Of a DNA stretch of 64,000 bases, positions 1 through 64,000 are shown one piece after another. Position numbers and translations under genes: made by a program. Source of the DNA: a virus. The notes below the pieces were generated by a model. It was not told the DNA's origin and did no database searches. It saw nothing but the letters and a program-made list of their open reading frames with translations. Within the stretch, counting starts at the first letter, position 1; the number at the start of each line of letters is the position of its first letter. Location of the stretch: the IMG/VR virus record IMGVR_UViG_3300025778_000016, positions 1 through 64,000 of that record; one strand, given 5' to 3'.

Positions 1-667
1 CAATATGAAAATTGTTCTTAAATTGAAAGTTTTTAGCACTGTCTAATACTTCAAACTTCATTATGTCTGCTAATGTACTGCTACCATAAGCAACCATACC
101 CATTAAAATATATTCTTCATCTAATGGTTTAAGTCCCACACGTTTTGTCATAGCACTATAGAATAGTCCTATACTATCAGGGTAACTCTTGCTCCATAGT
201 TTTTTATACTGTGCTATGCCATGACGATTGTAACGTGCGTCCCATATACTAATTGTGTCCATTTCACCAATAGCATCAATAACAACTACGGTTGCGTCAG
301 TGAAATGACTTGTTTGGAATCCAGCAGCAGCATGGCATTTGTGATGACTATGTGTGTTTACAGGCTCATTATCAAACAGTTCCATGACAGTTTTGCCTAT
401 AACACGTTCGGCTTTAGGATAGTCTAAACTTTGACCTGCACGAATTTGTCGAAATAATTTTAACCAGGGTTTTTCATAGTAATTAAGTGTGTAAGGCCCA
501 TGTACATAATTAAGTGCGTCTTCTACTATTTCAGGACACAGGTCTTTATCGTGTTTAACTTTACTGTATCTTTCGCTATGACTGGCAAAACGTATTTCAC
601 CATCACCACTGATAACTGTTAAACCCGCATCGTGAAATCCGCAACTTAATCCTATATGATATTTCAT
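1..667 (-). CDS. Carbamoyltransferase, NodU/CmcH/TobZ family (N-terminal part, cut by window edge)
   Basis: The minus strand is open from an ATG at 667 to the left edge, giving 222 codons of a larger protein. The start reads MKYHIGLSCGFHDAGLTVI, the ASKHA-fold opening of this family, which transfers a carbamoyl group from carbamoyl phosphate to a sugar or antibiotic hydroxyl. Further family marks are HSERYSKVKHD near residue 33, the His-rich HSHHKCHAAAGF near residue 115 and VVVIDAIGE near residue 137. The ATG overlaps the TGA of the preceding microgene (ATGA), so translation is probably coupled. Neighbours point to carbamoylation of a sugar. The C-terminal domain lies outside the window, so integrity is unknown. 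Confidence 0.88.
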   Translation of the reverse strand, partial: MKYHIGLSCGFHDAGLTVISGDGEIRFASHSERYSKVKHDKDLCPEIVEDALNYVHGPYTLNYYEKPWLKLFRQIRAGQSLDYPKAERVIGKTVMELFDNEPVNTHSHHKCHAAAGFQTSHFTDATVVVIDAIGEMDTISIWDARYNRHGIAQYKKLWSKSYPDSIGLFYSAMTKRVGLKPLDEEYILMGMVAYGSSTLADIMKFEVLDSAKNFQFKNNFHI

Positions 668-762
668 TTGTAAATGAATGGGTCTCTTTTGCGCAATTCT
701 TTCAATCTTTTTCTAAATTGATATTCGCGTATAATTGCTTTAATCCAACGTACTATAAACAT
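664..762 (-). CDS. Microgene, 32-residue basic protein
   Basis: A 32-codon frame starts MFIVRWIKAIIREY and ends LRKRDPFIYK. Its ATG at 762 lies inside the last codons of the upstream SGNH gene (stop 753-755), and its TGA overlaps the ATG of the carbamoyltransferase. This chain of overlaps matches the rest of the operon and supports real translation. The protein is very basic with an amphipathic, helical look: a short hydrophobic start followed by Arg/Lys pairs. I do not recognise a function. Small basic proteins ending in a similar DPFIY motif are, from memory, found in T4-like marine phages. Confidence 0.6.
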   Translation of the reverse strand: MFIVRWIKAIIREYQFRKRLKELRKRDPFIYK

Positions 763-1511
763 TTGTTTTCCTCTATGAACTTTAACAATACCCCAGCATA
801 TAATATATGGGGCTTTTCATCATGATGCCAATATTTAGCTTTAGGATTAACGTAGCCCAAAGTTTTGTATTTTGTAAAGAAGGATTCGTTATTGTTAATA
901 ATATTGATATAACGTTTTCTATCAATTTGTTCTATATAAAATTTAAGTTGTCTTGTTGAGTGTGACAAAGGAGTAAACATATGTAATGTGTTACACATAA
1001 TATAAGGAATCTTTAATGATTTTAACAAAAATTGAATTGTTAAAATATTATTAGCACTAATAATTTCAAGAAAGAATCCATAAGATACCATAATTCTATG
1101 ACATTCAGCAATTGCTACTTGTTCTTCGTGATAAGTTCCTGCCCATCCAGCATTTACTCTTAAGTAATCATTTGCGCTTGCGCTATACCAGTCTGCTCCT
1201 GAATTGTAAGTTTCCCATGGCGTAGATTTAATCCATGGAATTTCCATTCTACTACTTTCAGTCCATCCAATAATAACAAATAAATCCATCTTTTCAGGAT
1301 CATATTGCGTATTAATCCATTCGATAACGCTACGCATTACACTGGGGTTAGTCGATCCTGTCATTGCTATGTTAATTGGACGGTATCCAAGTTGTTTAGC
1401 AACTATATTACCAAAACTATTTTCTCTATTATATTTACTGTCATCTGTGCCGTCAATTTCACTACCTGCTACGTCACTTCCGCCAGCAATTAAACAAACT
1501 TTTTCTTTCAT
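753..1511 (-). CDS. SGNH/GDSL-hydrolase-like protein, paralogue 1
   Basis: 252 residues. The N-terminal strand and turn LIAGGSDVAGSE matches block I of SGNH hydrolases (GDS-type turn), with Ser12 as the possible nucleophile. A second conserved stretch is NIAMTGSTNPSVMRSV near residue 50. The end has HHDEKPHILYA, resembling the catalytic Asp-x-x-His block. Such enzymes usually remove or move acyl groups on sugars. It is clearly homologous along its whole length to the 2092-2835 protein, so the two probably arose by duplication around the small SGNH gene between them. The start overlaps the previous stop by ATGA. Catalytic assignment is inference; no signal peptide is seen. Confidence 0.6.
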   Translation of the reverse strand: MKEKVCLIAGGSDVAGSEIDGTDDSKYNRENSFGNIVAKQLGYRPINIAMTGSTNPSVMRSVIEWINTQYDPEKMDLFVIIGWTESSRMEIPWIKSTPWETYNSGADWYSASANDYLRVNAGWAGTYHEEQVAIAECHRIMVSYGFFLEIISANNILTIQFLLKSLKIPYIMCNTLHMFTPLSHSTRQLKFYIEQIDRKRYINIINNNESFFTKYKTLGYVNPKAKYWHHDEKPHILYAGVLLKFIEENKCL

Positions 1512-2095
1512 AATTTTTCCAACTGTTCAACAATTTTGTTCAATACTAAAATATTGCCTGTCTCATTATAATGATTAATTAAACCCTTATTTGCTAACCA
1601 TATGTCATTAAAATTTAACATATTTTTAAATTTATATACACAATTGTCTTCTACATGAAACAAATGTAATGTTTTTTTATTATCTAACATATTATCAATA
1701 TCACGCATCAACAAACTATGTACAAATTCCATATATTCACTATACATGTATTTTTCATAAAATTGTGTTATCACTGATAGTTCAGGATGATTATCAACAT
1801 GATGTAAAATATCATTGTAAATCAAATCACTGTTTTTATGAAGTTTATCTTTACTATGTAATGGGTGTTTTTCTACAGGTATGCGAAATGGACTAGTATG
1901 ACTTACAATAATATAGTCATACTTGTCTAGGTTTTCCCTAGAAAGTTGCTTATGAATTTTATATTCGCTTACTCCTGCTTGTGCTACATTTTTAACTTTG
2001 TAAAGAGTTGTAAGCATGTTTGGCCAACCAAACCCATTGTATTTTTTAGTCCAATCACAGGCAAAACTATCACCAGCAATTAACACACGTTTCAT
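1508..2095 (-). CDS. Small SGNH-hydrolase-like protein
   Basis: 195 residues. It begins MKRVLIAGDSFACDW, a good SGNH block I (GDSF, Ser10). NVAQAGVSEYKIHKQL near residue 35 resembles block II with its Gly. NHYNETGN near the C-terminus supplies a His that could complete the triad. It overlaps both neighbours by ATGA junctions and is sandwiched between two longer paralogues. The likely role is an esterase or acyltransferase acting on a glycan, or a structural relative without activity. It is shorter than typical SGNH enzymes. Confidence 0.55.
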   Translation of the reverse strand: MKRVLIAGDSFACDWTKKYNGFGWPNMLTTLYKVKNVAQAGVSEYKIHKQLSRENLDKYDYIIVSHTSPFRIPVEKHPLHSKDKLHKNSDLIYNDILHHVDNHPELSVITQFYEKYMYSEYMEFVHSLLMRDIDNMLDNKKTLHLFHVEDNCVYKFKNMLNFNDIWLANKGLINHYNETGNILVLNKIVEQLEKL

Positions 2096-2835
2096 AATTT
2101 ATCCTTTATAAAATTATAAAGTTCTTCTGCGTATAAACGATGTGGTTCTTCGCCGTGATGCATGTACTTGGCTTTTTCGTTTTTGTGTCCCTGATGAGCA
2201 TATTTAAAGTAAAAACTTTGCATATTTTCCCATGGTTCATAATAGTATGTTGTGTCAATACAATTTTTATAAAACTCAGCTTGTGCGTTATTCTCACTAT
2301 ACATGTTTAAAGTGTTACACATAATATATTTAAAATTGTGTGATTTAAACAAGTACTGAAGTTGTAAAATATATTGAAATGTTAATATTTCAAAATAAAA
2401 ATTCTGACTGTGCATAAACGGTTGCCAATCAGCAATTATAAGTTTTTCATCAGGTTGAGATCCTGGATACCCAGTGTTAATCATTAAGTAGTCTTGTTGT
2501 GTTAAAGGCACCCAATCAAACCCGGGATATAATGTATCATAGGGTTTTGGCATTCTATAGGGAACATCTATTCTACTACTTTCTGTCCAACCAACTAAAA
2601 AAGTAACATCCATTAAGTAACTATCATATTTTCTATGTACCCACTCCATAACTGATCTAGCAATACCTGTATTGCTTGATCCTGGATATGCGATGTTAAC
2701 TGGTTTATATCCAAGTTTTTTTGCTAGTAATCCGCCAAATGATTTGCTACGGTTTTCTTTACTATCTTCTACACCGTTCATTTCGCAACCAGCACAGTGA
2801 TTATCACCTGCGATAACTAATATTTTCTCTTTCAT
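2092..2835 (-). CDS. SGNH/GDSL-hydrolase-like protein, paralogue 2 (block I Ser not conserved)
   Basis: 247 residues, full-length paralogue of the 753-1511 protein. They share the start MKEK, xxEDSKENRSKSFGG near residue 23, NIAYPGSSNTGIARSV near residue 48, FLVGWTESSRIDVP near residue 79, a CNTLNMY segment, and the C-terminal HHGEEPHRLYA. Block I reads VIAGDNHCAGCE, so the usual nucleophile Ser position holds Asn12, while the sister copy has Ser. One copy may therefore be inactive, or a different residue is used. ATGA overlaps occur on both sides. Confidence 0.55.
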   Translation of the reverse strand: MKEKILVIAGDNHCAGCEMNGVEDSKENRSKSFGGLLAKKLGYKPVNIAYPGSSNTGIARSVMEWVHRKYDSYLMDVTFLVGWTESSRIDVPYRMPKPYDTLYPGFDWVPLTQQDYLMINTGYPGSQPDEKLIIADWQPFMHSQNFYFEILTFQYILQLQYLFKSHNFKYIMCNTLNMYSENNAQAEFYKNCIDTTYYYEPWENMQSFYFKYAHQGHKNEKAKYMHHGEEPHRLYAEELYNFIKDKL

Positions 2836-5084
2836 AACGGTTCCGTTGGTCTAGTGCGTTTAATACTTGATACGCTTATGGTTTGAACTTCTGTCATGTT
2901 TTCTTTTTCAGGAAGCATATCACGTTTGACATTAGAAACTTCAACTTGATAATCTTTTACATTACCCCAGTCGCCAGTTCCTTTATATTCATAATGAAAC
3001 GAAAAATCAATTGTTTCGTTTAGTCTTTTTTCTTCTTCAAGCAAATCTGAGAAGTCTTGTCCACTACGACCTTCTTCTACGTCCCAAGTTGGTTTAGCAA
3101 GTTGGCGTGCGCGTTTAGCTGTGTTAGCTTGTATTCTACTATAATCTTGTGCGTAGAATGGACCTCTTCTGCTATCAGTTCTATCGTCAAATATATTGTC
3201 TACTTGTTTAAAGTCAAAACTAAAGTTAGCAGTCCATTTGCCTTCTTCTGTGATTCTAAATTTATATGTAGCAGTGAACATTCCTGGGCCATATTGACTA
3301 CCAAATTCTTTTAAGTCAATATCAGGATTGAACTTGATAATAGCAAAATACCCACCACGTGTTTTCCATAACATACGTAAGAATGGCCATATTTCATTTA
3401 CAAGTGTATTAGCAAATGGATTATCAGGATTTACTTCTGGAATAATATTATAATCAAACTTTTCATATTCGATTTCTTTAATAACTTTAGGATTATCAAA
3501 TATAATTCTATAATGATCTTTTTCTAAACTTGTTCGTATTGGATAACCAAAAGGCACTTCTGTACAGTTTGTCATGAAATCTAAGAACATATGGAATGTT
3601 TTTACACGTATCATTACGTGTGTTCCACCTTTAGTAAAGTCTTGTGTAATCCAGTGATTTTGATATTTCTGTGCACTGACATTATATTTGTGTGTGTTTT
3701 GACCTACAATTGTTTCGGGACCTAATCCATAGCCTACGCCCGCGCCAACGTTGTTTATATTGTTGTTACGGTTACGCCATAAGAATGTCATACTGTCAGC
3801 AAAGTCTTGAAAGTCTTCAGTTGGAAAGCCTACGATCCAGTTAGTAGCAGCCCATATGCCTACTTCTTTGCCATCACGGAAGTTTTGTTCCATTTCAGCA
3901 ATAGTAACGCCTTTAGCCATGTCATCTAATACTTTTTGACTGCCGCTTTCAATACCATAGTTCAACATGATACAGCCGCCTTCGGCTAGATCACGCATGT
4001 ATTCTAAGTCCATGCGTCCATCACAACGTGCGTAACCTGTCCATTTGATAGGCAAGTTTTTAGCTTTTAATGCTTTAGCAAAAGCACGTAATTCTTTAAC
4101 GTTGCCATTTACCAGGCTGTCAATAAACCATATTATGTCAACGCCCTTGTTGTAATAAAGCCATTCAACTTCTGTAATTAAGTCTACTGCTTGACGTTGA
4201 CGATACTTCCAAAAGTGTGTTTCTTCACAGAATGTACATTTTGCTGTACAACCTCTACTAATTTCACTATTAACACCATTTGGAATAGCGTATTCACTAA
4301 AGTCAATGCTTTCATAGTCTGGCATTGGCAAGCCATTAATATTGATACGTTGATCTTCTGGTTGTTTAATTATATAGGGTTCAGTACGTTCTACACCATT
4401 TTCAACTTCTTCAAGTATATCTAACAATGCTTGTTCGCCCTCACCTACGCAAACATAGTCATAGTATGGTTCAACTTTAAACCAACTCTTATGTGCGTTA
4501 GGTCCACCAACAGCAATTTTAATATGTGGCGCTCTGCGTTTTAATTCTTGGCACATCCACTTAGTAGGTTCTTCACTAATATAATATACACTGAAACCTA
4601 CTACTTGTGGATTCATAGCTATGATTTTATCAATAGCGTCATTTAATATAGGTTCAAGTACAGGGTGAATATCTTTAAGATATGTTTCTCCCAGCCAATG
4701 CCAGCTGGCACTTGGATCCCATAATCTAAATGGCAATTTATTATTTGGACGCCAATCGCCATGATATGCGTTATATGCTTTTACATTCAAATCCATGATA
4801 TGTGTTTCATAGCCCGCACTTTTTGCTATGCCACTAAGTCTTGCTAGACTAAATGGTGGCATATGTGGGCTCCATTCTGGACACAACACTAATACTAATT
4901 TGGTATTGCGTGTTTTATAATCTACATATACTGGAGTTAAGTTCTTTTGTACAGTTGGTTTAGCATATGGTGCGATAGCATCCAACATAGCACGATGACG
5001 CAAATCTTGTACGTCTTCTGTTGGTTTTTCTTCTATCTTTTTGTTTTTCTTAGCTAATGATAATAAATTAAAGTCTAATGCCAC
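2832..5084 (-). CDS. B12-binding-domain radical SAM protein
   Basis: 750 residues. Residues about 60-225 form a cobalamin-binding-like Rossmann domain: VLVLCPEWSPHMPPF, the Pro-rich entry seen in BchE-type proteins, then VGFSVYYIS, AVGGPNAH and VCVGEGEQAL. The DxHxxG base-off motif is absent (DLNVKAYN), so B12 may bind differently or not at all. The radical SAM core has SRGCTAKCTFC (Cys279, Cys283, Cys286), followed by ARCDGRMD, YGIESGSQKVLDDM and WIVGFPTED. A C-terminal part of about 250 residues is unassigned. Relatives do methylations, ring formations or unusual C-C chemistry. The start is GTG at 5084 with GAGGAA upstream; no ATG fits. Substrate unknown. Confidence 0.85.
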   Translation of the reverse strand: MALDFNLLSLAKKNKKIEEKPTEDVQDLRHRAMLDAIAPYAKPTVQKNLTPVYVDYKTRNTKLVLVLCPEWSPHMPPFSLARLSGIAKSAGYETHIMDLNVKAYNAYHGDWRPNNKLPFRLWDPSASWHWLGETYLKDIHPVLEPILNDAIDKIIAMNPQVVGFSVYYISEEPTKWMCQELKRRAPHIKIAVGGPNAHKSWFKVEPYYDYVCVGEGEQALLDILEEVENGVERTEPYIIKQPEDQRININGLPMPDYESIDFSEYAIPNGVNSEISRGCTAKCTFCEETHFWKYRQRQAVDLITEVEWLYYNKGVDIIWFIDSLVNGNVKELRAFAKALKAKNLPIKWTGYARCDGRMDLEYMRDLAEGGCIMLNYGIESGSQKVLDDMAKGVTIAEMEQNFRDGKEVGIWAATNWIVGFPTEDFQDFADSMTFLWRNRNNNINNVGAGVGYGLGPETIVGQNTHKYNVSAQKYQNHWITQDFTKGGTHVMIRVKTFHMFLDFMTNCTEVPFGYPIRTSLEKDHYRIIFDNPKVIKEIEYEKFDYNIIPEVNPDNPFANTLVNEIWPFLRMLWKTRGGYFAIIKFNPDIDLKEFGSQYGPGMFTATYKFRITEEGKWTANFSFDFKQVDNIFDDRTDSRRGPFYAQDYSRIQANTAKRARQLAKPTWDVEEGRSGQDFSDLLEEEKRLNETIDFSFHYEYKGTGDWGNVKDYQVEVSNVKRDMLPEKENMTEVQTISVSSIKRTRPTEPL

Positions 5085-5106
5085 TATGTATTCCTCGTAT
5101 ACTTAT

Positions 5107-6279
5107 TTAATTATTAAACAAATACCCATAATCTTTTAATGAAAAATCTTTTTGACTTTTCAAAAAATGATAGTTATGTTCAACAATTGGTTGTATATTG
5201 TTTTGCCATGTTATCCATTCACTATCAGAAAAATTACATAGTCTGTTGATTTCTTTCCAAATCATTTCAAATCTAGTGTCGCCACAAGTTTCAGTATCAT
5301 AACTTTCATCTATATATGGACTAAATGTTTTATATCCTCTTTCTCTTAGTTTTTGTAAACTATAAGGAGCTGCTAATAATATAAATGGGTGTTTGAGAGC
5401 AATTGGTCTATATGTTTTTTCAGTTAAAAACACACCTTCAAAATAGTCTAACAGACCCTCTATGTTATATTTCTTACTAGTTTTTTCATAGAATATTGTT
5501 TCTGTAACTATGCTAAAGTAACTATCATCATGATATTTTAAATCAGGTACTTCTAAGAATATTGGATTATGTCTATTTTCGGTAATACCGCCTTCTAGTC
5601 TTAAAGGGAATAAATCTTTATGTTGATTTAATGTCTTTTCAACTGTTGGGTTAACTAAAATGCTTTGCTTCATCCAATCACTATGCCCACCCTCAAAACT
5701 ATAGTATCCCTGCTCTATCAATTTTGATTCTAACATTTTAGATAATAATTCAACTCTATGATATCTATGTACCTTATTAAAACATACAAACTTTTTACTT
5801 TTATTTTTGATATTGTAAGTAACTTCACTACCCAAATTGTTTATAAATCCAGGTACGCTTGACAATACTATCATTTCAAAATTATGGCAAGCTGTTTGAC
5901 TCATTCTTCTGTCAAAGTTCATAGTATCACAATATTGATTGTAATATAACTCGCTATCTAAATTTGAACTTTGAAATATAAAATTACTTGCTGGGATTTC
6001 ATCACAGGCATGTACAATTGTTTGAATCTTTCTTACTATGTTTTTTAATAGTGTTTCTGGTGCGCACATAAAAATAAATTTAGTTACGCCTTTATTATAG
6101 TATTCTCTAACTGCTTTTACAAATACTTCTGTGGGTATTGTAATTGGGTTAGGATTACCTGTACAGCTATAAAATACATTAAAGGTATCACTGTATTGTT
6201 TGAAACTTGGGAAGTTTCGTAACGTTGAATTTAATACCTGATGATTTTTACTGTCAGATTCTAGGTCGTAACTTTTTTT
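5107..6279 (-). CDS. Glycosyltransferase-like protein, frame open upstream of first ATG (no start codon; possible -1 frameshift product)
   Basis: From the ATG at 6069 this frame gives 320 residues, but it stays open to a stop at 6280-6282, giving about 390 residues. That matches the two paralogues in this window (393 and 407 residues). The upstream residues align with them: FVKAVREYYNKGVTKFIFMC corresponds to their segment ahead of LMCVN and MLCID. The 6069 ATG is thus internal, and it has no Shine-Dalgarno. No ATG, GTG or TTG lies in the extension, which begins right at the A9 run ending the dehydrogenase gene. C-terminal features are CFNKVHRYHR, YFSIVTETIF, FLTEKTYRPIALKHPFI and YKTFSPYIDESYDTE. 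The last two resemble the nucleotide-sugar site of fucosyltransferase/exostosin-like GT-B enzymes. Donor and acceptor unknown. Confidence 0.7.
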   Translation of the reverse strand, partial: KKSYDLESDSKNHQVLNSTLRNFPSFKQYSDTFNVFYSCTGNPNPITIPTEVFVKAVREYYNKGVTKFIFMCAPETLLKNIVRKIQTIVHACDEIPASNFIFQSSNLDSELYYNQYCDTMNFDRRMSQTACHNFEMIVLSSVPGFINNLGSEVTYNIKNKSKKFVCFNKVHRYHRVELLSKMLESKLIEQGYYSFEGGHSDWMKQSILVNPTVEKTLNQHKDLFPLRLEGGITENRHNPIFLEVPDLKYHDDSYFSIVTETIFYEKTSKKYNIEGLLDYFEGVFLTEKTYRPIALKHPFILLAAPYSLQKLRERGYKTFSPYIDESYDTETCGDTRFEMIWKEINRLCNFSDSEWITWQNNIQPIVEHNYHFLKSQKDFSLKDYGYLFNN

Positions 6280-7463
6280 TTACGAGTATTGCCATAGCTA
6301 ACAATTGCTGTGCTACTACAATTACTACTGTCTAATTTGCGCCATGGATCAATTAATGTTGCGTGGGCAGGCAATCTTAGTTGGTATACCCAATCTTCGA
6401 TATATCCAACTAAGTAAACATCTGTCCAATCAGGTTTCAAATCAGTATCACCTGTATTTGGATCATAATAATTTAAATTGCCGCCTAGTTTTTCAACATA
6501 AAAGCCCACTAGCATTGTGGCACTGCCATTTGTGTAAGGTACTCCGGGCTTATATGCTTTTCCTAAGATAGTAACGTTTTTGCCGTTTTCTAAACAGCGT
6601 TTTGCCATGTTTTCTGCTTGTACTTCTCTAGCAGTCATGATGCTATCAAATAAATCATATCCTAAATTTAAACGATCAGCCATATATCTTAATGCGATGT
6701 TATCACGTGGGTGGCATGCTCCACCATCGCCCATGCCTGCTGTCATATATTTGCTACTCATAATTCTATGAGTGCTATTTGCTAATGCGTTTGTAACAAT
6801 ATCAACGTTAATATTGCCATTCTTTTCTGCTACATCTTGAATCATATTGACTAAGGCAATTTTTGTACTAATAAATGTATTATAGAAAATCTTAATACTT
6901 TCAGCTTCGTCCCATGTTCCTACTTCGTAACGTGGACTATTTTGCATAAAAGTTTTATAAAAGTCAATCAACTGTTTAGCGTCACCTGTGACATCGCCAT
7001 CTTCAGTACCGATAATAACCATTTCTGGATTTACCATGTCCCACTTTACAGTTCCCATAGCAATCAAGTAAGGGTTATAAATGAAACGTGCGTTTGTAAT
7101 ACAGGGAGCAAGTATATTGCGAACTGTGCCTGGAAGTGTTGTACTGATAAGAACAACTAATTGATCTTTTGTTACATACTTATTAACTTCAGTTAAAATA
7201 TCTGTGACAACACTATAATCAAAATCTTTTACTGGTAAATGACTAGTTGGTGTTTCACCACCATATTCAGGATCGTGAGCAGTTGGAGCAGCAATAAAAA
7301 TTAAATCACGGCCTTGTACTGCTTGTTCAATAGTACTCGACATAGGAAAATTACTAGGATTTCTTGGTACAATATCATATCCTGTTACATCATAACTTTC
7401 TGCCATTACTTCTGCGCAGTCTTGCCCTAATTTTCCAACTCCAATCATTGCCACTTTTGTCAT
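6261..7463 (-). CDS. UDP-glucose/nucleotide-sugar 6-dehydrogenase-like protein
   Basis: 400 residues. The N-terminal Rossmann motif is AMIGVGKLGQ (GxGxxG, residues 6-15). STTLPGT near residue 108, AESIKIFYNTF near residue 187 and the catalytic-loop GDGGACHPRDN with Cys250 are family signatures. Family members oxidise UDP-glucose, UDP-ManNAc or similar sugars to uronic acids with NAD+. The C-terminal NAD/UDP-binding half includes VTILGKAYKPGVPYTNGS. An AGAGG Shine-Dalgarno precedes the ATG. The end codes Arg-Lys-Lys-Lys on a run of nine A, followed after three codons by TAG. The next gene lies in the -1 frame directly after the run. Likely makes an activated uronic acid for the surrounding glycosyltransferases. 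Confidence 0.85.
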   Translation of the reverse strand: MTKVAMIGVGKLGQDCAEVMAESYDVTGYDIVPRNPSNFPMSSTIEQAVQGRDLIFIAAPTAHDPEYGGETPTSHLPVKDFDYSVVTDILTEVNKYVTKDQLVVLISTTLPGTVRNILAPCITNARFIYNPYLIAMGTVKWDMVNPEMVIIGTEDGDVTGDAKQLIDFYKTFMQNSPRYEVGTWDEAESIKIFYNTFISTKIALVNMIQDVAEKNGNINVDIVTNALANSTHRIMSSKYMTAGMGDGGACHPRDNIALRYMADRLNLGYDLFDSIMTAREVQAENMAKRCLENGKNVTILGKAYKPGVPYTNGSATMLVGFYVEKLGGNLNYYDPNTGDTDLKPDWTDVYLVGYIEDWVYQLRLPAHATLIDPWRKLDSSNCSSTAIVSYGNTRKKKVTT

Positions 7464-7476
7464 AATTACCTCTGAA

Positions 7477-8700
7477 CTATTTATTTTTGTAGTTTACCTT
7501 GTGTATAAAATTATCTTTGTTTTTAAGTACATTTAAGTTATGATTTGTAATCTCTTTACATTTGTCTAAAAATTCAGATAGTTCTTCACTAGATAAATTA
7601 CACAATCGGTTGATTTCTGCTATTATTTTTAATAAACGTTTGCCATCGTTGTATTCTTGGTCATAACTTTCATCAATATAAGGACTAAAAGTTTTATATC
7701 CCAATTCATGTAAAGCAGACAATATGTTTGGGCAAGCCACTAATATAAATGGATGCTCACAAGCAATCGCTTTAAATGTTTTTTCTGTTAAATATCTGCC
7801 GCCGTTATGTGATGGATCACTATAATAATTGGTTTCAGTAACAACACTAAAATATGTATCGTTATACAAATAATCAGTTGATGTATCTAGTGTGGCGCGA
7901 TTAGTTACTAAATCTGGGGTATCCAAATACAACGGTTCTAAATTAAAAATCCTTTCCATATTTGCTTGTAGCAACTCATGAATCGCATCATATCCTTGAT
8001 GACTATGTAGTATCCAATCCCATGTTTTAGCCCAGTCATGATTATCATCAGCATTACCTAAACTTACATGTCCATACTTTAATAAATCATTTACTTCAAG
8101 TAATGCTACTAATACAGGGCGATGTAAACGCCATCTTCTGTTGAAACACAGATATTTTTTATCATACTTTTTATGTTGTAATGTGTTTAAACTCATTGGC
8201 ATGCTAGGCATTACGTCAGGGTTGGTACCTTCGTTTAAATTTCGTTCGTGTTGTAGTTTGTATTCTAATTCCATGAATATTTCAACACGTATTTCAGGTA
8301 AATTATAAAGTTGGCTACATCTCAGAACTTCATTGTACAAGTCAAAGTTGCCTGTGCCAATAATAATTTGTTCTGCTGGTATATTTTGCCCAATTACAAC
8401 GTGTTTATATATTGCTTCTACACCATCTATAAACCCTTCGTGAAAATTTACACACATTAAAAAAGTTTTCTTTTTGCGTATATTTTCTAAAGTTCTTGGA
8501 TTCATAAAACTATCTAAAGGAAACAACTCAAATGCGTTTCCTCCTTTATACTCAAGATAGTAGTAATCATAATCACAGTCTTTGCCAGGAATTTGTGTTT
8601 GACGCATTTGCCAAGCAAGTGTGTTAGTCCAATACTCCAATCTAGTATTATGACTAAATGTGGATAAGTTATAATATCCGTCTCTGTTTAGTAAGCCCAT
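7477..8700 (-). CDS. Glycosyltransferase-like protein (three-paralogue family)
   Basis: 407 residues. Paralogous to the 9550-10731 and 5107-6279 proteins. The N-terminal half has LMCVNFHEGFIDG near residue 80, then IPAEQIIIGTGN. The centre has KYLCFNRRWRLHR, with basic residues suited to bind a phosphate or nucleotide. The C-terminal half has YFSVVTETNYY, RYLTEKTFKAIACEHPFI and YKTFSPYIDESYDQE. The EKxFKxIAxxHPFI block resembles the donor-sugar site of GT10 fucosyltransferases and exostosin-like GT47 enzymes, implying a GT-B fold. No signal peptide, so cytoplasmic. The ATG overlaps the preceding stop. Family assignment is by motif memory only. Confidence 0.62.
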   Translation of the reverse strand: MGLLNRDGYYNLSTFSHNTRLEYWTNTLAWQMRQTQIPGKDCDYDYYYLEYKGGNAFELFPLDSFMNPRTLENIRKKKTFLMCVNFHEGFIDGVEAIYKHVVIGQNIPAEQIIIGTGNFDLYNEVLRCSQLYNLPEIRVEIFMELEYKLQHERNLNEGTNPDVMPSMPMSLNTLQHKKYDKKYLCFNRRWRLHRPVLVALLEVNDLLKYGHVSLGNADDNHDWAKTWDWILHSHQGYDAIHELLQANMERIFNLEPLYLDTPDLVTNRATLDTSTDYLYNDTYFSVVTETNYYSDPSHNGGRYLTEKTFKAIACEHPFILVACPNILSALHELGYKTFSPYIDESYDQEYNDGKRLLKIIAEINRLCNLSSEELSEFLDKCKEITNHNLNVLKNKDNFIHKVNYKNK

Positions 8701-9548
8701 TAGATTAAATGCTCACTGTTATAGTAATTAGGTGTACTATTATAAAGATTTCTACTCCACATTAATATATCATCATGGTTTGTTAATTGTAAAAGTTCAT
8801 CATATACTGTGTGCGCTTTTAATTTAACCGGACTTGATAAATTAATACCTATATTTTGTAAATATGACATATAACGTACAGGGCTTGGATGATAATCTTG
8901 GTACATACCGCCCTTACCATTGTTATGATGTTTGTTAAAATATTCGTGGGCATTAATCCAATTATAAGATCCATATTGATCTATTGCCTTTACACAATCA
9001 TACAATGTTTCTGGCATACTTTCTATAGTGTCTTTGTATAAATCTATTACGTCTTCAAACCCATAGCCTTCGAAATATCTACTATCGTATCTTGGATTTA
9101 CTGCGTGTAACATTAGACTATCACAGGGCAGTTGTTGTAACATATATTTTATACTTGTTATGATAGCCAAATCTCTAACAATATAACCTTTAGCGCAGGC
9201 AAACTTTTTAAGAAATTCATCATCATAACTACCCTGAGTCCAAATATTGCCAGGTGTTAACCAACCGTTTTGAATATAACGATCTTCACGACAATATGTA
9301 CTCCAATGTGGTATTACCAAATCAGTTTCGTTAAATTTATATTTTTGATTAGCTGCTACTAATGTTGCTGCTATAAAAAGATTACCACCACCTGACTGTC
9401 CAAAGTTATAGCAAGTAACGTTTGGTATTTCCCAGTGTAGTATGTTAGCCCAAGTTGGCCAATAGTAGTTTGTAAAACTACATCCAAAGATAAAAATTCT
9501 TTGATATTTGTTTTTTAAATAGTTTAAATGTTCTGGTTTTATAAGCAT
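8700..9548 (-). CDS. SGNH-hydrolase-like protein
   Basis: 282 residues. FIFGCSFTNYYWPTW (Ser24) is a typical block I of phage SGNH proteins. NFGQSGGGNLF near residue 48 gives the block II/III glycines. YQDYHPSPVRY holds the Asp218-x-His220 pair of block V. All three triad positions are visible, unlike in the 2092-2835 protein. Likely an O-acyl esterase or acyltransferase on sugars. It sits between two glycosyltransferase paralogues, with stop/start overlap with the next gene. No secretion signal is evident. Confidence 0.65.
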   Translation of the reverse strand: MLIKPEHLNYLKNKYQRIFIFGCSFTNYYWPTWANILHWEIPNVTCYNFGQSGGGNLFIAATLVAANQKYKFNETDLVIPHWSTYCREDRYIQNGWLTPGNIWTQGSYDDEFLKKFACAKGYIVRDLAIITSIKYMLQQLPCDSLMLHAVNPRYDSRYFEGYGFEDVIDLYKDTIESMPETLYDCVKAIDQYGSYNWINAHEYFNKHHNNGKGGMYQDYHPSPVRYMSYLQNIGINLSSPVKLKAHTVYDELLQLTNHDDILMWSRNLYNSTPNYYNSEHLI

Positions 9549-9549
9549 T

Positions 9550-10731
9550 TTAGTAATTTAACCTGCGGCAAAATAATGTTTTATTTCTTAAAACATTGTA
9601 GTTGTATGTAGTAATTTCTTTTACTCCGTTTAAAAAAGTTGTCAATTCATCACCTGACAATTCACTTAATCGTTTAATTTCTTTTATAATTTTAAACATT
9701 CTTAAACTTTCATTACTTTCACTATCATAGCTTTCATCTATATAAGGACTATAACTTTTATAACCCAATTCAGTCCATTTTTCTAACATATTCGGCACAC
9801 TGACTATAATCAATGGATGACATTCTGCTACTGGTTTAAAGATTTTCTCACTAAAAAATCTCGCGCTTTCATCTCTACCATACGTTGGACTTTTAAAAAA
9901 GTTAGTTTCTGTTACTACACTAAAATAACTATTGTCATAAAACGGATGAGTAGCGTCATCTAATAAAGGTTGATTTTCTACTAAATTTGTATTATCAAGA
10001 TACATTTCGGGTAAACTTAAAATGTCACTTTTAAATCTTTTTAATTTAAGTTTACTGGGTTCGTGATTTAATAAACTGTCAATCCATGTAAACAGCCCTT
10101 CATTCCAACTCATGTTATCATCTGCTTTACCTAAACTAACATAGCCATAATCTAGTATTCCATAAGCTTTCATTAATGCTACTAATAATACTCTTTGACT
10201 ACGCCATCTTCTATTAAAGTTTAAGAACTTTTTACTATAATCTTTTAATTGTAATCTATTGGGAATGTCTTGTTCATTTGGATAACGTTCTTTAATATTA
10301 ACTTGAATGTTGTATTCAAATGTACATATCCATTCTGCTTTCATCAATGGTTGATTGTATAAACTAGCAATTCTTTCGATTTCTGTTGCTATATCAGCAC
10401 TTTCAGTTAATAACAATATTTGATCTGCTGGTATTCCCTGTTTAATAACTAAACTTCTATACAATGGGTCAATTATGCTATGATATGATTCATGGCAATT
10501 ATCAATACACAACATTACTTTTCTATCTTTAATAGATTGTATTTCTTCATTTGTTAAAAATTGATGTAATGGATAGTAATCAAATACATCTCCATCTTTA
10601 AAATCAAAAAAGTAATAATCTACTGGATCATTGTGAAAATCACGAATAAACCATGTGCTGGTACTTTCACGCTTTTCAATAAAATCTCTTGAACCTAAAT
10701 GATAAAAATTGTCTCTGTTTAAGATTGCCAT
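9550..10731 (-). CDS. Glycosyltransferase-like protein (three-paralogue family)
   Basis: 393 residues. Same architecture as the 7477-8700 protein: both begin with a NRDxxYxL-type segment (AILNRDNFYHLGS here, GLLNRDGYYNLST there). MLCIDNCHES near residue 73, FLNFNRRWRSQR in the centre, YFSVVTETNFF, RFFSEKIFKPVAECHPLI and YKSYSPYIDESYDSE toward the end follow. Probably transfers a sugar from a nucleotide donor. The start overlaps the end of the upstream radical SAM gene by 13 nt, showing tight coupling. Sequence divergence among the three copies suggests different donors or acceptors rather than recent duplicates. Confidence 0.62.
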   Translation of the reverse strand: MAILNRDNFYHLGSRDFIEKRESTSTWFIRDFHNDPVDYYFFDFKDGDVFDYYPLHQFLTNEEIQSIKDRKVMLCIDNCHESYHSIIDPLYRSLVIKQGIPADQILLLTESADIATEIERIASLYNQPLMKAEWICTFEYNIQVNIKERYPNEQDIPNRLQLKDYSKKFLNFNRRWRSQRVLLVALMKAYGILDYGYVSLGKADDNMSWNEGLFTWIDSLLNHEPSKLKLKRFKSDILSLPEMYLDNTNLVENQPLLDDATHPFYDNSYFSVVTETNFFKSPTYGRDESARFFSEKIFKPVAECHPLIIVSVPNMLEKWTELGYKSYSPYIDESYDSESNESLRMFKIIKEIKRLSELSGDELTTFLNGVKEITTYNYNVLRNKTLFCRRLNY

Positions 10732-11696
10732 AATTCACTAGCCTTTGGAATAATAATATCTGTGCCACAATGGCAATGTTCTTTTTCACAAATTATTTTT
10801 TTGGGTCCTGCTTGGCTTACATCTTCTAAAATATTGCCTACATACCCACCCTGTCCACAACTTGCTAAACTCATTTCGCCAATTGGATTAATAAACAAAC
10901 AGTCGCCTACATTACATGACCAACCACTAAAGAAGTTATTTCCAGATACTATAACTTCATTGCTGTTACATACCTCACTAGTATTGTCATCATATTTACA
11001 ATAGCTTACAGTAAGAGTTGTACGTTTCATTGGCTTTCTTTTAGTTTGATGTATTTCTGTTGTATTCTTTTTAAGCCATTCTTCTTTTTCAGGGTCATTA
11101 TAGTGCCATGGACTTGCGTTTACTGTCATTTCATCGAATAGTGGAGTCCATTCAATAAAATAGTTAGGCATTACCGTCTTTAAATAATTGCCAAACTCTA
11201 CAACTTCCCAGAAACGTTCTTCGTGCATTAGCATTTTAGTAGCAAGATAATTAACCTTTTCACATAAGAATATACTGTTTTCTTCATACTTCTTCTTATT
11301 GCTATATTCAATATGAAAGCTAGCGACTACATCGTCAAATAGATAATAGTGCTTTTGCCACCAAGCTAATGGGCGACTTAAGTTTGTGTTTACTGCTAAT
11401 GTTGCTCTTGGTAATTCGTTATAAATCCATTCGCAAATAGGTATAAAATTACTCCAAGCAGTTGGTTCGCCGCCACTAAAGAAAAACTTAAAGTTTTTAT
11501 AACCTGCGTCTTTGTATTTGTTTATAATTGTAGATAAATTTTCAATATAACGATCTAAGTTACCTTCATTTCTATCAGTACCGCTCCAGTTTCCAGGATT
11601 GCAATAACTACATTTATAGTTACAGTAGTTATTAACTTGCCATGTAACTGCTAGATAGGGTTGAGGTGCCTCAATAGCAATTAACTTTCTGCCCAC
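10719..11696 (-). CDS. Radical SAM protein with C-terminal SPASM-like cysteines
   Basis: 325 residues. The core motif is NNYCNYKCSYC (Cys25, Cys29, Cys32). GGEP occurs in FFFSGGEPTAW near residue 97, the SAM-binding element. The C-terminal region is Cys-rich: GWSCNVGDCLFINPIGEM, then SLASCGQGGYVGNI and CEKEHCHCGTDI, consistent with one auxiliary Fe-S cluster. It differs from the four longer neighbours in having the extra cysteines after the core rather than before it. It overlaps both neighbours. Radical SAM enzymes with such domains often modify peptides or sugars; the substrate here is unknown. Confidence 0.82.
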   Translation of the reverse strand: MGRKLIAIEAPQPYLAVTWQVNNYCNYKCSYCNPGNWSGTDRNEGNLDRYIENLSTIINKYKDAGYKNFKFFFSGGEPTAWSNFIPICEWIYNELPRATLAVNTNLSRPLAWWQKHYYLFDDVVASFHIEYSNKKKYEENSIFLCEKVNYLATKMLMHEERFWEVVEFGNYLKTVMPNYFIEWTPLFDEMTVNASPWHYNDPEKEEWLKKNTTEIHQTKRKPMKRTTLTVSYCKYDDNTSEVCNSNEVIVSGNNFFSGWSCNVGDCLFINPIGEMSLASCGQGGYVGNILEDVSQAGPKKIICEKEHCHCGTDIIIPKASELWQS

Positions 11697-12952
11697 TCAA
11701 ACACCTCTTTTAAATCTGGAACTAAATCTAATAAACTTTCATCACGTAAACTATCTATTTCTTTTGTGTGTTGAATAAACTCTTGTATGCCACCTTTGTT
11801 TTCTTCGCCCACTGTTAAGTTGTAAATGATCATTTTAAAACCGTTATAGATATCAATATTATTTTTATAACGATTTTGATATACACGATATAATTCAACA
11901 AGTCTACGTTTAACATGTGCTGGCAATATCATGATATTAGCATACCACGGGAAAGTAACTAAGTTAAATCTTGGACTGCTCTTAGTATCAATAAATCCAT
12001 TCTTAATCATATAATCAAAGAAGTCAGGGAATGTAAACACGTTCCAAATACTAATTGTGGGAGTAATTTGAAACTCTGCGTGTGGGACTTCTTGTTTGAT
12101 TAGTTTAATATTATTAACAATACGATTCCAATCAGTACCCTTACGTATGACTTCTGCCAGTGAGCCATGTGCGTCTAAGCTAGCCCATATTTTTAATTTA
12201 GGAAACTTTTTCCAATAACTAATTAAGTCTACATCTTTTCTATATTTTAATTGACTTAGATTAGTGGTATATGTTAATTCAACTTGATCTGTTAATCCAT
12301 TCTCAATCCAATAATCTAAACATTCATAATGTTCAGGCTGAATAATAATCTCGCCGCCAGCAAAATATACTTCTGTAACGTCTTTAAGATGTGGCTTTAA
12401 TTTAGCCATAAACTTAAGATCATCATTGTTGCTTACAACAATTTTGGTATTGTGAAAGTGTGTTTGATACTTTTCAATGCCATTGTTTTCTACATATTCT
12501 TGTGCCCATTGGCTACTACAGCCTGGACCACAACTACGGCACTTCATATTACATAGATTACTAAAACGTATATCCATGTATTTCATTTCAAACTTATCTA
12601 ATGTACCATCTTTTTGTGTGTTTTCAGCAATATAGTTTACATACTCAAGACCTTTGCGTTTGTTATGACTTTGACGCATGGTCCATGTGCCAATTAATTC
12701 TAAGTCATAGCAACGCTTGCAGGTTTCTACAGGCTCATCATCTAACATAGCAACACGCAACTTCTTAAAGTCATCGCTATTCATCATATCAAGAATGGAT
12801 TCATCATCATTTATTGACGCAACAGGCATATTGCTGTCCGCAACACAGCAGGGGAGTACTCGCTTATCGGGCCAAGCGTGAAAATGAATCCATGGTAGCA
12901 CACAAAAGTGTTTACCGTTCTGTACTAAGTTTTGTATCTTATTTTTATCCAT
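11681..12952 (-). CDS. Radical SAM protein with N-terminal twitch-like cysteines
   Basis: 423 residues. The N-terminal module reads FCVLPWIHFHAWP (Cys17), LPCC (Cys35, Cys36), then CKRC (Cys78, Cys81), an auxiliary-cluster pattern placed before the core. The radical SAM motif is SNLCNMKCRSC (Cys134, Cys138, Cys141). AGGEIII replaces the usual GGEP. The layout is shared with the 13043-14272 and 14269-15543 proteins, so these are paralogues. The last residues include SLRDESLLDLVPDL, also present in variant form in the sisters. Function unknown; relatives are annotated as twitch-domain radical SAM proteins. Confidence 0.82.
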   Translation of the reverse strand: MDKNKIQNLVQNGKHFCVLPWIHFHAWPDKRVLPCCVADSNMPVASINDDESILDMMNSDDFKKLRVAMLDDEPVETCKRCYDLELIGTWTMRQSHNKRKGLEYVNYIAENTQKDGTLDKFEMKYMDIRFSNLCNMKCRSCGPGCSSQWAQEYVENNGIEKYQTHFHNTKIVVSNNDDLKFMAKLKPHLKDVTEVYFAGGEIIIQPEHYECLDYWIENGLTDQVELTYTTNLSQLKYRKDVDLISYWKKFPKLKIWASLDAHGSLAEVIRKGTDWNRIVNNIKLIKQEVPHAEFQITPTISIWNVFTFPDFFDYMIKNGFIDTKSSPRFNLVTFPWYANIMILPAHVKRRLVELYRVYQNRYKNNIDIYNGFKMIIYNLTVGEENKGGIQEFIQHTKEIDSLRDESLLDLVPDLKEVFEWAES

Positions 12953-13040
12953 TATTTTTTTGTAAGTTTGTAAGTTTATCTTTTCTATTGTGTTTTTTCA
13001 ATCTATAAGCAGACCATGTTAGATATTCTGGGCGGTACAT
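12945..13040 (-). CDS. Microgene, 31-residue basic protein
   Basis: This frame fills the only gap in the radical SAM run. It begins MYRPEYLTWSAYRLKK and ends QKNNG. Its ATG at 13040 has a strong Shine-Dalgarno, AAGGAG at 13046-13051 with a 5-nt spacer, which partly overlaps the stop codon of the upstream gene. Its TAA overlaps the ATG of the next radical SAM gene. The ribosome site and the overlap together support translation. Very basic, no domain recognised. It could serve as a translational coupler or as a small peptide in its own right; the latter is speculation. Confidence 0.6.
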   Translation of the reverse strand: MYRPEYLTWSAYRLKKHNRKDKLTNLQKNNG

Positions 13041-13042
13041 AA

Positions 13043-14272
13043 TTACTCCTTGAGTGTTGCTAAGTTATTTAACTCGGGAAATATTTGCCAGAAGTTTTCA
13101 TTGCGTATGCTATCCATACTTTGTGTATACTGTAAAAATGTATTACGATTATCAGCCCATGTATCTTGTTCATTAGCAAAATTAACTGCTTCGTTGCCCA
13201 ATCTATGTAATAATCCATTGCTTTCTTTATTGTTATCTATAAACTTACGCAGTTTATCGCTGGCTTCTAGTTTTAAACTTTTGGGCATACTCTTAGCACA
13301 ATAATGTGTTGGATGTACTGCTAGATACAAACTATGATACCAATCATAGCCACGTACAATGTTTTTGCTTTTAAGGTATTCGTAAAATTCACCCAATGTA
13401 TAATAGTTAAAAATACTTAGTACTGTATTGATTTGAAAGTCAACATAGTCTAAATTTCTAAACGTAAGTAAGTTACTTTCTACTTTACCCCAATCTGTGC
13501 CATGACGTATCCATTCAGCACGACTTCCATAATGATCGATGCTACAACTTAGTTCAATCTTTTTAAAGTGTTTCCATAAATCAAGTATATCGTGTTTTTT
13601 GTATTTGATATTGCTTGCGTTTGTGTTATATCGTAATGTAATATCAGTGCGACCCAAACGAATCATTTCTTCTAACATAGTATAATGTTCGTCTGTGATT
13701 AATGGTTCGCCACCAGCAAAGTATGCTAGATCAATATATGGAACATGTGTTAATACTTCTTCTAGTATATTGCCCTTGTTGTTATCTACATGTATTACAA
13801 CTGGCATGTTTTTGTCAAAGTTCTCACGCATTTCTGCTGCCCATTGACTGCTAAATTCACTGCCACAGGTACGGCATTTAAAGTTACAGATATTGCTAAA
13901 GCGTATATCAAAGTAACGCATTTTAAAATCTGGCACAGTACCGTCTGGCTGTGTAGTAGTCACAACTTCATCAAAGTATTTGGCAAAATGATCTTTGCTA
14001 TAGTTTCTAAAACTATGTGGTCCGGCTTCTTCGTGCTTATAACAAAACGTACAAATACTATTCTTGCGTTCGTTTAACATATCCAAACGCAATTGTTTCA
14101 TTTTTTCATTATTAAATGCTTGTTCTAATGTGCTGTCTTTTGTGTTAGCAAATGGACTTTGATAGTCATTGCTACAGCAGGGATAGATATCACCCTTGGG
14201 TGTTGTGTTTAAATGTACCCATGGAAACATACAAAAGACTTTGCTTTCATTTAATAAGAAGTCTTTGTTCAT
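13043..14272 (-). CDS. Radical SAM protein with N-terminal twitch-like cysteines
   Basis: 409 residues. The auxiliary cysteines come first: FCMFPWVHLNTTP (Cys14), YPCC (Cys32, Cys33), CTFC (Cys74, Cys77). The core motif is SNICNFKCRTC (Cys129, Cys133, Cys136), with YFAGGEPLI near residue 180. It is closest to the 14269-15543 protein, sharing MRYFDIRF, SSQWAAEM-type and SIDHYGSRAEWIRHGTDWG stretches. The start overlaps the upstream stop by 4 nt. Probably modifies a peptide, sugar or nucleotide with a 5'-deoxyadenosyl radical; no substrate can be named. Confidence 0.84.
   Translation of the reverse strand: MNKDFLLNESKVFCMFPWVHLNTTPKGDIYPCCSNDYQSPFANTKDSTLEQAFNNEKMKQLRLDMLNERKNSICTFCYKHEEAGPHSFRNYSKDHFAKYFDEVVTTTQPDGTVPDFKMRYFDIRFSNICNFKCRTCGSEFSSQWAAEMRENFDKNMPVVIHVDNNKGNILEEVLTHVPYIDLAYFAGGEPLITDEHYTMLEEMIRLGRTDITLRYNTNASNIKYKKHDILDLWKHFKKIELSCSIDHYGSRAEWIRHGTDWGKVESNLLTFRNLDYVDFQINTVLSIFNYYTLGEFYEYLKSKNIVRGYDWYHSLYLAVHPTHYCAKSMPKSLKLEASDKLRKFIDNNKESNGLLHRLGNEAVNFANEQDTWADNRNTFLQYTQSMDSIRNENFWQIFPELNNLATLKE
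13046..13051 (-). promoter_or_regulatory. Ribosome binding site AAGGAG for the 31-residue microgene
   Basis: A complete AAGGAG lies five bases before the ATG at 13040, within the final codons of the upstream gene. It is stronger than the sites of most genes in this cluster and decides that the microgene start is real. Confidence 0.6.
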
Positions 14273-15543
14273 ACTACTGGTAACTGTCTTTTGTTTGTTC
14301 TGATGTTGTAAACTAAAGGAGCAAGTTCAGGGAATACCTGTATAAAACTTTCACCGCGTATTCTATCAAGTCGTGTAATTTCAGTAATGAAATTATATTT
14401 TTCTTTTTCCCATGTATTTTGACTGTAAATCCATTTATTAGCGTTTACAAGTTCTAATACTTGTTCAGGTGTAAAGTTATTATCTTTTAGTAACTGCTGC
14501 CCATTTTCTAAGCTAATCTTAGCTTTGGCTTTAAGCTCGTCTGGCAATATGTGTGCTGACAGATGCGTTGGTGTACTCATATTATATAATGAGTATGTTG
14601 GGCATGTTGGATGGTACATGTTTTTACTAACAAGATATTCATAAAATTTATCAATTGTTAAAATATTAAACACACTTAGTACTGTATTAATACAACAATT
14701 AATGTTTTCTTGTTTCTTAACTTCCATGAAGTTAGATTCGACTACACCCCAATCTGTACCATGTCTAATATATTCTGCTCGTTCTCTAACATGATCAATA
14801 CTAACATATAGATTAATTTTTGGTTTAAAATGTTTCCAAAGACCAATTAAGTCTTTGTCTTTAAATTTTAAATTACTTAAGTTTGTATTGTACAACAGTA
14901 AAATATCTGTTCTACCTTGCTTAATCATTTCTTCTAATAAGATATAATGCTGTTCTGTGATTAAAGGTTCTCCTCCAGCAAAATAAGCGCCATACATATG
15001 TGGAATCTGTTTAATGATATCTTCTAATAATTTTTTATTATCATTTTTTGGTAACACCTTAGCGCCATGTTTTTTATATTTTAAATCTTCTTGTTCCCAT
15101 TGACTACTATAATGACTTTGGCATGTTCGACATTTAAAATTACAAATGTTATTAAATCTTATATCAAAATATCGCATTTTAAATTCTGACAAGCCACCAT
15201 CTTCTTGTGTATAGCTAATAGCTTCTTCGAAAAATTGACCATAGTGTTTATTTACACTTTGTCTGCTGCTTTCAATACCTTGAGCCTCGTGTTTATAACA
15301 ATTTTCACATTCAGGATTGGGTTCGCCTTTTAACATATCCAATCTTAAATCACGTTGCCCTTTGCTATTAACCAAACCCATTAAATCATAGTCTAATGGA
15401 CTAAGAGCATAGTCATCAGTACAACTTTTAGCAATACAGCAGGGCGCAGTTCTGCAAGATGGAGTAGTATGAATATGTATCCATGGATACATACAAAATG
15501 TTTTGCTTTGATTCAAATAATATTCTTTATCGTATATACTCAT
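14269..15543 (-). CDS. Radical SAM protein with N-terminal twitch-like cysteines
   Basis: 424 residues. N-terminal FCMYPWIHIHTTP (Cys17), APCC (Cys35, Cys36) and CENC (Cys79, Cys82) match the sister proteins. The core motif is NNICNFKCRTC (Cys134, Cys138, Cys141), followed by AYFAGGEPLI. The C-terminal half includes SIDHVRERAEYIRHGTDWG, which forms the substrate-side barrel in relatives. It starts 17 nt after the 466-residue radical SAM gene. Its similarity to the next gene suggests tandem duplication followed by divergence. Confidence 0.84.
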   Translation of the reverse strand: MSIYDKEYYLNQSKTFCMYPWIHIHTTPSCRTAPCCIAKSCTDDYALSPLDYDLMGLVNSKGQRDLRLDMLKGEPNPECENCYKHEAQGIESSRQSVNKHYGQFFEEAISYTQEDGGLSEFKMRYFDIRFNNICNFKCRTCQSHYSSQWEQEDLKYKKHGAKVLPKNDNKKLLEDIIKQIPHMYGAYFAGGEPLITEQHYILLEEMIKQGRTDILLLYNTNLSNLKFKDKDLIGLWKHFKPKINLYVSIDHVRERAEYIRHGTDWGVVESNFMEVKKQENINCCINTVLSVFNILTIDKFYEYLVSKNMYHPTCPTYSLYNMSTPTHLSAHILPDELKAKAKISLENGQQLLKDNNFTPEQVLELVNANKWIYSQNTWEKEKYNFITEITRLDRIRGESFIQVFPELAPLVYNIRTNKRQLPVV

Positions 15544-15560
15544 AATATGCTATTTAATTC

Positions 15561-16961
15561 CTATAATGGATTAGTTCTATTTACATCCTGACATAATCTG
15601 TAAAAATTCATCATTTCTGGAAACACACTAAGCATGTCTGTTTCTCTGCGTTCGTCTAATTCATTGAACCAATTATAAAAGTCTCTACGACCTTCAATTA
15701 GTTTTTCATCACTGTAATGTGTTTCAGCCATGTAATCAACTACACGTTTAAACTTTTCATATTCAATAGTGCTAAATTTCTTGCCGCTAGTATCATCAAC
15801 ATTAGCTTTCATAAACTCTAGTGTATCATACATATATGGCATAAACTCGCCTTTAGGCAATATATTCATATCATATTGTATAGGATCACGTAAGTATGGA
15901 GTATCAAAACGCACACGATGCTGTGGGTTTACAGGATCATCATACCAATCATAAGTGTTGCGCCATTCTAATATCTTTTCTAAAAACGATTTAAATGTAG
16001 TTACACTAAAAATATTAAACGTAATCATAAACGTGATTGGACTATCTGTTTGTGTTAGATAAGTATGAAAGTTTTTCTCCCATAATTCTAAATCTAATCC
16101 TGTGCGTATATATTCAGCACGTTCTCCCCATGTATCCATACTTGTAAACAATTTAAAACTACGAATTTTCTTTTCGTCACATAGTTTTTTAACTGAACTA
16201 CTAAGCTTTTCAATTAGTGCTGTTTTAGTACCTAAGTTGCTATTGATATTCAATTCAAGCCAAGGCATTGGATCTTTATCAATTTCATTTAATAGTTGCC
16301 ATGTACTACGATGCATTGTGGGTTCGCCACCTGTAACACGCATAATGTTTAAACTTTTGCGTAGTTCGGGCCACCATTCCCAAAATGCGTCAACATAGGG
16401 ATTTTCTTCTTCACGTTGAAATAGTTTCATCCAGTCAACATCACATCTATGATTTCGTACCGTTTGTACTGGACCATGTTCTACAATTTCATTATAGAAA
16501 CGTGTGCTATATTTAGGATGACAATATCCACATTTAAAGTTACATTCATTACCAAAGTTGATTTCCAGATACTCTGGATTAATGTTCTGATCCCAAGGTC
16601 TTTTGGCTGTTTGTTCGTAACGTTCTTCTGTGAATATACTACCATTACGTATATGACGATCACTGATATAGTCTGGGCCCATTGCCTCAATGTTCCAACA
16701 GTAAACACACCCATCAGGCTTACCGCCTTCTAACATTAGTTTGCGTTCTTGTTTCTTTTCGTTCGTATTGTGTAATGCTGAAGGATTATCTTTTAGTTCT
16801 TCTAATGGAATCTTGTGTGGTCGTGGATGATAACAACTATGTGTCTCCCCACTTTGTAAGTACATTGTAACGTGGTGCCACTTTGCTAAACAGAATGTAG
16901 GTCCTACTTCCTGTTCAATCTTAATTTTAATTTGTTTGATGCGATCACTTTCGTAACTCAT
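15561..16961 (-). CDS. Radical SAM protein with N-terminal twitch-like cysteines (longest of the group)
   Basis: 466 residues, first of the five consecutive radical SAM genes in reading direction. N-terminal cysteines: FCLAKWHH (Cys24), HSCYHPRP (Cys43) and CVYCWN (Cys85, Cys88). Core: GNECNFKCGYC (Cys140, Cys144, Cys147), then VTGGEPTMH at residues 210-217. SMDTWGERAEYIRTGLDLE corresponds to the SIDHYGSRAEW stretch of the sisters. The ending MLSVFPEMMNFYRL corresponds to their VFPEL ending. Its first base overlaps the previous stop region. It is the most divergent of the four twitch-type copies. Confidence 0.84.
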   Translation of the reverse strand: MSYESDRIKQIKIKIEQEVGPTFCLAKWHHVTMYLQSGETHSCYHPRPHKIPLEELKDNPSALHNTNEKKQERKLMLEGGKPDGCVYCWNIEAMGPDYISDRHIRNGSIFTEERYEQTAKRPWDQNINPEYLEINFGNECNFKCGYCHPKYSTRFYNEIVEHGPVQTVRNHRCDVDWMKLFQREEENPYVDAFWEWWPELRKSLNIMRVTGGEPTMHRSTWQLLNEIDKDPMPWLELNINSNLGTKTALIEKLSSSVKKLCDEKKIRSFKLFTSMDTWGERAEYIRTGLDLELWEKNFHTYLTQTDSPITFMITFNIFSVTTFKSFLEKILEWRNTYDWYDDPVNPQHRVRFDTPYLRDPIQYDMNILPKGEFMPYMYDTLEFMKANVDDTSGKKFSTIEYEKFKRVVDYMAETHYSDEKLIEGRRDFYNWFNELDERRETDMLSVFPEMMNFYRLCQDVNRTNPL

Positions 16962-17908
16962 TACCAGCCTTCTATCTTACGTATGATTTTCATTTCAGTA
17001 ACTAATGGGCCTAAGTTGTGTTTATCTGCTGTGTAATGACGTTTGAAAAATTTACTTTCTTCTATGTGATAATTACATATAGGCAAATCTAATTTTAGTT
17101 TTAACTCTTTGCCTAATCGTAGCATTTCTTCATGTGGATCGTTATCTTTATGTTCTTTCCACAATTCAATATAGTTATCAAACCATTGTACGTTATGTGC
17201 GTTCCAATCTGTTAGCATAGTCATATACGTGCCTAGTCTTGCGCCATATATTGCCCATATGCCATTTTGAGTGTCAGCGCCAATGTTATGCCATATAGTA
17301 AGATTGTTTAAATTGCGACTACTTACATTTGTTTTAAAATCGTCAATGCTAGGCACAACACCACGTACTAAACACATCTTTACGCCTTCACGAAAACCAG
17401 CGCGCCATGCTTGAAAACTTGTGTAGTTAGGATATGTTGTGCTATAGCAATCATACATTGCCCAATACAAGTTGTCATTGCTATCTAAGCAAAAGTCAGC
17501 AATACGTGACGCATCACCATCAGTTTGATTTTCATGCGTCTTCATATTCATTACATAAGTTTTAGTCCAACTACTCATGCCGCCATTGCCATAACGCAAG
17601 CCATTAATAATGTTTGTTGCTTTCCAACGAAACTGTGCTTGTTTATATCGTGGGTCTTTGTCAGTAAAGTCTAATTGTAAATTGAAAAATTCTTCATTGG
17701 GCATGTTGTCGCCGTCAATAAGAATAAAACGTTCGGTATCACTAGCCTCGGCCGCTGCTTTATGTGCGGCATCACTGCCCTTAACGCCATCTACACGTTT
17801 GGCATAGGGAACCATGTTTTTAATCTTTAACCAAAATTCTTCTTTTTGTGGCTCATCATAGCTTAGATAGATACAATCTAAATCAGCAATGTCAATAATA
17901 TTATCCAT
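16961..17908 (-). CDS. GT-A-like glycosyltransferase, probable
   Basis: 315 residues. RFILIDGDNMPNEEFF near residue 76 looks like the DxD metal site of a GT-A fold, which holds the nucleotide-sugar phosphate through Mn2+ or Mg2+. RYGNGGMSSWTKTYV and IADFCLDSNDN follow, with the Gly-rich segment fitting an acceptor loop. The ending has YHIEESKFFKRHYTAD. No signal peptide or membrane segment. It overlaps the upstream 115-residue gene by 8 nt. It could be a non-enzymatic relative; the call rests on the DGDN context and the neighbours. Confidence 0.5.
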   Translation of the reverse strand: MDNIIDIADLDCIYLSYDEPQKEEFWLKIKNMVPYAKRVDGVKGSDAAHKAAAEASDTERFILIDGDNMPNEEFFNLQLDFTDKDPRYKQAQFRWKATNIINGLRYGNGGMSSWTKTYVMNMKTHENQTDGDASRIADFCLDSNDNLYWAMYDCYSTTYPNYTSFQAWRAGFREGVKMCLVRGVVPSIDDFKTNVSSRNLNNLTIWHNIGADTQNGIWAIYGARLGTYMTMLTDWNAHNVQWFDNYIELWKEHKDNDPHEEMLRLGKELKLKLDLPICNYHIEESKFFKRHYTADKHNLGPLVTEMKIIRKIEGW

Positions 17909-18248
17909 ATTCTTTAGTGACTAATTTCCATTTTTGTTTTTTAGTTTTAACTTTATTTGAAACAATAACACTTATATCGTCAGTATGTGTACTTACACCT
18001 TCAGTGTCGTGTGGCTGTAGTTTACTAATTACTAAATTACTAGCAACAGTTGATATCTTACCATTAACAACTCTAACATCAGGTCTTGCTTCGGCAAATG
18101 TCTGACTATCAATTTCAATAAAGTTACCTTCTAACTGTTCACAAGTATAACATATGACATTGCCTTTGTCATCATAATATAGTCGAAATGTTGGTTTAAT
18201 TACAGTTGGAGCTGACCAAATAGTTATAAATTCTTCATTTTCACTCAT
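17901..18248 (-). CDS. Conserved-looking small protein of unknown function
   Basis: 115 residues, between two glycosyltransferase-like genes and overlapping both (4 and 8 nt). The N-terminal half, PTFRLYYDDKGNVICYTCEQ then IEIDSQTFAEARPDVRVVNG, looks like a compact beta-rich domain. The C-terminal SNKVKTKKQKWKLVTKEYG is basic. I do not recognise it. The organisation suggests a partner of the sugar enzymes or of the virion; neither is shown. Confidence 0.55.
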   Translation of the reverse strand: MSENEEFITIWSAPTVIKPTFRLYYDDKGNVICYTCEQLEGNFIEIDSQTFAEARPDVRVVNGKISTVASNLVISKLQPHDTEGVSTHTDDISVIVSNKVKTKKQKWKLVTKEYG

Positions 18249-19039
18249 AACCCTGCCTCTATTTTTTTAGCAAATGTTTTTACATGATAGTGAAATGGAT
18301 ACTGTTGTGGTACTGTATTAACTCTTAGTGAGTGTGGCAATATTTCATATGCCAATATATCAGTCCAGTTTTCTGTTGGTAATCCATTTACCCATTGTTT
18401 CATATGTACCATGCTCATTTCTTTGAAATGTGGCATAGTTGTATTCTCATTGCCTAATATATGACATGCTATACTATACGCCCAATCTGTTGTTACAGGT
18501 TCGTGTGGATGACATTTTAATATTGCTTTATAATCTTTCCAGTTTTCAAAAACATCTCTTACAATTCTAAAAAATTTTTCTGCTAAATCGCCTTTCTTAA
18601 AATATGTAATAGCATTATACACATCTGGTAATTTGTTATCATCAATAAGTTTTCTATAAACTCTTACATCGGAAATTTCTTGTTTAAAATTTCTAATTGT
18701 AGAACTTACAACTAAATCTTTTTGGCACAATACGTCCCACCAGTAGTCAATACTTTTTGGCAAATACATATCTGCTTCTAATTTAATAGTATATTCGTAT
18801 GGGCTAGCTTTATAGACCTGCCAATCATTAGCAAGTTTCCACTCTCCTAATGGATTTAAATCTCCATAGGGAAATTTTACCACTGAGTCAAATATTTCAT
18901 TAAATGTAATGTTGTCTGATATTAAAGTTACTTTAGCTTTGGGCATAACTTTTTTGATGCTCGTTGCTAAAACTTCAGCACATTTTACGTAATCAGTTTT
19001 GTATGTATTTTGTGCTACAATAACAAAGCCTTTATTCAT
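18245..19039 (-). CDS. Glycosyltransferase-like protein (GT-A type)
   Basis: 264 residues. The start NKGFVIVAQNTYKTDYVKCA and the acid pair YTIKLEADMYLPKS near residue 98 fit a GT-A enzyme, with ExD as metal site. The residues around VTTDWAYSIACHIL form the usual second acidic site. It overlaps both neighbours and is distantly similar in order to the 19032-19838 protein. No transmembrane segment. The donor sugar cannot be read from sequence. Confidence 0.55.
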   Translation of the reverse strand: MNKGFVIVAQNTYKTDYVKCAEVLATSIKKVMPKAKVTLISDNITFNEIFDSVVKFPYGDLNPLGEWKLANDWQVYKASPYEYTIKLEADMYLPKSIDYWWDVLCQKDLVVSSTIRNFKQEISDVRVYRKLIDDNKLPDVYNAITYFKKGDLAEKFFRIVRDVFENWKDYKAILKCHPHEPVTTDWAYSIACHILGNENTTMPHFKEMSMVHMKQWVNGLPTENWTDILAYEILPHSLRVNTVPQQYPFHYHVKTFAKKIEAGL

Positions 19040-19838
19040 TGATCAACTCCACAAAGATATCTTTATTCATAACATGAAAATCCATATCCTTGATTGTAAT
19101 ATATTCTTTACGAATCTTACTACGTTGCCAATTGTCAAACATCACAGTATACTGCGTATTAAATTTTTCGTTTGTATCTGCGTATACTTGAGTGTTTTTA
19201 CCAACGTGTAATAAGTTCCATGGGATAATATCTCCTGGCAACAAAGTATGTCCATTTACAATACGTAATGCTAGTGTAAGTGCGTAATCATTGCGATATA
19301 CACCGCCAATGAAATTATGAATATTAGCATAATGATCATAATTATTTTGTACCATTTCTAAACATTCAAAAATTTGTTTAGCACGTTTTGTTTTTCTAAA
19401 AGCAACTACTGTTGCCCATAGTGTGTTATAACTATACACGCTAAGACATTCTTGTGTAGCATTAGGATGCATTAAAAAATTTGTTGTGTCGTGGCAGCAA
19501 AAATCTTCTGAGATTTCAAAAGTTTTAAGTAACTTGTCACTATTAACCATATAGTCAACATCCAATAATAATGTTTCATCATATGGACTTAGTTCATAAG
19601 CTTGATAACGTCCTTTATTAATCCAAATTCCAAAATCTCTTACATTGTTTTTGTCTGGAATAACTTTTATGACTTTATCAAACTTATATTTTGATTTTTT
19701 TGGGCAAGTCTGCTCGTCTGTAACTAATGTTACAGGCATGCCCAAAAAATGATTTATACGTTTAGCAGTATAAACTGCCATGTCATAATAATTATAAGTT
19801 GGACTATTGAAAGCAAATAATATTGCTCCACGACTCAT
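19032..19838 (-). CDS. Glycosyltransferase-like protein (GT8-like, GT-A fold)
   Basis: 268 residues. GAILFAFNSPTYNYYDMAVYTAKRI at the start is typical of proteins that open with a nucleotide-binding strand, and MPVTLVTDEQ follows. ETLLLDVDYMVNSDKLL near residue 91 is a DxD site. DYALTLALRIVNGH is a likely acceptor-side helix. Marine T4-like phages carry similar genes beside tail fibres, which is consistent with the position here. Neighbour starts overlap by 4 and 8 nt. Confidence 0.58.
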   Translation of the reverse strand: MSRGAILFAFNSPTYNYYDMAVYTAKRINHFLGMPVTLVTDEQTCPKKSKYKFDKVIKVIPDKNNVRDFGIWINKGRYQAYELSPYDETLLLDVDYMVNSDKLLKTFEISEDFCCHDTTNFLMHPNATQECLSVYSYNTLWATVVAFRKTKRAKQIFECLEMVQNNYDHYANIHNFIGGVYRNDYALTLALRIVNGHTLLPGDIIPWNLLHVGKNTQVYADTNEKFNTQYTVMFDNWQRSKIRKEYITIKDMDFHVMNKDIFVELINE

Positions 19839-20140
19839 CGTTTAGCCTCAAGATGTTTCCATTCAGCATAGTATTCTGACATTATAACTGTATATACATC
19901 AGTTAATTTTTCAAGTAACAGAGGTCTGTCAACTTCTACTGGATTATCAAATGTATCATTTAAAACAAGTGTAGGTGTGTCAAATGCTCTTAATAAACTA
20001 ATTGTGGTAGCGTCAGCGCGCCATAGACCGCCCTGTTCTGCTAACAGTAGTTTAGCATTGTATTTTTCTTTTAAATAGCTTTTTGCTGAATTGTGATTAA
20101 ATCTGGCTTTTGCTTCGGTAATTAACGTTTTAGTATCCAT
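19835..20140 (-). CDS. Small protein of unknown function
   Basis: 101 residues, predicted mostly helical: TLITEAKARFNHNSAKSYLKEKYNAKLLLA, then a central LLRAFDTPTLVLND. It starts about 50 nt after the fibre gene and leads the sugar/radical SAM cluster, overlapping the next gene by 4 nt. GGGAG lies a few bases before the ATG. No domain recognised. A small chaperone or adhesin-assembly role would fit its place but is not supported by motifs. Confidence 0.55.
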   Translation of the reverse strand: MDTKTLITEAKARFNHNSAKSYLKEKYNAKLLLAEQGGLWRADATTISLLRAFDTPTLVLNDTFDNPVEVDRPLLLEKLTDVYTVIMSEYYAEWKHLEAKR

Positions 20141-20188
20141 ATATACTCCCTACGAGTATTTAGATAGCTATAAACATGTCCTAAAAAA

Positions 20189-21142
20189 TTATGAGCCTGT
20201 TACTGATCCAGCGAGAGTAATTGTTCCCCAACTATTAGCTAAGTTAGTTGTTTCTGGTGGGCGAACTGTCATAGTCGTAGCACTGCCACTACTTGCTGTT
20301 AACCCAGTTGGGATTTCTGTCCATAAACAGTAGATTGTAATAATGCTACCTGAGTCACCGTTGGTTCCCTGTGTACCATTTGATTTAATTAAAAACTTAA
20401 TGTTTGTACTTAAGTAACCACTTGGTCCGGTACTAGCGGCTTGTTGGAAAACGTTTGCGTTTGCTGTTGTCAACGCATAGTAACCATTATTTGTTAGATA
20501 TGGGCTTGGGGCGTTGCCGCCGCCGCCGATTTTAGTAACGCCCGAATAACTTGTACTACTAACTGTGATTGTTGGACCTGTTGGTGCACTTAATACAACT
20601 GTACCAACGTTACTTGCTAAGTTGTTTAACAATAAGTTAATACCTGTACCAGTTGGGTGACTGCATGTTAATGCTAATTGACCGCCACTGTTAAAGAAAT
20701 AACGAGCAGCATCGCCGTTGGCAAATGTAGCAGTAAATGTGAATGTTAACGCACTACTCCATGTGCTACCAAAAGTTGCTGTGTTTGATGTTGTTGAACC
20801 TTGGCTAGCAGCATTAAGTCTGCTATTATAAATTGTTGTTAAGTTTGTTGAAATAGCACTTACATATGTAATTGTGTTGCCAGCTACAGGTGCTGTGACT
20901 GCTGTAATGCTTGTGCCCTGGTGTGTAGCTGCGCTTGCTGTGTTACTAACTAATGCATTCCATTGACCTGCGGCTGTTACAGTGCCGCCTGCTGTTACTT
21001 GACCTACTGCTGTTTGTCCATATCCTGCACTACCACCACCTGTTGCCCAAACCGTATTAAGTGTGCCTGCTGTAAAGTTAGTAGTGCCAACTAACGTGTT
21101 AAAATCTGTTGCTTGTATCAATCCATACTGTGCGTAAGTCAT
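20189..21142 (-). CDS. Virion adhesin/fibre-associated protein
   Basis: 317 residues, rich in Thr, Ser, Ala, Gly and Asn and poor in charged residues, as in secreted or virion beta-structural proteins. The N-terminus MTYAQYGLIQATDFNTLVG is a short helix-like opening, followed by long beta-prone stretches such as TFGSTWSSALTFTFTATF and a Gly-rich GGGGNAPSPY loop. No signal peptide. It follows two fibre genes in the same direction. Probably a structural or host-contact component; no enzyme motif. Confidence 0.6.
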   Translation of the reverse strand: MTYAQYGLIQATDFNTLVGTTNFTAGTLNTVWATGGGSAGYGQTAVGQVTAGGTVTAAGQWNALVSNTASAATHQGTSITAVTAPVAGNTITYVSAISTNLTTIYNSRLNAASQGSTTSNTATFGSTWSSALTFTFTATFANGDAARYFFNSGGQLALTCSHPTGTGINLLLNNLASNVGTVVLSAPTGPTITVSSTSYSGVTKIGGGGNAPSPYLTNNGYYALTTANANVFQQAASTGPSGYLSTNIKFLIKSNGTQGTNGDSGSIITIYCLWTEIPTGLTASSGSATTMTVRPPETTNLANSWGTITLAGSVTGS

Positions 21143-21154
21143 TTCTAAACCCTA

Positions 21155-22378
21155 TTATACTATCATTACTATGGCTTCTACTGTGCCAATTCCATCTGTT
21201 GTTTTACTATTTAGTGCGCGACCAATTACGTTAAATGCTGTAATTTCATTTCTGTTTGCTGCTCTAGCAAGACCATTTCCCGCACTTACTAATCTATCAT
21301 TTTTGTTAACTTTACCAGTAACTTTTACTTGTACTCTACCTGTAACCGCTACTGGAGGATGTGTGTCATCATCGCCTGCGCCGCTATTCATCAAATAAGC
21401 AGCAGTATTACTTATAACACCAAATACATCTTCACTTAATTCATATTTTACAGCAGTAATTTCTTTTTCACCACCTAATTCTACAACTGTGCCCGCGTCA
21501 TATGCTTCGTCAGCGGCAAATCTTTCTGCCAAGTCAGCGTATGTAGCTACTAATCTTGATCCTGCTGTTAATGCCCAGTTACCTGTAATTGAACCTGGGT
21601 TAGTGTTTGCGCCAGTTGTTATTACGTTTGCTGTAATTTGAGTAACTAATATATTACCGCCATATGTTGGCAGATACGCTGCTACGTTGCTATTGCTGTA
21701 TGTACCAGCGAAACTAATAGGGTTACCATTGGCATAATAATAGTTATCAGTTCTAATACCGATATTACCGCTACCTCGAACTAATAAATTGCCACCTGTA
21801 ATGTACATTGCTGTACCTGCTGCGCCATTGGCAGTTCCTGAACCTGTTGCTGTCCATACACCTGTGATTGATCCTGATGTAGAAGAACCACCTGTTGTAA
21901 TTACTTGTGTTGTTAATGTGCCAATGTTAGCAGAAGTTATGCTAGCGTTGCCTATTGTGGCATTGCTATTTACAGTAAGAAAATTAACACTAGCAGCGTT
22001 TGCTGTTGTAGTATTAACAATAGCTGCGTTATTAGCAGACAAGTTGCCTGTAACTGTTACTGCGCCGAATGTTGTGTTACCACCGCTTGCTGTAGCTGTA
22101 AGTGCTAACCAAGATGCTTGATTAGTTGTGCCATCAGCAGGGCAAATATACATTGTGCTGTTGTTTGTATTAAACCAAAGTTGACCTGCTAAAGGATTAG
22201 CAGGAGGAGTTGATTTGGCAAAATTTTCAACTAGATATACAAAGTTTTCATCTAATGCTTGACCATAACCAGCATAGTTTCTGCCAGGTAAGCCTAAACT
22301 AGTACTTGTTGTATTAATTGTGCCGTCAGCAATAGTTGTTAATACTGTACCATTGCTTTTAACTATCGTATATGCCAT
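21155..22378 (-). CDS. Tail fibre protein with C-terminal DLAERF-type domain
   Basis: 407 residues. The first 95 residues (GTINTTSTSLGLPGRNYAG, YGQALDENFVYLVENFA, LAGQLWFNTNNSTM) match the N-terminus of the 820-residue fibre, so both probably attach to the same virion site. The middle is a beta-repeat stalk. The end starts with TYADLAERFAADEAYDAG and runs VVELGGEKEIT to TDGIGTVEAIVMIV. This is a small domain I know from C-termini of marine phage fibres, perhaps related to intramolecular chaperone or autoprocessing domains. An upstream GATAAATA box and a GGAG site are present. Confidence 0.78.
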   Translation of the reverse strand: MAYTIVKSNGTVLTTIADGTINTTSTSLGLPGRNYAGYGQALDENFVYLVENFAKSTPPANPLAGQLWFNTNNSTMYICPADGTTNQASWLALTATASGGNTTFGAVTVTGNLSANNAAIVNTTTANAASVNFLTVNSNATIGNASITSANIGTLTTQVITTGGSSTSGSITGVWTATGSGTANGAAGTAMYITGGNLLVRGSGNIGIRTDNYYYANGNPISFAGTYSNSNVAAYLPTYGGNILVTQITANVITTGANTNPGSITGNWALTAGSRLVATYADLAERFAADEAYDAGTVVELGGEKEITAVKYELSEDVFGVISNTAAYLMNSGAGDDDTHPPVAVTGRVQVKVTGKVNKNDRLVSAGNGLARAANRNEITAFNVIGRALNSKTTDGIGTVEAIVMIV

Positions 22379-22396
22379 TCAAAAAACTCCGTTACT

Positions 22397-22404
22397 GTAT
22401 TTAT
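22397..22404 (-). promoter_or_regulatory. T4-late-like box GATAAATA upstream of a tail fibre gene
   Basis: The minus strand reads GATAAATA, one base from the T4 late element TATAAATA and fitting the NATAAATA form reported in marine T4-like phages. It lies 18 nt before the ATG at 22378, leaving room for a start site and a GGAG ribosome site. Confidence 0.5.
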
Positions 22405-22414
22405 CTAAATTAAA

Positions 22415-24877
22415 TTATGCTGGTCCAAAAGCTACCCATGTAAAGCCGTTAAGGTTACCTGAACTACTTGTTGCTCTTTGATATTGAACCGAGAAATTAT
22501 AGTTATTCGTAAGTCCCCAAACTACCTGAAGCCATAAGTCCACAGTCCCGCTAGCCCCGTTTATATAAGGAGTAGCTATTACAGACCATGGTGTATTGCT
22601 AAAAGGTACAGGATAAGCTACTGGACCCACAAGTTGTTCATTAGCAGTGTAGTCAAATTTGCCCCATTGCATTAATATTCCACCTGGCAAAGTAATATAT
22701 CCTGGACTACCTGCGCTTGGATTAAAATTGCTTGTATTTAAAAATCCTGATGGGTTGGTTGAGTTATAAGGTGTAAATCCCAATGCACTTATAATTTGAG
22801 GTGAATTTAATGTAGTAACTGTAGAGGCTAGCCCAGCATTTGTGGCGTATCCTGCGTTTGCTGCGTAGGTTGCGTTAGCAACTGTACCTGTCACGTTTGC
22901 GCCAGTTATATTAGCTAATCCGCCACCATCACCAGATAGTGAACTTGCGCTTAAACTTCCTGAAACACTTAGACTGCTTAATGTACCTACACTTGTAATG
23001 TTTGGTTGTGCTGCTGTTGTAACAGTGCTTGCTGTTCCGGCACTTGTCGCAAATGTGCTTGTTCCTGCGCTATTAGCGTAATTAGCATTAGCTGAATTAG
23101 TTGAGTTAATTGCGTTGCCAGCATTATCGGCATAACTTGCGTTAGCAACTTTGCCTGAAACATTACCACCCGCTACGCTGTTAGCTACAGCGGCGTAGCT
23201 GACTTGTCCTGATACGTTAACCCCAGCTACACTATTTGCTACTGCTGCGTAAGTGGCGCTGTTAACTGTTCCTGAAACATTACTTCCTGATACGCTATTA
23301 GCTACATTTGCTACTGAAACTGATCCTACTACGTTAGCACCTGCTACGCTATTTGCGCTGGCAGCCACTGTGGCACTTGCTACTGTTCCTGAGACATTTG
23401 CTGCAGCTACACTATTAGCTGTAGTTGCGTATGCTACTGCTCCTGTTACATTGGCACCATTTATATTACTAATGCTGGCTCCATTTCCTACAAAATTGCC
23501 TATAAAACGCAACCCTGTTATATTACCAGAAGATGTTAAGTTGGTAAGTGTACCTACACTTGTAATATTAGGTTGAGAACCAAATACTACTGTTCCAGCA
23601 AAATTTGCGTAATTTGCGTTTGATACTGTAGCAGATGATATGTTTAAATTTGTTAATCCATGCCCATCACCAACAAAGTAGTTTGCTGTTACTACATTTC
23701 CTAAACTTGCGTTAGCTGTTGTTATATTTCCGGCTACTGTTAAACTATTTAATGTGCCAACAGTTGTAATATTAGGTTGACTTCCTGTAATCAAGCTTCC
23801 AACATAACCGCCATTTGCTGTTACAGTGCCAGCTACGTTTACACCTGAACTTGTAAAAACAACAGTATTAGGAATACCAAATACAGAAACAGTTACGTTC
23901 GCATCTGCTGAAGCAATATTAACATTACTTGCGCCATATCCAATATTTGGTTGTACTCCCTTGTTAACTCCGGTTAAATAATAACCATTGCCTAAAATAA
24001 AGTTACCATTAACATTACCAAAATTATCTCTTATAACTGCTGTATAAGGAGTGTTTGATATATTACTGCTGTATCCATTTAATAAATTAGCGTTTAAATT
24101 AGCAACTAGTGTGTTGCTAGCAATATTAAATGGGCTTGTTCCTTGTGGAGTAGTAGAAGTATAGATGTTTGAGGTTATCCCACCTGATACTGTTAGATAA
24201 GTTAATGTTCCTAATACATTAATATTAGGTTGAGCATTGGCTGATACTTCGCTAGCTACTGTAGCAACATTGGCACTAGCTACGCTGCCAATAATATTTG
24301 CTGCTGAAATGTTTAATCCGTAAATATTTGAACCTATACCAAGAGTCCAGTTACCGGTAAGAGTGCCATTTGTTGATGAACTTCCTGTAGTAATATTAGT
24401 TGATAAAATTGAATTTAGTGTGGCATTGCCATTTACTGAAATATTTGCGATATTGGCATTGTTTTTAACTGTCAAGTAATTAACGTTCGCAAGATTAGCT
24501 GAGACATTATTAGTTGCTGATATATTATTAGCAGCAATATTTCCATTTACAGTTAAGTTTCCTAATATTAAATTGGCGCTTGATGGACTAATACTTACAA
24601 CAGTTTGCCAATTGGCAGCATTACTTTCGCCGTCAATAGGACACAATTGTAAAACATTGTTTGATGTATTATACCATAATTGTCCTGCTAAGGGATTTTG
24701 TGGTACATTACTACTAGCAAAATTTTGAAGTAACCAAACAAAGTTTGTATCTAATACTTGACCATAGCCTGGATATAATCGTCCAGGCAATTGAAGTGAA
24801 GTCGATGTGGTATTAATAGTGCCATCTGGTATAGTTGTTAATATTGTACCATCAGTTTTATAAATTACATATGACAC
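22415..24877 (-). CDS. Long tail fibre/adhesin with repeat stalk and gp53-like C-terminal receptor domain
   Basis: 820 residues. The N-terminal 95 residues are shared with the 407-residue fibre. The stalk has two repeat types: QPNITSVGTLxxLxVxGN (several copies) and a 21/18-residue alternation built on ANSVAGxNVSGxV (residues about 486-585). The last 100 residues, PGGILMQWGKFDY to NGFTWVAFGPA, match the Gp53-like C-terminal domain often found at the tips of phage fibres; the end WxAFG is typical. Likely the host-recognition fibre, trimeric by analogy. The tip and stalk should evolve by recombination, which the repeats favour. Confidence 0.82.
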   Translation of the reverse strand: MSYVIYKTDGTILTTIPDGTINTTSTSLQLPGRLYPGYGQVLDTNFVWLLQNFASSNVPQNPLAGQLWYNTSNNVLQLCPIDGESNAANWQTVVSISPSSANLILGNLTVNGNIAANNISATNNVSANLANVNYLTVKNNANIANISVNGNATLNSILSTNITTGSSSTNGTLTGNWTLGIGSNIYGLNISAANIIGSVASANVATVASEVSANAQPNINVLGTLTYLTVSGGITSNIYTSTTPQGTSPFNIASNTLVANLNANLLNGYSSNISNTPYTAVIRDNFGNVNGNFILGNGYYLTGVNKGVQPNIGYGASNVNIASADANVTVSVFGIPNTVVFTSSGVNVAGTVTANGGYVGSLITGSQPNITTVGTLNSLTVAGNITTANASLGNVVTANYFVGDGHGLTNLNISSATVSNANYANFAGTVVFGSQPNITSVGTLTNLTSSGNITGLRFIGNFVGNGASISNINGANVTGAVAYATTANSVAAANVSGTVASATVAASANSVAGANVVGSVSVANVANSVSGSNVSGTVNSATYAAVANSVAGVNVSGQVSYAAVANSVAGGNVSGKVANASYADNAGNAINSTNSANANYANSAGTSTFATSAGTASTVTTAAQPNITSVGTLSSLSVSGSLSASSLSGDGGGLANITGANVTGTVANATYAANAGYATNAGLASTVTTLNSPQIISALGFTPYNSTNPSGFLNTSNFNPSAGSPGYITLPGGILMQWGKFDYTANEQLVGPVAYPVPFSNTPWSVIATPYINGASGTVDLWLQVVWGLTNNYNFSVQYQRATSSSGNLNGFTWVAFGPA
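23118..23422 (-). repeat. Tandem coding repeats (63/54-nt alternation) in fibre stalk
   Basis: Five consecutive units start with Ala-Asn-Ser-Val. Their lengths alternate 21, 18, 21, 18 and 21 residues, with consensus ANSVAGxNVSGxVxxAxxA. At the DNA level the units are imperfect copies (for example gctacgctattagctac variants). The alternation suggests a two-step periodic beta structure rather than a simple repeat. Confidence 0.7.
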
Positions 24878-24890
24878 TATCTAAGCTCCA

Positions 24891-25526
24891 TTAAACCTGT
24901 GAAGGACTTGTTGTAACTAAGTTTGTTAAACTTTGAATACGAATTGTATAATCAATTTGAATCTGTCTATTCAAACTTTTTTGAACTGGATGAAATACAA
25001 CATGTGTTAATAAACTTGTAATAACTTGCCCATATGTATCTACACCATTATTTGCTAATAACCCCAATTCATCGAAAATAAACGAACTATTAGTTTGCGT
25101 GCTGTTGTCAAAAGCATTTTGACCAGCAGGTTCGCCGTAGTCTAATAAACACTGAACTAATATATCACTATAAACTGTGCCACTTGTATGATACACGGTC
25201 ATATTATTGCGTGTTGGATCTGTGTTAAAAACGCTGTTATCATCTACTATTTTGGCATATGTTTGGTTGTAAAGCGAAGCGTTTTGCCCTGTAGTATTTG
25301 GGGGAAGATATGTAATTACCCCTGTGCTGTCTACGCTGGCTGCGCCATTACCAAATGCCATTTGATAGATTTCACCATAGCCTCTGTTACTTAATGTGTT
25401 TGCTAATGCTATACTCATGTTTTCATAGTTAATAGCATTTTTCTTTTCTACAAACACTTCTAAATTGTTTGGATCATAAATTTTTAAAAAGCCTTCAACT
25501 TTTAGGGCATAATTGATTATTGACAT
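24891..25526 (-). CDS. Virion structural protein (adapter-like)
   Basis: 211 residues. N-terminal segment LKIYDPNNLEVFVEKKNAINYENMS, then IALANTLSNRGYGEIYQMAFGNGAA. The C-terminal part, HVVFHPVQKSLNRQIQIDYTIRIQSL, is beta-rich. The position after the giant baseplate-linked gene and before the fibres matches small wedge or fibre-adapter proteins of T4-like phages (gp8 to gp10 region), but I cannot assign a T4 number. Its KIYDPNxxEVxVxK motif is repeated in the 50-residue gene immediately upstream. Confidence 0.6.
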   Translation of the reverse strand: MSIINYALKVEGFLKIYDPNNLEVFVEKKNAINYENMSIALANTLSNRGYGEIYQMAFGNGAASVDSTGVITYLPPNTTGQNASLYNQTYAKIVDDNSVFNTDPTRNNMTVYHTSGTVYSDILVQCLLDYGEPAGQNAFDNSTQTNSSFIFDELGLLANNGVDTYGQVITSLLTHVVFHPVQKSLNRQIQIDYTIRIQSLTNLVTTSPSQV

Positions 25527-25679
25527 TTAATTATCCCCTCTTTTATTAACCAAAACTTCTTTGGTATTAGGGTCATAAATCTTCACATGCGATGAAAATT
25601 GTATTGATCCTAGTTCATTTGGCTTTTTAGCTGGATTGGAAACCACAGTGTTTTCCTTCTTTTCTTTATTTAAATTCAT
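25527..25679 (-). CDS. Small protein, 50 residues, sharing a motif with the next gene
   Basis: ATG at 25679, TAA at 25527-25529 directly followed by the ATG of the 211-residue gene. It starts MNLNKEKKENTVVSNPAKKP and its C-terminal half SSHVKIYDPNTKEVLVNKRG is similar to LKIYDPNNLEVFVEKKNA in the next protein. The match and the exact stop/start junction show this is coding and not a gap. It may be a free copy of the domain that mediates docking of the adapter. No function is known to me. It fills what would otherwise be a 170-base gap. Confidence 0.65.
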   Translation of the reverse strand: MNLNKEKKENTVVSNPAKKPNELGSIQFSSHVKIYDPNTKEVLVNKRGDN

Positions 25680-25684
25680 AGAAT

Positions 25685-25692
25685 TATTTATC
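25685..25692 (-). promoter_or_regulatory. GATAAATA box before the 50-residue gene
   Basis: Same octamer as upstream of other tail genes, but only five bases before the ATG at 25679. A transcript from it would be leaderless, so it is less certain as a promoter than the 22397, 48502, 49003 and 57087 boxes. Confidence 0.3.
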
Positions 25693-25699
25693 ATAGTTT

Positions 25700-28600
25700 T
25701 TAATCCGATTGTAAGAAGGTCGCTGGCGTTGTATCAGCAATTTGTAATGGATCTCCCTCTGTTACATTATAAACACCAGGAATTGGATTCCAAGTTTGAT
25801 TATAATATATTTCAGGCAATAGATTTCGTTGTAATAATCCTAATACAGGAGTATTTACTGGAATATAAGTTTGCTGTGCTGTACCGTTTGCCCCTCTTTG
25901 TATTCCACATAATGTATTTTGACTGACTGCTGTGCCAGTTCCTGTACCAATTTGTGTACCGTTTGGATTACTTGAAATACCATCATTTGCTACAAATGTG
26001 ACCCCAACTGTATTGCTACTTGCGCCTATTCGTGTAAAGTCAGTTGTACCTATGTAATCAATGGTATAAGTTTGTCCTTTGACGATATAACCAGCTTGAA
26101 CTGGGCCATTGATACTTGTAAACTTGATTTGTTCTCCGTTTACGTAAACTGTGTTACCTTCTAATGCTGTGATTGTAAGATTATCACCTACATTTACGCC
26201 ATTTGTTATAAAGACATAAGGATATAAGTCAATAAGTTGTACATAATAATCACTAGTTGGCAAGTAACTTGCTGTATTGTTGTTGTAAACTGTAAGACTG
26301 CTTAATGTTCTCTTATCTACATTTAATGGAATTTCGATAATATTATTAGTTTTACTTGGGGCAACTACATTTTGAACAATTGTTTGTGTTAATTGTGTCA
26401 CATCTTTAACATAGATTGTGCTATCTAAATCACCAACTGGTAATATTAACCAAGTAGTTGAACTATTAGCATTGTACACTGTTGGAACGCCATAACGATT
26501 TACATTTAAGTAGTAGCGCATCATATTAGGAGTTGCTGAAGGAACCATGCTTGTAATAGTTACACTGTCAGATTGTTGAATTGTACTTAAAATACTTATG
26601 TAATTGCCTGGATTAACACGCAATGAACTTGAAGGAACTCTGTACCCATTAATAGTTACATACAATCTATCAACATTTGTTTGTTGCCATTGGGTTACAT
26701 TTACTGTTTGACCGCTAGTTGAACCCAATGTTAAATTTGTACCATAACGACTTGTGCTTACATAGAAATGAGTGCTATCTACAATGTCGTTGACATAGTA
26801 TTCTGTGCCTGTAGTAATTGCCCCTAATACTGTTTGTCCCAGACTTCCCTGAGGTGTTGTAAAATACACAGGTGTTCCAATTTGTAAACCGTTAGTTGAT
26901 GATACTGTGATTTCCCCTTGTACTGTTGAAGCTGTGGCTGTTGTATCACTTATAATATAAGTACCATCTATCCAAGCATAACCACCACTTTGATAGGTTG
27001 AAACTCCAACTACTGGGCTATTTACACCTGACATAGTGTAACTTGATGTGTAAATGTCAAAATTGTTACTATCAATTACATGTACGTAATATGTGTTATT
27101 GTTAAGTTGGCTACTACCTATAATGCCATCAAGTCTTACAATGTCGTTAGTTGAAAGATTATGTGCTATTCCTGTTGTAATTCTTGTTGTACCAGCCACA
27201 GACATAACATTGTTGTTGACAAATACAATATTAGCAACTGTATTATTTGTTATTCCTGATTGAGTATGCAAATACTGATAATCGGTCAAGTTATATGTAG
27301 TTACCGCTATTGTGCCAGACGGAGCGCTGTTAAATGTAATATTGTTATATGCTGGGCTTATAGTGTAAGTTGAAGGATCTACTCTTAAACCCTGTACTTC
27401 TACAATTGCGTTTACACTGCTGTCAGTATCAATATAATTTGATAAATTAAATACTGTTGTCGAACCATTACCTGTAAAGATTTGAGTTTCAGGCATAGTA
27501 TAACCATATTGAACTGGTGTTGTTTGACCAAACAATGTATAACTTATGTAGTCGCTACTACCATAATTACCACTGAATATTATATCACTAGTTAAACTAT
27601 CCTTTGCCAATCCAATAGCGTAATCATAAGTTACAAAACTTGAACTACCAGTAGCATTACTTAGTGTAAATGTTGAGCCGCCGTTTGTAGCTGAAATTGT
27701 AAAACTATTATTAGTTGGGTTAACTGTTTTAACATAATATGTTTGTAAAGGAGTTATGCCACCAAAAATATTTTTATCAAATGTAACTGGTGTTCCAGAT
27801 ACTAATTGACTTACGCTTGCGCAAACAATAGAATTTGTGCTCGATATTGTTGTTGAAACAAAGTTTAATTGTCCAGCAACAAGTTTAGTTCCATTGTGAT
27901 AAACAATTGGACTTGTCCAATAAACACCTGTTGATCCAGCAATAATACATGTCATATCACCAATGTCATCAGCCAACGCAAAAGTTGCGCCAGCTATGCC
28001 TGTACTATTGTCAATAGTATCAGATATTGTTATACTGCTTGTAATAGTACTAATGCTTTTAACATAATATGTTGTACCTTCAACAATATTACCAAATACG
28101 GTGCCTTGGAAGCTAATAGGTTTGTTTAATGTAAAATTGCTTATTCCAGTAACTGTTATAGAATTTGTGCTGCTGCTTGTTGCTAATGCGTCTACTTCAA
28201 TTGGCTGTGTTCCTGGTCTGATTACCCCGTTGCCACTAGAAATCTCTCCTGCGTAATTAGCAGGAGTATGAATTGTTTCAAACCCATTTGAATTAATTAC
28301 TATTGGATTATATTGTGTGCTTGATTTTACTAACTGATAACCGTTACCAACCTCATAAACATCTATTCTTAAACTATCAGTTACTGAACCGAAAGTTAAA
28401 GGTGAACTTAATGTTACTGTTTGATTAATATAATTTACAGTATAGTTATAAATTTTTGTACATAATCCAGTACTACCACTGATTACATATACTGCTATAG
28501 TTGATGGTACTTGAACTTCTGCTGAAGCAAAACTATACACAGTTTGTAATGCTGTAGTTGGAGTTAATTGAATGCTTGTAACGCCAAATCCTGTATGCGC

Positions 28601-31600
28601 ATATTCTGTTGGATCCCAGTTTGTACCTGGTCTTGTATTGACAATCATACTTAAATTGTCTGACACTACACCTGCTACTAATTCTTCAGGTCCATAACCA
28701 AAATCAAATGGAGCACCTGTTACATTATATATGGCACTTGGAGTTTCAAATATGCCAGTTTGTGTCCAAGTTGATAAGTTATTTGATTGAATTACTGTAT
28801 TATCATAACCAACCACAGTATAAGTGCCACTGTGATAAGTAGATCCTGTTAAGTTTTGTGTTGTACCAGAAGTTTGACTTGCCCAAGTTATTCCATCTGT
28901 ACTTGTTTTTATTAACCCTGTATTACCTACTGCTACAAAATGTCCGTTAATATAATTTACATTTGTTAAGTCTGTTGTATATGGATAAGCGTACATTAAT
29001 GCTAATCCAACAGTTGGATTAGTTCCGTTTAATGTAACTGCTGATCCGCCACTTGTTAAAGAAACTTGTACTTGTGTGCCATTTACTATATTTTTAATAT
29101 AGTAAGTTGTGCTTGATGATATTACGTCAAATGATTGTGTAAATCTTACAGTTTCCCCTACGGTAAATCCTGAAGTATTGCCTACGTTTATTACATTTGT
29201 ATTTGTGTTGACGCCAACAATATTTGTTTCGTTGATACCATTCCAATTTGTGCCATTGGCGCTTGTGTAAATTGCGCCGTTTTGGCCAACTGCTACTAAT
29301 GTATTATTATTTGCTGTTACACTATAGAATCCATGATAAGCAAATGATGGCACTACATTCCAAGAACTACCATTTGTACTTGTTAATACTATGTCCGTTG
29401 GTACAATTTCTGTAAAGCCAGTGCTATAATCAAATCTTTGGCCAATGCCCACAGCAACGAATCCTGTGAATCCATTTAATGTCACATATGTTACGCCATA
29501 TAACATTTCTGTCAAGTTATTATTAAATGTAAATGTTTGATTCCAATTTGTAGCATCAGTGCTTGTAATAATTGAAGACCCAACTGCTACATATACTCCA
29601 TTACCATACGCGCTGTCTTGAAGTGTTAAGCCAGCTAAATTTAATGTTGTTGTTGTGCCACTTGTATAATAGCCTAAGCTACTCCAAGTTATACCGTCAA
29701 CGCTTCTAAGTATAGGCGTAGCACTGTTACCTGTTGTCAATAAGTATTTGTTGTTTACAAAATTAATTGAGGTAATATCTGAATTGCTTGTTGTTAAACT
29801 TGTTACATTCCATATGTCATCAGATGTATTTGTAGCCAATGCTGCCCCTTGACTTGTATTAGCCGGAGATACATATGTTACACCATTGTAAATAATGCCA
29901 GCTAAATTAATTTGCGATGGATAGAATGGTTTATCTTGTAATTCTACATCAACTGGCAATTCTAAACTTGGCTGGAAGTAATTACCAAAATATGTGCTGT
30001 ATGGATATATGGTGCCAGTCAACAACTGACTCATATCAATAACAGGTATACCTAATTGTATTGCTCTGTCTTGATAATAACCATAACCTGGCATATTGAC
30101 AGTTGGTTGATAATATCCTATAATTCTATCTAAAGCGTTTAACTCTCTTGAACCACTGTCAAGAAGTTGCCATTTACCATAGATAAACTCTTTGTCATTG
30201 TTACTGACAATACAAATATATACTTGCCCATTGAAGCGTACAACGCTTTGTTGGAAATAGAATGGTTCAGGTAAGAAAGCATAACTGCCTGCTTTGGCCA
30301 TTGTCATACTTCCTGATGAAGTACCTAGGCTGATTGCTGAACCGCCTACAGTATTTGAAATTGTAATACTTGTACTTGGTGTTATACTTGCTATATAATA
30401 AGTTTGACCTAAAACGATGTTTGAATTAAAAATTGTTCCAGTAAAGACTACTGGATCATAAACATTAAATCCACTAGTGCTTGCTACTGTAATTGTTGAA
30501 CTACTAGTTGCTGTAGCTGTTGTAGTCGTGAAACCAACATATGGGAATACATCAGGTAATCCGCTGACTGGTGCTGTCAACAATGGATTACTATACACTT
30601 CAAATGTATTTGTTCCTGTTACTCTCATGTAATATTGATTTGATGTATCACTTGGAGGAGTTCCTGATACTTGAACACTTAAGATTGCTCCATAACTATC
30701 AATATTGTTTACACGCAATGTTATATCGTTAGCAGGTGAAAGCCCATCCGGTGTAATAGTTGTTCCGCTAATAGTAATAATATTGTCTATAGCAAAACCC
30801 TGTCCAGCACTTTCAATAATAGCATTATACCCACCTATTACATAACTAACTGAGAATGATGGTGTGCTTACTGGTGTTTGTTCATATGTTACAGGACCAA
30901 ATTCTGTATGGCTAATTGTTACAGGAGTTGGGGTAGTACTTAATGGATTACCTGTTTCTAATGTAATATATGGTGTACCTGTTCCAATCATTAAACCATT
31001 ATCATTTTGTAATACAGATTCAGAATAGTCGATAAATCCAATCATTGGATATGTTGGTGAACTACTTGTTAGAGTTAATGCGCTTCCGCCTGGTGTAGCA
31101 CTTATTGTAAAGTGTGTTAAGTCTACAATAGTTTTTACATAATATTCTGTATTCTTTGTGACTCCACCTGTGACATCTGCTACAAATGTGATTGGTGTTT
31201 CAGGGGCTAAATTTAAAGTACTATCGCAAGTAAACTGACTTGTATTTGATCCTGTAATTTTTACAGTTTTAATTGGTGTGTAGCTAATTGTAAAGTGTTG
31301 ACTATCAGTAATTGTGAATACAAAATACTGTTGACCAATTACAACTGTTCCTAAACTTACACCTGTGAATATAATTGGCATGCCAGGATATAATACATCT
31401 GTGTTACTACAGGTTAATAAGTTTCCAGTTGATGATGTGTTTGTTACTGTTACTGAAATGTTACCAATAGTACTTACATAATATAATCCAGCACTTAAAC
31501 CATTAAATCCTGACCCAACAGTAAATGGCATATTAACATACATATGATTTGTGCTATTAACTGAAACATAGTTAGTTGTTGTCAAAATAGCATTGATGTT

Positions 31601-34600
31601 GCCACTTAATTGATTGCTTATTACACCACTAGTAATGCCAGCATATTGTTTGCTTGTTTGATATAATGTAAACAACTGATTTTGAACTTGACCAGGGCTG
31701 ACAGGTAATGACAAGTTAATAGTCATACTGCCTGTAGCAGAACTTAATAACAATGTGTCAGATTGACTTGTTAATGTTGCGCTAGTTTCGTCATTTGCGC
31801 TTACATTACCTGGATCAAACACATTACCATTATATTGAGTAGAAATTGTAATTTGTGTGCTATTAATAATTTGACTTACATAATAGATTGTTGATGAACT
31901 GATATTACCAAAGGTAGAACTTGCTGTTCCGTTTATAATAGCATCGTTGATCACAAATGGTTCGTTTACGCTTAACCCAACTGTTGTTTCTAATGTTACG
32001 TATTTCGTACTTGAACTGGCTGAAACTACACCAAATGTGGTTAAATCTGTTGTTTGAGACAATGTAAAGTTTTGTTTATCTAAAATAGTATGTACATAGT
32101 AAGTTACATTTTCAATAACTCCACCAAATACATCACCTACAAAGAATACAGGTAATCCAATATAGAATCCAGTTGTGCCACCTGTACCTGTTGAGTTCAA
32201 TGGAATAGTGAAATAACCTCTGTTTACATAACCATTGGCTGTTGTACTTGTAACTTGTCTAATACCAGGATAATTTACAGTTAATGTTGCTGTGTTTACA
32301 ACTTGAGCAACAAACATTGAACATCCTGCTACTGAAATTATCTGATTGTTTAAGCTTAATGTAGGTCCACCAACTGTTGCTGAAATTGTAAAATCAGTTA
32401 AGCTTAAAATTTCTTTTACATAATAAACTATACCAACACTTAACCCACTGTTGCCTACACTTCCAGCAAATTGAACTGGCATGTCAACTGTCATACCAAT
32501 TGTACTGCCTGAGGCATTTTCTAAATTACCGCTATCAAGTTTTAAGCTGACGCTATTAGTTGCGCTAACAGTAGCATAAACATATCTTACTGAGCTTGAC
32601 CATTCAACTTGTTGATTGTTGCCAACACTTACTATTTCAAAACCGGCGCCATGTGCGCTAGCTAAGATGCTGCTAATTGGAGGTTGAGAATTTTGTAAAG
32701 ATAGATCACTACTACTGACTTGCTCAACATTTAATAAATCGCCAGCAAAGAAGCTACCATAGAATGCGTCTGCTTTCCAGTCTGTAACTTTTGTATTATA
32801 TGTTGTTCTGTCATATTTTAATGTTACAATATTTTCTCTTACTGGAACTGCGGTTGAAACAGCACTAGCACGAGCGGTTAAGTTTAATGTATGGTTATTG
32901 CCTGTTCCTGTGCTTAAAATATTAATACGGTTTGTGTCGTTTACGCAATCAGCATAATTTTCATACAAAGCAACAATAATAGCTGGAACGGTTTCAAGTA
33001 CATTTAAATAGTACCATTGATTGTTTTGTAATCCACCTACATTCACTCCATTAGGATCACTTAAGTATTTTATTAAGTCTCCTGTTTGGAACTGTGGAGC
33101 GTAAATTTGAATTGTGTTATTTAAAATATTGACATTGTTGCTACTGAATGGAACTGTAACTGCTGTGTCAAATATAATTTCTGGAAGAACGGCATAGCCT
33201 CTGCCTGGATTAATAACATTTACACCTACTACAGTATCTAAACTCATGACTGCTTCTAACACTGCTGCTTCTTTTGGAGCAGGGTATATGCTTGTGTCAA
33301 TATAAGCTAGTACTCTTGGTGGGTTTTGATAGCCTCGTGAACCATTCAATAACAGCACAGCAGGCAAATCTATTATAATATCTGATCCTGGTAAGTGAGT
33401 TTGAACAGTTGTTTGGTTGTAACCTCTAATTAATTGACTTAAAACATTTGTAGCACGATCTACATGTCCATAGGCAATTTGTTCAGTACCAATAGTAATC
33501 ACACCATTGATTGGGAAACCACTAGCATTGTACACAACAATGAAGCTGCTGCCTAAACTTATATATGCTTTTAATGTTGTGATAGTTACATCAGTTTGAC
33601 CTGTTAAACTTACACCATAATTTTCAAACCAGTCATTGTATTGTTGTTCTTGCCAAATTTCTGCTGTTGGCAAGTAAGTTGTAGTATTGTCTGGATTTTC
33701 ATAGACAAGTTCTGGACTTACAAACTGTTCAATTGTAGAATTATAACCAGCAGGTAAATCAAAATCAGTTAATGTACCAGCATACAATTCATTACCTGTA
33801 TAAACATATGTAAAGTTCTTAATAAAGACGTGGAATGGTAATGCTTCAGTCAAGTATTTTGATAAGAAATCTTGATTATCACTTTGATAATTTTCTAATG
33901 GAAGCAAGTTTCTAATATTGTGAGATACATCAACTAAGCTTGTTTTGTTTAACCATGTAAGATAATTTTGTGATGATGTTGCTTCACTTTGAATATATTC
34001 AAACATCAAAATCAAACTTTGATTTCTATAAATTAATAATTCACTTGTGTAAATTTGTTCATTTAATGCTCTAATAATCCAATATGTTTCTTCTGAAGGA
34101 TAATTGTCATAACTACTTGTGCCATAGAAATTACCTGCCCAGCCATATCCCGCGCTAGCATAATCATATAGACTACTGCTAAACTGTATAGTTCCGTTTT
34201 GTAATCCTATTCTAATCCAGCTATCAGTAGCACTTGAATAGATATACCATTCATTTAAACCTTTACCGTTTTTCTGAACTTTTGCTATTGTTTTGTCTGC
34301 TACTGTTAGTGTTGACAAATCAGCATAAATGCTAACAACAACATTTGCTCTTACACTATCATCATAGCCTGGTGCCCACCAGTTTACATAAGTCCAATAA
34401 TCTTGTGTGTTATAAAATTCGCCGCTGGCAAACAAGAATGTAGCATTTTCTCTTGTTTCAGCTATAGGATATTGTGCCAATGTACTATTAGCAAATAAAA
34501 TATAGTTTTGTAAGGCAATAAATCTGTCTAAGAAGAAACTTTGTCTTGGTCTTGCGCTAATACCAGTTTGTACTGCTAGCGGCAAGAATGGATCTGGTAC

Positions 34601-37600
34601 TACTTGTCCTAAACCGTCAACGCCTGACAAGCTGTATAAGAATCTACGATATAATAATGTTGGTTCAGGAGTTTCTAGTGTTGGCAATCCTGGCAAGAAA
34701 TCTTCATAATAATTTTGTTTAATTAAAGCATATTCACTATGATATTCGTCATCTGTTTTTCCAGTTGAATATCCAATGTTAAGAACACTTGTATTGCCGT
34801 TTAATAATTGTTGACTGTTATAAACACTAAACACACTTGGCAAGACTGGTGCTAGATAACTTATACCAGAATAGAATGGATAAGCAATATAAGTTGCTAT
34901 AGTATTATCACTTAATGTTTTGCCTATATTTTCAAAAATTATGCTACTATTTCTTACCCAGAAATAATAAACAACTGTTGCTTCTTGTGAACTGTTTAAT
35001 ATAGTTTCAATAGAGAATAAGTTTGTGTTGTATGGTATACCTGGACCTTGATAGCTACTAGGTGGAACTGCGCTTTCTATCCATGAATAGACAGCGACAT
35101 CACTGCCTGGGAATACTGTTCCCCAGTATGCGCTGTTATATGTAACATCATTTTGATGATAGTTTACAAAACGTACGTTTGATGTATTAAACCAAATATT
35201 ACCAACTTTTTCTTTGCCCCATACTACTGATTGTTGTGTTACATTACCGTTGTTATAGCTAGCAGGGTCGATTTGACTAACAACATCAATGTTTTCTGCT
35301 ACTATACCAAATAATTTTCCTTGTAGTGGATCAAAATAATCTAAATGTAAAAGTGTTTGGTTATTTTGAGAATTAAAAATTTGAGTATAACCAATACGAT
35401 TAATATCAACGATTGGAGATGTTTGACGCAATACTGACCAGTCTTGAGTTCCTACAGTGTTTACATAAGTTACAACTTGTCCGTAACCTAATGTAAAGCT
35501 ATCATTGAAGTTATTGGGAATGCCAGCAAATTTACTTGAGCCTATTACAACTCTATTACCTACAAAGTCTAGTGCTGTGCCATACATTGGCTGATTGCCA
35601 TACACTAAATCATTTGCGTTTACACTTTGAGCATAAACAAAATTTCCAACATTGTTTATTGTTTCATTGAAATCTTCTAAGTAATCAAACATATAAACAG
35701 CACCAGCATTTGGGAATGTGTCAATAAACTGTGTGGTGTTGTTATCAAAGATTGTATCATTGTCTGGATATTGTATGTTATCAAATGTTGTATCTTCATA
35801 TCTTGTGCCAACTGGCGCACTAGCTACAAAGCTGCCATATTCATTGAATTTAACAGTTGTACCAAACTGTGTTGCCCCATCTTCGTGTGGACAAAGTATT
35901 GTTTGAGTTAATGTATATGGAGTAATACCTAATTCTGTTAAAGCTGCGCTATCAAGTGTTGAAATTAACAATTTTTCATTTGCTTGTGCTAAGTCATTAT
36001 TAATTATACTAATTGTTAAAATGTTATTACTTGCTGATGCTGTAACATTTATAATATTAGCTTGAATGATTGCCTGTGCTGCTGATGCTGCGTCACCAAC
36101 TGGAAGAACAGCTTCAAATCCATTGATTAAAATAGTTCTTTGTTGTGTTAGATTAACAGCACTTGTGCCTGTGATGGTACCAAATCTACCGCCACTATTT
36201 GTGAATCTATATACAGCGCCTTCAACTAATTGAGTTGTTAATTCAAACGGTGCGCCAACAATGATTTCTGTGCCATATGCTGTTGTATCAACACTGTTAC
36301 CAAACTGTACACCTACTTCAGGTGTTGATTCTGTAGTTAAAGATTGAACTTTTGTGAATACATTGTCACTGACATTAACAATGTCACCAGCTGTTAATTG
36401 TCCTGTGTAAATTAATGTTGATCCAGCAACAGCGTAATTGCTGTCATCTACAAGATTACCATTTACACTTACATATAAAGGATCTGTTTGTACATTGACA
36501 TTGAAATATAAACCAGTCGCATTAGTTAATGAAACTGGGGTTGTTGATGATCTTGAAGTTTTAATGGTGATGTTACTGCCACTGATACTGTTTATGTAAT
36601 AAACAACATATGGAACTACACCACTGTTGCCAAAATTCACTGATGCTAATGCTGTGCCAGTTCCTGACCCTACGCCTGTTGCTGTAAATACTACACCAAC
36701 GTTATTACTACCTGCGCCAATAGCTGTGAAGTCTGTAGTACCTACGCTGTCAATAGTGTAAGTTACACCTACAACAAAACTACCTGCTACTGTTGGAGTT
36801 GTAAATGCTGTAAACATCACGGGTTGATTTACACTAAATCCTGTCATGTCGGCATTACATTGTATAATAGTACCGCTGCTTACAGCATTTGCTGTTCTAT
36901 CTACGTGTGTTGGTGTCCATGCTAAATTAAATTTGCTAATTATGTCAATATTTGTAAATTGTGCTACGAAGTTTTGAACGCTACGTTGATAGACATATGA
37001 ACTACCCCAATTTGAAATTGTTGAAGGAACATATTCAACTCCTGGTGCGCCAATCACAACTGTGTCGCCATAATAGTCAGTTGCTATGCTGTTACCAAAT
37101 TTATCTCCACTTGAACTAAAGAGGCTACCATCGATAACTGTAGAATATTTGTATGATATTTGTGTAGCTGTGCCTGTGCCTGACCCTGCGCCTGTTGCTA
37201 CAAATATTGTACCTACTGTGTTTGTAATCGGTGTAGCGCAAATAGTCTTAAAGTTAGTTGTGCCAACACTAGTAATGATATATGTTTCACCTGCTACAAA
37301 ATATCCTGCTTGTAAAGGTATATTTTGTTTTCTATAAACATAAACTTTATTGTCAGCACTATCACCAACATATAACCAGTTAGTGTCATTAGACAATGCC
37401 AAACTATTTCCAAAGACTGTAGCCCCACCGGGTGCGGCTATCTCTTGTGTTTCTGTTAAATAATCGCTTAATATTGAATTGTTAAGTGTGTAAATGTAAA
37501 TTTTAGGTGTGCCAGTTGGTTGACTGATAACATAAGTTAAACCTTCATTGACCATGCTAGTGCCATATGATACATCACTACCTGTTAATGTTTGGAAAAT

Positions 37601-40600
37601 ATCATAATTTGTTGTAATAACATTATAGTCATAACGATATACTTCGCCTAACTTGTTATCACTAATTAGATATCCACCTAATAATTCATTATAAAGCACT
37701 GCCGCGCCAAAAGCTAAAGTTTCAGCGTGATTTATTTCTTGTTCATAATTGTAGTTTAATGTTTTTTGATATACTGCCCAACCACCATCTGTGTTTGTAT
37801 CTACCCAAACAGTGTTTGGTTCAAATTCAAATGCTAATAAAGGCAAGTTAGCTATATCACCTGGAGTACTTACTCTTTGCGATGATAGCATCATGCCTAC
37901 ACCTATACCATTGATTGCTCTTGTTGTAGTGCTTAGTGATAATGAAATTGTTACTTGTGTTAAACTTACAACATTCAATACTGAATAATAACCATTTACA
38001 TTAGTGTTAAAGTTTACAATAGCAAACAAATCATATTGTTGTAAATTATGTGGTGTGGCAAATGTTACAACACATGTGCTGTTTAAATTGTTTTGTACAT
38101 TAATAACTTGGTTAATTGCTATAGGCGTGTAGACATTCCATTTGTTTAGATAGTTTGCTATCCATACATAATCACCTACATAAAAATTGCTTAATGGTAC
38201 AAGTGTGCCTTGTTGATTAACTGCTGAACCTAATTGACTGTAAAAATATGAAACCATTTTTACATCGTTATAGTTTACATAACCTGCGTCAGGTAATAAA
38301 ACACTAGGAGCATATGGTATTGTTGGCAGTACGTTAACATCGTTTACTGGCTCACTAAAGTTGTAAAGTGAGTATAACGGAACTTCTTGTTCTACCCCTG
38401 GTATTGAAACTCCATCAGTTAACCCAACAATAAATGGATTTCCTGCTAACTGTGCTGCGTCTAACTTAAATTGAATAAAGTTGTTATTTAATACACCGCC
38501 ATATTTTGATGTTTGAATAGCCCAGTTTTCGTATACGTTGTAATTAATTGAACCTTGTGGTAAGTTTGCCCCAACAAATGCGCTTACAGCATTTGTACTA
38601 CCTTTTGTTTTAATTAAATTTTGATAGACATTAACTTGTGTTTCGTCAGTTAAATCAACTAACGCAGCATAGTCTCTTGGTCTGTACCCAATCAAACTGT
38701 AACCTAATAGGTTAGCATCTGGATTTAAAGCAGTTGAATTAATATCATAGTATCGTGTGCTATCTAAGCTGTTAGTACTGCTGTTTGGCAATAAACCATT
38801 TTGAATCTGTCCATAATTACTAATCATCCAATATTTTTGTTGGAAGGTTGCGCTTGGTTGAACAATTTGTTGTGCGACCCAATATTGATTTTTGTAAAGA
38901 ACGATTTCGCCTTTGGTATATCTTAATGAAGGATCCCACTGTTGTATGTTTGTCTGATTTATGATAAAGCCTGAAGCATTATATGTGCCGTCCCAGTTAG
39001 CTGTTTTAGCACCTCTTACATAAATTCTGTTTTGTCTTATGCCAGTAATTAAATCATAAATTGTATCATTAAACAATGTGTAATTATCAAACACTACAGC
39101 GTTTTCAAAATTGCTTAAATTAAATTGACCATAGCTAATTGTATCGCCTTTGTTTAATGCTGCTACTGTAAATTCTGTTCCATTACGAACAATGTTTAAA
39201 TCTGAATTTTTAATTGGATATAAGTTTTGATTTAATACAAAGTTAATACCTTGTAAACTCAATGGCTGTACAATTTGATTTTCTTTGTCAATAGTTAATT
39301 CATAAGCAGCAGGGTTAAGTGCTATAGTAGCACCTGCTGACCAACCAACTTGTGTCCAATATAAATATTCCGCTATCATTTGTTGCCAGTCAACAACGAC
39401 ACTATCAACTTGATATTGATAGGCAGCGCCTTGACTGACTAAGTATGCGCCATAACTCGCTAAGAATTGTGCTACTTGATTAGTATTAATAAAAGTTGTT
39501 CCATATGGTACAACTTCGACTGTATCGCTATAATTTTTTGCTACTTTAACTGTTACGTTGTCTATAGTAATAAAGTTATATTGTCCATCATTCTTTGGTT
39601 TTAATACATTGAAATAAGCTGTTGTTTGACTGTTTCCATTAACACTATAGAAATATTGTGGTGTTAGTTGAACAAGCACACTACTGTATATAAGTTTTTC
39701 ATATGGAGGATTGCTATATAGCAATACTTGATAGCTAGCATCAGGTATCAACAATGAACTGTTGTTGCTATTTGGATTTGTACTTTGTACATAGAAGTTT
39801 AATAAGTTTTGATCGCTATAACCAGCTAAACGATATACTAAACGTACATCAATGTTGTTTAGTAATTCAGTTAGTGTTGTTGTACCATCAATACCAAATT
39901 GTTTTTGATAGTCTACTATCCAGTTGATATAACTTGTAACTGGTGTGCCATTGCCATATACAGGAATGTCAGTAATAATAAGATGACTTCTGTTGTTAAC
40001 AAGATATTGATTAAATTCACTGTTGTATTTGTAGTCATCTACCCAAACACCTAAATTGAAAAATTCTGCTGGTTTAGTTAACGCCTGTATTCTCATTAAA
40101 TCAAACGGCCAAGTGCTGCTGCGTCTGTAACTTAATTCTACAGGGCCAACATCTCCAACTTGCCAATTGTTTTCAAAACTACCCGAGTAGTAATTTCCTA
40201 CAACGCTTACAAATGGGCTGACAAGATTACCTTGAGTGTCAACTGGCAATATAGTTGTAAGACCTGGTCTTACAGCTTCAGGTATTATTCTGCTGTCGCC
40301 ATTGTTATAATCAAATCCTATTTCAAGGTCTCCCCACAATACTAAGTTGTTACTTGTATATGGAGCACTACCATAACGACTTGTCCACCAAGTTGGTTCG
40401 TTGCTATAACCTAACATTTCCCATGGAGTTGTGTTAGGAGTAAATGTGTCATAGAAATATTGATAGATACCTCTCCAGTAACCTATGCCTATTTGTGAAT
40501 TATCTAACTTATTATTAGTTGTTCTATAGTTCCAACTTAATTCATCTGTTGAACTATAATATTGAGTTTGATATGTTAATCTATTTTGACCAACCCAATT

Positions 40601-43600
40601 TAAGAATCCTTGTTGATAGATTTCGATAAATTCTTGGTAGCTATATTGATTATTTCTAAAGTAACCAGGCAAAATGTCATACAGTTGAACTGGAACTGTA
40701 TTACTTAATTTTAAGTTGTTGTATATTCTTTTTTCAAATTCTAATAAAGCTTGGTCTCTATAATCTACTAATGTGTCTGTTTCAACAATATAGTCGCCAT
40801 ATAGTTTATTATAACTGCCATCATGCCCTTTAATAAAATATGTTGGCTGACTATAATCGCTATCTAATACAACTTCTGGAATAAATGCTGGATACAATCC
40901 AAGTTTTGTAGGTGTATTTGGTACAAAACTACCATAAGTTTGGTTGTACTCGTTAATTGTAACTACATCGCCTGGCATCAATTCAATAACGATTTCTAAA
41001 CTAGGAGCAGTAGAACTGACAATATAATCTACTCCACGTACTAATTGTTTTGTTGTTGTAAGATTATCTACTGTTCTAGCCAAGTATACAAGTACACCGT
41101 TATAGTTAGCTTGTGAAAAATCATAAACTTGACTTAAAGGATATACTGTAACTTGTAAATTGTTTTCAAAGGTATAAACATTTGAAGCATAAGGAGATTT
41201 TGCTGGTAGCATGTCGCTCCAGAAGAAACTTTGATTATTACTTTTTGTTGCTGTAATAATATCCAATGCTGTGTTTAATACATATGCTGGATCATAACGT
41301 TGATCAAATGGATAATTGTTAACCGTAGCTACAATTAAATTTTTGTAGTTAATATATTGTTTGCTGTTGTATGACAATGAATCAAAAAGATTGAAATCTA
41401 AATTGCGTAAGAATGTTCCTGGCAATACTAAGCTTGCGCTGTTTTGAATGATAGCATTACCATAAGGAACAATGTTTCCTAAGTTTCTATAGTTGTTATT
41501 GCCAAATACATCACCTGTAATGTAAGGACAATTATTAAAGATACTTACATATTGTCTTCTTATATCGCCAACGTTGGCTGTTGTAATATTACCATTTAAT
41601 GGGTTATTACTTAAGTTGATAGGTACTTGATAGTATGCTACGCTGCTTACATCATTGCTTAATACTAAGACTTGAATTAAAGTATTTGTAATTTCTACAG
41701 GTACAGTTACTGTGACAGTTGTAATCGGTGTGCCATTAGCTAATGCCCCAAGTGTTACAGTATAATTACTTGAATTTTGAATTACATTGTTTACATAAAC
41801 TTGTAGTACAGGCCATGGACTGTCAGTTGAAGGTATTGGTTGTACATCTAATACAAATGTAGCTGTTGGGTTTGAATCACGATACCAGTTATATTCAAAT
41901 ATTTGATATTGTACACTTGGCCCTACTGCTGTTTGCCAGCCCAATAATCTTTCATAAGTTGTTAAATCAATATCATTATAAACATAACCTGTATTAACAT
42001 TTACTGTAACAGGATTACTTTCGCTTACATAATTAAATGTATCGCTGTTGAATGAAATATCAAAACTAATATCACCTATATTGTCTACAGAACTATAACG
42101 TAGTGGAAATCCTAAAATAGGATCGTTTGTGCCTGTGCCAATACCGTAGGCTATTAATTTACAGCCGGCAAAACTAGTTCCTAGATATACGTCACTGTTA
42201 CCAAAACTAATACCATTGCTGTCAAATACATCAAACAATGGAGCTTGATTGTTATTTGTTTTTTCTTGTGATTGTGTCCAAACTAAACCATTATACCAAT
42301 AACTATAACCCTGACTGTTATAACCTCTGAAAACAACTACTTGGTTGTTTGCTTCTATTGTGCCATCTGGTGCTTCAGATAATGTGATCACAGGGGGTTG
42401 TCCTGCTGTAATGACACTAAAGCTAGTTACAAATATTTTTGCGTTTTGTTCTGGGTCGTTGGCAAATACTATTCTTGCGCCAGGAAAAAGTTTGTAATTG
42501 TTATTATTTGCTGGGTTAGCAACAAGTGATAAGTTATTTGTTAAACTTATTGTTTTGTTATAGTCATAGCCAATTCCAATTGTCAAAGTTGTACCATCAT
42601 TAGCTAATGAAGTAATTTGACTGTTTGGTGGTAATATATTTTGACTATCATTGATATACATACCAACAGCAAATGTGCCACTTATATCATCTAACGGAAC
42701 TGTTGCTGTTGTAAATAATGCGTTAGCTGTTCCAGTACCTGATGCTGTTGTAACAACATTAACAATCATACCTGCTTGGTATGTTACTCCTGTAGTACCT
42801 GCTACTGTATTCCAATTAGTAGTACCTGTACTTGTAATAACATAGTTTTGTCCAACTACTAAACTACCACTATTAACATTTAGTGAACTTGCGTCAAGTG
42901 TAGCATTGTATGTTGTGTAAACATCAACGTCAGGATAATATACATATTGTCCAGCAACTTGATTTAAACAGTCAGTTGTTCTAAAATCAATAAAGTCAAT
43001 AGGATCTTTGCCTACTGTGCCACTGTTAAACAATCTTAGATTTGGGTAAAACTCAATAATAGGTCTTACTGCTTTAAACTGTTCATTAGCATATGTTGTT
43101 AAGATACTAGGATCATTGTTATACTGTGCTGTAGCTTGAATAACATCGATGTGGAACCAACGATTACCTCTAGACCAAGCATTTCTATTAATTGCTTCTC
43201 TGGCAATAGTAATATAATCAGGGGTAACAGGAATATACAAACTATCGTCATAGTTAGCTGTGTCATAGTTTGTACTAGCGTATGGAGTTAAAATGTCGCC
43301 TGTGAATTTTTCTGGTACGACAAAATTTGTAACTGGTAATAATTCAATAGCAACACCAACACCTTGTACATAATATTGACCAGTCAAATAACTAGAAGGA
43401 ATAATATCTCCTACAAATTGTACTTTTAATCCATTTGTAAAGACTACACCATTGCTTGCTGTATAATTCTTTTTACCTAATATCTCTGTTTCAATATCAA
43501 TTTGATTTGTAATATTAGCATCAGCAATTTTAATTACACCAACTTGATCAGGATTTGTACCGTCTTGATAGTATAGTGTTGTTAATGGAGCAGAAATGTA

Positions 43601-45052
43601 TGGTATCATTTCAATATTGTTATATTGATCTAAGAAGAAATTTAATCCGCCGTATGTGTTACCATATACTGCTGTAATTTTTTGATTTACTGGGATTTGT
43701 CCTGCTACGCTCAAGCTAATAATAGGATTGTTTGGATCTCCAATATATGTTATTTTGTAGAAATTTGAATTTACAACGCTATAGTATCCTTGTTCGTATT
43801 CCATAGCATTGATTTGACAATTCATAGTGCCAGTTGCGTTCTGCATTGCTACAACTGGGCCACCAATTACTAAACTAATTGTAAATTCTGTGGCACTAAC
43901 AATTTCACTGACATAATATAATACAGCTTGTGTGATATTACCTTGACTATCAGTAAGTGAAGGAATAATTGTACCAATTGGTGTACCTGTAAAAGCAACT
44001 GTTTGATTTACAAACATTCCTGTTGTACTATTACATGTAATTACATTGCCTGTGCTTGATGTACTTGTAATTGTAATATTTTGAGGTGCTGTGATATCAT
44101 TATCGTTTTCAGCATATGGAGTATAATCTAAAAAGTTTGATGTATATCCCTGCTCATTTGGTACTCCAGTATCATAAAACATTACTGTTAAGCCATTAAG
44201 ACTTGTTACACCATCAATATTTTGTAATGACGATAAGGGTTTACCATTTAAATTTTCATATGAAACGTTACTGACAACACTTACTAGATTGTTACCAGGG
44301 AAATTGTATCCATTTTGTGCGTCGGCAGGAGGAACAGTAAATGTTACTACTCCTGATTCAGCGCCATTGTTGTTAACACCTAAAATTTGTCTTACACTTT
44401 GATTTGGATTGTTTGCGCTTTTGCCAGAAACTCCTGGTTCGCCCTGAATCCAAAATTGTGTATTTTGATTTACAATAAATTCATAGACACCATCTCTTAG
44501 TAATGTAATAGTAGGATTAATACTACCGCCTAGTGCTCCTGCTAAAGCAATTTGATAGCCACTTGGTTCTGGTGTCACTACAAATGTTTCTGTGCTATAA
44601 ACAGTTCCTGCGCCAACTGTTACAGCTGGAGGACCTACATCTAACCAGTAATATTGATTATAGTTTATCAATGAGTCAAGGTTAATAAAACTATCCCAAG
44701 AATAGAATTGACCATTGAATAATCTATTATTATTGTCTGCTATACCCCCATTTTGATTTACAGCATCAATAATACCAGGATAACTTATAAAATCTTTGGC
44801 TGTACTTGTATTTGGTTGAGTAAAAACAATACCTGGGTCAAGTTGATAGTTTGTTCTTGTTCTATCAGGTTCTGTTACATAATAATCATTAGCGTTAACA
44901 CCGTATCCAAAACGATTGCCTACGTAGCCTTGTATTTGTTCTAAATTAGGTGGATTTACTAATTGATCGAGAGTAGCACCTAAAAACTGTTGGTTAGTAG
45001 TTGTTTGAAATATCTCTGGTAAAAAATCTAAAGTTCTAATTAATGGTGCCAT
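25700..45052 (-). CDS. Giant virion structural protein (about 6450 residues), gp7 position in the baseplate operon
   Basis: About 6450 residues. The ATG at 45052 is preferred to the TTG at 45058. The N-terminus MAPLIRTLDFLPEIFQTTTNQ resembles large structural proteins of marine T4-like phages. Place after gp25 and gp6 corresponds to T4 gp7, but the size is several times larger. Visible parts: a GTTDFTxIG...GTGTA module at about 730-785, 2580-2640, 2755-2805 and 6320-6380; an FG-GAP, integrin-like propeller at about 2440-3180 (FGNSLALS, FGNSIATDYYGDTVVIGAP, VQFGNSVDTTAYGTEIIVGAP); a dense run of YYVxxI...FTIS beta modules from about 4165 on; and an Asp-box propeller at about 5087-5440 (SVDGITW, STDATNW, STNGSSW, STDGITW). 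Not an enzyme by any motif seen. It could bind glycans and form part of the baseplate rim or fibres. Confidence 0.8.
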   Translation of the reverse strand: MAPLIRTLDFLPEIFQTTTNQQFLGATLDQLVNPPNLEQIQGYVGNRFGYGVNANDYYVTEPDRTRTNYQLDPGIVFTQPNTSTAKDFISYPGIIDAVNQNGGIADNNNRLFNGQFYSWDSFINLDSLINYNQYYWLDVGPPAVTVGAGTVYSTETFVVTPEPSGYQIALAGALGGSINPTITLLRDGVYEFIVNQNTQFWIQGEPGVSGKSANNPNQSVRQILGVNNNGAESGVVTFTVPPADAQNGYNFPGNNLVSVVSNVSYENLNGKPLSSLQNIDGVTSLNGLTVMFYDTGVPNEQGYTSNFLDYTPYAENDNDITAPQNITITSTSSTGNVITCNSTTGMFVNQTVAFTGTPIGTIIPSLTDSQGNITQAVLYYVSEIVSATEFTISLVIGGPVVAMQNATGTMNCQINAMEYEQGYYSVVNSNFYKITYIGDPNNPIISLSVAGQIPVNQKITAVYGNTYGGLNFFLDQYNNIEMIPYISAPLTTLYYQDGTNPDQVGVIKIADANITNQIDIETEILGKKNYTASNGVVFTNGLKVQFVGDIIPSSYLTGQYYVQGVGVAIELLPVTNFVVPEKFTGDILTPYASTNYDTANYDDSLYIPVTPDYITIAREAINRNAWSRGNRWFHIDVIQATAQYNNDPSILTTYANEQFKAVRPIIEFYPNLRLFNSGTVGKDPIDFIDFRTTDCLNQVAGQYVYYPDVDVYTTYNATLDASSLNVNSGSLVVGQNYVITSTGTTNWNTVAGTTGVTYQAGMIVNVVTTASGTGTANALFTTATVPLDDISGTFAVGMYINDSQNILPPNSQITSLANDGTTLTIGIGYDYNKTISLTNNLSLVANPANNNNYKLFPGARIVFANDPEQNAKIFVTSFSVITAGQPPVITLSEAPDGTIEANNQVVVFRGYNSQGYSYWYNGLVWTQSQEKTNNNQAPLFDVFDSNGISFGNSDVYLGTSFAGCKLIAYGIGTGTNDPILGFPLRYSSVDNIGDISFDISFNSDTFNYVSESNPVTVNVNTGYVYNDIDLTTYERLLGWQTAVGPSVQYQIFEYNWYRDSNPTATFVLDVQPIPSTDSPWPVLQVYVNNVIQNSSNYTVTLGALANGTPITTVTVTVPVEITNTLIQVLVLSNDVSSVAYYQVPINLSNNPLNGNITTANVGDIRRQYVSIFNNCPYITGDVFGNNNYRNLGNIVPYGNAIIQNSASLVLPGTFLRNLDFNLFDSLSYNSKQYINYKNLIVATVNNYPFDQRYDPAYVLNTALDIITATKSNNQSFFWSDMLPAKSPYASNVYTFENNLQVTVYPLSQVYDFSQANYNGVLVYLARTVDNLTTTKQLVRGVDYIVSSTAPSLEIVIELMPGDVVTINEYNQTYGSFVPNTPTKLGLYPAFIPEVVLDSDYSQPTYFIKGHDGSYNKLYGDYIVETDTLVDYRDQALLEFEKRIYNNLKLSNTVPVQLYDILPGYFRNNQYSYQEFIEIYQQGFLNWVGQNRLTYQTQYYSSTDELSWNYRTTNNKLDNSQIGIGYWRGIYQYFYDTFTPNTTPWEMLGYSNEPTWWTSRYGSAPYTSNNLVLWGDLEIGFDYNNGDSRIIPEAVRPGLTTILPVDTQGNLVSPFVSVVGNYYSGSFENNWQVGDVGPVELSYRRSSTWPFDLMRIQALTKPAEFFNLGVWVDDYKYNSEFNQYLVNNRSHLIITDIPVYGNGTPVTSYINWIVDYQKQFGIDGTTTLTELLNNIDVRLVYRLAGYSDQNLLNFYVQSTNPNSNNSSLLIPDASYQVLLYSNPPYEKLIYSSVLVQLTPQYFYSVNGNSQTTAYFNVLKPKNDGQYNFITIDNVTVKVAKNYSDTVEVVPYGTTFINTNQVAQFLASYGAYLVSQGAAYQYQVDSVVVDWQQMIAEYLYWTQVGWSAGATIALNPAAYELTIDKENQIVQPLSLQGINFVLNQNLYPIKNSDLNIVRNGTEFTVAALNKGDTISYGQFNLSNFENAVVFDNYTLFNDTIYDLITGIRQNRIYVRGAKTANWDGTYNASGFIINQTNIQQWDPSLRYTKGEIVLYKNQYWVAQQIVQPSATFQQKYWMISNYGQIQNGLLPNSSTNSLDSTRYYDINSTALNPDANLLGYSLIGYRPRDYAALVDLTDETQVNVYQNLIKTKGSTNAVSAFVGANLPQGSINYNVYENWAIQTSKYGGVLNNNFIQFKLDAAQLAGNPFIVGLTDGVSIPGVEQEVPLYSLYNFSEPVNDVNVLPTIPYAPSVLLPDAGYVNYNDVKMVSYFYSQLGSAVNQQGTLVPLSNFYVGDYVWIANYLNKWNVYTPIAINQVINVQNNLNSTCVVTFATPHNLQQYDLFAIVNFNTNVNGYYSVLNVVSLTQVTISLSLSTTTRAINGIGVGMMLSSQRVSTPGDIANLPLLAFEFEPNTVWVDTNTDGGWAVYQKTLNYNYEQEINHAETLAFGAAVLYNELLGGYLISDNKLGEVYRYDYNVITTNYDIFQTLTGSDVSYGTSMVNEGLTYVISQPTGTPKIYIYTLNNSILSDYLTETQEIAAPGGATVFGNSLALSNDTNWLYVGDSADNKVYVYRKQNIPLQAGYFVAGETYIITSVGTTNFKTICATPITNTVGTIFVATGAGSGTGTATQISYKYSTVIDGSLFSSSGDKFGNSIATDYYGDTVVIGAPGVEYVPSTISNWGSSYVYQRSVQNFVAQFTNIDIISKFNLAWTPTHVDRTANAVSSGTIIQCNADMTGFSVNQPVMFTAFTTPTVAGSFVVGVTYTIDSVGTTDFTAIGAGSNNVGVVFTATGVGSGTGTALASVNFGNSGVVPYVVYYINSISGSNITIKTSRSSTTPVSLTNATGLYFNVNVQTDPLYVSVNGNLVDDSNYAVAGSTLIYTGQLTAGDIVNVSDNVFTKVQSLTTESTPEVGVQFGNSVDTTAYGTEIIVGAPFELTTQLVEGAVYRFTNSGGRFGTITGTSAVNLTQQRTILINGFEAVLPVGDAASAAQAIIQANIINVTASASNNILTISIINNDLAQANEKLLISTLDSAALTELGITPYTLTQTILCPHEDGATQFGTTVKFNEYGSFVASAPVGTRYEDTTFDNIQYPDNDTIFDNNTTQFIDTFPNAGAVYMFDYLEDFNETINNVGNFVYAQSVNANDLVYGNQPMYGTALDFVGNRVVIGSSKFAGIPNNFNDSFTLGYGQVVTYVNTVGTQDWSVLRQTSPIVDINRIGYTQIFNSQNNQTLLHLDYFDPLQGKLFGIVAENIDVVSQIDPASYNNGNVTQQSVVWGKEKVGNIWFNTSNVRFVNYHQNDVTYNSAYWGTVFPGSDVAVYSWIESAVPPSSYQGPGIPYNTNLFSIETILNSSQEATVVYYFWVRNSSIIFENIGKTLSDNTIATYIAYPFYSGISYLAPVLPSVFSVYNSQQLLNGNTSVLNIGYSTGKTDDEYHSEYALIKQNYYEDFLPGLPTLETPEPTLLYRRFLYSLSGVDGLGQVVPDPFLPLAVQTGISARPRQSFFLDRFIALQNYILFANSTLAQYPIAETRENATFLFASGEFYNTQDYWTYVNWWAPGYDDSVRANVVVSIYADLSTLTVADKTIAKVQKNGKGLNEWYIYSSATDSWIRIGLQNGTIQFSSSLYDYASAGYGWAGNFYGTSSYDNYPSEETYWIIRALNEQIYTSELLIYRNQSLILMFEYIQSEATSSQNYLTWLNKTSLVDVSHNIRNLLPLENYQSDNQDFLSKYLTEALPFHVFIKNFTYVYTGNELYAGTLTDFDLPAGYNSTIEQFVSPELVYENPDNTTTYLPTAEIWQEQQYNDWFENYGVSLTGQTDVTITTLKAYISLGSSFIVVYNASGFPINGVITIGTEQIAYGHVDRATNVLSQLIRGYNQTTVQTHLPGSDIIIDLPAVLLLNGSRGYQNPPRVLAYIDTSIYPAPKEAAVLEAVMSLDTVVGVNVINPGRGYAVLPEIIFDTAVTVPFSSNNVNILNNTIQIYAPQFQTGDLIKYLSDPNGVNVGGLQNNQWYYLNVLETVPAIIVALYENYADCVNDTNRINILSTGTGNNHTLNLTARASAVSTAVPVRENIVTLKYDRTTYNTKVTDWKADAFYGSFFAGDLLNVEQVSSSDLSLQNSQPPISSILASAHGAGFEIVSVGNNQQVEWSSSVRYVYATVSATNSVSLKLDSGNLENASGSTIGMTVDMPVQFAGSVGNSGLSVGIVYYVKEILSLTDFTISATVGGPTLSLNNQIISVAGCSMFVAQVVNTATLTVNYPGIRQVTSTTANGYVNRGYFTIPLNSTGTGGTTGFYIGLPVFFVGDVFGGVIENVTYYVHTILDKQNFTLSQTTDLTTFGVVSASSSTKYVTLETTVGLSVNEPFVINDAIINGTASSTFGNISSSTIYYVSQIINSTQITISTQYNGNVFDPGNVSANDETSATLTSQSDTLLLSSATGSMTINLSLPVSPGQVQNQLFTLYQTSKQYAGITSGVISNQLSGNINAILTTTNYVSVNSTNHMYVNMPFTVGSGFNGLSAGLYYVSTIGNISVTVTNTSSTGNLLTCSNTDVLYPGMPIIFTGVSLGTVVIGQQYFVFTITDSQHFTISYTPIKTVKITGSNTSQFTCDSTLNLAPETPITFVADVTGGVTKNTEYYVKTIVDLTHFTISATPGGSALTLTSSSPTYPMIGFIDYSESVLQNDNGLMIGTGTPYITLETGNPLSTTPTPVTISHTEFGPVTYEQTPVSTPSFSVSYVIGGYNAIIESAGQGFAIDNIITISGTTITPDGLSPANDITLRVNNIDSYGAILSVQVSGTPPSDTSNQYYMRVTGTNTFEVYSNPLLTAPVSGLPDVFPYVGFTTTTATATSSSTITVASTSGFNVYDPVVFTGTIFNSNIVLGQTYYIASITPSTSITISNTVGGSAISLGTSSGSMTMAKAGSYAFLPEPFYFQQSVVRFNGQVYICIVSNNDKEFIYGKWQLLDSGSRELNALDRIIGYYQPTVNMPGYGYYQDRAIQLGIPVIDMSQLLTGTIYPYSTYFGNYFQPSLELPVDVELQDKPFYPSQINLAGIIYNGVTYVSPANTSQGAALATNTSDDIWNVTSLTTSNSDITSINFVNNKYLLTTGNSATPILRSVDGITWSSLGYYTSGTTTTLNLAGLTLQDSAYGNGVYVAVGSSIITSTDATNWNQTFTFNNNLTEMLYGVTYVTLNGFTGFVAVGIGQRFDYSTGFTEIVPTDIVLTSTNGSSWNVVPSFAYHGFYSVTANNNTLVAVGQNGAIYTSANGTNWNGINETNIVGVNTNTNVINVGNTSGFTVGETVRFTQSFDVISSSTTYYIKNIVNGTQVQVSLTSGGSAVTLNGTNPTVGLALMYAYPYTTDLTNVNYINGHFVAVGNTGLIKTSTDGITWASQTSGTTQNLTGSTYHSGTYTVVGYDNTVIQSNNLSTWTQTGIFETPSAIYNVTGAPFDFGYGPEELVAGVVSDNLSMIVNTRPGTNWDPTEYAHTGFGVTSIQLTPTTALQTVYSFASAEVQVPSTIAVYVISGSTGLCTKIYNYTVNYINQTVTLSSPLTFGSVTDSLRIDVYEVGNGYQLVKSSTQYNPIVINSNGFETIHTPANYAGEISSGNGVIRPGTQPIEVDALATSSSTNSITVTGISNFTLNKPISFQGTVFGNIVEGTTYYVKSISTITSSITISDTIDNSTGIAGATFALADDIGDMTCIIAGSTGVYWTSPIVYHNGTKLVAGQLNFVSTTISSTNSIVCASVSQLVSGTPVTFDKNIFGGITPLQTYYVKTVNPTNNSFTISATNGGSTFTLSNATGSSSFVTYDYAIGLAKDSLTSDIIFSGNYGSSDYISYTLFGQTTPVQYGYTMPETQIFTGNGSTTVFNLSNYIDTDSSVNAIVEVQGLRVDPSTYTISPAYNNITFNSAPSGTIAVTTYNLTDYQYLHTQSGITNNTVANIVFVNNNVMSVAGTTRITTGIAHNLSTNDIVRLDGIIGSSQLNNNTYYVHVIDSNNFDIYTSSYTMSGVNSPVVGVSTYQSGGYAWIDGTYIISDTTATASTVQGEITVSSTNGLQIGTPVYFTTPQGSLGQTVLGAITTGTEYYVNDIVDSTHFYVSTSRYGTNLTLGSTSGQTVNVTQWQQTNVDRLYVTINGYRVPSSSLRVNPGNYISILSTIQQSDSVTITSMVPSATPNMMRYYLNVNRYGVPTVYNANSSTTWLILPVGDLDSTIYVKDVTQLTQTIVQNVVAPSKTNNIIEIPLNVDKRTLSSLTVYNNNTASYLPTSDYYVQLIDLYPYVFITNGVNVGDNLTITALEGNTVYVNGEQIKFTSINGPVQAGYIVKGQTYTIDYIGTTDFTRIGASSNTVGVTFVANDGISSNPNGTQIGTGTGTAVSQNTLCGIQRGANGTAQQTYIPVNTPVLGLLQRNLLPEIYYNQTWNPIPGVYNVTEGDPLQIADTTPATFLQSD
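26800..32560 (-). repeat. Array of divergent 60-90-residue beta modules in the giant protein
   Basis: Many units follow the pattern [T/S]-x-T-x-x-x-G-x-x-[I/V]-x-x-PVxFxG...YYVxxI...FTIS...GGxxxxL. At least ten copies can be recognised between these positions, and one more near 43800-44080. The copies are diverged, with conserved YYV and FTI cores, suggesting repeated duplication of a domain. The Asp-box propeller interrupts the array. Confidence 0.6.
28740..29800 (-). other. Asp-box (BNR-like) beta-propeller region inside the giant protein
   Basis: Five turn motifs of SxDGxTW type occur at regular spacing: SVDGITWSS, STDATNWNQ, STNGSSWN, SANGTNWN and STDGITWAS. They are each preceded by VxVGxxG strands such as FVAVGNTGLIKTS. 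This is the pattern of sialidase-like and Ycf48-like propellers. A carbohydrate-binding role is possible but no catalytic site is visible. Confidence 0.6.
35520..37740 (-). other. FG-GAP (integrin-alpha-like) beta-propeller region inside the giant protein
   Basis: Successive blades begin with FG followed by a hydrophobic strand and an IGAP- or VGDS-type turn: FGNSLALS, FGNSIATD, FGNSVDTT, FGTTVKFN. This matches FG-GAP repeats of integrins. Such propellers often bind proteins or glycans, giving the baseplate protein a possible adhesive role. GTTDFT-type modules are inserted between blades. Confidence 0.55.
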
Positions 45053-45058
45053 TTCCAA

Positions 45059-45066
45059 TATTTATC
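45059..45066 (-). promoter_or_regulatory. GATAAATA box before the giant gene
   Basis: The octamer lies in the gap between the gp6-like stop and the ATG at 45052, six bases upstream. As at 25685 the spacing would give an almost leaderless message, so the box may be a promoter, a remnant of a repeated intergenic element, or coincidental. Confidence 0.3.
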
Positions 45067-48000
45067 CTACACAGCAATCTGTAATTCTGCTGGTGTAAGG
45101 GCAGGTATTACAACAATGTTATTAGCGGTTGCGGCATTTACAAAAATTTCATAAGGTGCTGAATAAATTTCATATAAACTACCAAATGGTTGACTTGGGT
45201 CATTTGAAACTAATACAGCACTACTTACATACTGTCCAACAGTATTATGTAAATAAGCAGCAAGTTCACTAAAGTAAAAAGTATCACCGAAATTCCAATT
45301 ATTTATGTTGAAATAATCATTCATTGCTGAAAGTACAGCACTTATAATTTCACTATTGCTAGCACTTGTATTAGCAACTGGAACTATTTTAATAGTACCT
45401 TGAAGTGCTGGGTTAGCTTTAGGACCAAACAATGGCTTAAACACTACGCTGTTTGGAATTAAGCTATCGCTTACCATTTTATAATCTTGTAATTGACCAT
45501 AGTCTTGATTTAATTCATCAATAGTTGGCATTAACGGTTCTGGTATTGTACCTGTGGTATCTTGAATATAATTTTGATATTGTGTGTAATAACTTTGTGT
45601 TACTAGATACAAGTCAATAATATTTGTTGTTGTAGGATCAATACGAGTTGTGTTATTGCTATTATGTCTGTATTGATAGAACAATCCTTGTCTGCCTGTT
45701 TTATAACTATAGTTTGGAGCTACAACTAATGAATAGTCAGGTGTTAATGATGTTGGACTTTGTACTGTTGTAAAGAAAATACCAGTGTTGCCTAAACTAT
45801 CAGTTTCTCCATAGGCAAAGAATATTTGTCCAAGTGGGTATTCATATTTTACAAGTTCAATTTGTGTACTTGTGGAATATTGATAGACAACATCTGATGT
45901 AGGAATTAATGTATATCTTGTTAAATTGAACGCATCTGTAATTGTTTGGAAAAATACGTACACGCCATAGTTGTTAGAATCAGGATTATATCCTGTAACA
46001 AAACTAAAGAAGTCAGGATTTAAAATTAATTGTTGATTGTTAATACTTGTAGCAGATACTTCTACTTCAAAGTCATCTGTGTAACCATCTGGTTCAATAG
46101 GCTGACCTGTAATACTTATTTTTAACGGAACAGCTTGTGATGAATTGCTAAATGGCAATGTATTAGTTGGTAATATATTAATGTAATCTTGTAAAATTTT
46201 TCCAGAAAATGGATCATAGATAATTGTATCGCTTGGGCTAGCAAATCTTGTTTCACTAACACTACCAAAGTAATAAGTTAATTGTTTGTATGTGACTGTA
46301 TATGTGTTATTACCACCTACAGCCGTACTCAAGAAATTTACAAAAGCATTAGGATCGTTATAATAACTAATTGACCAGCGTTCTTGGTTGATTGGAATTG
46401 AGTTATCAAATACTAAACTAAAACTTAATTGTAATTGTAATTTAATTGTTGCTTGTTGTATAATATCAACTGGCAGTGTGTTGCCAAAAGTTGGTATGAT
46501 AGTTGTTAATATAGCTGTGTTTGGCACATAGCCATTTAATGTAATTGGACCTGTACCATTGGCAAAGCTTCCCATGCCATTGTTGCTACCATCACCAATA
46601 ACATTTAATGTCGCTGTCCAAAAACCTGTAGTGTCACTTGGTCCTGGAACACCTTGAACTAATCTGTGGTTACTGTCAAAATAATATCCAGTTGGAGCTG
46701 TAAAGTATAATAGTGCGCCCTGTGTTACATATTCTAGATATGTTGTTGAATATGTGCCTACTTGTACTGGGATATTTTGGTCGCCATTGACATAATAAAA
46801 ATACCCACTACCACTACTGACATCGACTGTGCTGTTTTGCCAATATATAACACCAGGCGCTGTAGATAAACTTAATGTATATCTAGGATAATACTGAACA
46901 TAATATTGATTTGCTTTTAAATTTGCCAATGCTGCACTTAATGTTGATGTTAAAAATATAATAATGTCACTGTTGCTGTTAATTGTTAAACTTAAAAAGC
47001 CTAATGAGTTATCTTGATAAAGTGCGCCATCATCACCAAAACTATTGGTGCTGCTATATTTGCCTGTACTGTCTAATAGGTCTATGTTTTTACTAATACC
47101 AATGCTACTTCTGTTAATTGCTGTTGATTTAATAATTGAACTGTAATAACTATATGGGAAATTTGTATAGTCTTGACCGTTTACCATACGATTTTGTGTG
47201 TAGTAACCAGCTGGTGCTCTTTGTTTGATATCAGCAATTGTTTCTCTTGCTTGAGCATTGCTGACAGTTTGTTGTAATTCTAAATTAAAAGTTAATGTTT
47301 CAACTGTGCCTAAACGAGTAACGTATTGGAAAGAAACAGCTACACCCTGCATATCGCTAGGATAAATTGTATATGTTAATCCATTGCTACTGCGTACATA
47401 GCTAATGAAATTGCCAACTGGGATTTCGCTGAATACGCCGTCACCAAACACATATGTAACTGTATCATTAAATCCTGATGTCACAGAAAATATGCTACGC
47501 ATACTTCCATTAGTTTGATTTTGTAAGTAAGCATTAGCGTAAATGTTATCTACTTGTGTCCATTGACCCAAACTTTGATTGCTATCACTAACTTGATATA
47601 ACCAAGTATCTGTATTGTTAACGCCTTGTATGTTGCCAATTGCTATTGTTTGGTTAGCGATTTGCTGTGCTATTGTGAATGCATAATTTTGCAATGTTCC
47701 CTGTTTGAAATAGAAGAACCAACCTGTGTTTGGACTGCCATATCCAAGTTGATCGTTGCGGAACAACATATTGAACTGACTTGTGGGTGCTGGTGGAAGT
47801 TCATAGATATAGCTTTCACCAACACTACTAACGCTAACTAATTCAAAATTGTTGCTTGCGCCATTAATCGTTGCTGTAAAAGGAACAATTGGTAGTGTGT
47901 TGTTAGGAATATGAATAGCATACTCGCTTGTTGTCGCGCCTAAAATATCTGCTGTGTTGCCAGGTCTACCAACAAATTGACTGTTAATTAAACAAGCATT

Positions 48001-48483
48001 AACTATTGTGTTGAATTGTTCTTGCCAACTTGGATTACTTGGGTCATTCCAAAGTACAGGAATATTACTTAAGTTAATACCATTTAAATCTGTGATGTTC
48101 TGTGTAGTTTGTATGCTAACTACTTTTAAATAACCCTGTCCAGCTAAGTTTCGTTTTGGAGTATAGCTTACAAGATTTGCTAATTTAACTACACTATCTC
48201 TACGTTCTGCTGTATCAATAAAGTTTTCACGGGCATTTAAGTCGTTGCGAAACGCTAGACCTTGCCCCATGAACGCTATAACATCAAGTAAAGCAATAAA
48301 CTCGCTGCTTTCAATATAATCATTAAATGTTTCTGGATATGTAATTTTGATATAATTGATAAAACTTTGACGTAAAGTTTCATAGTTATAACTTGTAAAA
48401 TCAGCGCCGGCATAAGTTTGGTAGACTTGTGTCCAGTAATTTATACCAAAAAGATTGCTTTGTCTATTACTTGATAATGCCAT
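45067..48483 (-). CDS. 6: Baseplate wedge protein, gp6-like
   Basis: 1138 residues. The N-terminus NYWTQVYQTYAGADFTSYNYETLRQ and YIESSEFIALLDVIAFMGQGLAFRNDLNARENFIDTAERRDS matches gp6 of T4 and J of P2-like phages. RRDSVVKLANLVSYTPKR is a hallmark. gp6 forms the ring that ties the six wedges together. It is longer than T4 gp6 (about 660 residues), as is common in marine relatives. A GATAAATA box lies 18 nt before the ATG. Immediately follows gp25, the usual T4 order. Confidence 0.9.
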   Translation of the reverse strand: MALSSNRQSNLFGINYWTQVYQTYAGADFTSYNYETLRQSFINYIKITYPETFNDYIESSEFIALLDVIAFMGQGLAFRNDLNARENFIDTAERRDSVVKLANLVSYTPKRNLAGQGYLKVVSIQTTQNITDLNGINLSNIPVLWNDPSNPSWQEQFNTIVNACLINSQFVGRPGNTADILGATTSEYAIHIPNNTLPIVPFTATINGASNNFELVSVSSVGESYIYELPPAPTSQFNMLFRNDQLGYGSPNTGWFFYFKQGTLQNYAFTIAQQIANQTIAIGNIQGVNNTDTWLYQVSDSNQSLGQWTQVDNIYANAYLQNQTNGSMRSIFSVTSGFNDTVTYVFGDGVFSEIPVGNFISYVRSSNGLTYTIYPSDMQGVAVSFQYVTRLGTVETLTFNLELQQTVSNAQARETIADIKQRAPAGYYTQNRMVNGQDYTNFPYSYYSSIIKSTAINRSSIGISKNIDLLDSTGKYSSTNSFGDDGALYQDNSLGFLSLTINSNSDIIIFLTSTLSAALANLKANQYYVQYYPRYTLSLSTAPGVIYWQNSTVDVSSGSGYFYYVNGDQNIPVQVGTYSTTYLEYVTQGALLYFTAPTGYYFDSNHRLVQGVPGPSDTTGFWTATLNVIGDGSNNGMGSFANGTGPITLNGYVPNTAILTTIIPTFGNTLPVDIIQQATIKLQLQLSFSLVFDNSIPINQERWSISYYNDPNAFVNFLSTAVGGNNTYTVTYKQLTYYFGSVSETRFASPSDTIIYDPFSGKILQDYINILPTNTLPFSNSSQAVPLKISITGQPIEPDGYTDDFEVEVSATSINNQQLILNPDFFSFVTGYNPDSNNYGVYVFFQTITDAFNLTRYTLIPTSDVVYQYSTSTQIELVKYEYPLGQIFFAYGETDSLGNTGIFFTTVQSPTSLTPDYSLVVAPNYSYKTGRQGLFYQYRHNSNNTTRIDPTTTNIIDLYLVTQSYYTQYQNYIQDTTGTIPEPLMPTIDELNQDYGQLQDYKMVSDSLIPNSVVFKPLFGPKANPALQGTIKIVPVANTSASNSEIISAVLSAMNDYFNINNWNFGDTFYFSELAAYLHNTVGQYVSSAVLVSNDPSQPFGSLYEIYSAPYEIFVNAATANNIVVIPALTPAELQIAV

Positions 48484-48501
48484 AATTTAATCCATTTTAA
48501 T

Positions 48502-48509
48502 TATTTATC
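48502..48509 (-). promoter_or_regulatory. T4-late-like box GATAAATA upstream of gp6
   Basis: GATAAATA on the minus strand in the 53-base gap between gp25-like and gp6-like genes, with 18 nt to the ATG. Together with the 22397, 49003 and 57087 copies it argues for a genome-specific late promoter read with the gp55-like sigma. Confidence 0.5.
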
Positions 48510-48536
48510 GTACCTAAAAACGCAGTTTTTTATGTT

Positions 48537-48986
48537 TTATTGTAAGACTGCGCTATTGGTGTTAGGGTTAAAATAAATGTTTAACACCCCTGGATTATTG
48601 AATGGATTTATTGAAATTTGAACCTGAAGTAATATTCCATTTTCTTGAGGGAACGCTTGAACGTATCCTAACTGTATTCTAGGGTCTAAATCTATAAGTC
48701 TTTTGATTTCTGCTTCTATTTGATATTGAGTATCAGAACTATTTGGTTCAAAAATAAATGACCACAGTGTGGTTCCATATTGCGGTTGCCCTACTTTTTG
48801 TCCCTGTGGTATGTTTAAACTATTTAAAAAGTCTCTTATAATTAATTGTTCATCTACTAACATGAATTTGTTACCATAACTAACAGGTTTTAATACGCTG
48901 CCAGGCGCTACACCTGTGCCACTATTTAAAGTAGTAGTTCTAGGATCGTTTGCTTGTATTGTTGAAAAACCTATATAGTTTGGCAT
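48537..48986 (-). CDS. 25: Baseplate wedge protein, gp25-like
   Basis: 149 residues. YGNKFMLVDEQLIIRDFLNSLNIPQGQKVGQPQYGTTLWSFIFEPN is the gp25/gpW-family core. The conserved NIPQGQKVGQPQYG segment precedes the helix carrying AEIKRLIDLDPRIQL. T4 gp25 sits at the wedge centre, related to the type VI secretion baseplate protein TssE. Length fits the family (T4: 132). Its GATAAATA box lies 16 nt upstream. Confidence 0.92.
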   Translation of the reverse strand: MPNYIGFSTIQANDPRTTTLNSGTGVAPGSVLKPVSYGNKFMLVDEQLIIRDFLNSLNIPQGQKVGQPQYGTTLWSFIFEPNSSDTQYQIEAEIKRLIDLDPRIQLGYVQAFPQENGILLQVQISINPFNNPGVLNIYFNPNTNSAVLQ

Positions 48987-49002
48987 ATCATTACTCTTTT
49001 AA

Positions 49003-49010
49003 TATTTATC
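49003..49010 (-). promoter_or_regulatory. T4-late-like box GATAAATA upstream of gp25
   Basis: The octamer spans the gap between the 837-residue gene and gp25, with 16 nt to the ATG and an AGAGT element between, a workable late promoter layout. Confidence 0.45.
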
Positions 49011-51519
49011 CAGCAGTTGTTTGTTTCAAAGCTGTGTACGTTTGTTGTGCTTGAATAATTCTTGGATCGCCCTGTGGATAATTATTTTGAGCATATTGTA
49101 AATTATTATAAGCATTTGTAACTTGACTGTTTAACGCAATTAAGTTGTTGCTTGATGTTTGTGCGGCCGTTTGTGCTGTAGCTATAGAAGCCGCTGTCTT
49201 TAAGTTTGGTGTTGTGAAAGTTCCTCCCAATAAAGTAGGAGGTGTGGCAACACCGTTTAAAATTCTTAATACAGCAGCATTGACTGCTGTTCTAACAATG
49301 GTATTAGTTGCTACTGTTGGAGTAATTATACCACCAGTTGCTGTGCTACCGCCGTTTCCTCCACTTACTGAACTGCTACCTGCAAACATTTGAGCAGCAC
49401 CCGAATTTGTTAAACTATTAACTAGCGATTGTAATGGGCTGCTAGTAATTTGATCTGGAGCAACCGCCACACTTGCTATTTCACTGTTAAGCTGTGATTG
49501 CGCTATCTCCTCGTCTGTTGCCTGTGTGTTATCATTCCAAGCATCAGGATTAAATGCGTCAGCACCACTCGGCGTTGTGTCTACTTGATATTGAGCGTTT
49601 GGACTTAATTCTATTTCTTGTAATCCATTGTTGCCTGAAGATGCGTTTTGTGCTTGTACCGCAATAGATGTTGAGCCTGGTAAATTGCTATTTGTAGTAT
49701 CACTTAAATCTACTGTGCTTGCTGTTGAACCGATTCCACCTGGTAATATTAATGCTCCTGCGGCAATTTCGGCAGCGTTTTGTCCACTAGCTATATTTTG
49801 AGCAAGAGGGGTTAATTCGCCTTCTCCTACTAAAAGGGTTGTACTGCTAGCAGCAAAAGTATTGTGGCACAAATCATCAGTTAAATTACCTGTACTTTGT
49901 TGTATTGGTATTGCGTTTGCTGTATTACTATAATCAGGTTTTAATGCGTTTGTAATTGATGTTGTAACAGAGTTAAGTGCGCCTTGTATGCTAGTACCAA
50001 CTGCTTTACCTGCTGATTGTCCTAAGGCAGACACAACTGCATTTCCTGCCTGTCTTAGTGTACTACTTGCTATGCTACTTGCTATACTTGAAGCTGAACT
50101 TGGGCTTTTTGCTACACTTGCTACTAAAGTTGTTTTAGCTACGTTTACTAGTACTGCTGTTAAATTTACTGGGACACCAACTTGTAATTTAGGCATACTT
50201 GATGCTATAGCAGTAAAGGCTGTTGCTGCTGTGCCTCTTTGTGAACTGTTTAATTGTGCGTAACTTGGAACTGTACTTAATCCACCCAATGCTGTTTTTA
50301 AACCACTTAAGTTGGGGCCACCGCCGCCAAATAGTCCGCCAATAATATTACCAACACCTAAGGCTTGTAATCCTGCTCCTAGTGCTGCTCCAGCAACACT
50401 GCTGACAGCACCGCTAAAGGCATTACCTAGTGCGCCACCTACTTGACTACCAAAGGCACTTGTTAAACTACCACTTACACTCTGAGTTAAACTAGTTAAT
50501 GCGCCACCAGTAAGATTATTAATACCTGCCGTAGCTATGCCTCCTAATCCGCCACCTATTGCCCCAGTGACGCCTGATATTCCTGCGCCAGCTGCGTTTT
50601 GTGCCACATTAAATCCTAAACTGCTTAATCCACTTTGAACTAAACTATTAACACCGCTACTTACAACATTTGTTAATGCGCCTGTGACTGCTTTACCTAC
50701 GACACCACCTACGTTTTTTCCTAATACGCTGGTAAATGCATTATTAATACTGCCGCTGACGCTACCTACTAACATTCCTCCAACACCTTTGCTCAGTGAT
50801 GTTCCAATGTTTACTACGGCATTATTAACCGATGTTCCCAAACTAGCAGGACTTGATGGATCTCCTATATAAACATTAGCATAGAAACTTGGACTTGATG
50901 GACCAAAACCGCCTGCTGCTATGCCTGTAACTGTTGGGACAGTTGATTGTGCTACTGGCTGAATACTGTTTAAACCTTTTACTAAAGTTATAGTTTGTGG
51001 TACACCAACTAAAGACCCAGCTAATACAGCACCTGCTATTTGACTACTATCTTCTTTACCTGTAATTAATCCTGAGTTTGTTAATTGTGTTTGTGATTGT
51101 TGTAAATTGGTTACAGCTACACTAGCTTGTGCGTTTTGATTTAATATTAGACTGTCAACATCAGTAACTCCTAACTTACCTGTGAAAAACTGTGTTGGCA
51201 TAGCTGTGCGTATATCGGCGCCGCCTGCTATTTGTGAGGCAACTAAATTACTACTACCTGGTTTGAGAATTCCCGCGCTTTCTAATTGGTAAGGAGTAAG
51301 AGCATATGCTCCTACAACAAGTTGATTGATTCCTTGGTCGTTTGGGCTAATAGCATACCCTACTGTGCTAGCGGCGACAGTATTTGTATTGTATGCTGTA
51401 AAAGCTGCGATAGTCCCCAACAATGCTGTTGTTGTAGACTTGTCAATGCTTTGACTGACAGCTTGAACTTCAGGCTGACTATTAATAATACCTGTGCCAA
51501 ACTGAACCGTAGAACTCAT
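49006..51519 (-). CDS. Gly/Ala-rich virion protein with glycine-zipper stretches
   Basis: 837 residues, unusual in composition: residues about 220-420 are almost entirely Gly, Ala, Ser, Val, Leu and Asn (GALTNVVSSGVNSL, GGLGGIATAGINNLTGG, GAALGAGLQALGVGNII). GxxxG and GxxxS patterns are typical of membrane-inserting glycine zippers. Several short hydrophobic segments could cross a membrane. The C-terminal end is helical, YNNLQYAQNNYPQGDPRIIQAQQ. It lies between gp5- and gp25-like genes. A hub-associated protein released into the host envelope would fit; no homologue is recognised. Confidence 0.55.
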   Translation of the reverse strand: MSSTVQFGTGIINSQPEVQAVSQSIDKSTTTALLGTIAAFTAYNTNTVAASTVGYAISPNDQGINQLVVGAYALTPYQLESAGILKPGSSNLVASQIAGGADIRTAMPTQFFTGKLGVTDVDSLILNQNAQASVAVTNLQQSQTQLTNSGLITGKEDSSQIAGAVLAGSLVGVPQTITLVKGLNSIQPVAQSTVPTVTGIAAGGFGPSSPSFYANVYIGDPSSPASLGTSVNNAVVNIGTSLSKGVGGMLVGSVSGSINNAFTSVLGKNVGGVVGKAVTGALTNVVSSGVNSLVQSGLSSLGFNVAQNAAGAGISGVTGAIGGGLGGIATAGINNLTGGALTSLTQSVSGSLTSAFGSQVGGALGNAFSGAVSSVAGAALGAGLQALGVGNIIGGLFGGGGPNLSGLKTALGGLSTVPSYAQLNSSQRGTAATAFTAIASSMPKLQVGVPVNLTAVLVNVAKTTLVASVAKSPSSASSIASSIASSTLRQAGNAVVSALGQSAGKAVGTSIQGALNSVTTSITNALKPDYSNTANAIPIQQSTGNLTDDLCHNTFAASSTTLLVGEGELTPLAQNIASGQNAAEIAAGALILPGGIGSTASTVDLSDTTNSNLPGSTSIAVQAQNASSGNNGLQEIELSPNAQYQVDTTPSGADAFNPDAWNDNTQATDEEIAQSQLNSEIASVAVAPDQITSSPLQSLVNSLTNSGAAQMFAGSSSVSGGNGGSTATGGIITPTVATNTIVRTAVNAAVLRILNGVATPPTLLGGTFTTPNLKTAASIATAQTAAQTSSNNLIALNSQVTNAYNNLQYAQNNYPQGDPRIIQAQQTYTALKQTTAG

Positions 51520-53025
51520 TTAGGGGCCACCTCCTGCTATACTATTTACGTTAGACAATGCTGGGTTAGCGTTGCTAGGGAAGTTTGCTGAGGCATCAAG
51601 ATCAGATTTTACAGCTACACCCTGATTAGCATTTAGCCATGGCATATGTGCTGGACATCTGCTTGTAATTGACAATAAACTATTTGGTGCTGCCAAAAAG
51701 CCTTTATCGTTGTCAAAAAGTGTATCTGTTTGGGCAGCAAATGGAATTGAACTTTGTCCTTGTGGCTGAGTGCCAATTTGCCCTGTGTTTAATAAAACTT
51801 TTGTTCCTGTCACATAAGCCGCTGCTGCTCCAGCAATACCTATTTCTGCGCCAGAACCTAAACTACATGACCCTCCTGATAATACTGTAAATGTTTTATC
51901 AGCACTTATATTATAATCTGCGCCTACTCTATGTTTTGCGCCTGCTTCAGTATTAATGTTTAAAGCATTACTATGTATGTTTAATGTTTTAGTAGCGTGT
52001 ATGTTAATATTATTATCTGCATGTAGGTTTAAATCACCCTGTGTTCTAACATTAAAACTATTAGTACTATAAATGTCTACTGTGCCTTCTTTGCCTAATT
52101 CAATATAACTTTGTCCATTACTATGTAAAATTGTTAGTACTTGACCATCGTCACTCATAGTAATTTGATGACCCAAGGCAGTTCGTATTCTTATTAACTG
52201 ATCACGTCCTGCGATATCGCCATCATCCATTACTATACTATGACCGCCTTTGCGGCTAATTACATCTAATGAACTGGCTGGTGCCGTGTTAGCGTCTTGA
52301 ATTGCTGTGGCATCATCATATCCACCTTGATAAATTGGTCTACCTGGAGTGCTTACACCCCAGCCTACAGTACTTGGTGTTTCACGATTTGCGCTACTGC
52401 TAATTGGGCCTCGTATTGGATCTCTAATAGTACCCTGTTGAAACATTATTGCTGCTTGATAGCTATGAATAGGTTTAGGAGCACTTAAGTAAGTTGCTCC
52501 ATCACTTATTCCTGAATTATCACCATTGATATTAGTTACTGGCAATCTTGGTGCGCCGCCTAAACTATTTGCTTCGCCATCATTGTTAGGCACAACACTA
52601 TCAACAGCACCTATAGCAGGTACCATTTGCAGTGCGCTTTCGTCTGGCACACAGCCTATATAATAACCTAAGCTAGGATCTCCATTAACAAATACACAAA
52701 TAACATTTGTGCCAACGTCAGGTGGACTATTCCACATACCATAACTTATTGGATTGCTACCGAATCCACCATAGCCTGTATTATTACTATTACCCGATAA
52801 TTGTCCATAAAACGGACTAGCAAAATTTACTTGCATCCAGCTAGTAGGATCTTCAGGTGGTTTATTGTTAATACCTGCTATATAAACCATTAGTTTGCCT
52901 GAACGTGTAGCATCAATATTGCTTTTAACAACGCCTAATACAGGCCAACTTATACTAGCTGCTCCGCCTGCCTCGGGTTTATTTGCTTTACTAACGCCTT
53001 TTTGTTTAATATTATCTTGTGCCAT
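51520..53025 (-). CDS. 5: Baseplate hub/spike protein, gp5-like, without a lysozyme domain
   Basis: 501 residues. The N-terminal OB-type domain (VLGVVKSNIDATRSGKLMVYI, PFYGQLSG, VNGDPSLGYYIG) is that of gp5. The C-terminal triple-strand beta-helix is clear from GHQITMSDDGQVLTILHSNG, then DLNLHADNNINIHATKTLNIHS, with short alternating hydrophobic repeats. T4 gp5 has a lysozyme domain between these parts; here only about 150 residues separate them and no catalytic Glu/Asp/Thr motif is seen, as in other marine relatives. The final SRCPAHMPWLNANQGV segment is similar to gp5 tails of cyanophages. Likely the membrane-puncturing spike. Confidence 0.85.
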   Translation of the reverse strand: MAQDNIKQKGVSKANKPEAGGAASISWPVLGVVKSNIDATRSGKLMVYIAGINNKPPEDPTSWMQVNFASPFYGQLSGNSNNTGYGGFGSNPISYGMWNSPPDVGTNVICVFVNGDPSLGYYIGCVPDESALQMVPAIGAVDSVVPNNDGEANSLGGAPRLPVTNINGDNSGISDGATYLSAPKPIHSYQAAIMFQQGTIRDPIRGPISSSANRETPSTVGWGVSTPGRPIYQGGYDDATAIQDANTAPASSLDVISRKGGHSIVMDDGDIAGRDQLIRIRTALGHQITMSDDGQVLTILHSNGQSYIELGKEGTVDIYSTNSFNVRTQGDLNLHADNNINIHATKTLNIHSNALNINTEAGAKHRVGADYNISADKTFTVLSGGSCSLGSGAEIGIAGAAAAYVTGTKVLLNTGQIGTQPQGQSSIPFAAQTDTLFDNDKGFLAAPNSLLSITSRCPAHMPWLNANQGVAVKSDLDASANFPSNANPALSNVNSIAGGGP

Positions 53026-53037
53026 AAATTCTCTTTA

Positions 53038-55320
53038 TTAGGGACCTCTTCCTTGATTTGTAAATAATATGCTTTGTGTATTGTTTTGACTTTGTACAGA
53101 TATTGGATTTTGATCATCGTTGGTACTAGGTACAGTTGGTGTTAAATTGGATGTAGACAATGCGCCTGCTTTAATACCAAAATAACTTTCTACAAGACTT
53201 GGTTGAGTTTTTGTTGGGCTATTAGTATTATTATTGTTAGTGTTTCTATTTTGCGATGAGTTTGTATTATCTTTCGTAGCCAATTGCCATTGCGCACCAT
53301 TCAATGTCAACTCTTGTTCAAATACACCTTGTCTAAAAGTATTGTTTACATCTAAAATCCACAATGGTATACCATTGAATTTGATTCCATTTGGCAATGG
53401 TCCAAAACTTATATTGCTGTTTAAGTCTAATAATCCTGTACTATCATTATAATCTGTTGATTCTCTAATATTAACTTCTACAAATACTTGCGAACTATTT
53501 GGATTTACTGTAAATGAATTAAAATTATAGTATTTGTTGTAGGGGGCATATGCGTTTAAATTTGGATTCATTAAAAAATCTGGATCTCCTATGATTTTCA
53601 TTCTAACATTTACATAAGCTCCTGGATCTTCTAAAAATGTTCTATAACTGTTAATTGCTTCCATTGTTGGACCAATTTTTCCTTGTTGATTAACATTATT
53701 CTTTTTGCCTGGAGCAATTGGAACATTACCGCCATTGTTTGCGCTATATGGATTATTAGGGTCATTTGTTATAAAACCATAATAGTAAAGATTATCAAAC
53801 TCAAAATGTAAATCTAATATTTCACTATTTTTTCCTGTAAAAATATAATTATAAAGTTTATATGCTCCAGGATAAGGAGGAGTGTTGGTACCAACAGAAG
53901 GTGCCTGAATAGCTGGAGTATCATAAGTTGTTATAATTAATATTATTTTGTAAACCCAGTCTCCTCTTTTTTTGTCCCAACCTTTTACCTCAACATGCGA
54001 ACTTAAATTATACCAACTGATTGTACTTGGCGATGCTATGGGCAAATCACTTTCGGCTCCTGTAGTAGGATCAGACTCACTTGTACTTTTAGGTATGTTT
54101 GCTAAAGCATCTGTTATGTATGTGCTTTGCCCTATTATTTGTCCAATTATTGAACTTAAATTTTGACCAGAGCCAAAAGATAATGTTCTTTGATTTGGAT
54201 CAGGCTGTGTGGTAATTGATGTTACGGGATTTACTTGACTTGGATTTGTTATAGTACTTGGAGTAGCACTCCATGTTGCTTTGTTAACATCGGCAGGAGT
54301 AACTAATTTAGCAGTTCGTATTTTATCAGCATCTGGACCTTTGTAGATTATACTATATTCATTTGCTAATTCAGCAACACCATCAGCGCTAACATATGAT
54401 TGTTCAGTTTTATTAAAAGTATTGACTACATCATTTAAGGCATCTTCAACTGTAGCGCCATTTACTGTTATTGTACTATCTAAACTGCCTCTTTTACTGC
54501 TTATTGCCTCGCCTGGAGGTAAACTTACTGCTACTATATTATAAACTGAGGGTTTCCCAGATAATTTAAATTTAAGTGTATTAATTTTTAAATCATAGTA
54601 AGTATTGAAAATTCCATTGTTGTTGCCTTGATTATCTAACGTTACACCATTATAAACTTCACTGCCATTCGCTATGCTACCATCTTTATTGTAACCTAAA
54701 AATTTTATACCTAAAATAAAAATACCTCTTAATGCGGTACTTGGTTTATCGCTATTACTTCCCTGAACACTACTATCTGGTTGTCCATATAACTGATCGC
54801 TAGCATAAGCTATATTTTTAATAAAACTAAAACCATAGGGTTCTATAATATCAAATTCAAAATTAATATTAAAATTATCACCGCCTGCTGCTTTAGCAGT
54901 CATTAGTGTGTGAAATCTTAAATTGTCAATATAATAATCATATTGAAACCCTGGTGCTCTATTTGTTGTTTTATCATTTATGCCACCACTTTGAGCAATT
55001 AAATATACACCATTGTTGCTGTTTGGTTGATTTTTAACTTGAGTAATATCATTTCTACCAGACTGAACCCATAGATTATACGCTGCGCTAGTAACCATAT
55101 ACAAACTTAATTGATAGGTATAATCAGCCAAATATCCTAATGGATTTTGTTGTCTAACGCCTGGAGTACTTACTTGATTTGGATTAGCTGTTGTACTTGG
55201 TGCTGCTGTTGATGTTGGGTTGCCTGCCGCGCCACTGCTACCCTGTCCATAAACACTGGGATTTTGTTGTTGATTAGAACTTGGATTGTTACTTGCTGAT
55301 TGATCGTCATTTGGTGCCAT
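53038..55320 (-). CDS. Large virion structural protein between gp53 and gp5
   Basis: 760 residues. Low-complexity Asn/Ser/Gln-rich N-terminus (1-65), then a structured part: LADYTYQLSLYMVTSAAYNL near residue 68, NINFEFDIIEPYGFSFIKN near residue 145 and a C-terminal WYNLSSHVEVKGWDKKRGDWVYKI. In marine T4-like phages a gene in this spot is annotated as a VrlC-like structural protein; the link is only tentative here. Likely a baseplate hub or wedge accessory. Confidence 0.55.
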   Translation of the reverse strand: MAPNDDQSASNNPSSNQQQNPSVYGQGSSGAAGNPTSTAAPSTTANPNQVSTPGVRQQNPLGYLADYTYQLSLYMVTSAAYNLWVQSGRNDITQVKNQPNSNNGVYLIAQSGGINDKTTNRAPGFQYDYYIDNLRFHTLMTAKAAGGDNFNINFEFDIIEPYGFSFIKNIAYASDQLYGQPDSSVQGSNSDKPSTALRGIFILGIKFLGYNKDGSIANGSEVYNGVTLDNQGNNNGIFNTYYDLKINTLKFKLSGKPSVYNIVAVSLPPGEAISSKRGSLDSTITVNGATVEDALNDVVNTFNKTEQSYVSADGVAELANEYSIIYKGPDADKIRTAKLVTPADVNKATWSATPSTITNPSQVNPVTSITTQPDPNQRTLSFGSGQNLSSIIGQIIGQSTYITDALANIPKSTSESDPTTGAESDLPIASPSTISWYNLSSHVEVKGWDKKRGDWVYKIILIITTYDTPAIQAPSVGTNTPPYPGAYKLYNYIFTGKNSEILDLHFEFDNLYYYGFITNDPNNPYSANNGGNVPIAPGKKNNVNQQGKIGPTMEAINSYRTFLEDPGAYVNVRMKIIGDPDFLMNPNLNAYAPYNKYYNFNSFTVNPNSSQVFVEVNIRESTDYNDSTGLLDLNSNISFGPLPNGIKFNGIPLWILDVNNTFRQGVFEQELTLNGAQWQLATKDNTNSSQNRNTNNNNTNSPTKTQPSLVESYFGIKAGALSTSNLTPTVPSTNDDQNPISVQSQNNTQSILFTNQGRGP

Positions 55321-55323
55321 AAA

Positions 55324-55638
55324 TTAAATGCCCAATGCTTGTTGAATTGTTGTTTGCTGTGGTAAGTAGATAGAAATTCCTGCGACTAAATTAAACACAG
55401 GGTCAGGACCTAATACATTTGGATTTCGTGACGCAAATACCCACCATAGTTTACTATCACCATATAAGTCATAGGCTAACAAATCAGGTCTATATTGATA
55501 AACAATTGGCACTTGATAGTACACATCGCTAACTAAAGCGGGAATAGGACGATATACCATGACATCTAAAAATTTATTGTTAAAAACGTCTGTGTTATAG
55601 TAGTTGCTTATTTTTGGGTATATATTTTGATTTGACAT
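55324..55638 (-). CDS. 53: Baseplate wedge protein, gp53-like
   Basis: 104 residues. The core YRPDLLAYDLYGDSKLWWVFASRNPN matches the gp53 motif (RPDxxAxxLYGDxxLWWxF), followed by GISIYLPQQTTIQQALG, the LysM-like end that helps dock wedges. T4 gp53 is 196 residues; this form is shorter, as in marine phages. Its ATG overlaps the TAA of the preceding gene (TAATG), so translation is coupled. Confidence 0.85.
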   Translation of the reverse strand: MSNQNIYPKISNYYNTDVFNNKFLDVMVYRPIPALVSDVYYQVPIVYQYRPDLLAYDLYGDSKLWWVFASRNPNVLGPDPVFNLVAGISIYLPQQTTIQQALGI

Positions 55639-57047
55639 TACCAGTATCCTTTACTTAGCAGATTTCCTGTAGCGTAATCTTTTACGCTAAAGTTGTTGCT
55701 GATATCGTTTCTGCTGACAATTGGGTATGCTGATATTTGAAGTTGCATCATTGTAGGAACATACGTAGGCGATACAGTTCCAATAGGTGGAATTCCAAAA
55801 TCAGGTGGAGGTACACTGCCTCCCTGTGTTACAGTATTACCTAATCGTTGTTGAGAAAGAGCGGGAGCGTTTGCTAAAGCACTGCTGCTTACACCAGGAT
55901 TTACAGTTTGTGTGCCTGCTCTAATATAATCTACATCATTAGGTAAACTATAATTAAAATTTGTTATTACTAATGGATGATTATTAAATTGAAAAGCTCC
56001 CAATCCATAAAGATAGCACAATGGGGGTGGAACTCCTGGCTTACTATCTTGTCCATAAAACATTTTTGTAACAGTTCTAAAAAAATGTATAACTGCTAAC
56101 AAATATTCTGCTTCAGCATTATCTTGTGCTGTAAAATCACAGCCTATAGTTATTTCATCTACGCTGCTACTTTGATAATTGTAAATTTTATAATTACTAT
56201 GTGTTGGGCTTAATGACTCATAATTAGCACCATATCTTACTTGTACTACTGGGGTATATGGGAAAATTACCCCTTGAGTACGTGCTAGTGGCCCAAGTAT
56301 GCCTGGAACTTTAGCTTTATACAGTATAGGAGGAGTATTTGGAGCAAGCATTAATTTAACTCGCCAGTCATTTCCTTGTTGATAGTTTGTGCTATTTTGT
56401 AATGACGCTTGTTGTTTTGCGGCATTAGTTTTACTAGGAACACCACTATTAGAATTACTAGGGTTAGAAGTTGTACCTGACCCAGTGTTAATTGGGACTG
56501 AAGTATTACCAGTTGATACTGTGGTACCCGTTAGTGTAGTTTGTACCCCAGAAACAGGTGAGGGGCTAGTTACAATTGTAATTGGTGTTGACACTGCTTG
56601 GCCAACTGCGGTTGAGCCGCCGATATTTAATTGGCTTCCATTGTTTAATTTAACATTACCAAATAAACCAGAAATAACACCGCTAGCTATGTTAGCTACA
56701 TTTGATGATTGCTGTGGGACAGGGTTCTCTGGTTGAGTTGTCGGACCAACTTCATCGTCTAACTGAGCATTAAATTCAGCAGATAAGTTATTATTATCTC
56801 CTATAATTTTTTGTGCGTCTGCATACGATAACGAACCATTTGATACAGCCAATGACAAATATGCTGCTTGTTGACCAGTTGGGGCACCTGTAGCTACTAA
56901 ATCATTAAATTGTTGCTGTGCTTGGTCAAAGGTAATGCCAGGATATGGCTCTTGTTGGTCCACAGGAGGAATAACTATATTACCTACATCAGGTACTTCT
57001 ATTCCCGGATCCTGACCTTGGTCTACTGTTGTATTGTCATCTGCCAT
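55638..57047 (-). CDS. Baseplate tube cap/initiator protein, gp48/gp54-like
   Basis: 469 residues. The first 230 residues are acidic and low complexity (Gln, Ser, Thr, Asn). The conserved part starts NDWRVKLMLAPNTPP, then LGPLARTQGVIFPYTP, VDEITIGCDFTAQDNAEAEYLLAVIHFFRTVTKMFYGQ and NNHPLVITNFNYSLPNDVDYIR. These are features of the tube-cap proteins gp48 and gp54 that end the baseplate and start the tail tube. Which of the two it is cannot be settled here. First gene of the minus-strand tail operon, with a GGGAA ribosome site and the 57087 late box upstream. Confidence 0.7.
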   Translation of the reverse strand: MADDNTTVDQGQDPGIEVPDVGNIVIPPVDQQEPYPGITFDQAQQQFNDLVATGAPTGQQAAYLSLAVSNGSLSYADAQKIIGDNNNLSAEFNAQLDDEVGPTTQPENPVPQQSSNVANIASGVISGLFGNVKLNNGSQLNIGGSTAVGQAVSTPITIVTSPSPVSGVQTTLTGTTVSTGNTSVPINTGSGTTSNPSNSNSGVPSKTNAAKQQASLQNSTNYQQGNDWRVKLMLAPNTPPILYKAKVPGILGPLARTQGVIFPYTPVVQVRYGANYESLSPTHSNYKIYNYQSSSVDEITIGCDFTAQDNAEAEYLLAVIHFFRTVTKMFYGQDSKPGVPPPLCYLYGLGAFQFNNHPLVITNFNYSLPNDVDYIRAGTQTVNPGVSSSALANAPALSQQRLGNTVTQGGSVPPPDFGIPPIGTVSPTYVPTMMQLQISAYPIVSRNDISNNFSVKDYATGNLLSKGYW

Positions 57048-57086
57048 TTTATTTCCCAGCGTTAAACATAAATAGTTTGCTTATAA

Positions 57087-57094
57087 TATTTATC
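57087..57094 (-). promoter_or_regulatory. T4-late-like box GATAAATA for the tail operon
   Basis: GATAAATA on the minus strand, 39 nt before the ATG at 57047. Spacing leaves a leader of about 30 nt with GGGAA. It is the best placed copy of the motif, at the head of the long minus-strand operon and divergent from the early-type promoter. Confidence 0.6.
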
Positions 57095-57127
57095 GCCGAA
57101 AAAATCACCAATTTATTCAATAACTTA

Positions 57128-57156
57128 TTGACATTATCTAATGTATAGTGTAATAT
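57128..57156 (+). promoter_or_regulatory. Sigma70-type promoter (TTGACA-17-TAATAT) for the gp55/gp47/gp46 operon
   Basis: TTGACA at 57128-57133 and TAATAT at 57151-57156 are separated by exactly 17 nt, an almost perfect host housekeeping promoter. It is followed by AAGGAAG about 3 nt before the ATG at 57180. This fits early or middle transcription by unmodified host polymerase. Confidence 0.75.
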
Positions 57157-57179
57157 GTGTTCAATAATATAAGGAAGCT

Positions 57180-58070
57180 ATGACAGTCGCAAAAAAACCA
57201 GTCAATTATTTAAACAATAAAGACATTTTGAAAGAAATTCACGCAAGCAAAACAAGTTATTGCTGTTATACCAAACAAGAATATCATCAATATGACTTAA
57301 TTATAGATACACCTGACAGTAGTTTAGAAAATTCGGTAAAACATATAATAAAACCTAGTAAAATTAAAGAAGCCAAAGAAAACCGTGCTGCCAGATTATC
57401 AATTGGGTTAGAAGAAAAATTAACACATAAAGACATACCCACAACTGATTTAGTATTTCGTGTAATGACTTGGGATCATATCCCAGTTAGTGCTAAACAA
57501 CCAAAGAAAGTTGTTAAAAAGAAAACTGCTAAAGATATTTTAGAATTTATTGACGATGAAGAAAATGAATTTGACGATTTAGAAGATACCACTACTAAAG
57601 ATGAAGTAGATGACATGGTACATGTCAAAGTAAACTTTCCACCCTTTCAACACTTTAAGATTGATGAAAATGGCGATCCCTACTGTGTGGGCAAGAGTCA
57701 TTGGAAAGGTGGGGTCAAAACTGGCGAATTTAGTAAAACTCATGGACAGATTACAGACAAACTAGCAAGAATGTATATGATGCTATGTGAAAAGTATGCT
57801 ATGAAGTTTAACTGGCGCGGTTACACATATAATGACGAAATGCGTGGTAGCGCAATATTACAATTAACATATGTTGGGTTACGATTTAATGAGGCAAAAA
57901 GTGCCAACCCATTCGCATATTACACAGCAGCTATTACAAATAGTTTCTGTAGAGTATTGAATACCGAAAAACGTAATCAAAACATTCGTGACGATATTCT
58001 AGAAATGAATAATTTAACACCAAGTTTTACACGACAAATGCAGGGAATGAAGTTCGATAGCGAAGAATAA
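57180..58070 (+). CDS. 55: Late-transcription sigma factor, gp55-like, with N-terminal extension
   Basis: 296 residues. Residues about 185-290 match gp55: ITDKLARMYMMLCEKYAMKFNWRGYTYNDEMRGSAILQL, then ANPFAYYTAAITNSFCRVLNTEKRNQ. T4 gp55 is 185 residues; here about 110 residues precede the sigma part. They include SKTSYCCYTKQEY, a basic PKKVVKKKT and an acidic EFIDDEENEFDDLED stretch. gp55 binds the clamp and host core enzyme to open TATAAATA-type late promoters. The GATAAATA boxes in this window are the likely targets. It leads the plus-strand operon and is separated from gp47 by one base. Confidence 0.82.
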   Translation: MTVAKKPVNYLNNKDILKEIHASKTSYCCYTKQEYHQYDLIIDTPDSSLENSVKHIIKPSKIKEAKENRAARLSIGLEEKLTHKDIPTTDLVFRVMTWDHIPVSAKQPKKVVKKKTAKDILEFIDDEENEFDDLEDTTTKDEVDDMVHVKVNFPPFQHFKIDENGDPYCVGKSHWKGGVKTGEFSKTHGQITDKLARMYMMLCEKYAMKFNWRGYTYNDEMRGSAILQLTYVGLRFNEAKSANPFAYYTAAITNSFCRVLNTEKRNQNIRDDILEMNNLTPSFTRQMQGMKFDSEE

Positions 58071-58071
58071 T

Positions 58072-59085
58072 ATGAATTTATTTAAAAAAGCAGCCGTATT
58101 TACGGATATACATTTTGGTTTGAAAAGCAATAGTATACAACACAATGTTGATTGTAGTAACTTTGTTGACTGGTTTATAGAAAAAGCTAAAAGTGAAGGG
58201 TGTGAAACCTGTTTCTTTTTAGGTGATTATAACCATCATCGTGCTAGTATCAACATTGCGACATTGCAATATGGCTTACGTGCGCTGGAAAAACTAAATG
58301 AAAATTTTAGCCAGGTTTATTTCATTCCAGGCAATCATGATCTATACTATAGAGACAAACGCGACATTCACAGCGTTGAGTGGGCTAAACATTTACCTAA
58401 TGTAACAATTGTAAATGATTGGCATAGTGAGGGCGATGTAGTTATTGCTCCTTGGTTAGTTGGAGAAGATTATAAGAAATTAAAGCGTCTTGAGGGAAAA
58501 TACTTGTTTGGTCACTTTGAGTTGCCATACTTTTATATGAACGCAATGGTTGAAATGCCAGATCATGGTGAAATCAACGTAGATCATATGAAAAATTTTG
58601 AACAAGTATTTTCAGGACACTTTCATAAAAGACAACATAAAAACAATGTTTGGTACATTGGCAATAGTTTTCCACACAACTATGCTGATGCTGGAGATGA
58701 TCAAAGAGGTATGATGATACTAGCGTGGGGACAGGAACCAATATTTCATAGCTGGCCTAATCAACCAGTGTTTAGAGTTTACAAGTTAAGTGAAGTATTA
58801 GAGAATCCATCGGGCTATCTACTGCCCCATTCTAGTGTCAGAATACATTTAGATATTGATATCAGTTATGAAGAAGCCAATTTCTTAAGAGAAGAACTAA
58901 TTCCAAAACATAATTTACGTGAAATGATATTAATGCCAATTAAATCTGAATTACACGCAATTGATCTTGCCCCAGGCGAGTTGAAGTTTGAAAGCGTAGA
59001 TAAGATAATAATTGATCAAATCAGTAACATAGAAAGCAATTCATATGAACCTAAGTTACTGTTAGAAATTTATAATAATCTATGA
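58072..59085 (+). CDS. 47: Recombination endonuclease subunit, gp47-like (Mre11/SbcD type)
   Basis: 337 residues. Calcineurin-type phosphoesterase motifs are all present: FTDIHFG (Asp12, His14), FLGDYNHHR, FIPGNHDLYY, FGHFELP and FSGHFHKR. They bind the two Mn2+ ions of Mre11-type nucleases. gp46 and gp47 resect double-strand ends to start recombination-dependent replication and to recycle host DNA. Length equals T4 gp47 (339). The end overlaps the small gene by 4 nt (TGA/ATG). Confidence 0.95.
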   Translation: MNLFKKAAVFTDIHFGLKSNSIQHNVDCSNFVDWFIEKAKSEGCETCFFLGDYNHHRASINIATLQYGLRALEKLNENFSQVYFIPGNHDLYYRDKRDIHSVEWAKHLPNVTIVNDWHSEGDVVIAPWLVGEDYKKLKRLEGKYLFGHFELPYFYMNAMVEMPDHGEINVDHMKNFEQVFSGHFHKRQHKNNVWYIGNSFPHNYADAGDDQRGMMILAWGQEPIFHSWPNQPVFRVYKLSEVLENPSGYLLPHSSVRIHLDIDISYEEANFLREELIPKHNLREMILMPIKSELHAIDLAPGELKFESVDKIIIDQISNIESNSYEPKLLLEIYNNL

Positions 59086-59303
59086 AAACAAGACAATATA
59101 GGGATTTAGAGTCGTTGATAAAAATCAATAAACATTTAGGTATTGCGTTAAATGAAATAACAAAAGTGCATCCTTATGTTGGTAGTTTAAGAGAACAGAG
59201 AACACTTATTAGCGCCAAATTAAAAATAGAAGGAATAATTGAAAGAACATTAAAGGCTGAAAATTTAGCCAAAAGTGATTTTTTCAGAACACTAGAACAA
59301 TGA
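59082..59303 (+). CDS. Small helical protein between gp47 and gp46
   Basis: 73 residues, mostly helical, Leu/Lys/Glu rich: DLESLIKINKHLGIALNEI then LREQRTLISAKLKIEGIIERTLK. It overlaps gp47 and gp46 by 4 nt each, which argues for a real gene. In T4 a short gene (46.1 or 46.2) also sits near gp46. Might bind the complex; no motif proves it. Confidence 0.6.
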   Translation: MKTRQYRDLESLIKINKHLGIALNEITKVHPYVGSLREQRTLISAKLKIEGIIERTLKAENLAKSDFFRTLEQ

Positions 59304-61057
59304 TTATACTAAAAAATATTACATTAAGAAATTTCCTTTCAATAGGAAATGTTACACAAGCAGTAAACTTTGATACTAAAGAACTAACACTTATTCTAGG
59401 TGAAAACTTAGACTTAGGTGGTGATGGCGCAAGAAACGGTACAGGTAAGACAACTCTTATTCAAGGGTTGAGTTATGTGTTGTTTGGAACTCCAATCAAT
59501 AACATTCGTAAAGATAATTTAATCAATCGTACCAATGGTAAGGGTATGATGGTGACACTTGAGTTTAGTTGTAATGGTATTGAATATAAGATTGAACGTG
59601 GTCGTAAACCAAACATATTAAAATTTTATATTAACGATACAGTACAAAGCAATGATGCTCAGGGTGAGAATAGAGAAACACAAGAGCAAATTGAAAAAGC
59701 AATTGGTATGACACCTGATATGTTTAAGCACATTGTTGCGCTTAATACATATAGTGAACCATTTCTAGCAATGAGTGCTAATGATCAGCGTAATGTTATT
59801 GAACAATTATTGGGAATTACATTATTAAGTGAAAAAGCCGATTTGCTTAAAAACTTAATTAAAGATGTAAAAGATAGTATTCAACAAGAAGAATTTAGAA
59901 TACAAGGTGTTGAAGAAGCCAACAAACGTGTTAAAGAACAAATCGAAAGTACCAAACGCAGAAGTGCGTTATGGCAAAAGAAACATGCTGAAGATTTGGC
60001 TAAACTTGCTTTGGCTTATGATGATTTAACAAAAATTGATATTGATGTTGAACTTCAAGCACATAAAGATTTAACTCTTTACAATGAAAAACAAAAGAAA
60101 ATTAATGATTTAAATAAATTAATTACTCGTTTGGAAAGTGACCAAACAAAAGAAAACAAAACTGTTAAAAAACTTTCTAAAGAAATTGAAGATTTAAAAA
60201 ATCATACATGTTATGCTTGTGGACAAGAGTTCCATGATGAAAATCATAATACTGTTTTGTCCGATAAAGAAAAAGCATTAGAAGAGGCACTAGCACAATG
60301 TGAATCTATTGTGTCTCAAATAACTGAACATCAGTCTGAATTAAACAATTTGGGTGAGTTAGGTATTATACCAAAAACACATTATGACACTGAAGCTGAG
60401 GCTGTAATGCATAGCAGTCAGATCAGTAATATATTAAAACAAATTGATAGTAAAAGTGAAGAAACTGATCCATATATTGAACAAATCAGTGAAATGGAAA
60501 GTCAAGCACTTCAAGTTGTAAGTTTTGACAAGATAAATGAATATACAAAATTAATGGATCATCAAAAGTTCTTGTTAGACTTATTAGTAAGTAAAGATAG
60601 CTTTGTTCGTAAAAAGATCATTGATCAAAACTTAAGTTATTTAAACGCAAGACTCACACACTATCTTGATAGAATTGGATTACCACATCAAGTAGTATTT
60701 CAAAATGATTTAAGTGTTGAAATTACAGAATTGGGCCGTGAACTTGACTTTGATAATTTAAGTCGCGGTGAACGCAACAGATTAATTCTAGGTTTAAGTT
60801 TTGCTTTCCGTGATGTATGGGAAAATTTATACTTCCCAATCAATACATTGTTTATTGACGAACTTATTGACAGTGGATTAGACACACTTGGTGTTGAAAA
60901 CAGCATGGCTATCTTAAAAGAAATGAGTCGTAGACGCAGTAAGAGTATTTGGTTAGTCAGTCACAGAGAAGAACTAGCAGGTCGTGTGCCTAGTGTATTA
61001 AAGGTTGTTAAAGAAAATGGATTCACAACCTATAATAGTAGTCATGAGGTACTATGA
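59300..61057 (+). CDS. 46: Recombination endonuclease subunit, gp46-like (Rad50/SbcC type)
   Basis: 585 residues. Walker A is GARNGTGKT at residues 43-51. The coiled coils run from about 190 to 450, interrupted by a zinc hook CYACGQ (CxxC). The signature motif is NLSRGERNRLILGLSFAFRDV, and Walker B is LFIDELIDSGLD. Works with gp47. Length is close to T4 gp46 (560). The stop overlaps the next ATG (ATGA), tying a radical SAM gene to this operon. Confidence 0.95.
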   Translation: MIILKNITLRNFLSIGNVTQAVNFDTKELTLILGENLDLGGDGARNGTGKTTLIQGLSYVLFGTPINNIRKDNLINRTNGKGMMVTLEFSCNGIEYKIERGRKPNILKFYINDTVQSNDAQGENRETQEQIEKAIGMTPDMFKHIVALNTYSEPFLAMSANDQRNVIEQLLGITLLSEKADLLKNLIKDVKDSIQQEEFRIQGVEEANKRVKEQIESTKRRSALWQKKHAEDLAKLALAYDDLTKIDIDVELQAHKDLTLYNEKQKKINDLNKLITRLESDQTKENKTVKKLSKEIEDLKNHTCYACGQEFHDENHNTVLSDKEKALEEALAQCESIVSQITEHQSELNNLGELGIIPKTHYDTEAEAVMHSSQISNILKQIDSKSEETDPYIEQISEMESQALQVVSFDKINEYTKLMDHQKFLLDLLVSKDSFVRKKIIDQNLSYLNARLTHYLDRIGLPHQVVFQNDLSVEITELGRELDFDNLSRGERNRLILGLSFAFRDVWENLYFPINTLFIDELIDSGLDTLGVENSMAILKEMSRRRSKSIWLVSHREELAGRVPSVLKVVKENGFTTYNSSHEVL

Positions 61058-62067
61058 GTCTAGCGCTTTGGCATTGGCATATTGAGATAAGCAGTAAATG
61101 TACATTGCGTTGTCCAAGATGCGCACGAAGTGAAGTGCCTGAAAGTTTAGTCAACACAGAATTAGGTCTTGATTTTTTTATAAAAAACTTTGATGAAAGT
61201 TTTATTAAAAATCATGTAGAAAAACTTACATTCTGTGGTGACGATGGTGACCCCATATACGCACATGATTTTTTAAGTGTGTTAAAGTATTTTAAAAATA
61301 TTAAGCCGAACATCAGCATTGTTATAGTGACTAATGGCGGATATAAATCAAATGATTTTTGGAATGAATGTAGCAACATATTAAATGAATATGATACAAT
61401 TCATTTTAGTTTAGATGGCTGGGATAATGCCAGTAATAATTTATATAGAGTTAATAGTAACTTTGATAGTTCAATCAATGGTGCTAAAATATTAATTGAA
61501 AGTAATAAATGTTATGTAGTTTGGGACGCAATTGGATTTAAATTTAATGAAAACAAACTACGTCACATGAAACAACTAGCAAAGTCATATGGTTTTGATA
61601 TGTTTCAATTAACTAAAAGTACAAAATTTGGTGCCATATATGAACACTATGGCAAAAATGATACATTACAACCAAGTAAAAAATTAATGAGTAGTAGTCA
61701 TAGATTTGAAAGAGAATACACATATTTCACTGAAAGACGACCTAATGAAAGTTTTATGACTACTAACTTGTCACACTATGATAGTGTAGAAAATATAGGA
61801 AATATTAAACCTTTATGTCATATTGGCAATAAAGGATTGTTTATTAACAGCAAGGGAGAGTTTTTCCCCTGTTGCTGGGTAGCTAATAGATATGGTCACA
61901 ATAATAAATTTGTTGACTTAAGCAAAAGCTACAACTTACACAACGTAACTTTACAAAGTGTATTAGATTTAGATTTTTATAAAAAAAATTTTGTTAATGA
62001 TAGTTTTGAATGTAATATTAAATGTAACAAAGATATTGTTACAAAAAATTATGGTACAGAGTGGTAG
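61054..62067 (+). CDS. Radical SAM protein in the replication operon
   Basis: 337 residues. Core motif EISSKCTLRCPRC (Cys16, Cys20, Cys23). TFCGDDGDPIYA holds the place of GGEP, a clear departure. FSLDGWDNASNNLYR follows, and the C-terminal part has CHIGNKGLFINSKGEFFPCCWVANRYGHN, an SPASM-like cysteine cluster. ATGA-coupled to gp46. Radical SAM genes beside gp46 are found in other marine T4-like phages by memory, though function is unknown. Not closely similar to the 10719-16961 group. Confidence 0.8.
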   Translation: MSLALWHWHIEISSKCTLRCPRCARSEVPESLVNTELGLDFFIKNFDESFIKNHVEKLTFCGDDGDPIYAHDFLSVLKYFKNIKPNISIVIVTNGGYKSNDFWNECSNILNEYDTIHFSLDGWDNASNNLYRVNSNFDSSINGAKILIESNKCYVVWDAIGFKFNENKLRHMKQLAKSYGFDMFQLTKSTKFGAIYEHYGKNDTLQPSKKLMSSSHRFEREYTYFTERRPNESFMTTNLSHYDSVENIGNIKPLCHIGNKGLFINSKGEFFPCCWVANRYGHNNKFVDLSKSYNLHNVTLQSVLDLDFYKKNFVNDSFECNIKCNKDIVTKNYGTEW

Positions 62068-62081
62068 GAATATATAAAGCT

Positions 62082-62648
62082 ATGCCAAGTCCACAAAAAG
62101 CAAAAGGTTCAGGTTTTGAAAGAGAAGTCGCAAGATTTCTATCAGACTTATACAATGAATCATTTATACGCGCCCCAGGTAGTGGCGCATATGTGGGTGG
62201 CAAAAACAAAGCTCGTACACAAATATTACATGAAGGACAAATTCGTAGTTTTAAGGGAGATATTGTTCCAGGACAAAGTTTTCCTAAACTAAACGCTGAA
62301 TGTAAAAGTTATGCTGATTTCCCATTTCATTTAGTTTTATCTGGAGAATGTAAAGTTCTTGACGGTTGGCTAGATCAAATGATGGACGTAGCAGAAGATA
62401 ATGATCTTAATGTGCTTTTTATGAAATTTAATCGTAAGGGGCGCTTTGTTGTAGTTCAGACTAAGTATACATGGGTCACAGACCATTTCTTGTATTACAC
62501 TAGTGCTAAACACAAAGATTGGATCATTATCGAATTTGATCACTTTTTTAAGTTTAATAAAGAAATATTTGCGGCATACTCAGGCTCATCAGACACCAAA
62601 TCAAACTCTCACACTTTACCTCTTAATTCAACTCAACAATTAGTTTAA
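62082..62648 (+). CDS. PDDEXK-family nuclease, Holliday-junction-resolvase-like
   Basis: 188 residues from the ATG at 62082. A GTG at 62061 opens the frame earlier but overlaps the previous gene and adds a weak extension. GSGFEREVARFLSDL places the first acidic residue. KGDIVPG and NAECKSYADFPF provide the Asp and Glu-x-Lys of the PDDEXK active site. Such enzymes cut branched DNA or act with recombination proteins. The place after gp46/47 supports a role in replication or packaging repair. No HNH or GIY-YIG motif is present. Confidence 0.7.
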   Translation: MPSPQKAKGSGFEREVARFLSDLYNESFIRAPGSGAYVGGKNKARTQILHEGQIRSFKGDIVPGQSFPKLNAECKSYADFPFHLVLSGECKVLDGWLDQMMDVAEDNDLNVLFMKFNRKGRFVVVQTKYTWVTDHFLYYTSAKHKDWIIIEFDHFFKFNKEIFAAYSGSSDTKSNSHTLPLNSTQQLV

Positions 62649-62984
62649 TCGGGGTTGCCCGATTCTCCTTGAGCAAGCCTGGGAAGCCAGTCGCCTGCGG
62701 ATTCTGGAGTAAGCATGGCATTTTTTTAAATGTCGTGGAACACCGAGGTGGCACTCGACTGAGATTGCGAACCACCAACAAGTCTGTAACTACTATGTAT
62801 TGATGTTACAGAATGTGCGTTGCTGAACACTAGCCCAAAGCTAGCAGATTCACTACAGACCCATAATACTTTACAGAGCAACCGGTGGCGAATAGCAGCA
62901 ACAATAGCTGGCTAGTCGGGGTATATACATCAAAGGATGACGGGCAGGCAAGTTATTTTTTTGGTAGTGCTGTTTAGCACTACC
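62647..62984 (+). ncRNA. Candidate structured non-coding RNA, class not identified
   Basis: No frame of useful length fits here. Stems read on the plus strand: AATCGGG/CCCGATT (62647-62653 with 62658-62664); CATGGCATTT/AAATGTCGTG (62714-62723 with 62728-62737), with two G-U pairs that would be A-C clashes on the other strand; TCTGTAAC/GTTACAGA (62783-62790 with 62805-62812); GTTGCT/AGCAAC (62819-62824 with 62877-62882); CTAGC/GCTAG (62830-62834 with 62840-62844). An alternative pairing ACTAGCC/GGCTAGT (62829-62835 with 62910-62916) competes. TGCCCG (62656-62661) can pair with CGGGCA (62941-62946), closing the whole. It lacks tRNA and tmRNA marks. GOLLD, ROOL and group I intron classes are the ones to test. 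Boundaries are approximate. Confidence 0.5.
62963..62984 (+). other. Perfect 9-bp hairpin GGTAGTGCT-GTTT-AGCACTACC
   Basis: Nine perfect base pairs with a 4-nt loop at the end of the structured region. The T run lies before the hairpin and not after it, so it is not a plain rho-independent terminator on the plus strand; on the minus strand it would be followed by A. Possibly part of the RNA structure or a protection element at its 3' end. Confidence 0.55.
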
Positions 62985-63085
62985 ATGGCTTCTAAGCGGC
63001 AAGTGGTATGCATACCAAGTAAAGTTTTTAAATTTATAATAGATTAAGTTACTGTAAAAGATAAGACCGAACGAAGTGAGGGCTT
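62985..63085. other. Intergenic stretch without a gene
   Basis: Holds a 14-nt perfect palindrome TGGTATGCATACCA (63004-63017), a TATAAT (63035-63040) without a matching -35, and an AT-rich run. Nothing else is seen. The palindrome could be a protein-binding site. Confidence 0.4.
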
Positions 63086-63107
63086 AGACAAACGAAGTTT
63101 GTCTTTT
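63086..63107 (+). terminator. Rho-independent-like terminator, between convergent transcripts
   Basis: AGACAAAC-GAA-GTTTGTCT is a perfect 8-bp stem with a 3-nt loop, followed by T on the plus strand (63104-63107 TTTT). It closes the plus-strand operon and RNA. The minus-strand gp51-like frame ends just beside it, so the stem may also stall the opposite transcript, although no U run follows on that side. Confidence 0.5.
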
Positions 63108-63336
63108 AAAAGAAAGGCATTTGTGTTTTCTTAGTTGTTTCCAAATTACTTTCTATCAATTCATTTAAGGCATTTCTCTCATCACTGGACATATTCAAGA
63201 TATCGGTATATGTAGCTCCACCTCTCATATACCAAGCCATGGTTAGGCAGTTCTTTTTAATGTCCTTGACTTCATTCTCATATCCATCAAAAAGCTTCTT
63301 AATAGCGTCGGGTTTTAAATTAAGAAGCCTTAAACG
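63106..63336 (-). CDS. 51: gp51-like baseplate hub assembly C-terminal frame, probably made by -1 frameshift from gp26
   Basis: 76 codons in the -1 frame relative to gp26, ending at TAA 63106-63108. The frame reads LNLKPDAIKKLFDGYENEV, then CLTMAWYMRGGATYTDILNMS, and finishes ESNLETTKKTQMPFF. The MAWYMRGG and NLExTKKT stretches match, from memory, small gp51-like baseplate assembly proteins in marine T4-like phages. No ATG, GTG or TTG lies ahead of the Met in LTMAW, and the frame is open only back to a TAA inside gp26. A slippery T TTT TTC and a stem-loop sit at the start, so the product is probably a gp26-gp51 fusion. Internal initiation at the LTM ATG giving about 44 residues is the alternative. 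Confidence 0.7.
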   Translation of the reverse strand, partial: RLRLLNLKPDAIKKLFDGYENEVKDIKKNCLTMAWYMRGGATYTDILNMSSDERNALNELIESNLETTKKTQMPFF

Positions 63337-63342
63337 AAAAAA
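63294..63342 (-). promoter_or_regulatory. Programmed -1 ribosomal frameshift signal (slippery site plus stem-loop)
   Basis: On the minus strand gp26 ends GAT TTT TTC GTT TAA. The heptamer T TTT TTC (63342-63336) is in the right phase (X XXY YYZ). After a 7-nt spacer, GCTTCTTAAT (63328-63319) pairs perfectly with ATTAAGAAGC (63303-63294) across a 15-nt loop. This heptamer, 5-9-nt spacer and stable stem is the classical layout of -1 frameshift sites in viruses and tail-chaperone genes of lambda-like phages. Confidence 0.75.
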
Positions 63343-64000
63343 TCGGAAATGTTCAGTGTGAATTTAGTTTGGTATGGATGCTGACAATTAACACAGGTAA
63401 CGTCTAATGGTTTTAGTTCGCCTTCTTCACGAATTGAAGCATTTTGCTCACGTACTGCGTTATATGTATTTTTATCACAATTCAATAAAAATTCTTTGAT
63501 AAAAGTCTTTTCTTTTACAATACCGACTGGTGTTTTAATATAATCAATGGCATCAGTTAATATTTTGATAGTTAATTCTGTTATTTTTTCCAATGCTGTT
63601 TTATTTTTTTGAAGTCTAACTTCATCGCTATCACTTTCTACATAGGCTGTAGAAGTTGAAACATCAAATTGGAACAGACTAATATCAGTCATTTCTTTAA
63701 ATGTAAATGGTCTAAATTTAAAATACAATTCCCCGACATTGTATTCTTTGTCATAATTTCCTGATTTTAAATTCAATAACAATCCAGTTAGGTTTACGTT
63801 ATATTTGCCACTTTCTTCACATTTTGGGCAAACACTTTCAATTTCAAAGTTTTCCCCAGTGCTTGCTGCTTTAATGGCTATAAGTATAGCATCTAAGTCC
63901 ATGCTATTAATTTTCCATGGATCTAACATATTTGGTATACAACTCTTAACGATTTCTACTACCGCAGTTCCATTAAACAATGCGTCTGGAGTTCGTGCTG
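63330..64000 (-). CDS. 26: Baseplate hub assembly chaperone, gp26-like (5' end beyond the window)
   Basis: The frame runs off the right edge (223 codons visible). The TTG at 63980 is internal, since TPDALFNGTAVVEIVKSCIPN continues upstream. Family marks: NGTAVVEIVKSCIPNMLDPWKI, MDLDAILIAIKAAS, CPKC and CVNC as a possible zinc ribbon, and RPFTFKEMTDI. T4 gp26 helps build the central hub together with gp51. The ending LNISDFFV reaches a stop two codons past the slippery site, so a second, longer product is expected. Confidence 0.82.
   Translation of the reverse strand, partial: ARTPDALFNGTAVVEIVKSCIPNMLDPWKINSMDLDAILIAIKAASTGENFEIESVCPKCEESGKYNVNLTGLLLNLKSGNYDKEYNVGELYFKFRPFTFKEMTDISLFQFDVSTSTAYVESDSDEVRLQKNKTALEKITELTIKILTDAIDYIKTPVGIVKEKTFIKEFLLNCDKNTYNAVREQNASIREEGELKPLDVTCVNCQHPYQTKFTLNISDFFV

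Follow-up and report, generated by a model that had tools for sequence, protein, structure and literature searches.

Between the gene for a Holliday-junction resolvase and a convergent baseplate gene of a viral contig lie about 350 bases, and the questions raised by this locus are what they encode and how the product might act. The stretch is part of the window analyzed here, i.e. positions 1 to 64,000 of the IMG/VR record IMGVR_UViG_3300025778_000016, which itself is a 70.6 kb fragment. A first-pass annotation, made from the letters of the window, had proposed an unassigned structured RNA 3' of the replication and recombination operon at positions 62647-62984. Massive covariation among homologues together with the lack of any Rfam match upholds this proposal; positions 62647-63003 of the plus strand encode a structured non-coding RNA, which is a real element and a new RNA class without membership in any catalogued family. 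The structured RNA extends from a hairpin (P0) at the resolvase stop codon to a second direct repeat at 62994-63003, at which conservation between the homologues ends. The 3' end, which had been placed at 62984 before this second repeat copy was recognized, was accordingly moved to approximately 63003.

A conserved protein-coding gene was ruled out as an explanation. Only one of 92 homologues is open across the element in any of the six frames, in agreement with the earlier statement that the region lacks a reading frame, and nothing in the 92 homologues points to a decayed gene, so that this refutation, named in advance by the first-pass annotation, fails. Reading the 3' part (AUGGCUUCAAAGCGG...) as protein was also considered and rejected, as its frames break between members. 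The G+C content is indeed higher than that of the surroundings, at about 0.45, while most of the flanking sequence has approximately 0.28-0.36.

Group I introns, tmRNA, RNase P RNA and SRP RNA have a similar size range, and some of them possess pseudoknotted cores. The search against Rfam, which the first-pass annotation had recommended, was run at different stringencies. At the gathering score neither the 64 kb window nor any of five homologue loci is matched by a model, and in the region 62500-63150 neither GOLLD nor ROOL nor EGFOA was found at E values up to 10. Permissive thresholds yielded only chance matches to sRNAs, except for EGFOA in the phage Phosso, which is discussed below. The Rfam models for RNase P RNA, SRP RNA and group I/II introns gave no match, and ARAGORN detected no tRNA or tmRNA in the 64 kb of the window. 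The earlier exclusion of tRNA, tmRNA, RNase P and SRP is thus confirmed. The likeness to GOLLD and ROOL that had been suggested holds in so far as these, too, are large phage RNAs that are structured, contain pseudoknots and have an unsettled function, but it does not extend to membership, since no Rfam model matches. Many GOLLD members are longer than 800 nt, compared with about 350 nt for the window RNA. Furthermore, the window RNA sits where recombination genes give way to baseplate genes. GOLLD and ROOL, by contrast, frequently occur close to tRNA islands (PMC12286853), which is a common but not a strict feature. No description of the window RNA was found in the literature searched, to which the PA5oct omics study and Weinberg 2017 do not belong.

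Copies of the RNA are present at about 200 viral-contig loci among the matches listed, with some contigs counted twice. Used as a query against IMG/VR, the resolvase retrieved 80 loci, and in 79 of them a match to the RNA lies downstream; at the only exception (L043) the contig ends 123 bases after the gene. When loci were selected by means of gp46, the RNA was present in 77 of 80, corresponding to all 77 that reach far enough. The three other contigs end in the resolvase (L353), just after the resolvase (L410) or 176 bases past gp46 (L354). Scanning for a core pattern of 22 bases returned at least 120 rows and gave further copies independent of the resolvase protein. Each of seven large contigs of 259-525 kb carries exactly one copy of the RNA, and the carriers are therefore jumbo phages; they make up a large clade of myophages. 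A BLAST search of 50,697 phage records with the RNA revealed no homologue, and a 21-base core pattern has no copy in 84,980 cellular genomes. Matches of the covariance model of the window family (R1) outside the slot in SCTP-2 and GAP32 were rejected as weak, and the one in GAP32 overlaps a coding gene. A looser motif scan of IMG/VR (GCGAACC..TGCGTTG) returned almost exclusively noise and was discarded.

The secondary structure was analyzed by comparison of homologues. Mutual-information analysis of 92 non-redundant members with a mean identity of 0.70 was carried out with no prior structure and recovered the stems as well as two pseudoknots. In a separate MAFFT alignment of 57 diverse members out of these 92, the 46 core pairs are 97.9% intact. 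Both sides have changed in 34 pairs and 511 cells, compared with 27.1 pairs and 137.5 +/- 11.4 cells in shuffled alignments, and it was by covariation of this kind that the first-pass annotation had proposed to check the RNA. When the partners were slid by 1-3 columns, 32-42% of the pairs were intact; the structure was derived from the same sequences, and these slid controls therefore favour it somewhat, though not to the extent observed. Within the conserved helices of the 92 homologues G-U cells (185) greatly outnumber A-C cells (35), and the plus strand is therefore the functional one, as had already been concluded from the G-U pairs of the single sequence. Judged from the aligned sequences, the comparative evidence for an RNA structure is decisive and very strong. 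The folding energy of the single sequence was rejected as a proof of structure, as the z-score is modest and stronger on the minus strand (z = -1.6 on the plus and -3.3 on the minus strand). With such an unremarkable fold, a single sequence could not decide whether the earlier reading was right. The 57 diverse members furthermore share 42 invariant core columns, a number which fits RNAs that bind a protein or catalyze a reaction, for which many invariant columns are typical. Since the RNA is found in every informative member of the clade, in single copy and under strong constraint, it is probably needed by the phage. To our knowledge, few RNAs are known as core genes of a virus lineage.

In the structure derived from the alignments, a compact double-pseudoknot core is preceded by a 5' stem module and followed by a 3' tail composed of a first repeat, a stable hairpin and a second repeat, all on the plus strand. 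The P0 hairpin (ATCGGGG/CCCGAT, 62647-62664) overlaps the resolvase stop codon, and a hairpin of at least 5 bp occupies this position in 82 of the 92 members despite varying sequence. It is followed by the 5' module at 62665-62709 (CUCC-UUGAG ... GGAU-CU-GGAG), which combines P1 (62665-62668/62706-62709, 100% paired in the 92 members) with an inner hairpin, and by the P2 hairpin at 62714-62737 (62714-62717/62734-62737), which is 94.8% paired and shows double changes in all four pairs. The core at 62741-62887 is closed by Pa (62741-62745/62883-62887, ACCG/CGGU; 97% paired). A long-range closing helix had been predicted, and Pa is such a helix, although it encloses the core rather than the entire element. 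The Pb hairpin at 62747-62776 (62747-62751/62772-62776) is 99.8% paired with strong covariation. In the Pc hairpin at 62778-62816, nucleotides 62778-62780 and 62783-62790 pair with 62805-62812 and 62814-62816; 99% of these pairs are formed and all eight inner pairs display double changes. The loop of Pc makes pseudoknot 1, in which 62795-62800 is paired with 62925-62930 in all members (100%), with five of the six pairs covarying. Pd, spanning 62819-62882, consists of GUUGC (62819-62823) and GCAAC (62878-62882), is 100% paired with GUUAU/AUAAC compensations and encloses a variable hairpin at 62825-62852 together with a conserved ACUACA...ACUUUACAGAGCAACC segment. Two competing pairings had been noted before. 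CTAGC/GCTAG corresponds to the variable hairpin, whereas ACTAGCC/GGCTAGT is unsupported because the GGCTAGT strand is used by the covarying helix of the Pe hairpin at 62889-62918 (62889-62899/62907-62918; 91.5-94% paired), which is the most variable stem and strongly covarying. Pseudoknot 2 connects 62859-62861 with 62920-62922 (98.9% paired, with double changes).

The 3' tail begins with direct repeat 1 (GGGCAGGCAAGT, 62942-62953), which has the form GGGC(AU)GGCAA. Direct repeat 2 (AAGCGGCAAG, 62994-63003) contains the motif AAGCGGCAA. Between the two lies the GC-rich terminal hairpin UGGUAGUGCU/AGCACUACCA at 62962-62985, written GGUAGUGCU...AGCACUACC, which is 98.9% paired and nearly invariant in sequence. 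A terminator function of this hairpin was rejected, as no U-run stands behind it. The variable base of repeat 1 co-evolves with repeat 2, and the letter is the same in both repeats in most members (G/G 54, T/T 12, C/C 10, A/A 2). Where the two letters differ, in 14 cells, the combination is G with A in 11, as expected if both faced a U. The coupling was quantified by simple Fitch parsimony, with a tree inferred from the remainder of the RNA. Each of the two sites (the third base in the case of repeat 2) has undergone 14 changes, with 10 on the same branch and 9 identical, while control columns that change at least as often (106 in number) reach a maximum of 2 identical same-branch changes. At the other repeat positions there is little or no coupling signal.

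We read the two repeats, from their sequences, as two putative copies of one recognition segment. The main alternative is DNA slippage across the hairpin, which would homogenize the repeats and render the coupling functionless, while the rest of the RNA might still function. Repeats flanking a palindrome are prone to DNA slippage, and identical changes in both copies are in line with it. However, the copies are short (6-9 bases), an insertion of 1-2 bases distinguishes them, and strong coupling is seen at one column only and not across the copy, and we regard slippage as an unlikely origin of the pattern. What speaks against a shared recognition segment is that no column inside the RNA complements the repeat changes, and that no complement occurs at a constant place in the flanks examined. 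The P5 strand, the 5' CUUGAG and the P0 loop were considered as internal partners and dropped, since no column there complements the repeats. The predicted unpaired probability of the repeats is 0.50 and 0.58 compared with 0.42 on average, indicating only moderate accessibility.

The tail could also be understood as part of a self-processing or catalytic RNA, in which the core would be a ribozyme or would recruit a nuclease, the repeats would be cut or joining sites, and the hairpin would be excised or the 3' end trimmed. The many invariant bases and compact pseudoknots of the core, the co-evolving matching sites on both sides of a stable hairpin and the stop of conservation at repeat 2 would all suit such an activity. 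Nevertheless, the RNA has no likeness to any Rfam ribozyme or intron model, and the nucleolytic ribozymes known to us do not require matching sites, so that self-processing appears improbable to a similar degree as slippage.

The slot of the RNA is located 3' of the gp47-gp46 recombination genes and faces a baseplate-hub gene. In the window the upstream operon comprises genes for the late sigma factor gp55, gp47, the SbcC-like gp46 (59300-61057, plus strand), a radical-SAM protein and, directly upstream of the RNA, the PDDEXK / RusA-like Holliday-junction resolvase (62076-62648, plus strand; PF24608, E 6e-24; phrog_244). The convergent neighbour is a T4-type baseplate hub protein (63330-63980, minus strand; PF12322; phrog_150). 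The radical-SAM gene, at 61054-62067 in the window, follows gp46 and precedes the resolvase there as well as in some relatives (L353), while other relatives (L410) lack it. The resolvase is found directly upstream on the same strand in 184 of the 186 listed loci with enough upstream sequence. Another small nuclease-like gene replaces it in L175 (2653-3096) and L188 (6691-7140), where the RNA is kept; for L175, the PHROG matches of this gene are to homing endonucleases. Immediately upstream of the RNA, the window shows no conspicuous promoter. On its 3' side, a AGACAAACGAAGTTTGTCTTTTAAAAG inverted repeat followed by a T-run at 63085-63113 resembles a terminator, and relatives carry CGAGCGAAGCGAG-like repeats at this place.

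As the RNA of the window clade begins at the stop codon of the resolvase and has the same orientation as this gene, it might be a cis-acting 3' UTR, which would stabilize or terminate the gp46-resolvase messenger and separate it from the convergent baseplate gene. This explanation seems slightly more doubtful than slippage and self-processing: 42 invariant core columns are far beyond the need of a stabilizer, the terminal hairpin lacks a U-run, and the RNA persists in L175 and L188 although the upstream gene has been exchanged. Just as doubtful is a replication-origin RNA, whose transcript would give rise to an R-loop or a primer close to the gene that encodes it. The repeats and the hairpin would then serve as origin elements, and the role of the RNA would be comparable to that of plasmid or mitochondrial primer RNAs. 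Its fixed position by the recombination genes and the direct repeats with a palindrome at the 3' end would be compatible with such a role, but the conserved features are RNA pairs including G-U rather than DNA boxes, and we know of no primer RNA with a core like this one.

The reading that we prefer, tentatively and with slightly less than even confidence, is a trans-acting ribonucleoprotein scaffold with two identical segments that bind one shared partner. The RNA would act in trans as an independent transcript, with the pseudoknotted core binding a phage or host protein. Both segments flanking the terminal hairpin would contact a single common partner, which would most likely be a nucleic acid recognized through base pairing and otherwise a sequence-reading protein. 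If the sequence of this partner differs between phages, both segments would have to change together. The matching repeats thereby offer a concrete, mutable prediction of how the RNA meets its partner. Because of the constant slot by gp55, gp47, gp46, the resolvase and the baseplate gene, the scaffold may have a role in the switch to, or the running of, recombination-dependent replication or late expression, which the neighbours suggest without proving it. In the window clade the RNA is probably transcribed together with the gp46 operon and then processed.

Beyond the clade, related elements were found in PA5oct-like contigs. L471 contains the 5' module, in which 37 nt share 97% identity with L175 (E 3.7e-10), and the tail of repeat, hairpin and repeat recurs with CAGGCAAA present twice. 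L445 shows the same CUCNUUGAG...CGGAUCUUGAG layout of the 5' module. At 9505-9750 of L445, a Pc-like hairpin (loop CUCAUUA), a GUUGC/GCAAC stem, a CACUAGA hairpin and a UAAUGAG strand follow in this order, repeating the topology of the window RNA with a 7-bp pseudoknot. In PA5oct itself (L082:3480-4990) about 1.4 kb contain only tiny ORFs and have a TGGTAGAAAAAGA word in common with L471; this stretch is probably a further large RNA of the slot. The stretch is headed by a sequence that agrees perfectly (12/12) with a sigma-70 promoter on the minus strand, which is the expected one, in a scan whose total of promoter-like sites is no higher than in shuffles.

In the isolates GAP32, CBB, BF, 7t3, 121Q and RaK2 an intergenic stretch of approximately 700-840 bp is conserved between genera. 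The same slot is found in 121Q, with the order gp47, gp46, endoVII (minus strand), the stretch, a small gene and the baseplate hub, and in GAP32, which has this gene order with an unnamed baseplate gene; the flanking genes of RaK2 are unnamed. Examples are L533:2829-3664 (Escherichia phage 121Q 326509-327344), L208:5652-6455 and the records L525-L535. The isolate RNA folds into a hairpin whose loop takes part in a pseudoknot, a stem made of GUUGC and GCAAC, and additional helices that cross. These helices covary strongly: they are 97.0% intact, 68 cells have changed on both sides compared with 21.2 in shuffles, and slid structures are 37-46% intact.

The window RNA and the slot RNAs of GAP32, CBB, BF, 121Q, Munch and RaK2 are thus alike in the slot from gp46 to the baseplate hub and, as compared by eye, in a hairpin loop pairing downstream, a GUUGC...GCAACC stem and a crossing helix. 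In addition, matching direct repeats surround a GC-rich 3' hairpin in both, whereas the isolate RNA is larger (about 550 nt) and of different sequence. The repeats of the isolates read CGUCAG, CGUCAAG or CUUCAAG depending on the lineage, each round its own terminal hairpin, and this recurrence of matching repeats with another sequence speaks further against slippage. The covariance model of the window family, run with no filters, and profile HMMs gave only chance-level scores on the isolate RNAs. Sequence models do not link the families, and homology is therefore deduced from slot and topology.

The isolated phages 121Q, GAP32 and RaK2 hence seem to hold an unannotated relative of the window RNA. 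Here the adjacent gene lies on the strand opposite to the RNA, and TATAAT is found just upstream of the RNA in 11 of 12 aligned records. The unannotated slot, the opposite-strand neighbour and the upstream TATAAT argue for an independent RNA gene, which seems to have its own sigma-70-type promoter; the neighbour on the other strand and the promoter-like TATAAT are also difficult to reconcile with a 3' UTR.

In the slot of Phosso, a Sinorhizobium phage of 469 kb, the EGFOA model (RF02955) gives a full-length, sub-threshold match at L083:4421-4550 on the minus strand (29.0 bits, E 0.0017, gathering score 37.7). EGFOA is reportedly one orphan motif from the work of Weinberg and colleagues, 2017. 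The model does not match the window RNA, and in the 11 whole records searched no EGFOA match exceeds the cut-off. EGFOA may be the slot RNA of the Phosso lineage. We consider it an even call whether all these RNAs form one fast-evolving superfamily of core RNAs, with one slot and topology in jumbo T4-like phages, that would work via two co-evolving identical 3' segments. Such a superfamily would comprise the window clade, PA5oct-like phages, the phages 121Q, GAP32 and RaK2 and perhaps Phosso. If it exists, it would represent a type of RNA machine without described precedent and a part of the basic jumbo-phage programme. The likely counterpart in isolated phages makes the question directly testable; these include Sharanji, whose listed host is E. 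coli K-12 MG1655. In the Salmonella phage 7t3 and the Erwinia phages Kaldavass and Hallingskeid, the isolate RNA is covered by small minus-strand ORFs annotated as 'hypothetical protein'.

Follow-up and report, generated by a model that had tools for sequence, protein, structure and literature searches.

A predicted −1 ribosomal frameshift joins gp26 to a gp51-like domain in an uncultured T4-like phage lineage and its relatives

The 64,000-nt stretch of viral DNA analyzed here (the window; positions 1 to 64,000 of IMG/VR record IMGVR_UViG_3300025778_000016) very probably contains a −1 programmed ribosomal frameshift site at the end of its gp26 gene, from which gp26 and a predicted gp26-51 fusion would arise, most likely as a short and a long version of a tail-assembly chaperone. 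According to the proposed mechanism, ribosomes translating gp26 would arrive at the sequence U_UUU_UUC, where a downstream hairpin would make a minority of them slip back by one base, with both tRNA-Phe re-pairing on UUU UUU. The slipped ribosomes would pass the gp26 stop codon and read about 76 more codons to give gp26-51, and most ribosomes would terminate at once to give gp26. Made in a fixed ratio, the two products would most likely be the short and the long chaperone that assist the tape-measure protein in tail assembly; T4 would supply the equivalent pair from two separate genes, 26 and 51. The heptamer, the stem and the open, coding −1 frame are observations, as is their conservation; the slippage itself, its efficiency and the chaperone role are what we infer, the chaperone role being very probable in light of the literature and the genomic context.

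Organization of the predicted slip site in the window

The whole cassette lies on the minus strand. The 0 frame of gp26 ends with ATT TCC GAT TTT TTC GTT TAA, which contains the slippery heptamer U_UUU_UUC (T_TTT_TTC) in gp26 phase at 63336..63342 and, one sense codon past it, the stop codon TAA at 63330..63332, a layout common to most relatives. Separated from the heptamer by a 7-nt spacer is a stem of 10 perfect pairs with a 15-nt loop (63328 to 63294), the 5′ arm of which occupies 63319..63328 and the 3′ arm 63294..63303, both supported by covariation. In the −1 frame, 63363 to 63106 is an open stretch of 85 codons, counted from stop to stop. Its part from the slip site onwards, the predicted −1 extension with the gp51-like C-terminal domain (63106..63342), comprises 78 codons followed by a stop and has no conserved start codon; in the window, no ATG, GTG or TTG occurs in this frame before residue ~35. 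These coordinates bear out the geometry given in the initial annotation, both in the phase of T TTT TTC and in the dimensions of spacer, stem and loop, as well as in its statements that the 0 frame stops two codons past the slip site (the stop being the second codon after the heptamer) and that no start precedes the conserved part of the −1 frame.

Conservation of the heptamer among T4-like phages

A scan of IMG/VR viral contigs for the −1 domain yielded 80 loci, 79 of which are assessable, the 80th (L079) ending too early. In all 79, TTTTTTC is in phase with gp26 and the next base is G. Most relatives have it immediately ahead of the gp26 stop and four have it a few codons earlier, and across this set amino-acid identity in the −1 domain falls to ~36%. 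At this site, 53 gp26 sequences (non-redundant at 90%) always read TTT TTC preceded by T, compared with a TTT:TTC ratio of 445:143 elsewhere in the same genes; no probability is assigned to this fixation because the 53 genes are not fully independent lineages.

The heptamer is also widespread in cultured phages. TTTTTTC is present in frame in 12 of 13 jumbo phages of diverse hosts (Atu_ph07, Phosso, BF, Munch, 121Q, RaK2, CBB, GAP32, PA5oct, Vibrio 2.275.O, XaC1 and Hallingskeid), and the thirteenth, XacN1, has T_TTT_TTT instead. The gp26/gp51 junction contains T_TTT_TTC in P-SSM2, S-PM2 and KVP40 and T_TTT_TTT in the pelagiphage HTVC008M and in phiM12, and in all five the −1 frame is the place of the short "gp51". 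Further scans of marine T4-like contigs showed an in-frame TTTTTT[C/T/A] together with an open −1 frame at 153 of 155 scored loci. L167 also carries the heptamer if a break in its upstream ORF is tolerated, bringing U_UUU_UUN to 154/155, and L149 lacks it because the gp26 C-terminus appears to be deleted in that contig. Such conservation among relatives excludes chance as the origin of the heptamer, and the heptamer has the X_XXY_YYZ form, conserved in 0-frame phase, of a −1 frameshift signal.

Coding signal and affinity of the −1 frame

Codon-position entropies of the −1 frame (0.79/0.39/1.14) follow the pattern of a protein gene from the first codons, and its length of 78 codons from the slip site is equal in 33 distinct window-lineage sequences. 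Alternatively, the −1 frame could be a small gene in its own right, with ribosomes reinitiating at the gp26 stop or starting at an internal ATG, and the heptamer would be incidental. Some phages do have an ATG overlapping or near the stop (ATGA in Phosso, an ATG a few codons on in cyanophages), and depositors annotated separate genes in cyanophages, 121Q and Phosso. However, no ATG is found in the first 36 codons of the −1 frame in 14 of 54 distinct relatives, a start of any kind with an SD-like 4-mer is found in just 2 of the 54, and the coding pattern, with its constraint on codons, begins ahead of any usable start. Furthermore, the heptamer is fixed and start codons are not, and the jumbo isolates, whose annotation has gp26 and either a small hypothetical gene apart from it or no second gene, include two (RaK2 and PA5oct) with no gene annotated at the −1 frame. 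A separate gene is therefore improbable.

Profile comparison of the −1 domain of the window lineage with those of jumbo phages (98.8% probability, 7e-17) indicates that the two are clearly homologous. Its matches to cyanophage gp51 (E 0.0016) and T4 gp51 (E 0.078) are weak and align on one motif, roughly S/T-x-x-(D/E)-(I/L)-x-x-M-x-x-x-E-R, at an equal position. With the cyanophage −1 domain, matches are obtained to the C-terminus of T4 gp51 (4e-6) and to positions 240-281 of phrog_150, and Pfam and PHROGs searches with the window −1 domain returned noise only. The name "gp51-like" given to this domain at the outset is hence justified by position and by the short shared motif, but is statistically weak for the window lineage alone.

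Covariation of the downstream stem

RNAfold recovers the window stem with a single-sequence z-score of only −1.68, and folding energy was therefore dropped as evidence in favor of covariation. In the window lineage (alignment A1, 30 relatives with a common start position), the stem is 83.7% paired versus 34-54% when the partner is slid, and compensatory double changes fill 35 cells versus 13.6 in shuffles, the slid controls being the safer comparison because kinship among sequences can inflate shuffle controls. Covarying pairs in A1 include columns 23-57 (GC/AU/GU), 26-54 (UA/CG) and 31-47 (CG/AU). From A1 alone, RNAalifold recovers no more than the 5 lower pairs, as the register of the upper stem differs from member to member; the stem is weak in L048. 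Cyanophage-type contigs have a different, 11-bp stem that starts 5 nt after the heptamer and is 90.7% paired versus 24-44% slid, one of its pairs being seen as UA, GC and AU. No common stem was found among the jumbo isolates. In the window lineage and in cyanophages, the covarying stems point to a downstream stimulatory structure.

The heptamer and the stem together also bear on transcriptional slippage, in which RNA polymerase would slip on the T run, always present as T6-T8, to produce mixed mRNAs. This reading is very improbable, considering that runs longer than six T are usually needed, that most members have just six T followed by C, and that such slippage needs neither a fixed X_XXY_YYZ codon phase nor a covarying stem downstream. 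Homopolymer runs are error prone and FF is invariant in gp26, which could suggest an indel introduced by sequencing or assembly, or plain conservation of Phe-Phe where gp26 ends. Both are hardly conceivable, since an identical run in >200 contigs and a dozen finished genomes, and a codon choice at FF that is fixed against the background usage, already refute them by cross-phage conservation.

The mechanism put forward in the initial annotation, a −1 shift fusing gp26 to a gp51-like domain in the manner of lambda G/GT, is thus strongly supported by comparative evidence. Across gp26-gp51 junctions the heptamer is kept (79/79 and 12/13 jumbo phages) and the stem covaries within the lineage. As to the findings that the annotation had named as contrary to its proposal, namely homologues that lack the heptamer and have an ATG and ribosome site of their own, or indels in the T run, the outcome likewise favors frameshifting.

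The gp26 gene and protein

The gp26 gene, encoding the putative short form (TAC-N-like), occupies 63330..64000 on the minus strand and runs past the window end; the full ORF (63330-64151 in G000) encodes 273 aa. The protein matches PF12322 (T4_baseplate) at 9.8e-15 with 55.3 bits, over the curated cut-off of 24.5, and phrog_150 at 3.6e-14, and a whole-genome profile search returned one PF12322 match (3.7e-16). These profiles identify the 0-frame product as a homologue of T4 gp26. Its AlphaFold model (pLDDT 87) has matches to T4-like baseplate-hub proteins in BFVD, a library of viral structures. Fold searches of the PDB with this model gave no convincing solved-structure match, with no tail-chaperone chain among the matches listed, and the listed PDB rows were dismissed as they look like long-helix coincidences. 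While the window had initially been ascribed to a marine T4-like phage of the ordinary kind, the cultured phages closest to it in gp26 are jumbo phages.

A zinc-ribbon-like pattern, CPKC...CVNC, occurs in gp26 of the window lineage, with its second half near the slip site. A ZPR1 zinc-finger match to gp26 is weak, and CP.C is retained at the corresponding place in KVP40 and T4 gp26.

Relation to tail-assembly chaperones

Tail-assembly chaperones are recognized by a short protein accompanied by a rarer form extended through a −1 shift, as lambda G/GT illustrates, and gp26 with its predicted 78-codon extension corresponds to such a short form and C-terminally extended long form. The tail-assembly chaperone frameshifts of lambda G/GT and P2 E/E′, reportedly described by Xu, Hendrix and Duda in 2004, resemble the window cassette in the position of the −1 slip, close to where the short gene ends, and in a long form with a C-terminal extension. 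They differ from it in that the lambda heptamer is not the U_UUU_UUC of the window, and in that the lambda and P2 chaperone genes are upstream of the tape-measure gene, whereas the window cassette points away from the putative one instead of preceding it.

The putative tape-measure gene is a 1190-aa ORF just beyond the window end (G000 64216-67788, plus strand), divergent from gp26 and followed by the gp20 portal gene. It carries a C-terminal GEAGPEAVVPL motif, which we take to be typical of tape-measure proteins, and Pfam and PHROG searches with it gave no match.

The gp26/gp51 frameshift had been regarded as undescribed in the initial annotation, and a literature search for the combination of gp26, gp51 and frameshift found no direct report. 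However, two later papers credit Vladimirov, Gautam & Davidson (2022, Virology 566:9-15): PMC10885494 for T4-like phages in which the chaperone has a short copy and a long, fused one, and PMC12846349 for poly-T slip sites in T4-like short forms. As relayed by these two papers, both the slip site and the tail-assembly chaperone role of gp26/gp51 appear to have been described already. The T4-like chaperones so credited represent the same kind of locus as the window cassette, with poly-T −1 signals in the short-form gene, whereas the title of the 2022 study stresses a mechanism other than frameshifting, namely one short copy and one long fused copy, in agreement with T4 genes 26 and 51. A −1 chaperone frameshift with a GTTTTT motif in Vandenendeviridae and Andersonviridae (PMC12846349, 2025) shares with the window a poly-T slip site, a −1 frame that is open across divergent genomes and a downstream frame annotated as hypothetical; those are other phage families, and the prediction is made by sequence only there and here. 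Apparently new, as judged from the literature search and the two citing papers, are the extension to jumbo phages and to an uncultured lineage, the covarying stems, and the presence of both solutions within Straboviridae (KVP40 versus T4).

If the frameshift is real, gp51 of most T4-like phages would be the tail of a frameshift fusion and not a free protein, and the annotations of cyanophages and jumbo phages would need correcting, gp51 being entered as a separate gene or missed in the checked isolates. With gp26 and gp51 as a tail-assembly chaperone pair, the long-standing puzzle that these "hub assembly" proteins pose would then become testable.

Two solutions among T4-like phages

T4 itself lacks the heptamer, its gp26 gene ending with TTC TTT GAG. 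It has two PF12322 genes (26 and 51), compared with one each in P-SSM2, S-PM2, KVP40, HTVC008M and phiM12. Because gene 51 of T4 is a separate gene with its own PF12322 domain, T4 gp51 looks like a hard-wired long form, composed of a gp26-like domain and an extension. Cyanophage gp51 is reported to have only ~20% of the T4 length and to lack the first ~200 residues (PMC3037559), which fits a short "gp51" at the position of the −1 frame. It is reasonably likely that the frameshift is ancestral across the T4-like superfamily, including jumbo phages of 280-490 kb, with the heptamer kept and the stems refolded in each lineage, and that a duplication of gp26, with the fusion fixed permanently as gene 51, released T4 from it, both solutions being found inside one family (KVP40 versus T4).

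Neighboring features

Just past the −1 stop, at 63087..63103 on the minus strand, lies a perfect hairpin, GACAAAC-TTC-GTTTGTC, the arms of which covary among relatives (alignment A3, columns 528-541). From its terminator-like position, it is probably the transcript end of the cassette.

In the jumbo isolates 121Q, BF, CBB and GAP32, ~800 bp without an annotated gene separate the −1 domain from endonuclease VII (L086 2387-3224, L084 2390-3194, L088 2390-3177 and L089 2390-3195). These stretches may possibly hold another RNA or an unannotated gene; a profile of the window RNA described below gave no match to them.

Between the gp26 cassette and the convergent ORF 62061-62648 is a candidate structured RNA of ~340 nt, recognized by covariation (62649-63000, core 62665-63000, plus strand). 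It has a GC content of 0.48 versus 0.34 for the window and a mean column identity of 67% over 23 relatives. Its 63 pairs are 98.2% formed versus 27-46% when slid, with compensatory changes in 30 pairs (183 cells), and its GU:AC cells number 80:1, indicating that the plus strand is the RNA strand. An Rfam search with the region gave no match. All loci from L001 to L052 have the element, and none of the remaining loci do. It covaries strongly and is a candidate for a new, unclassified structured RNA, possibly more novel than the gp26/gp51 frameshift.
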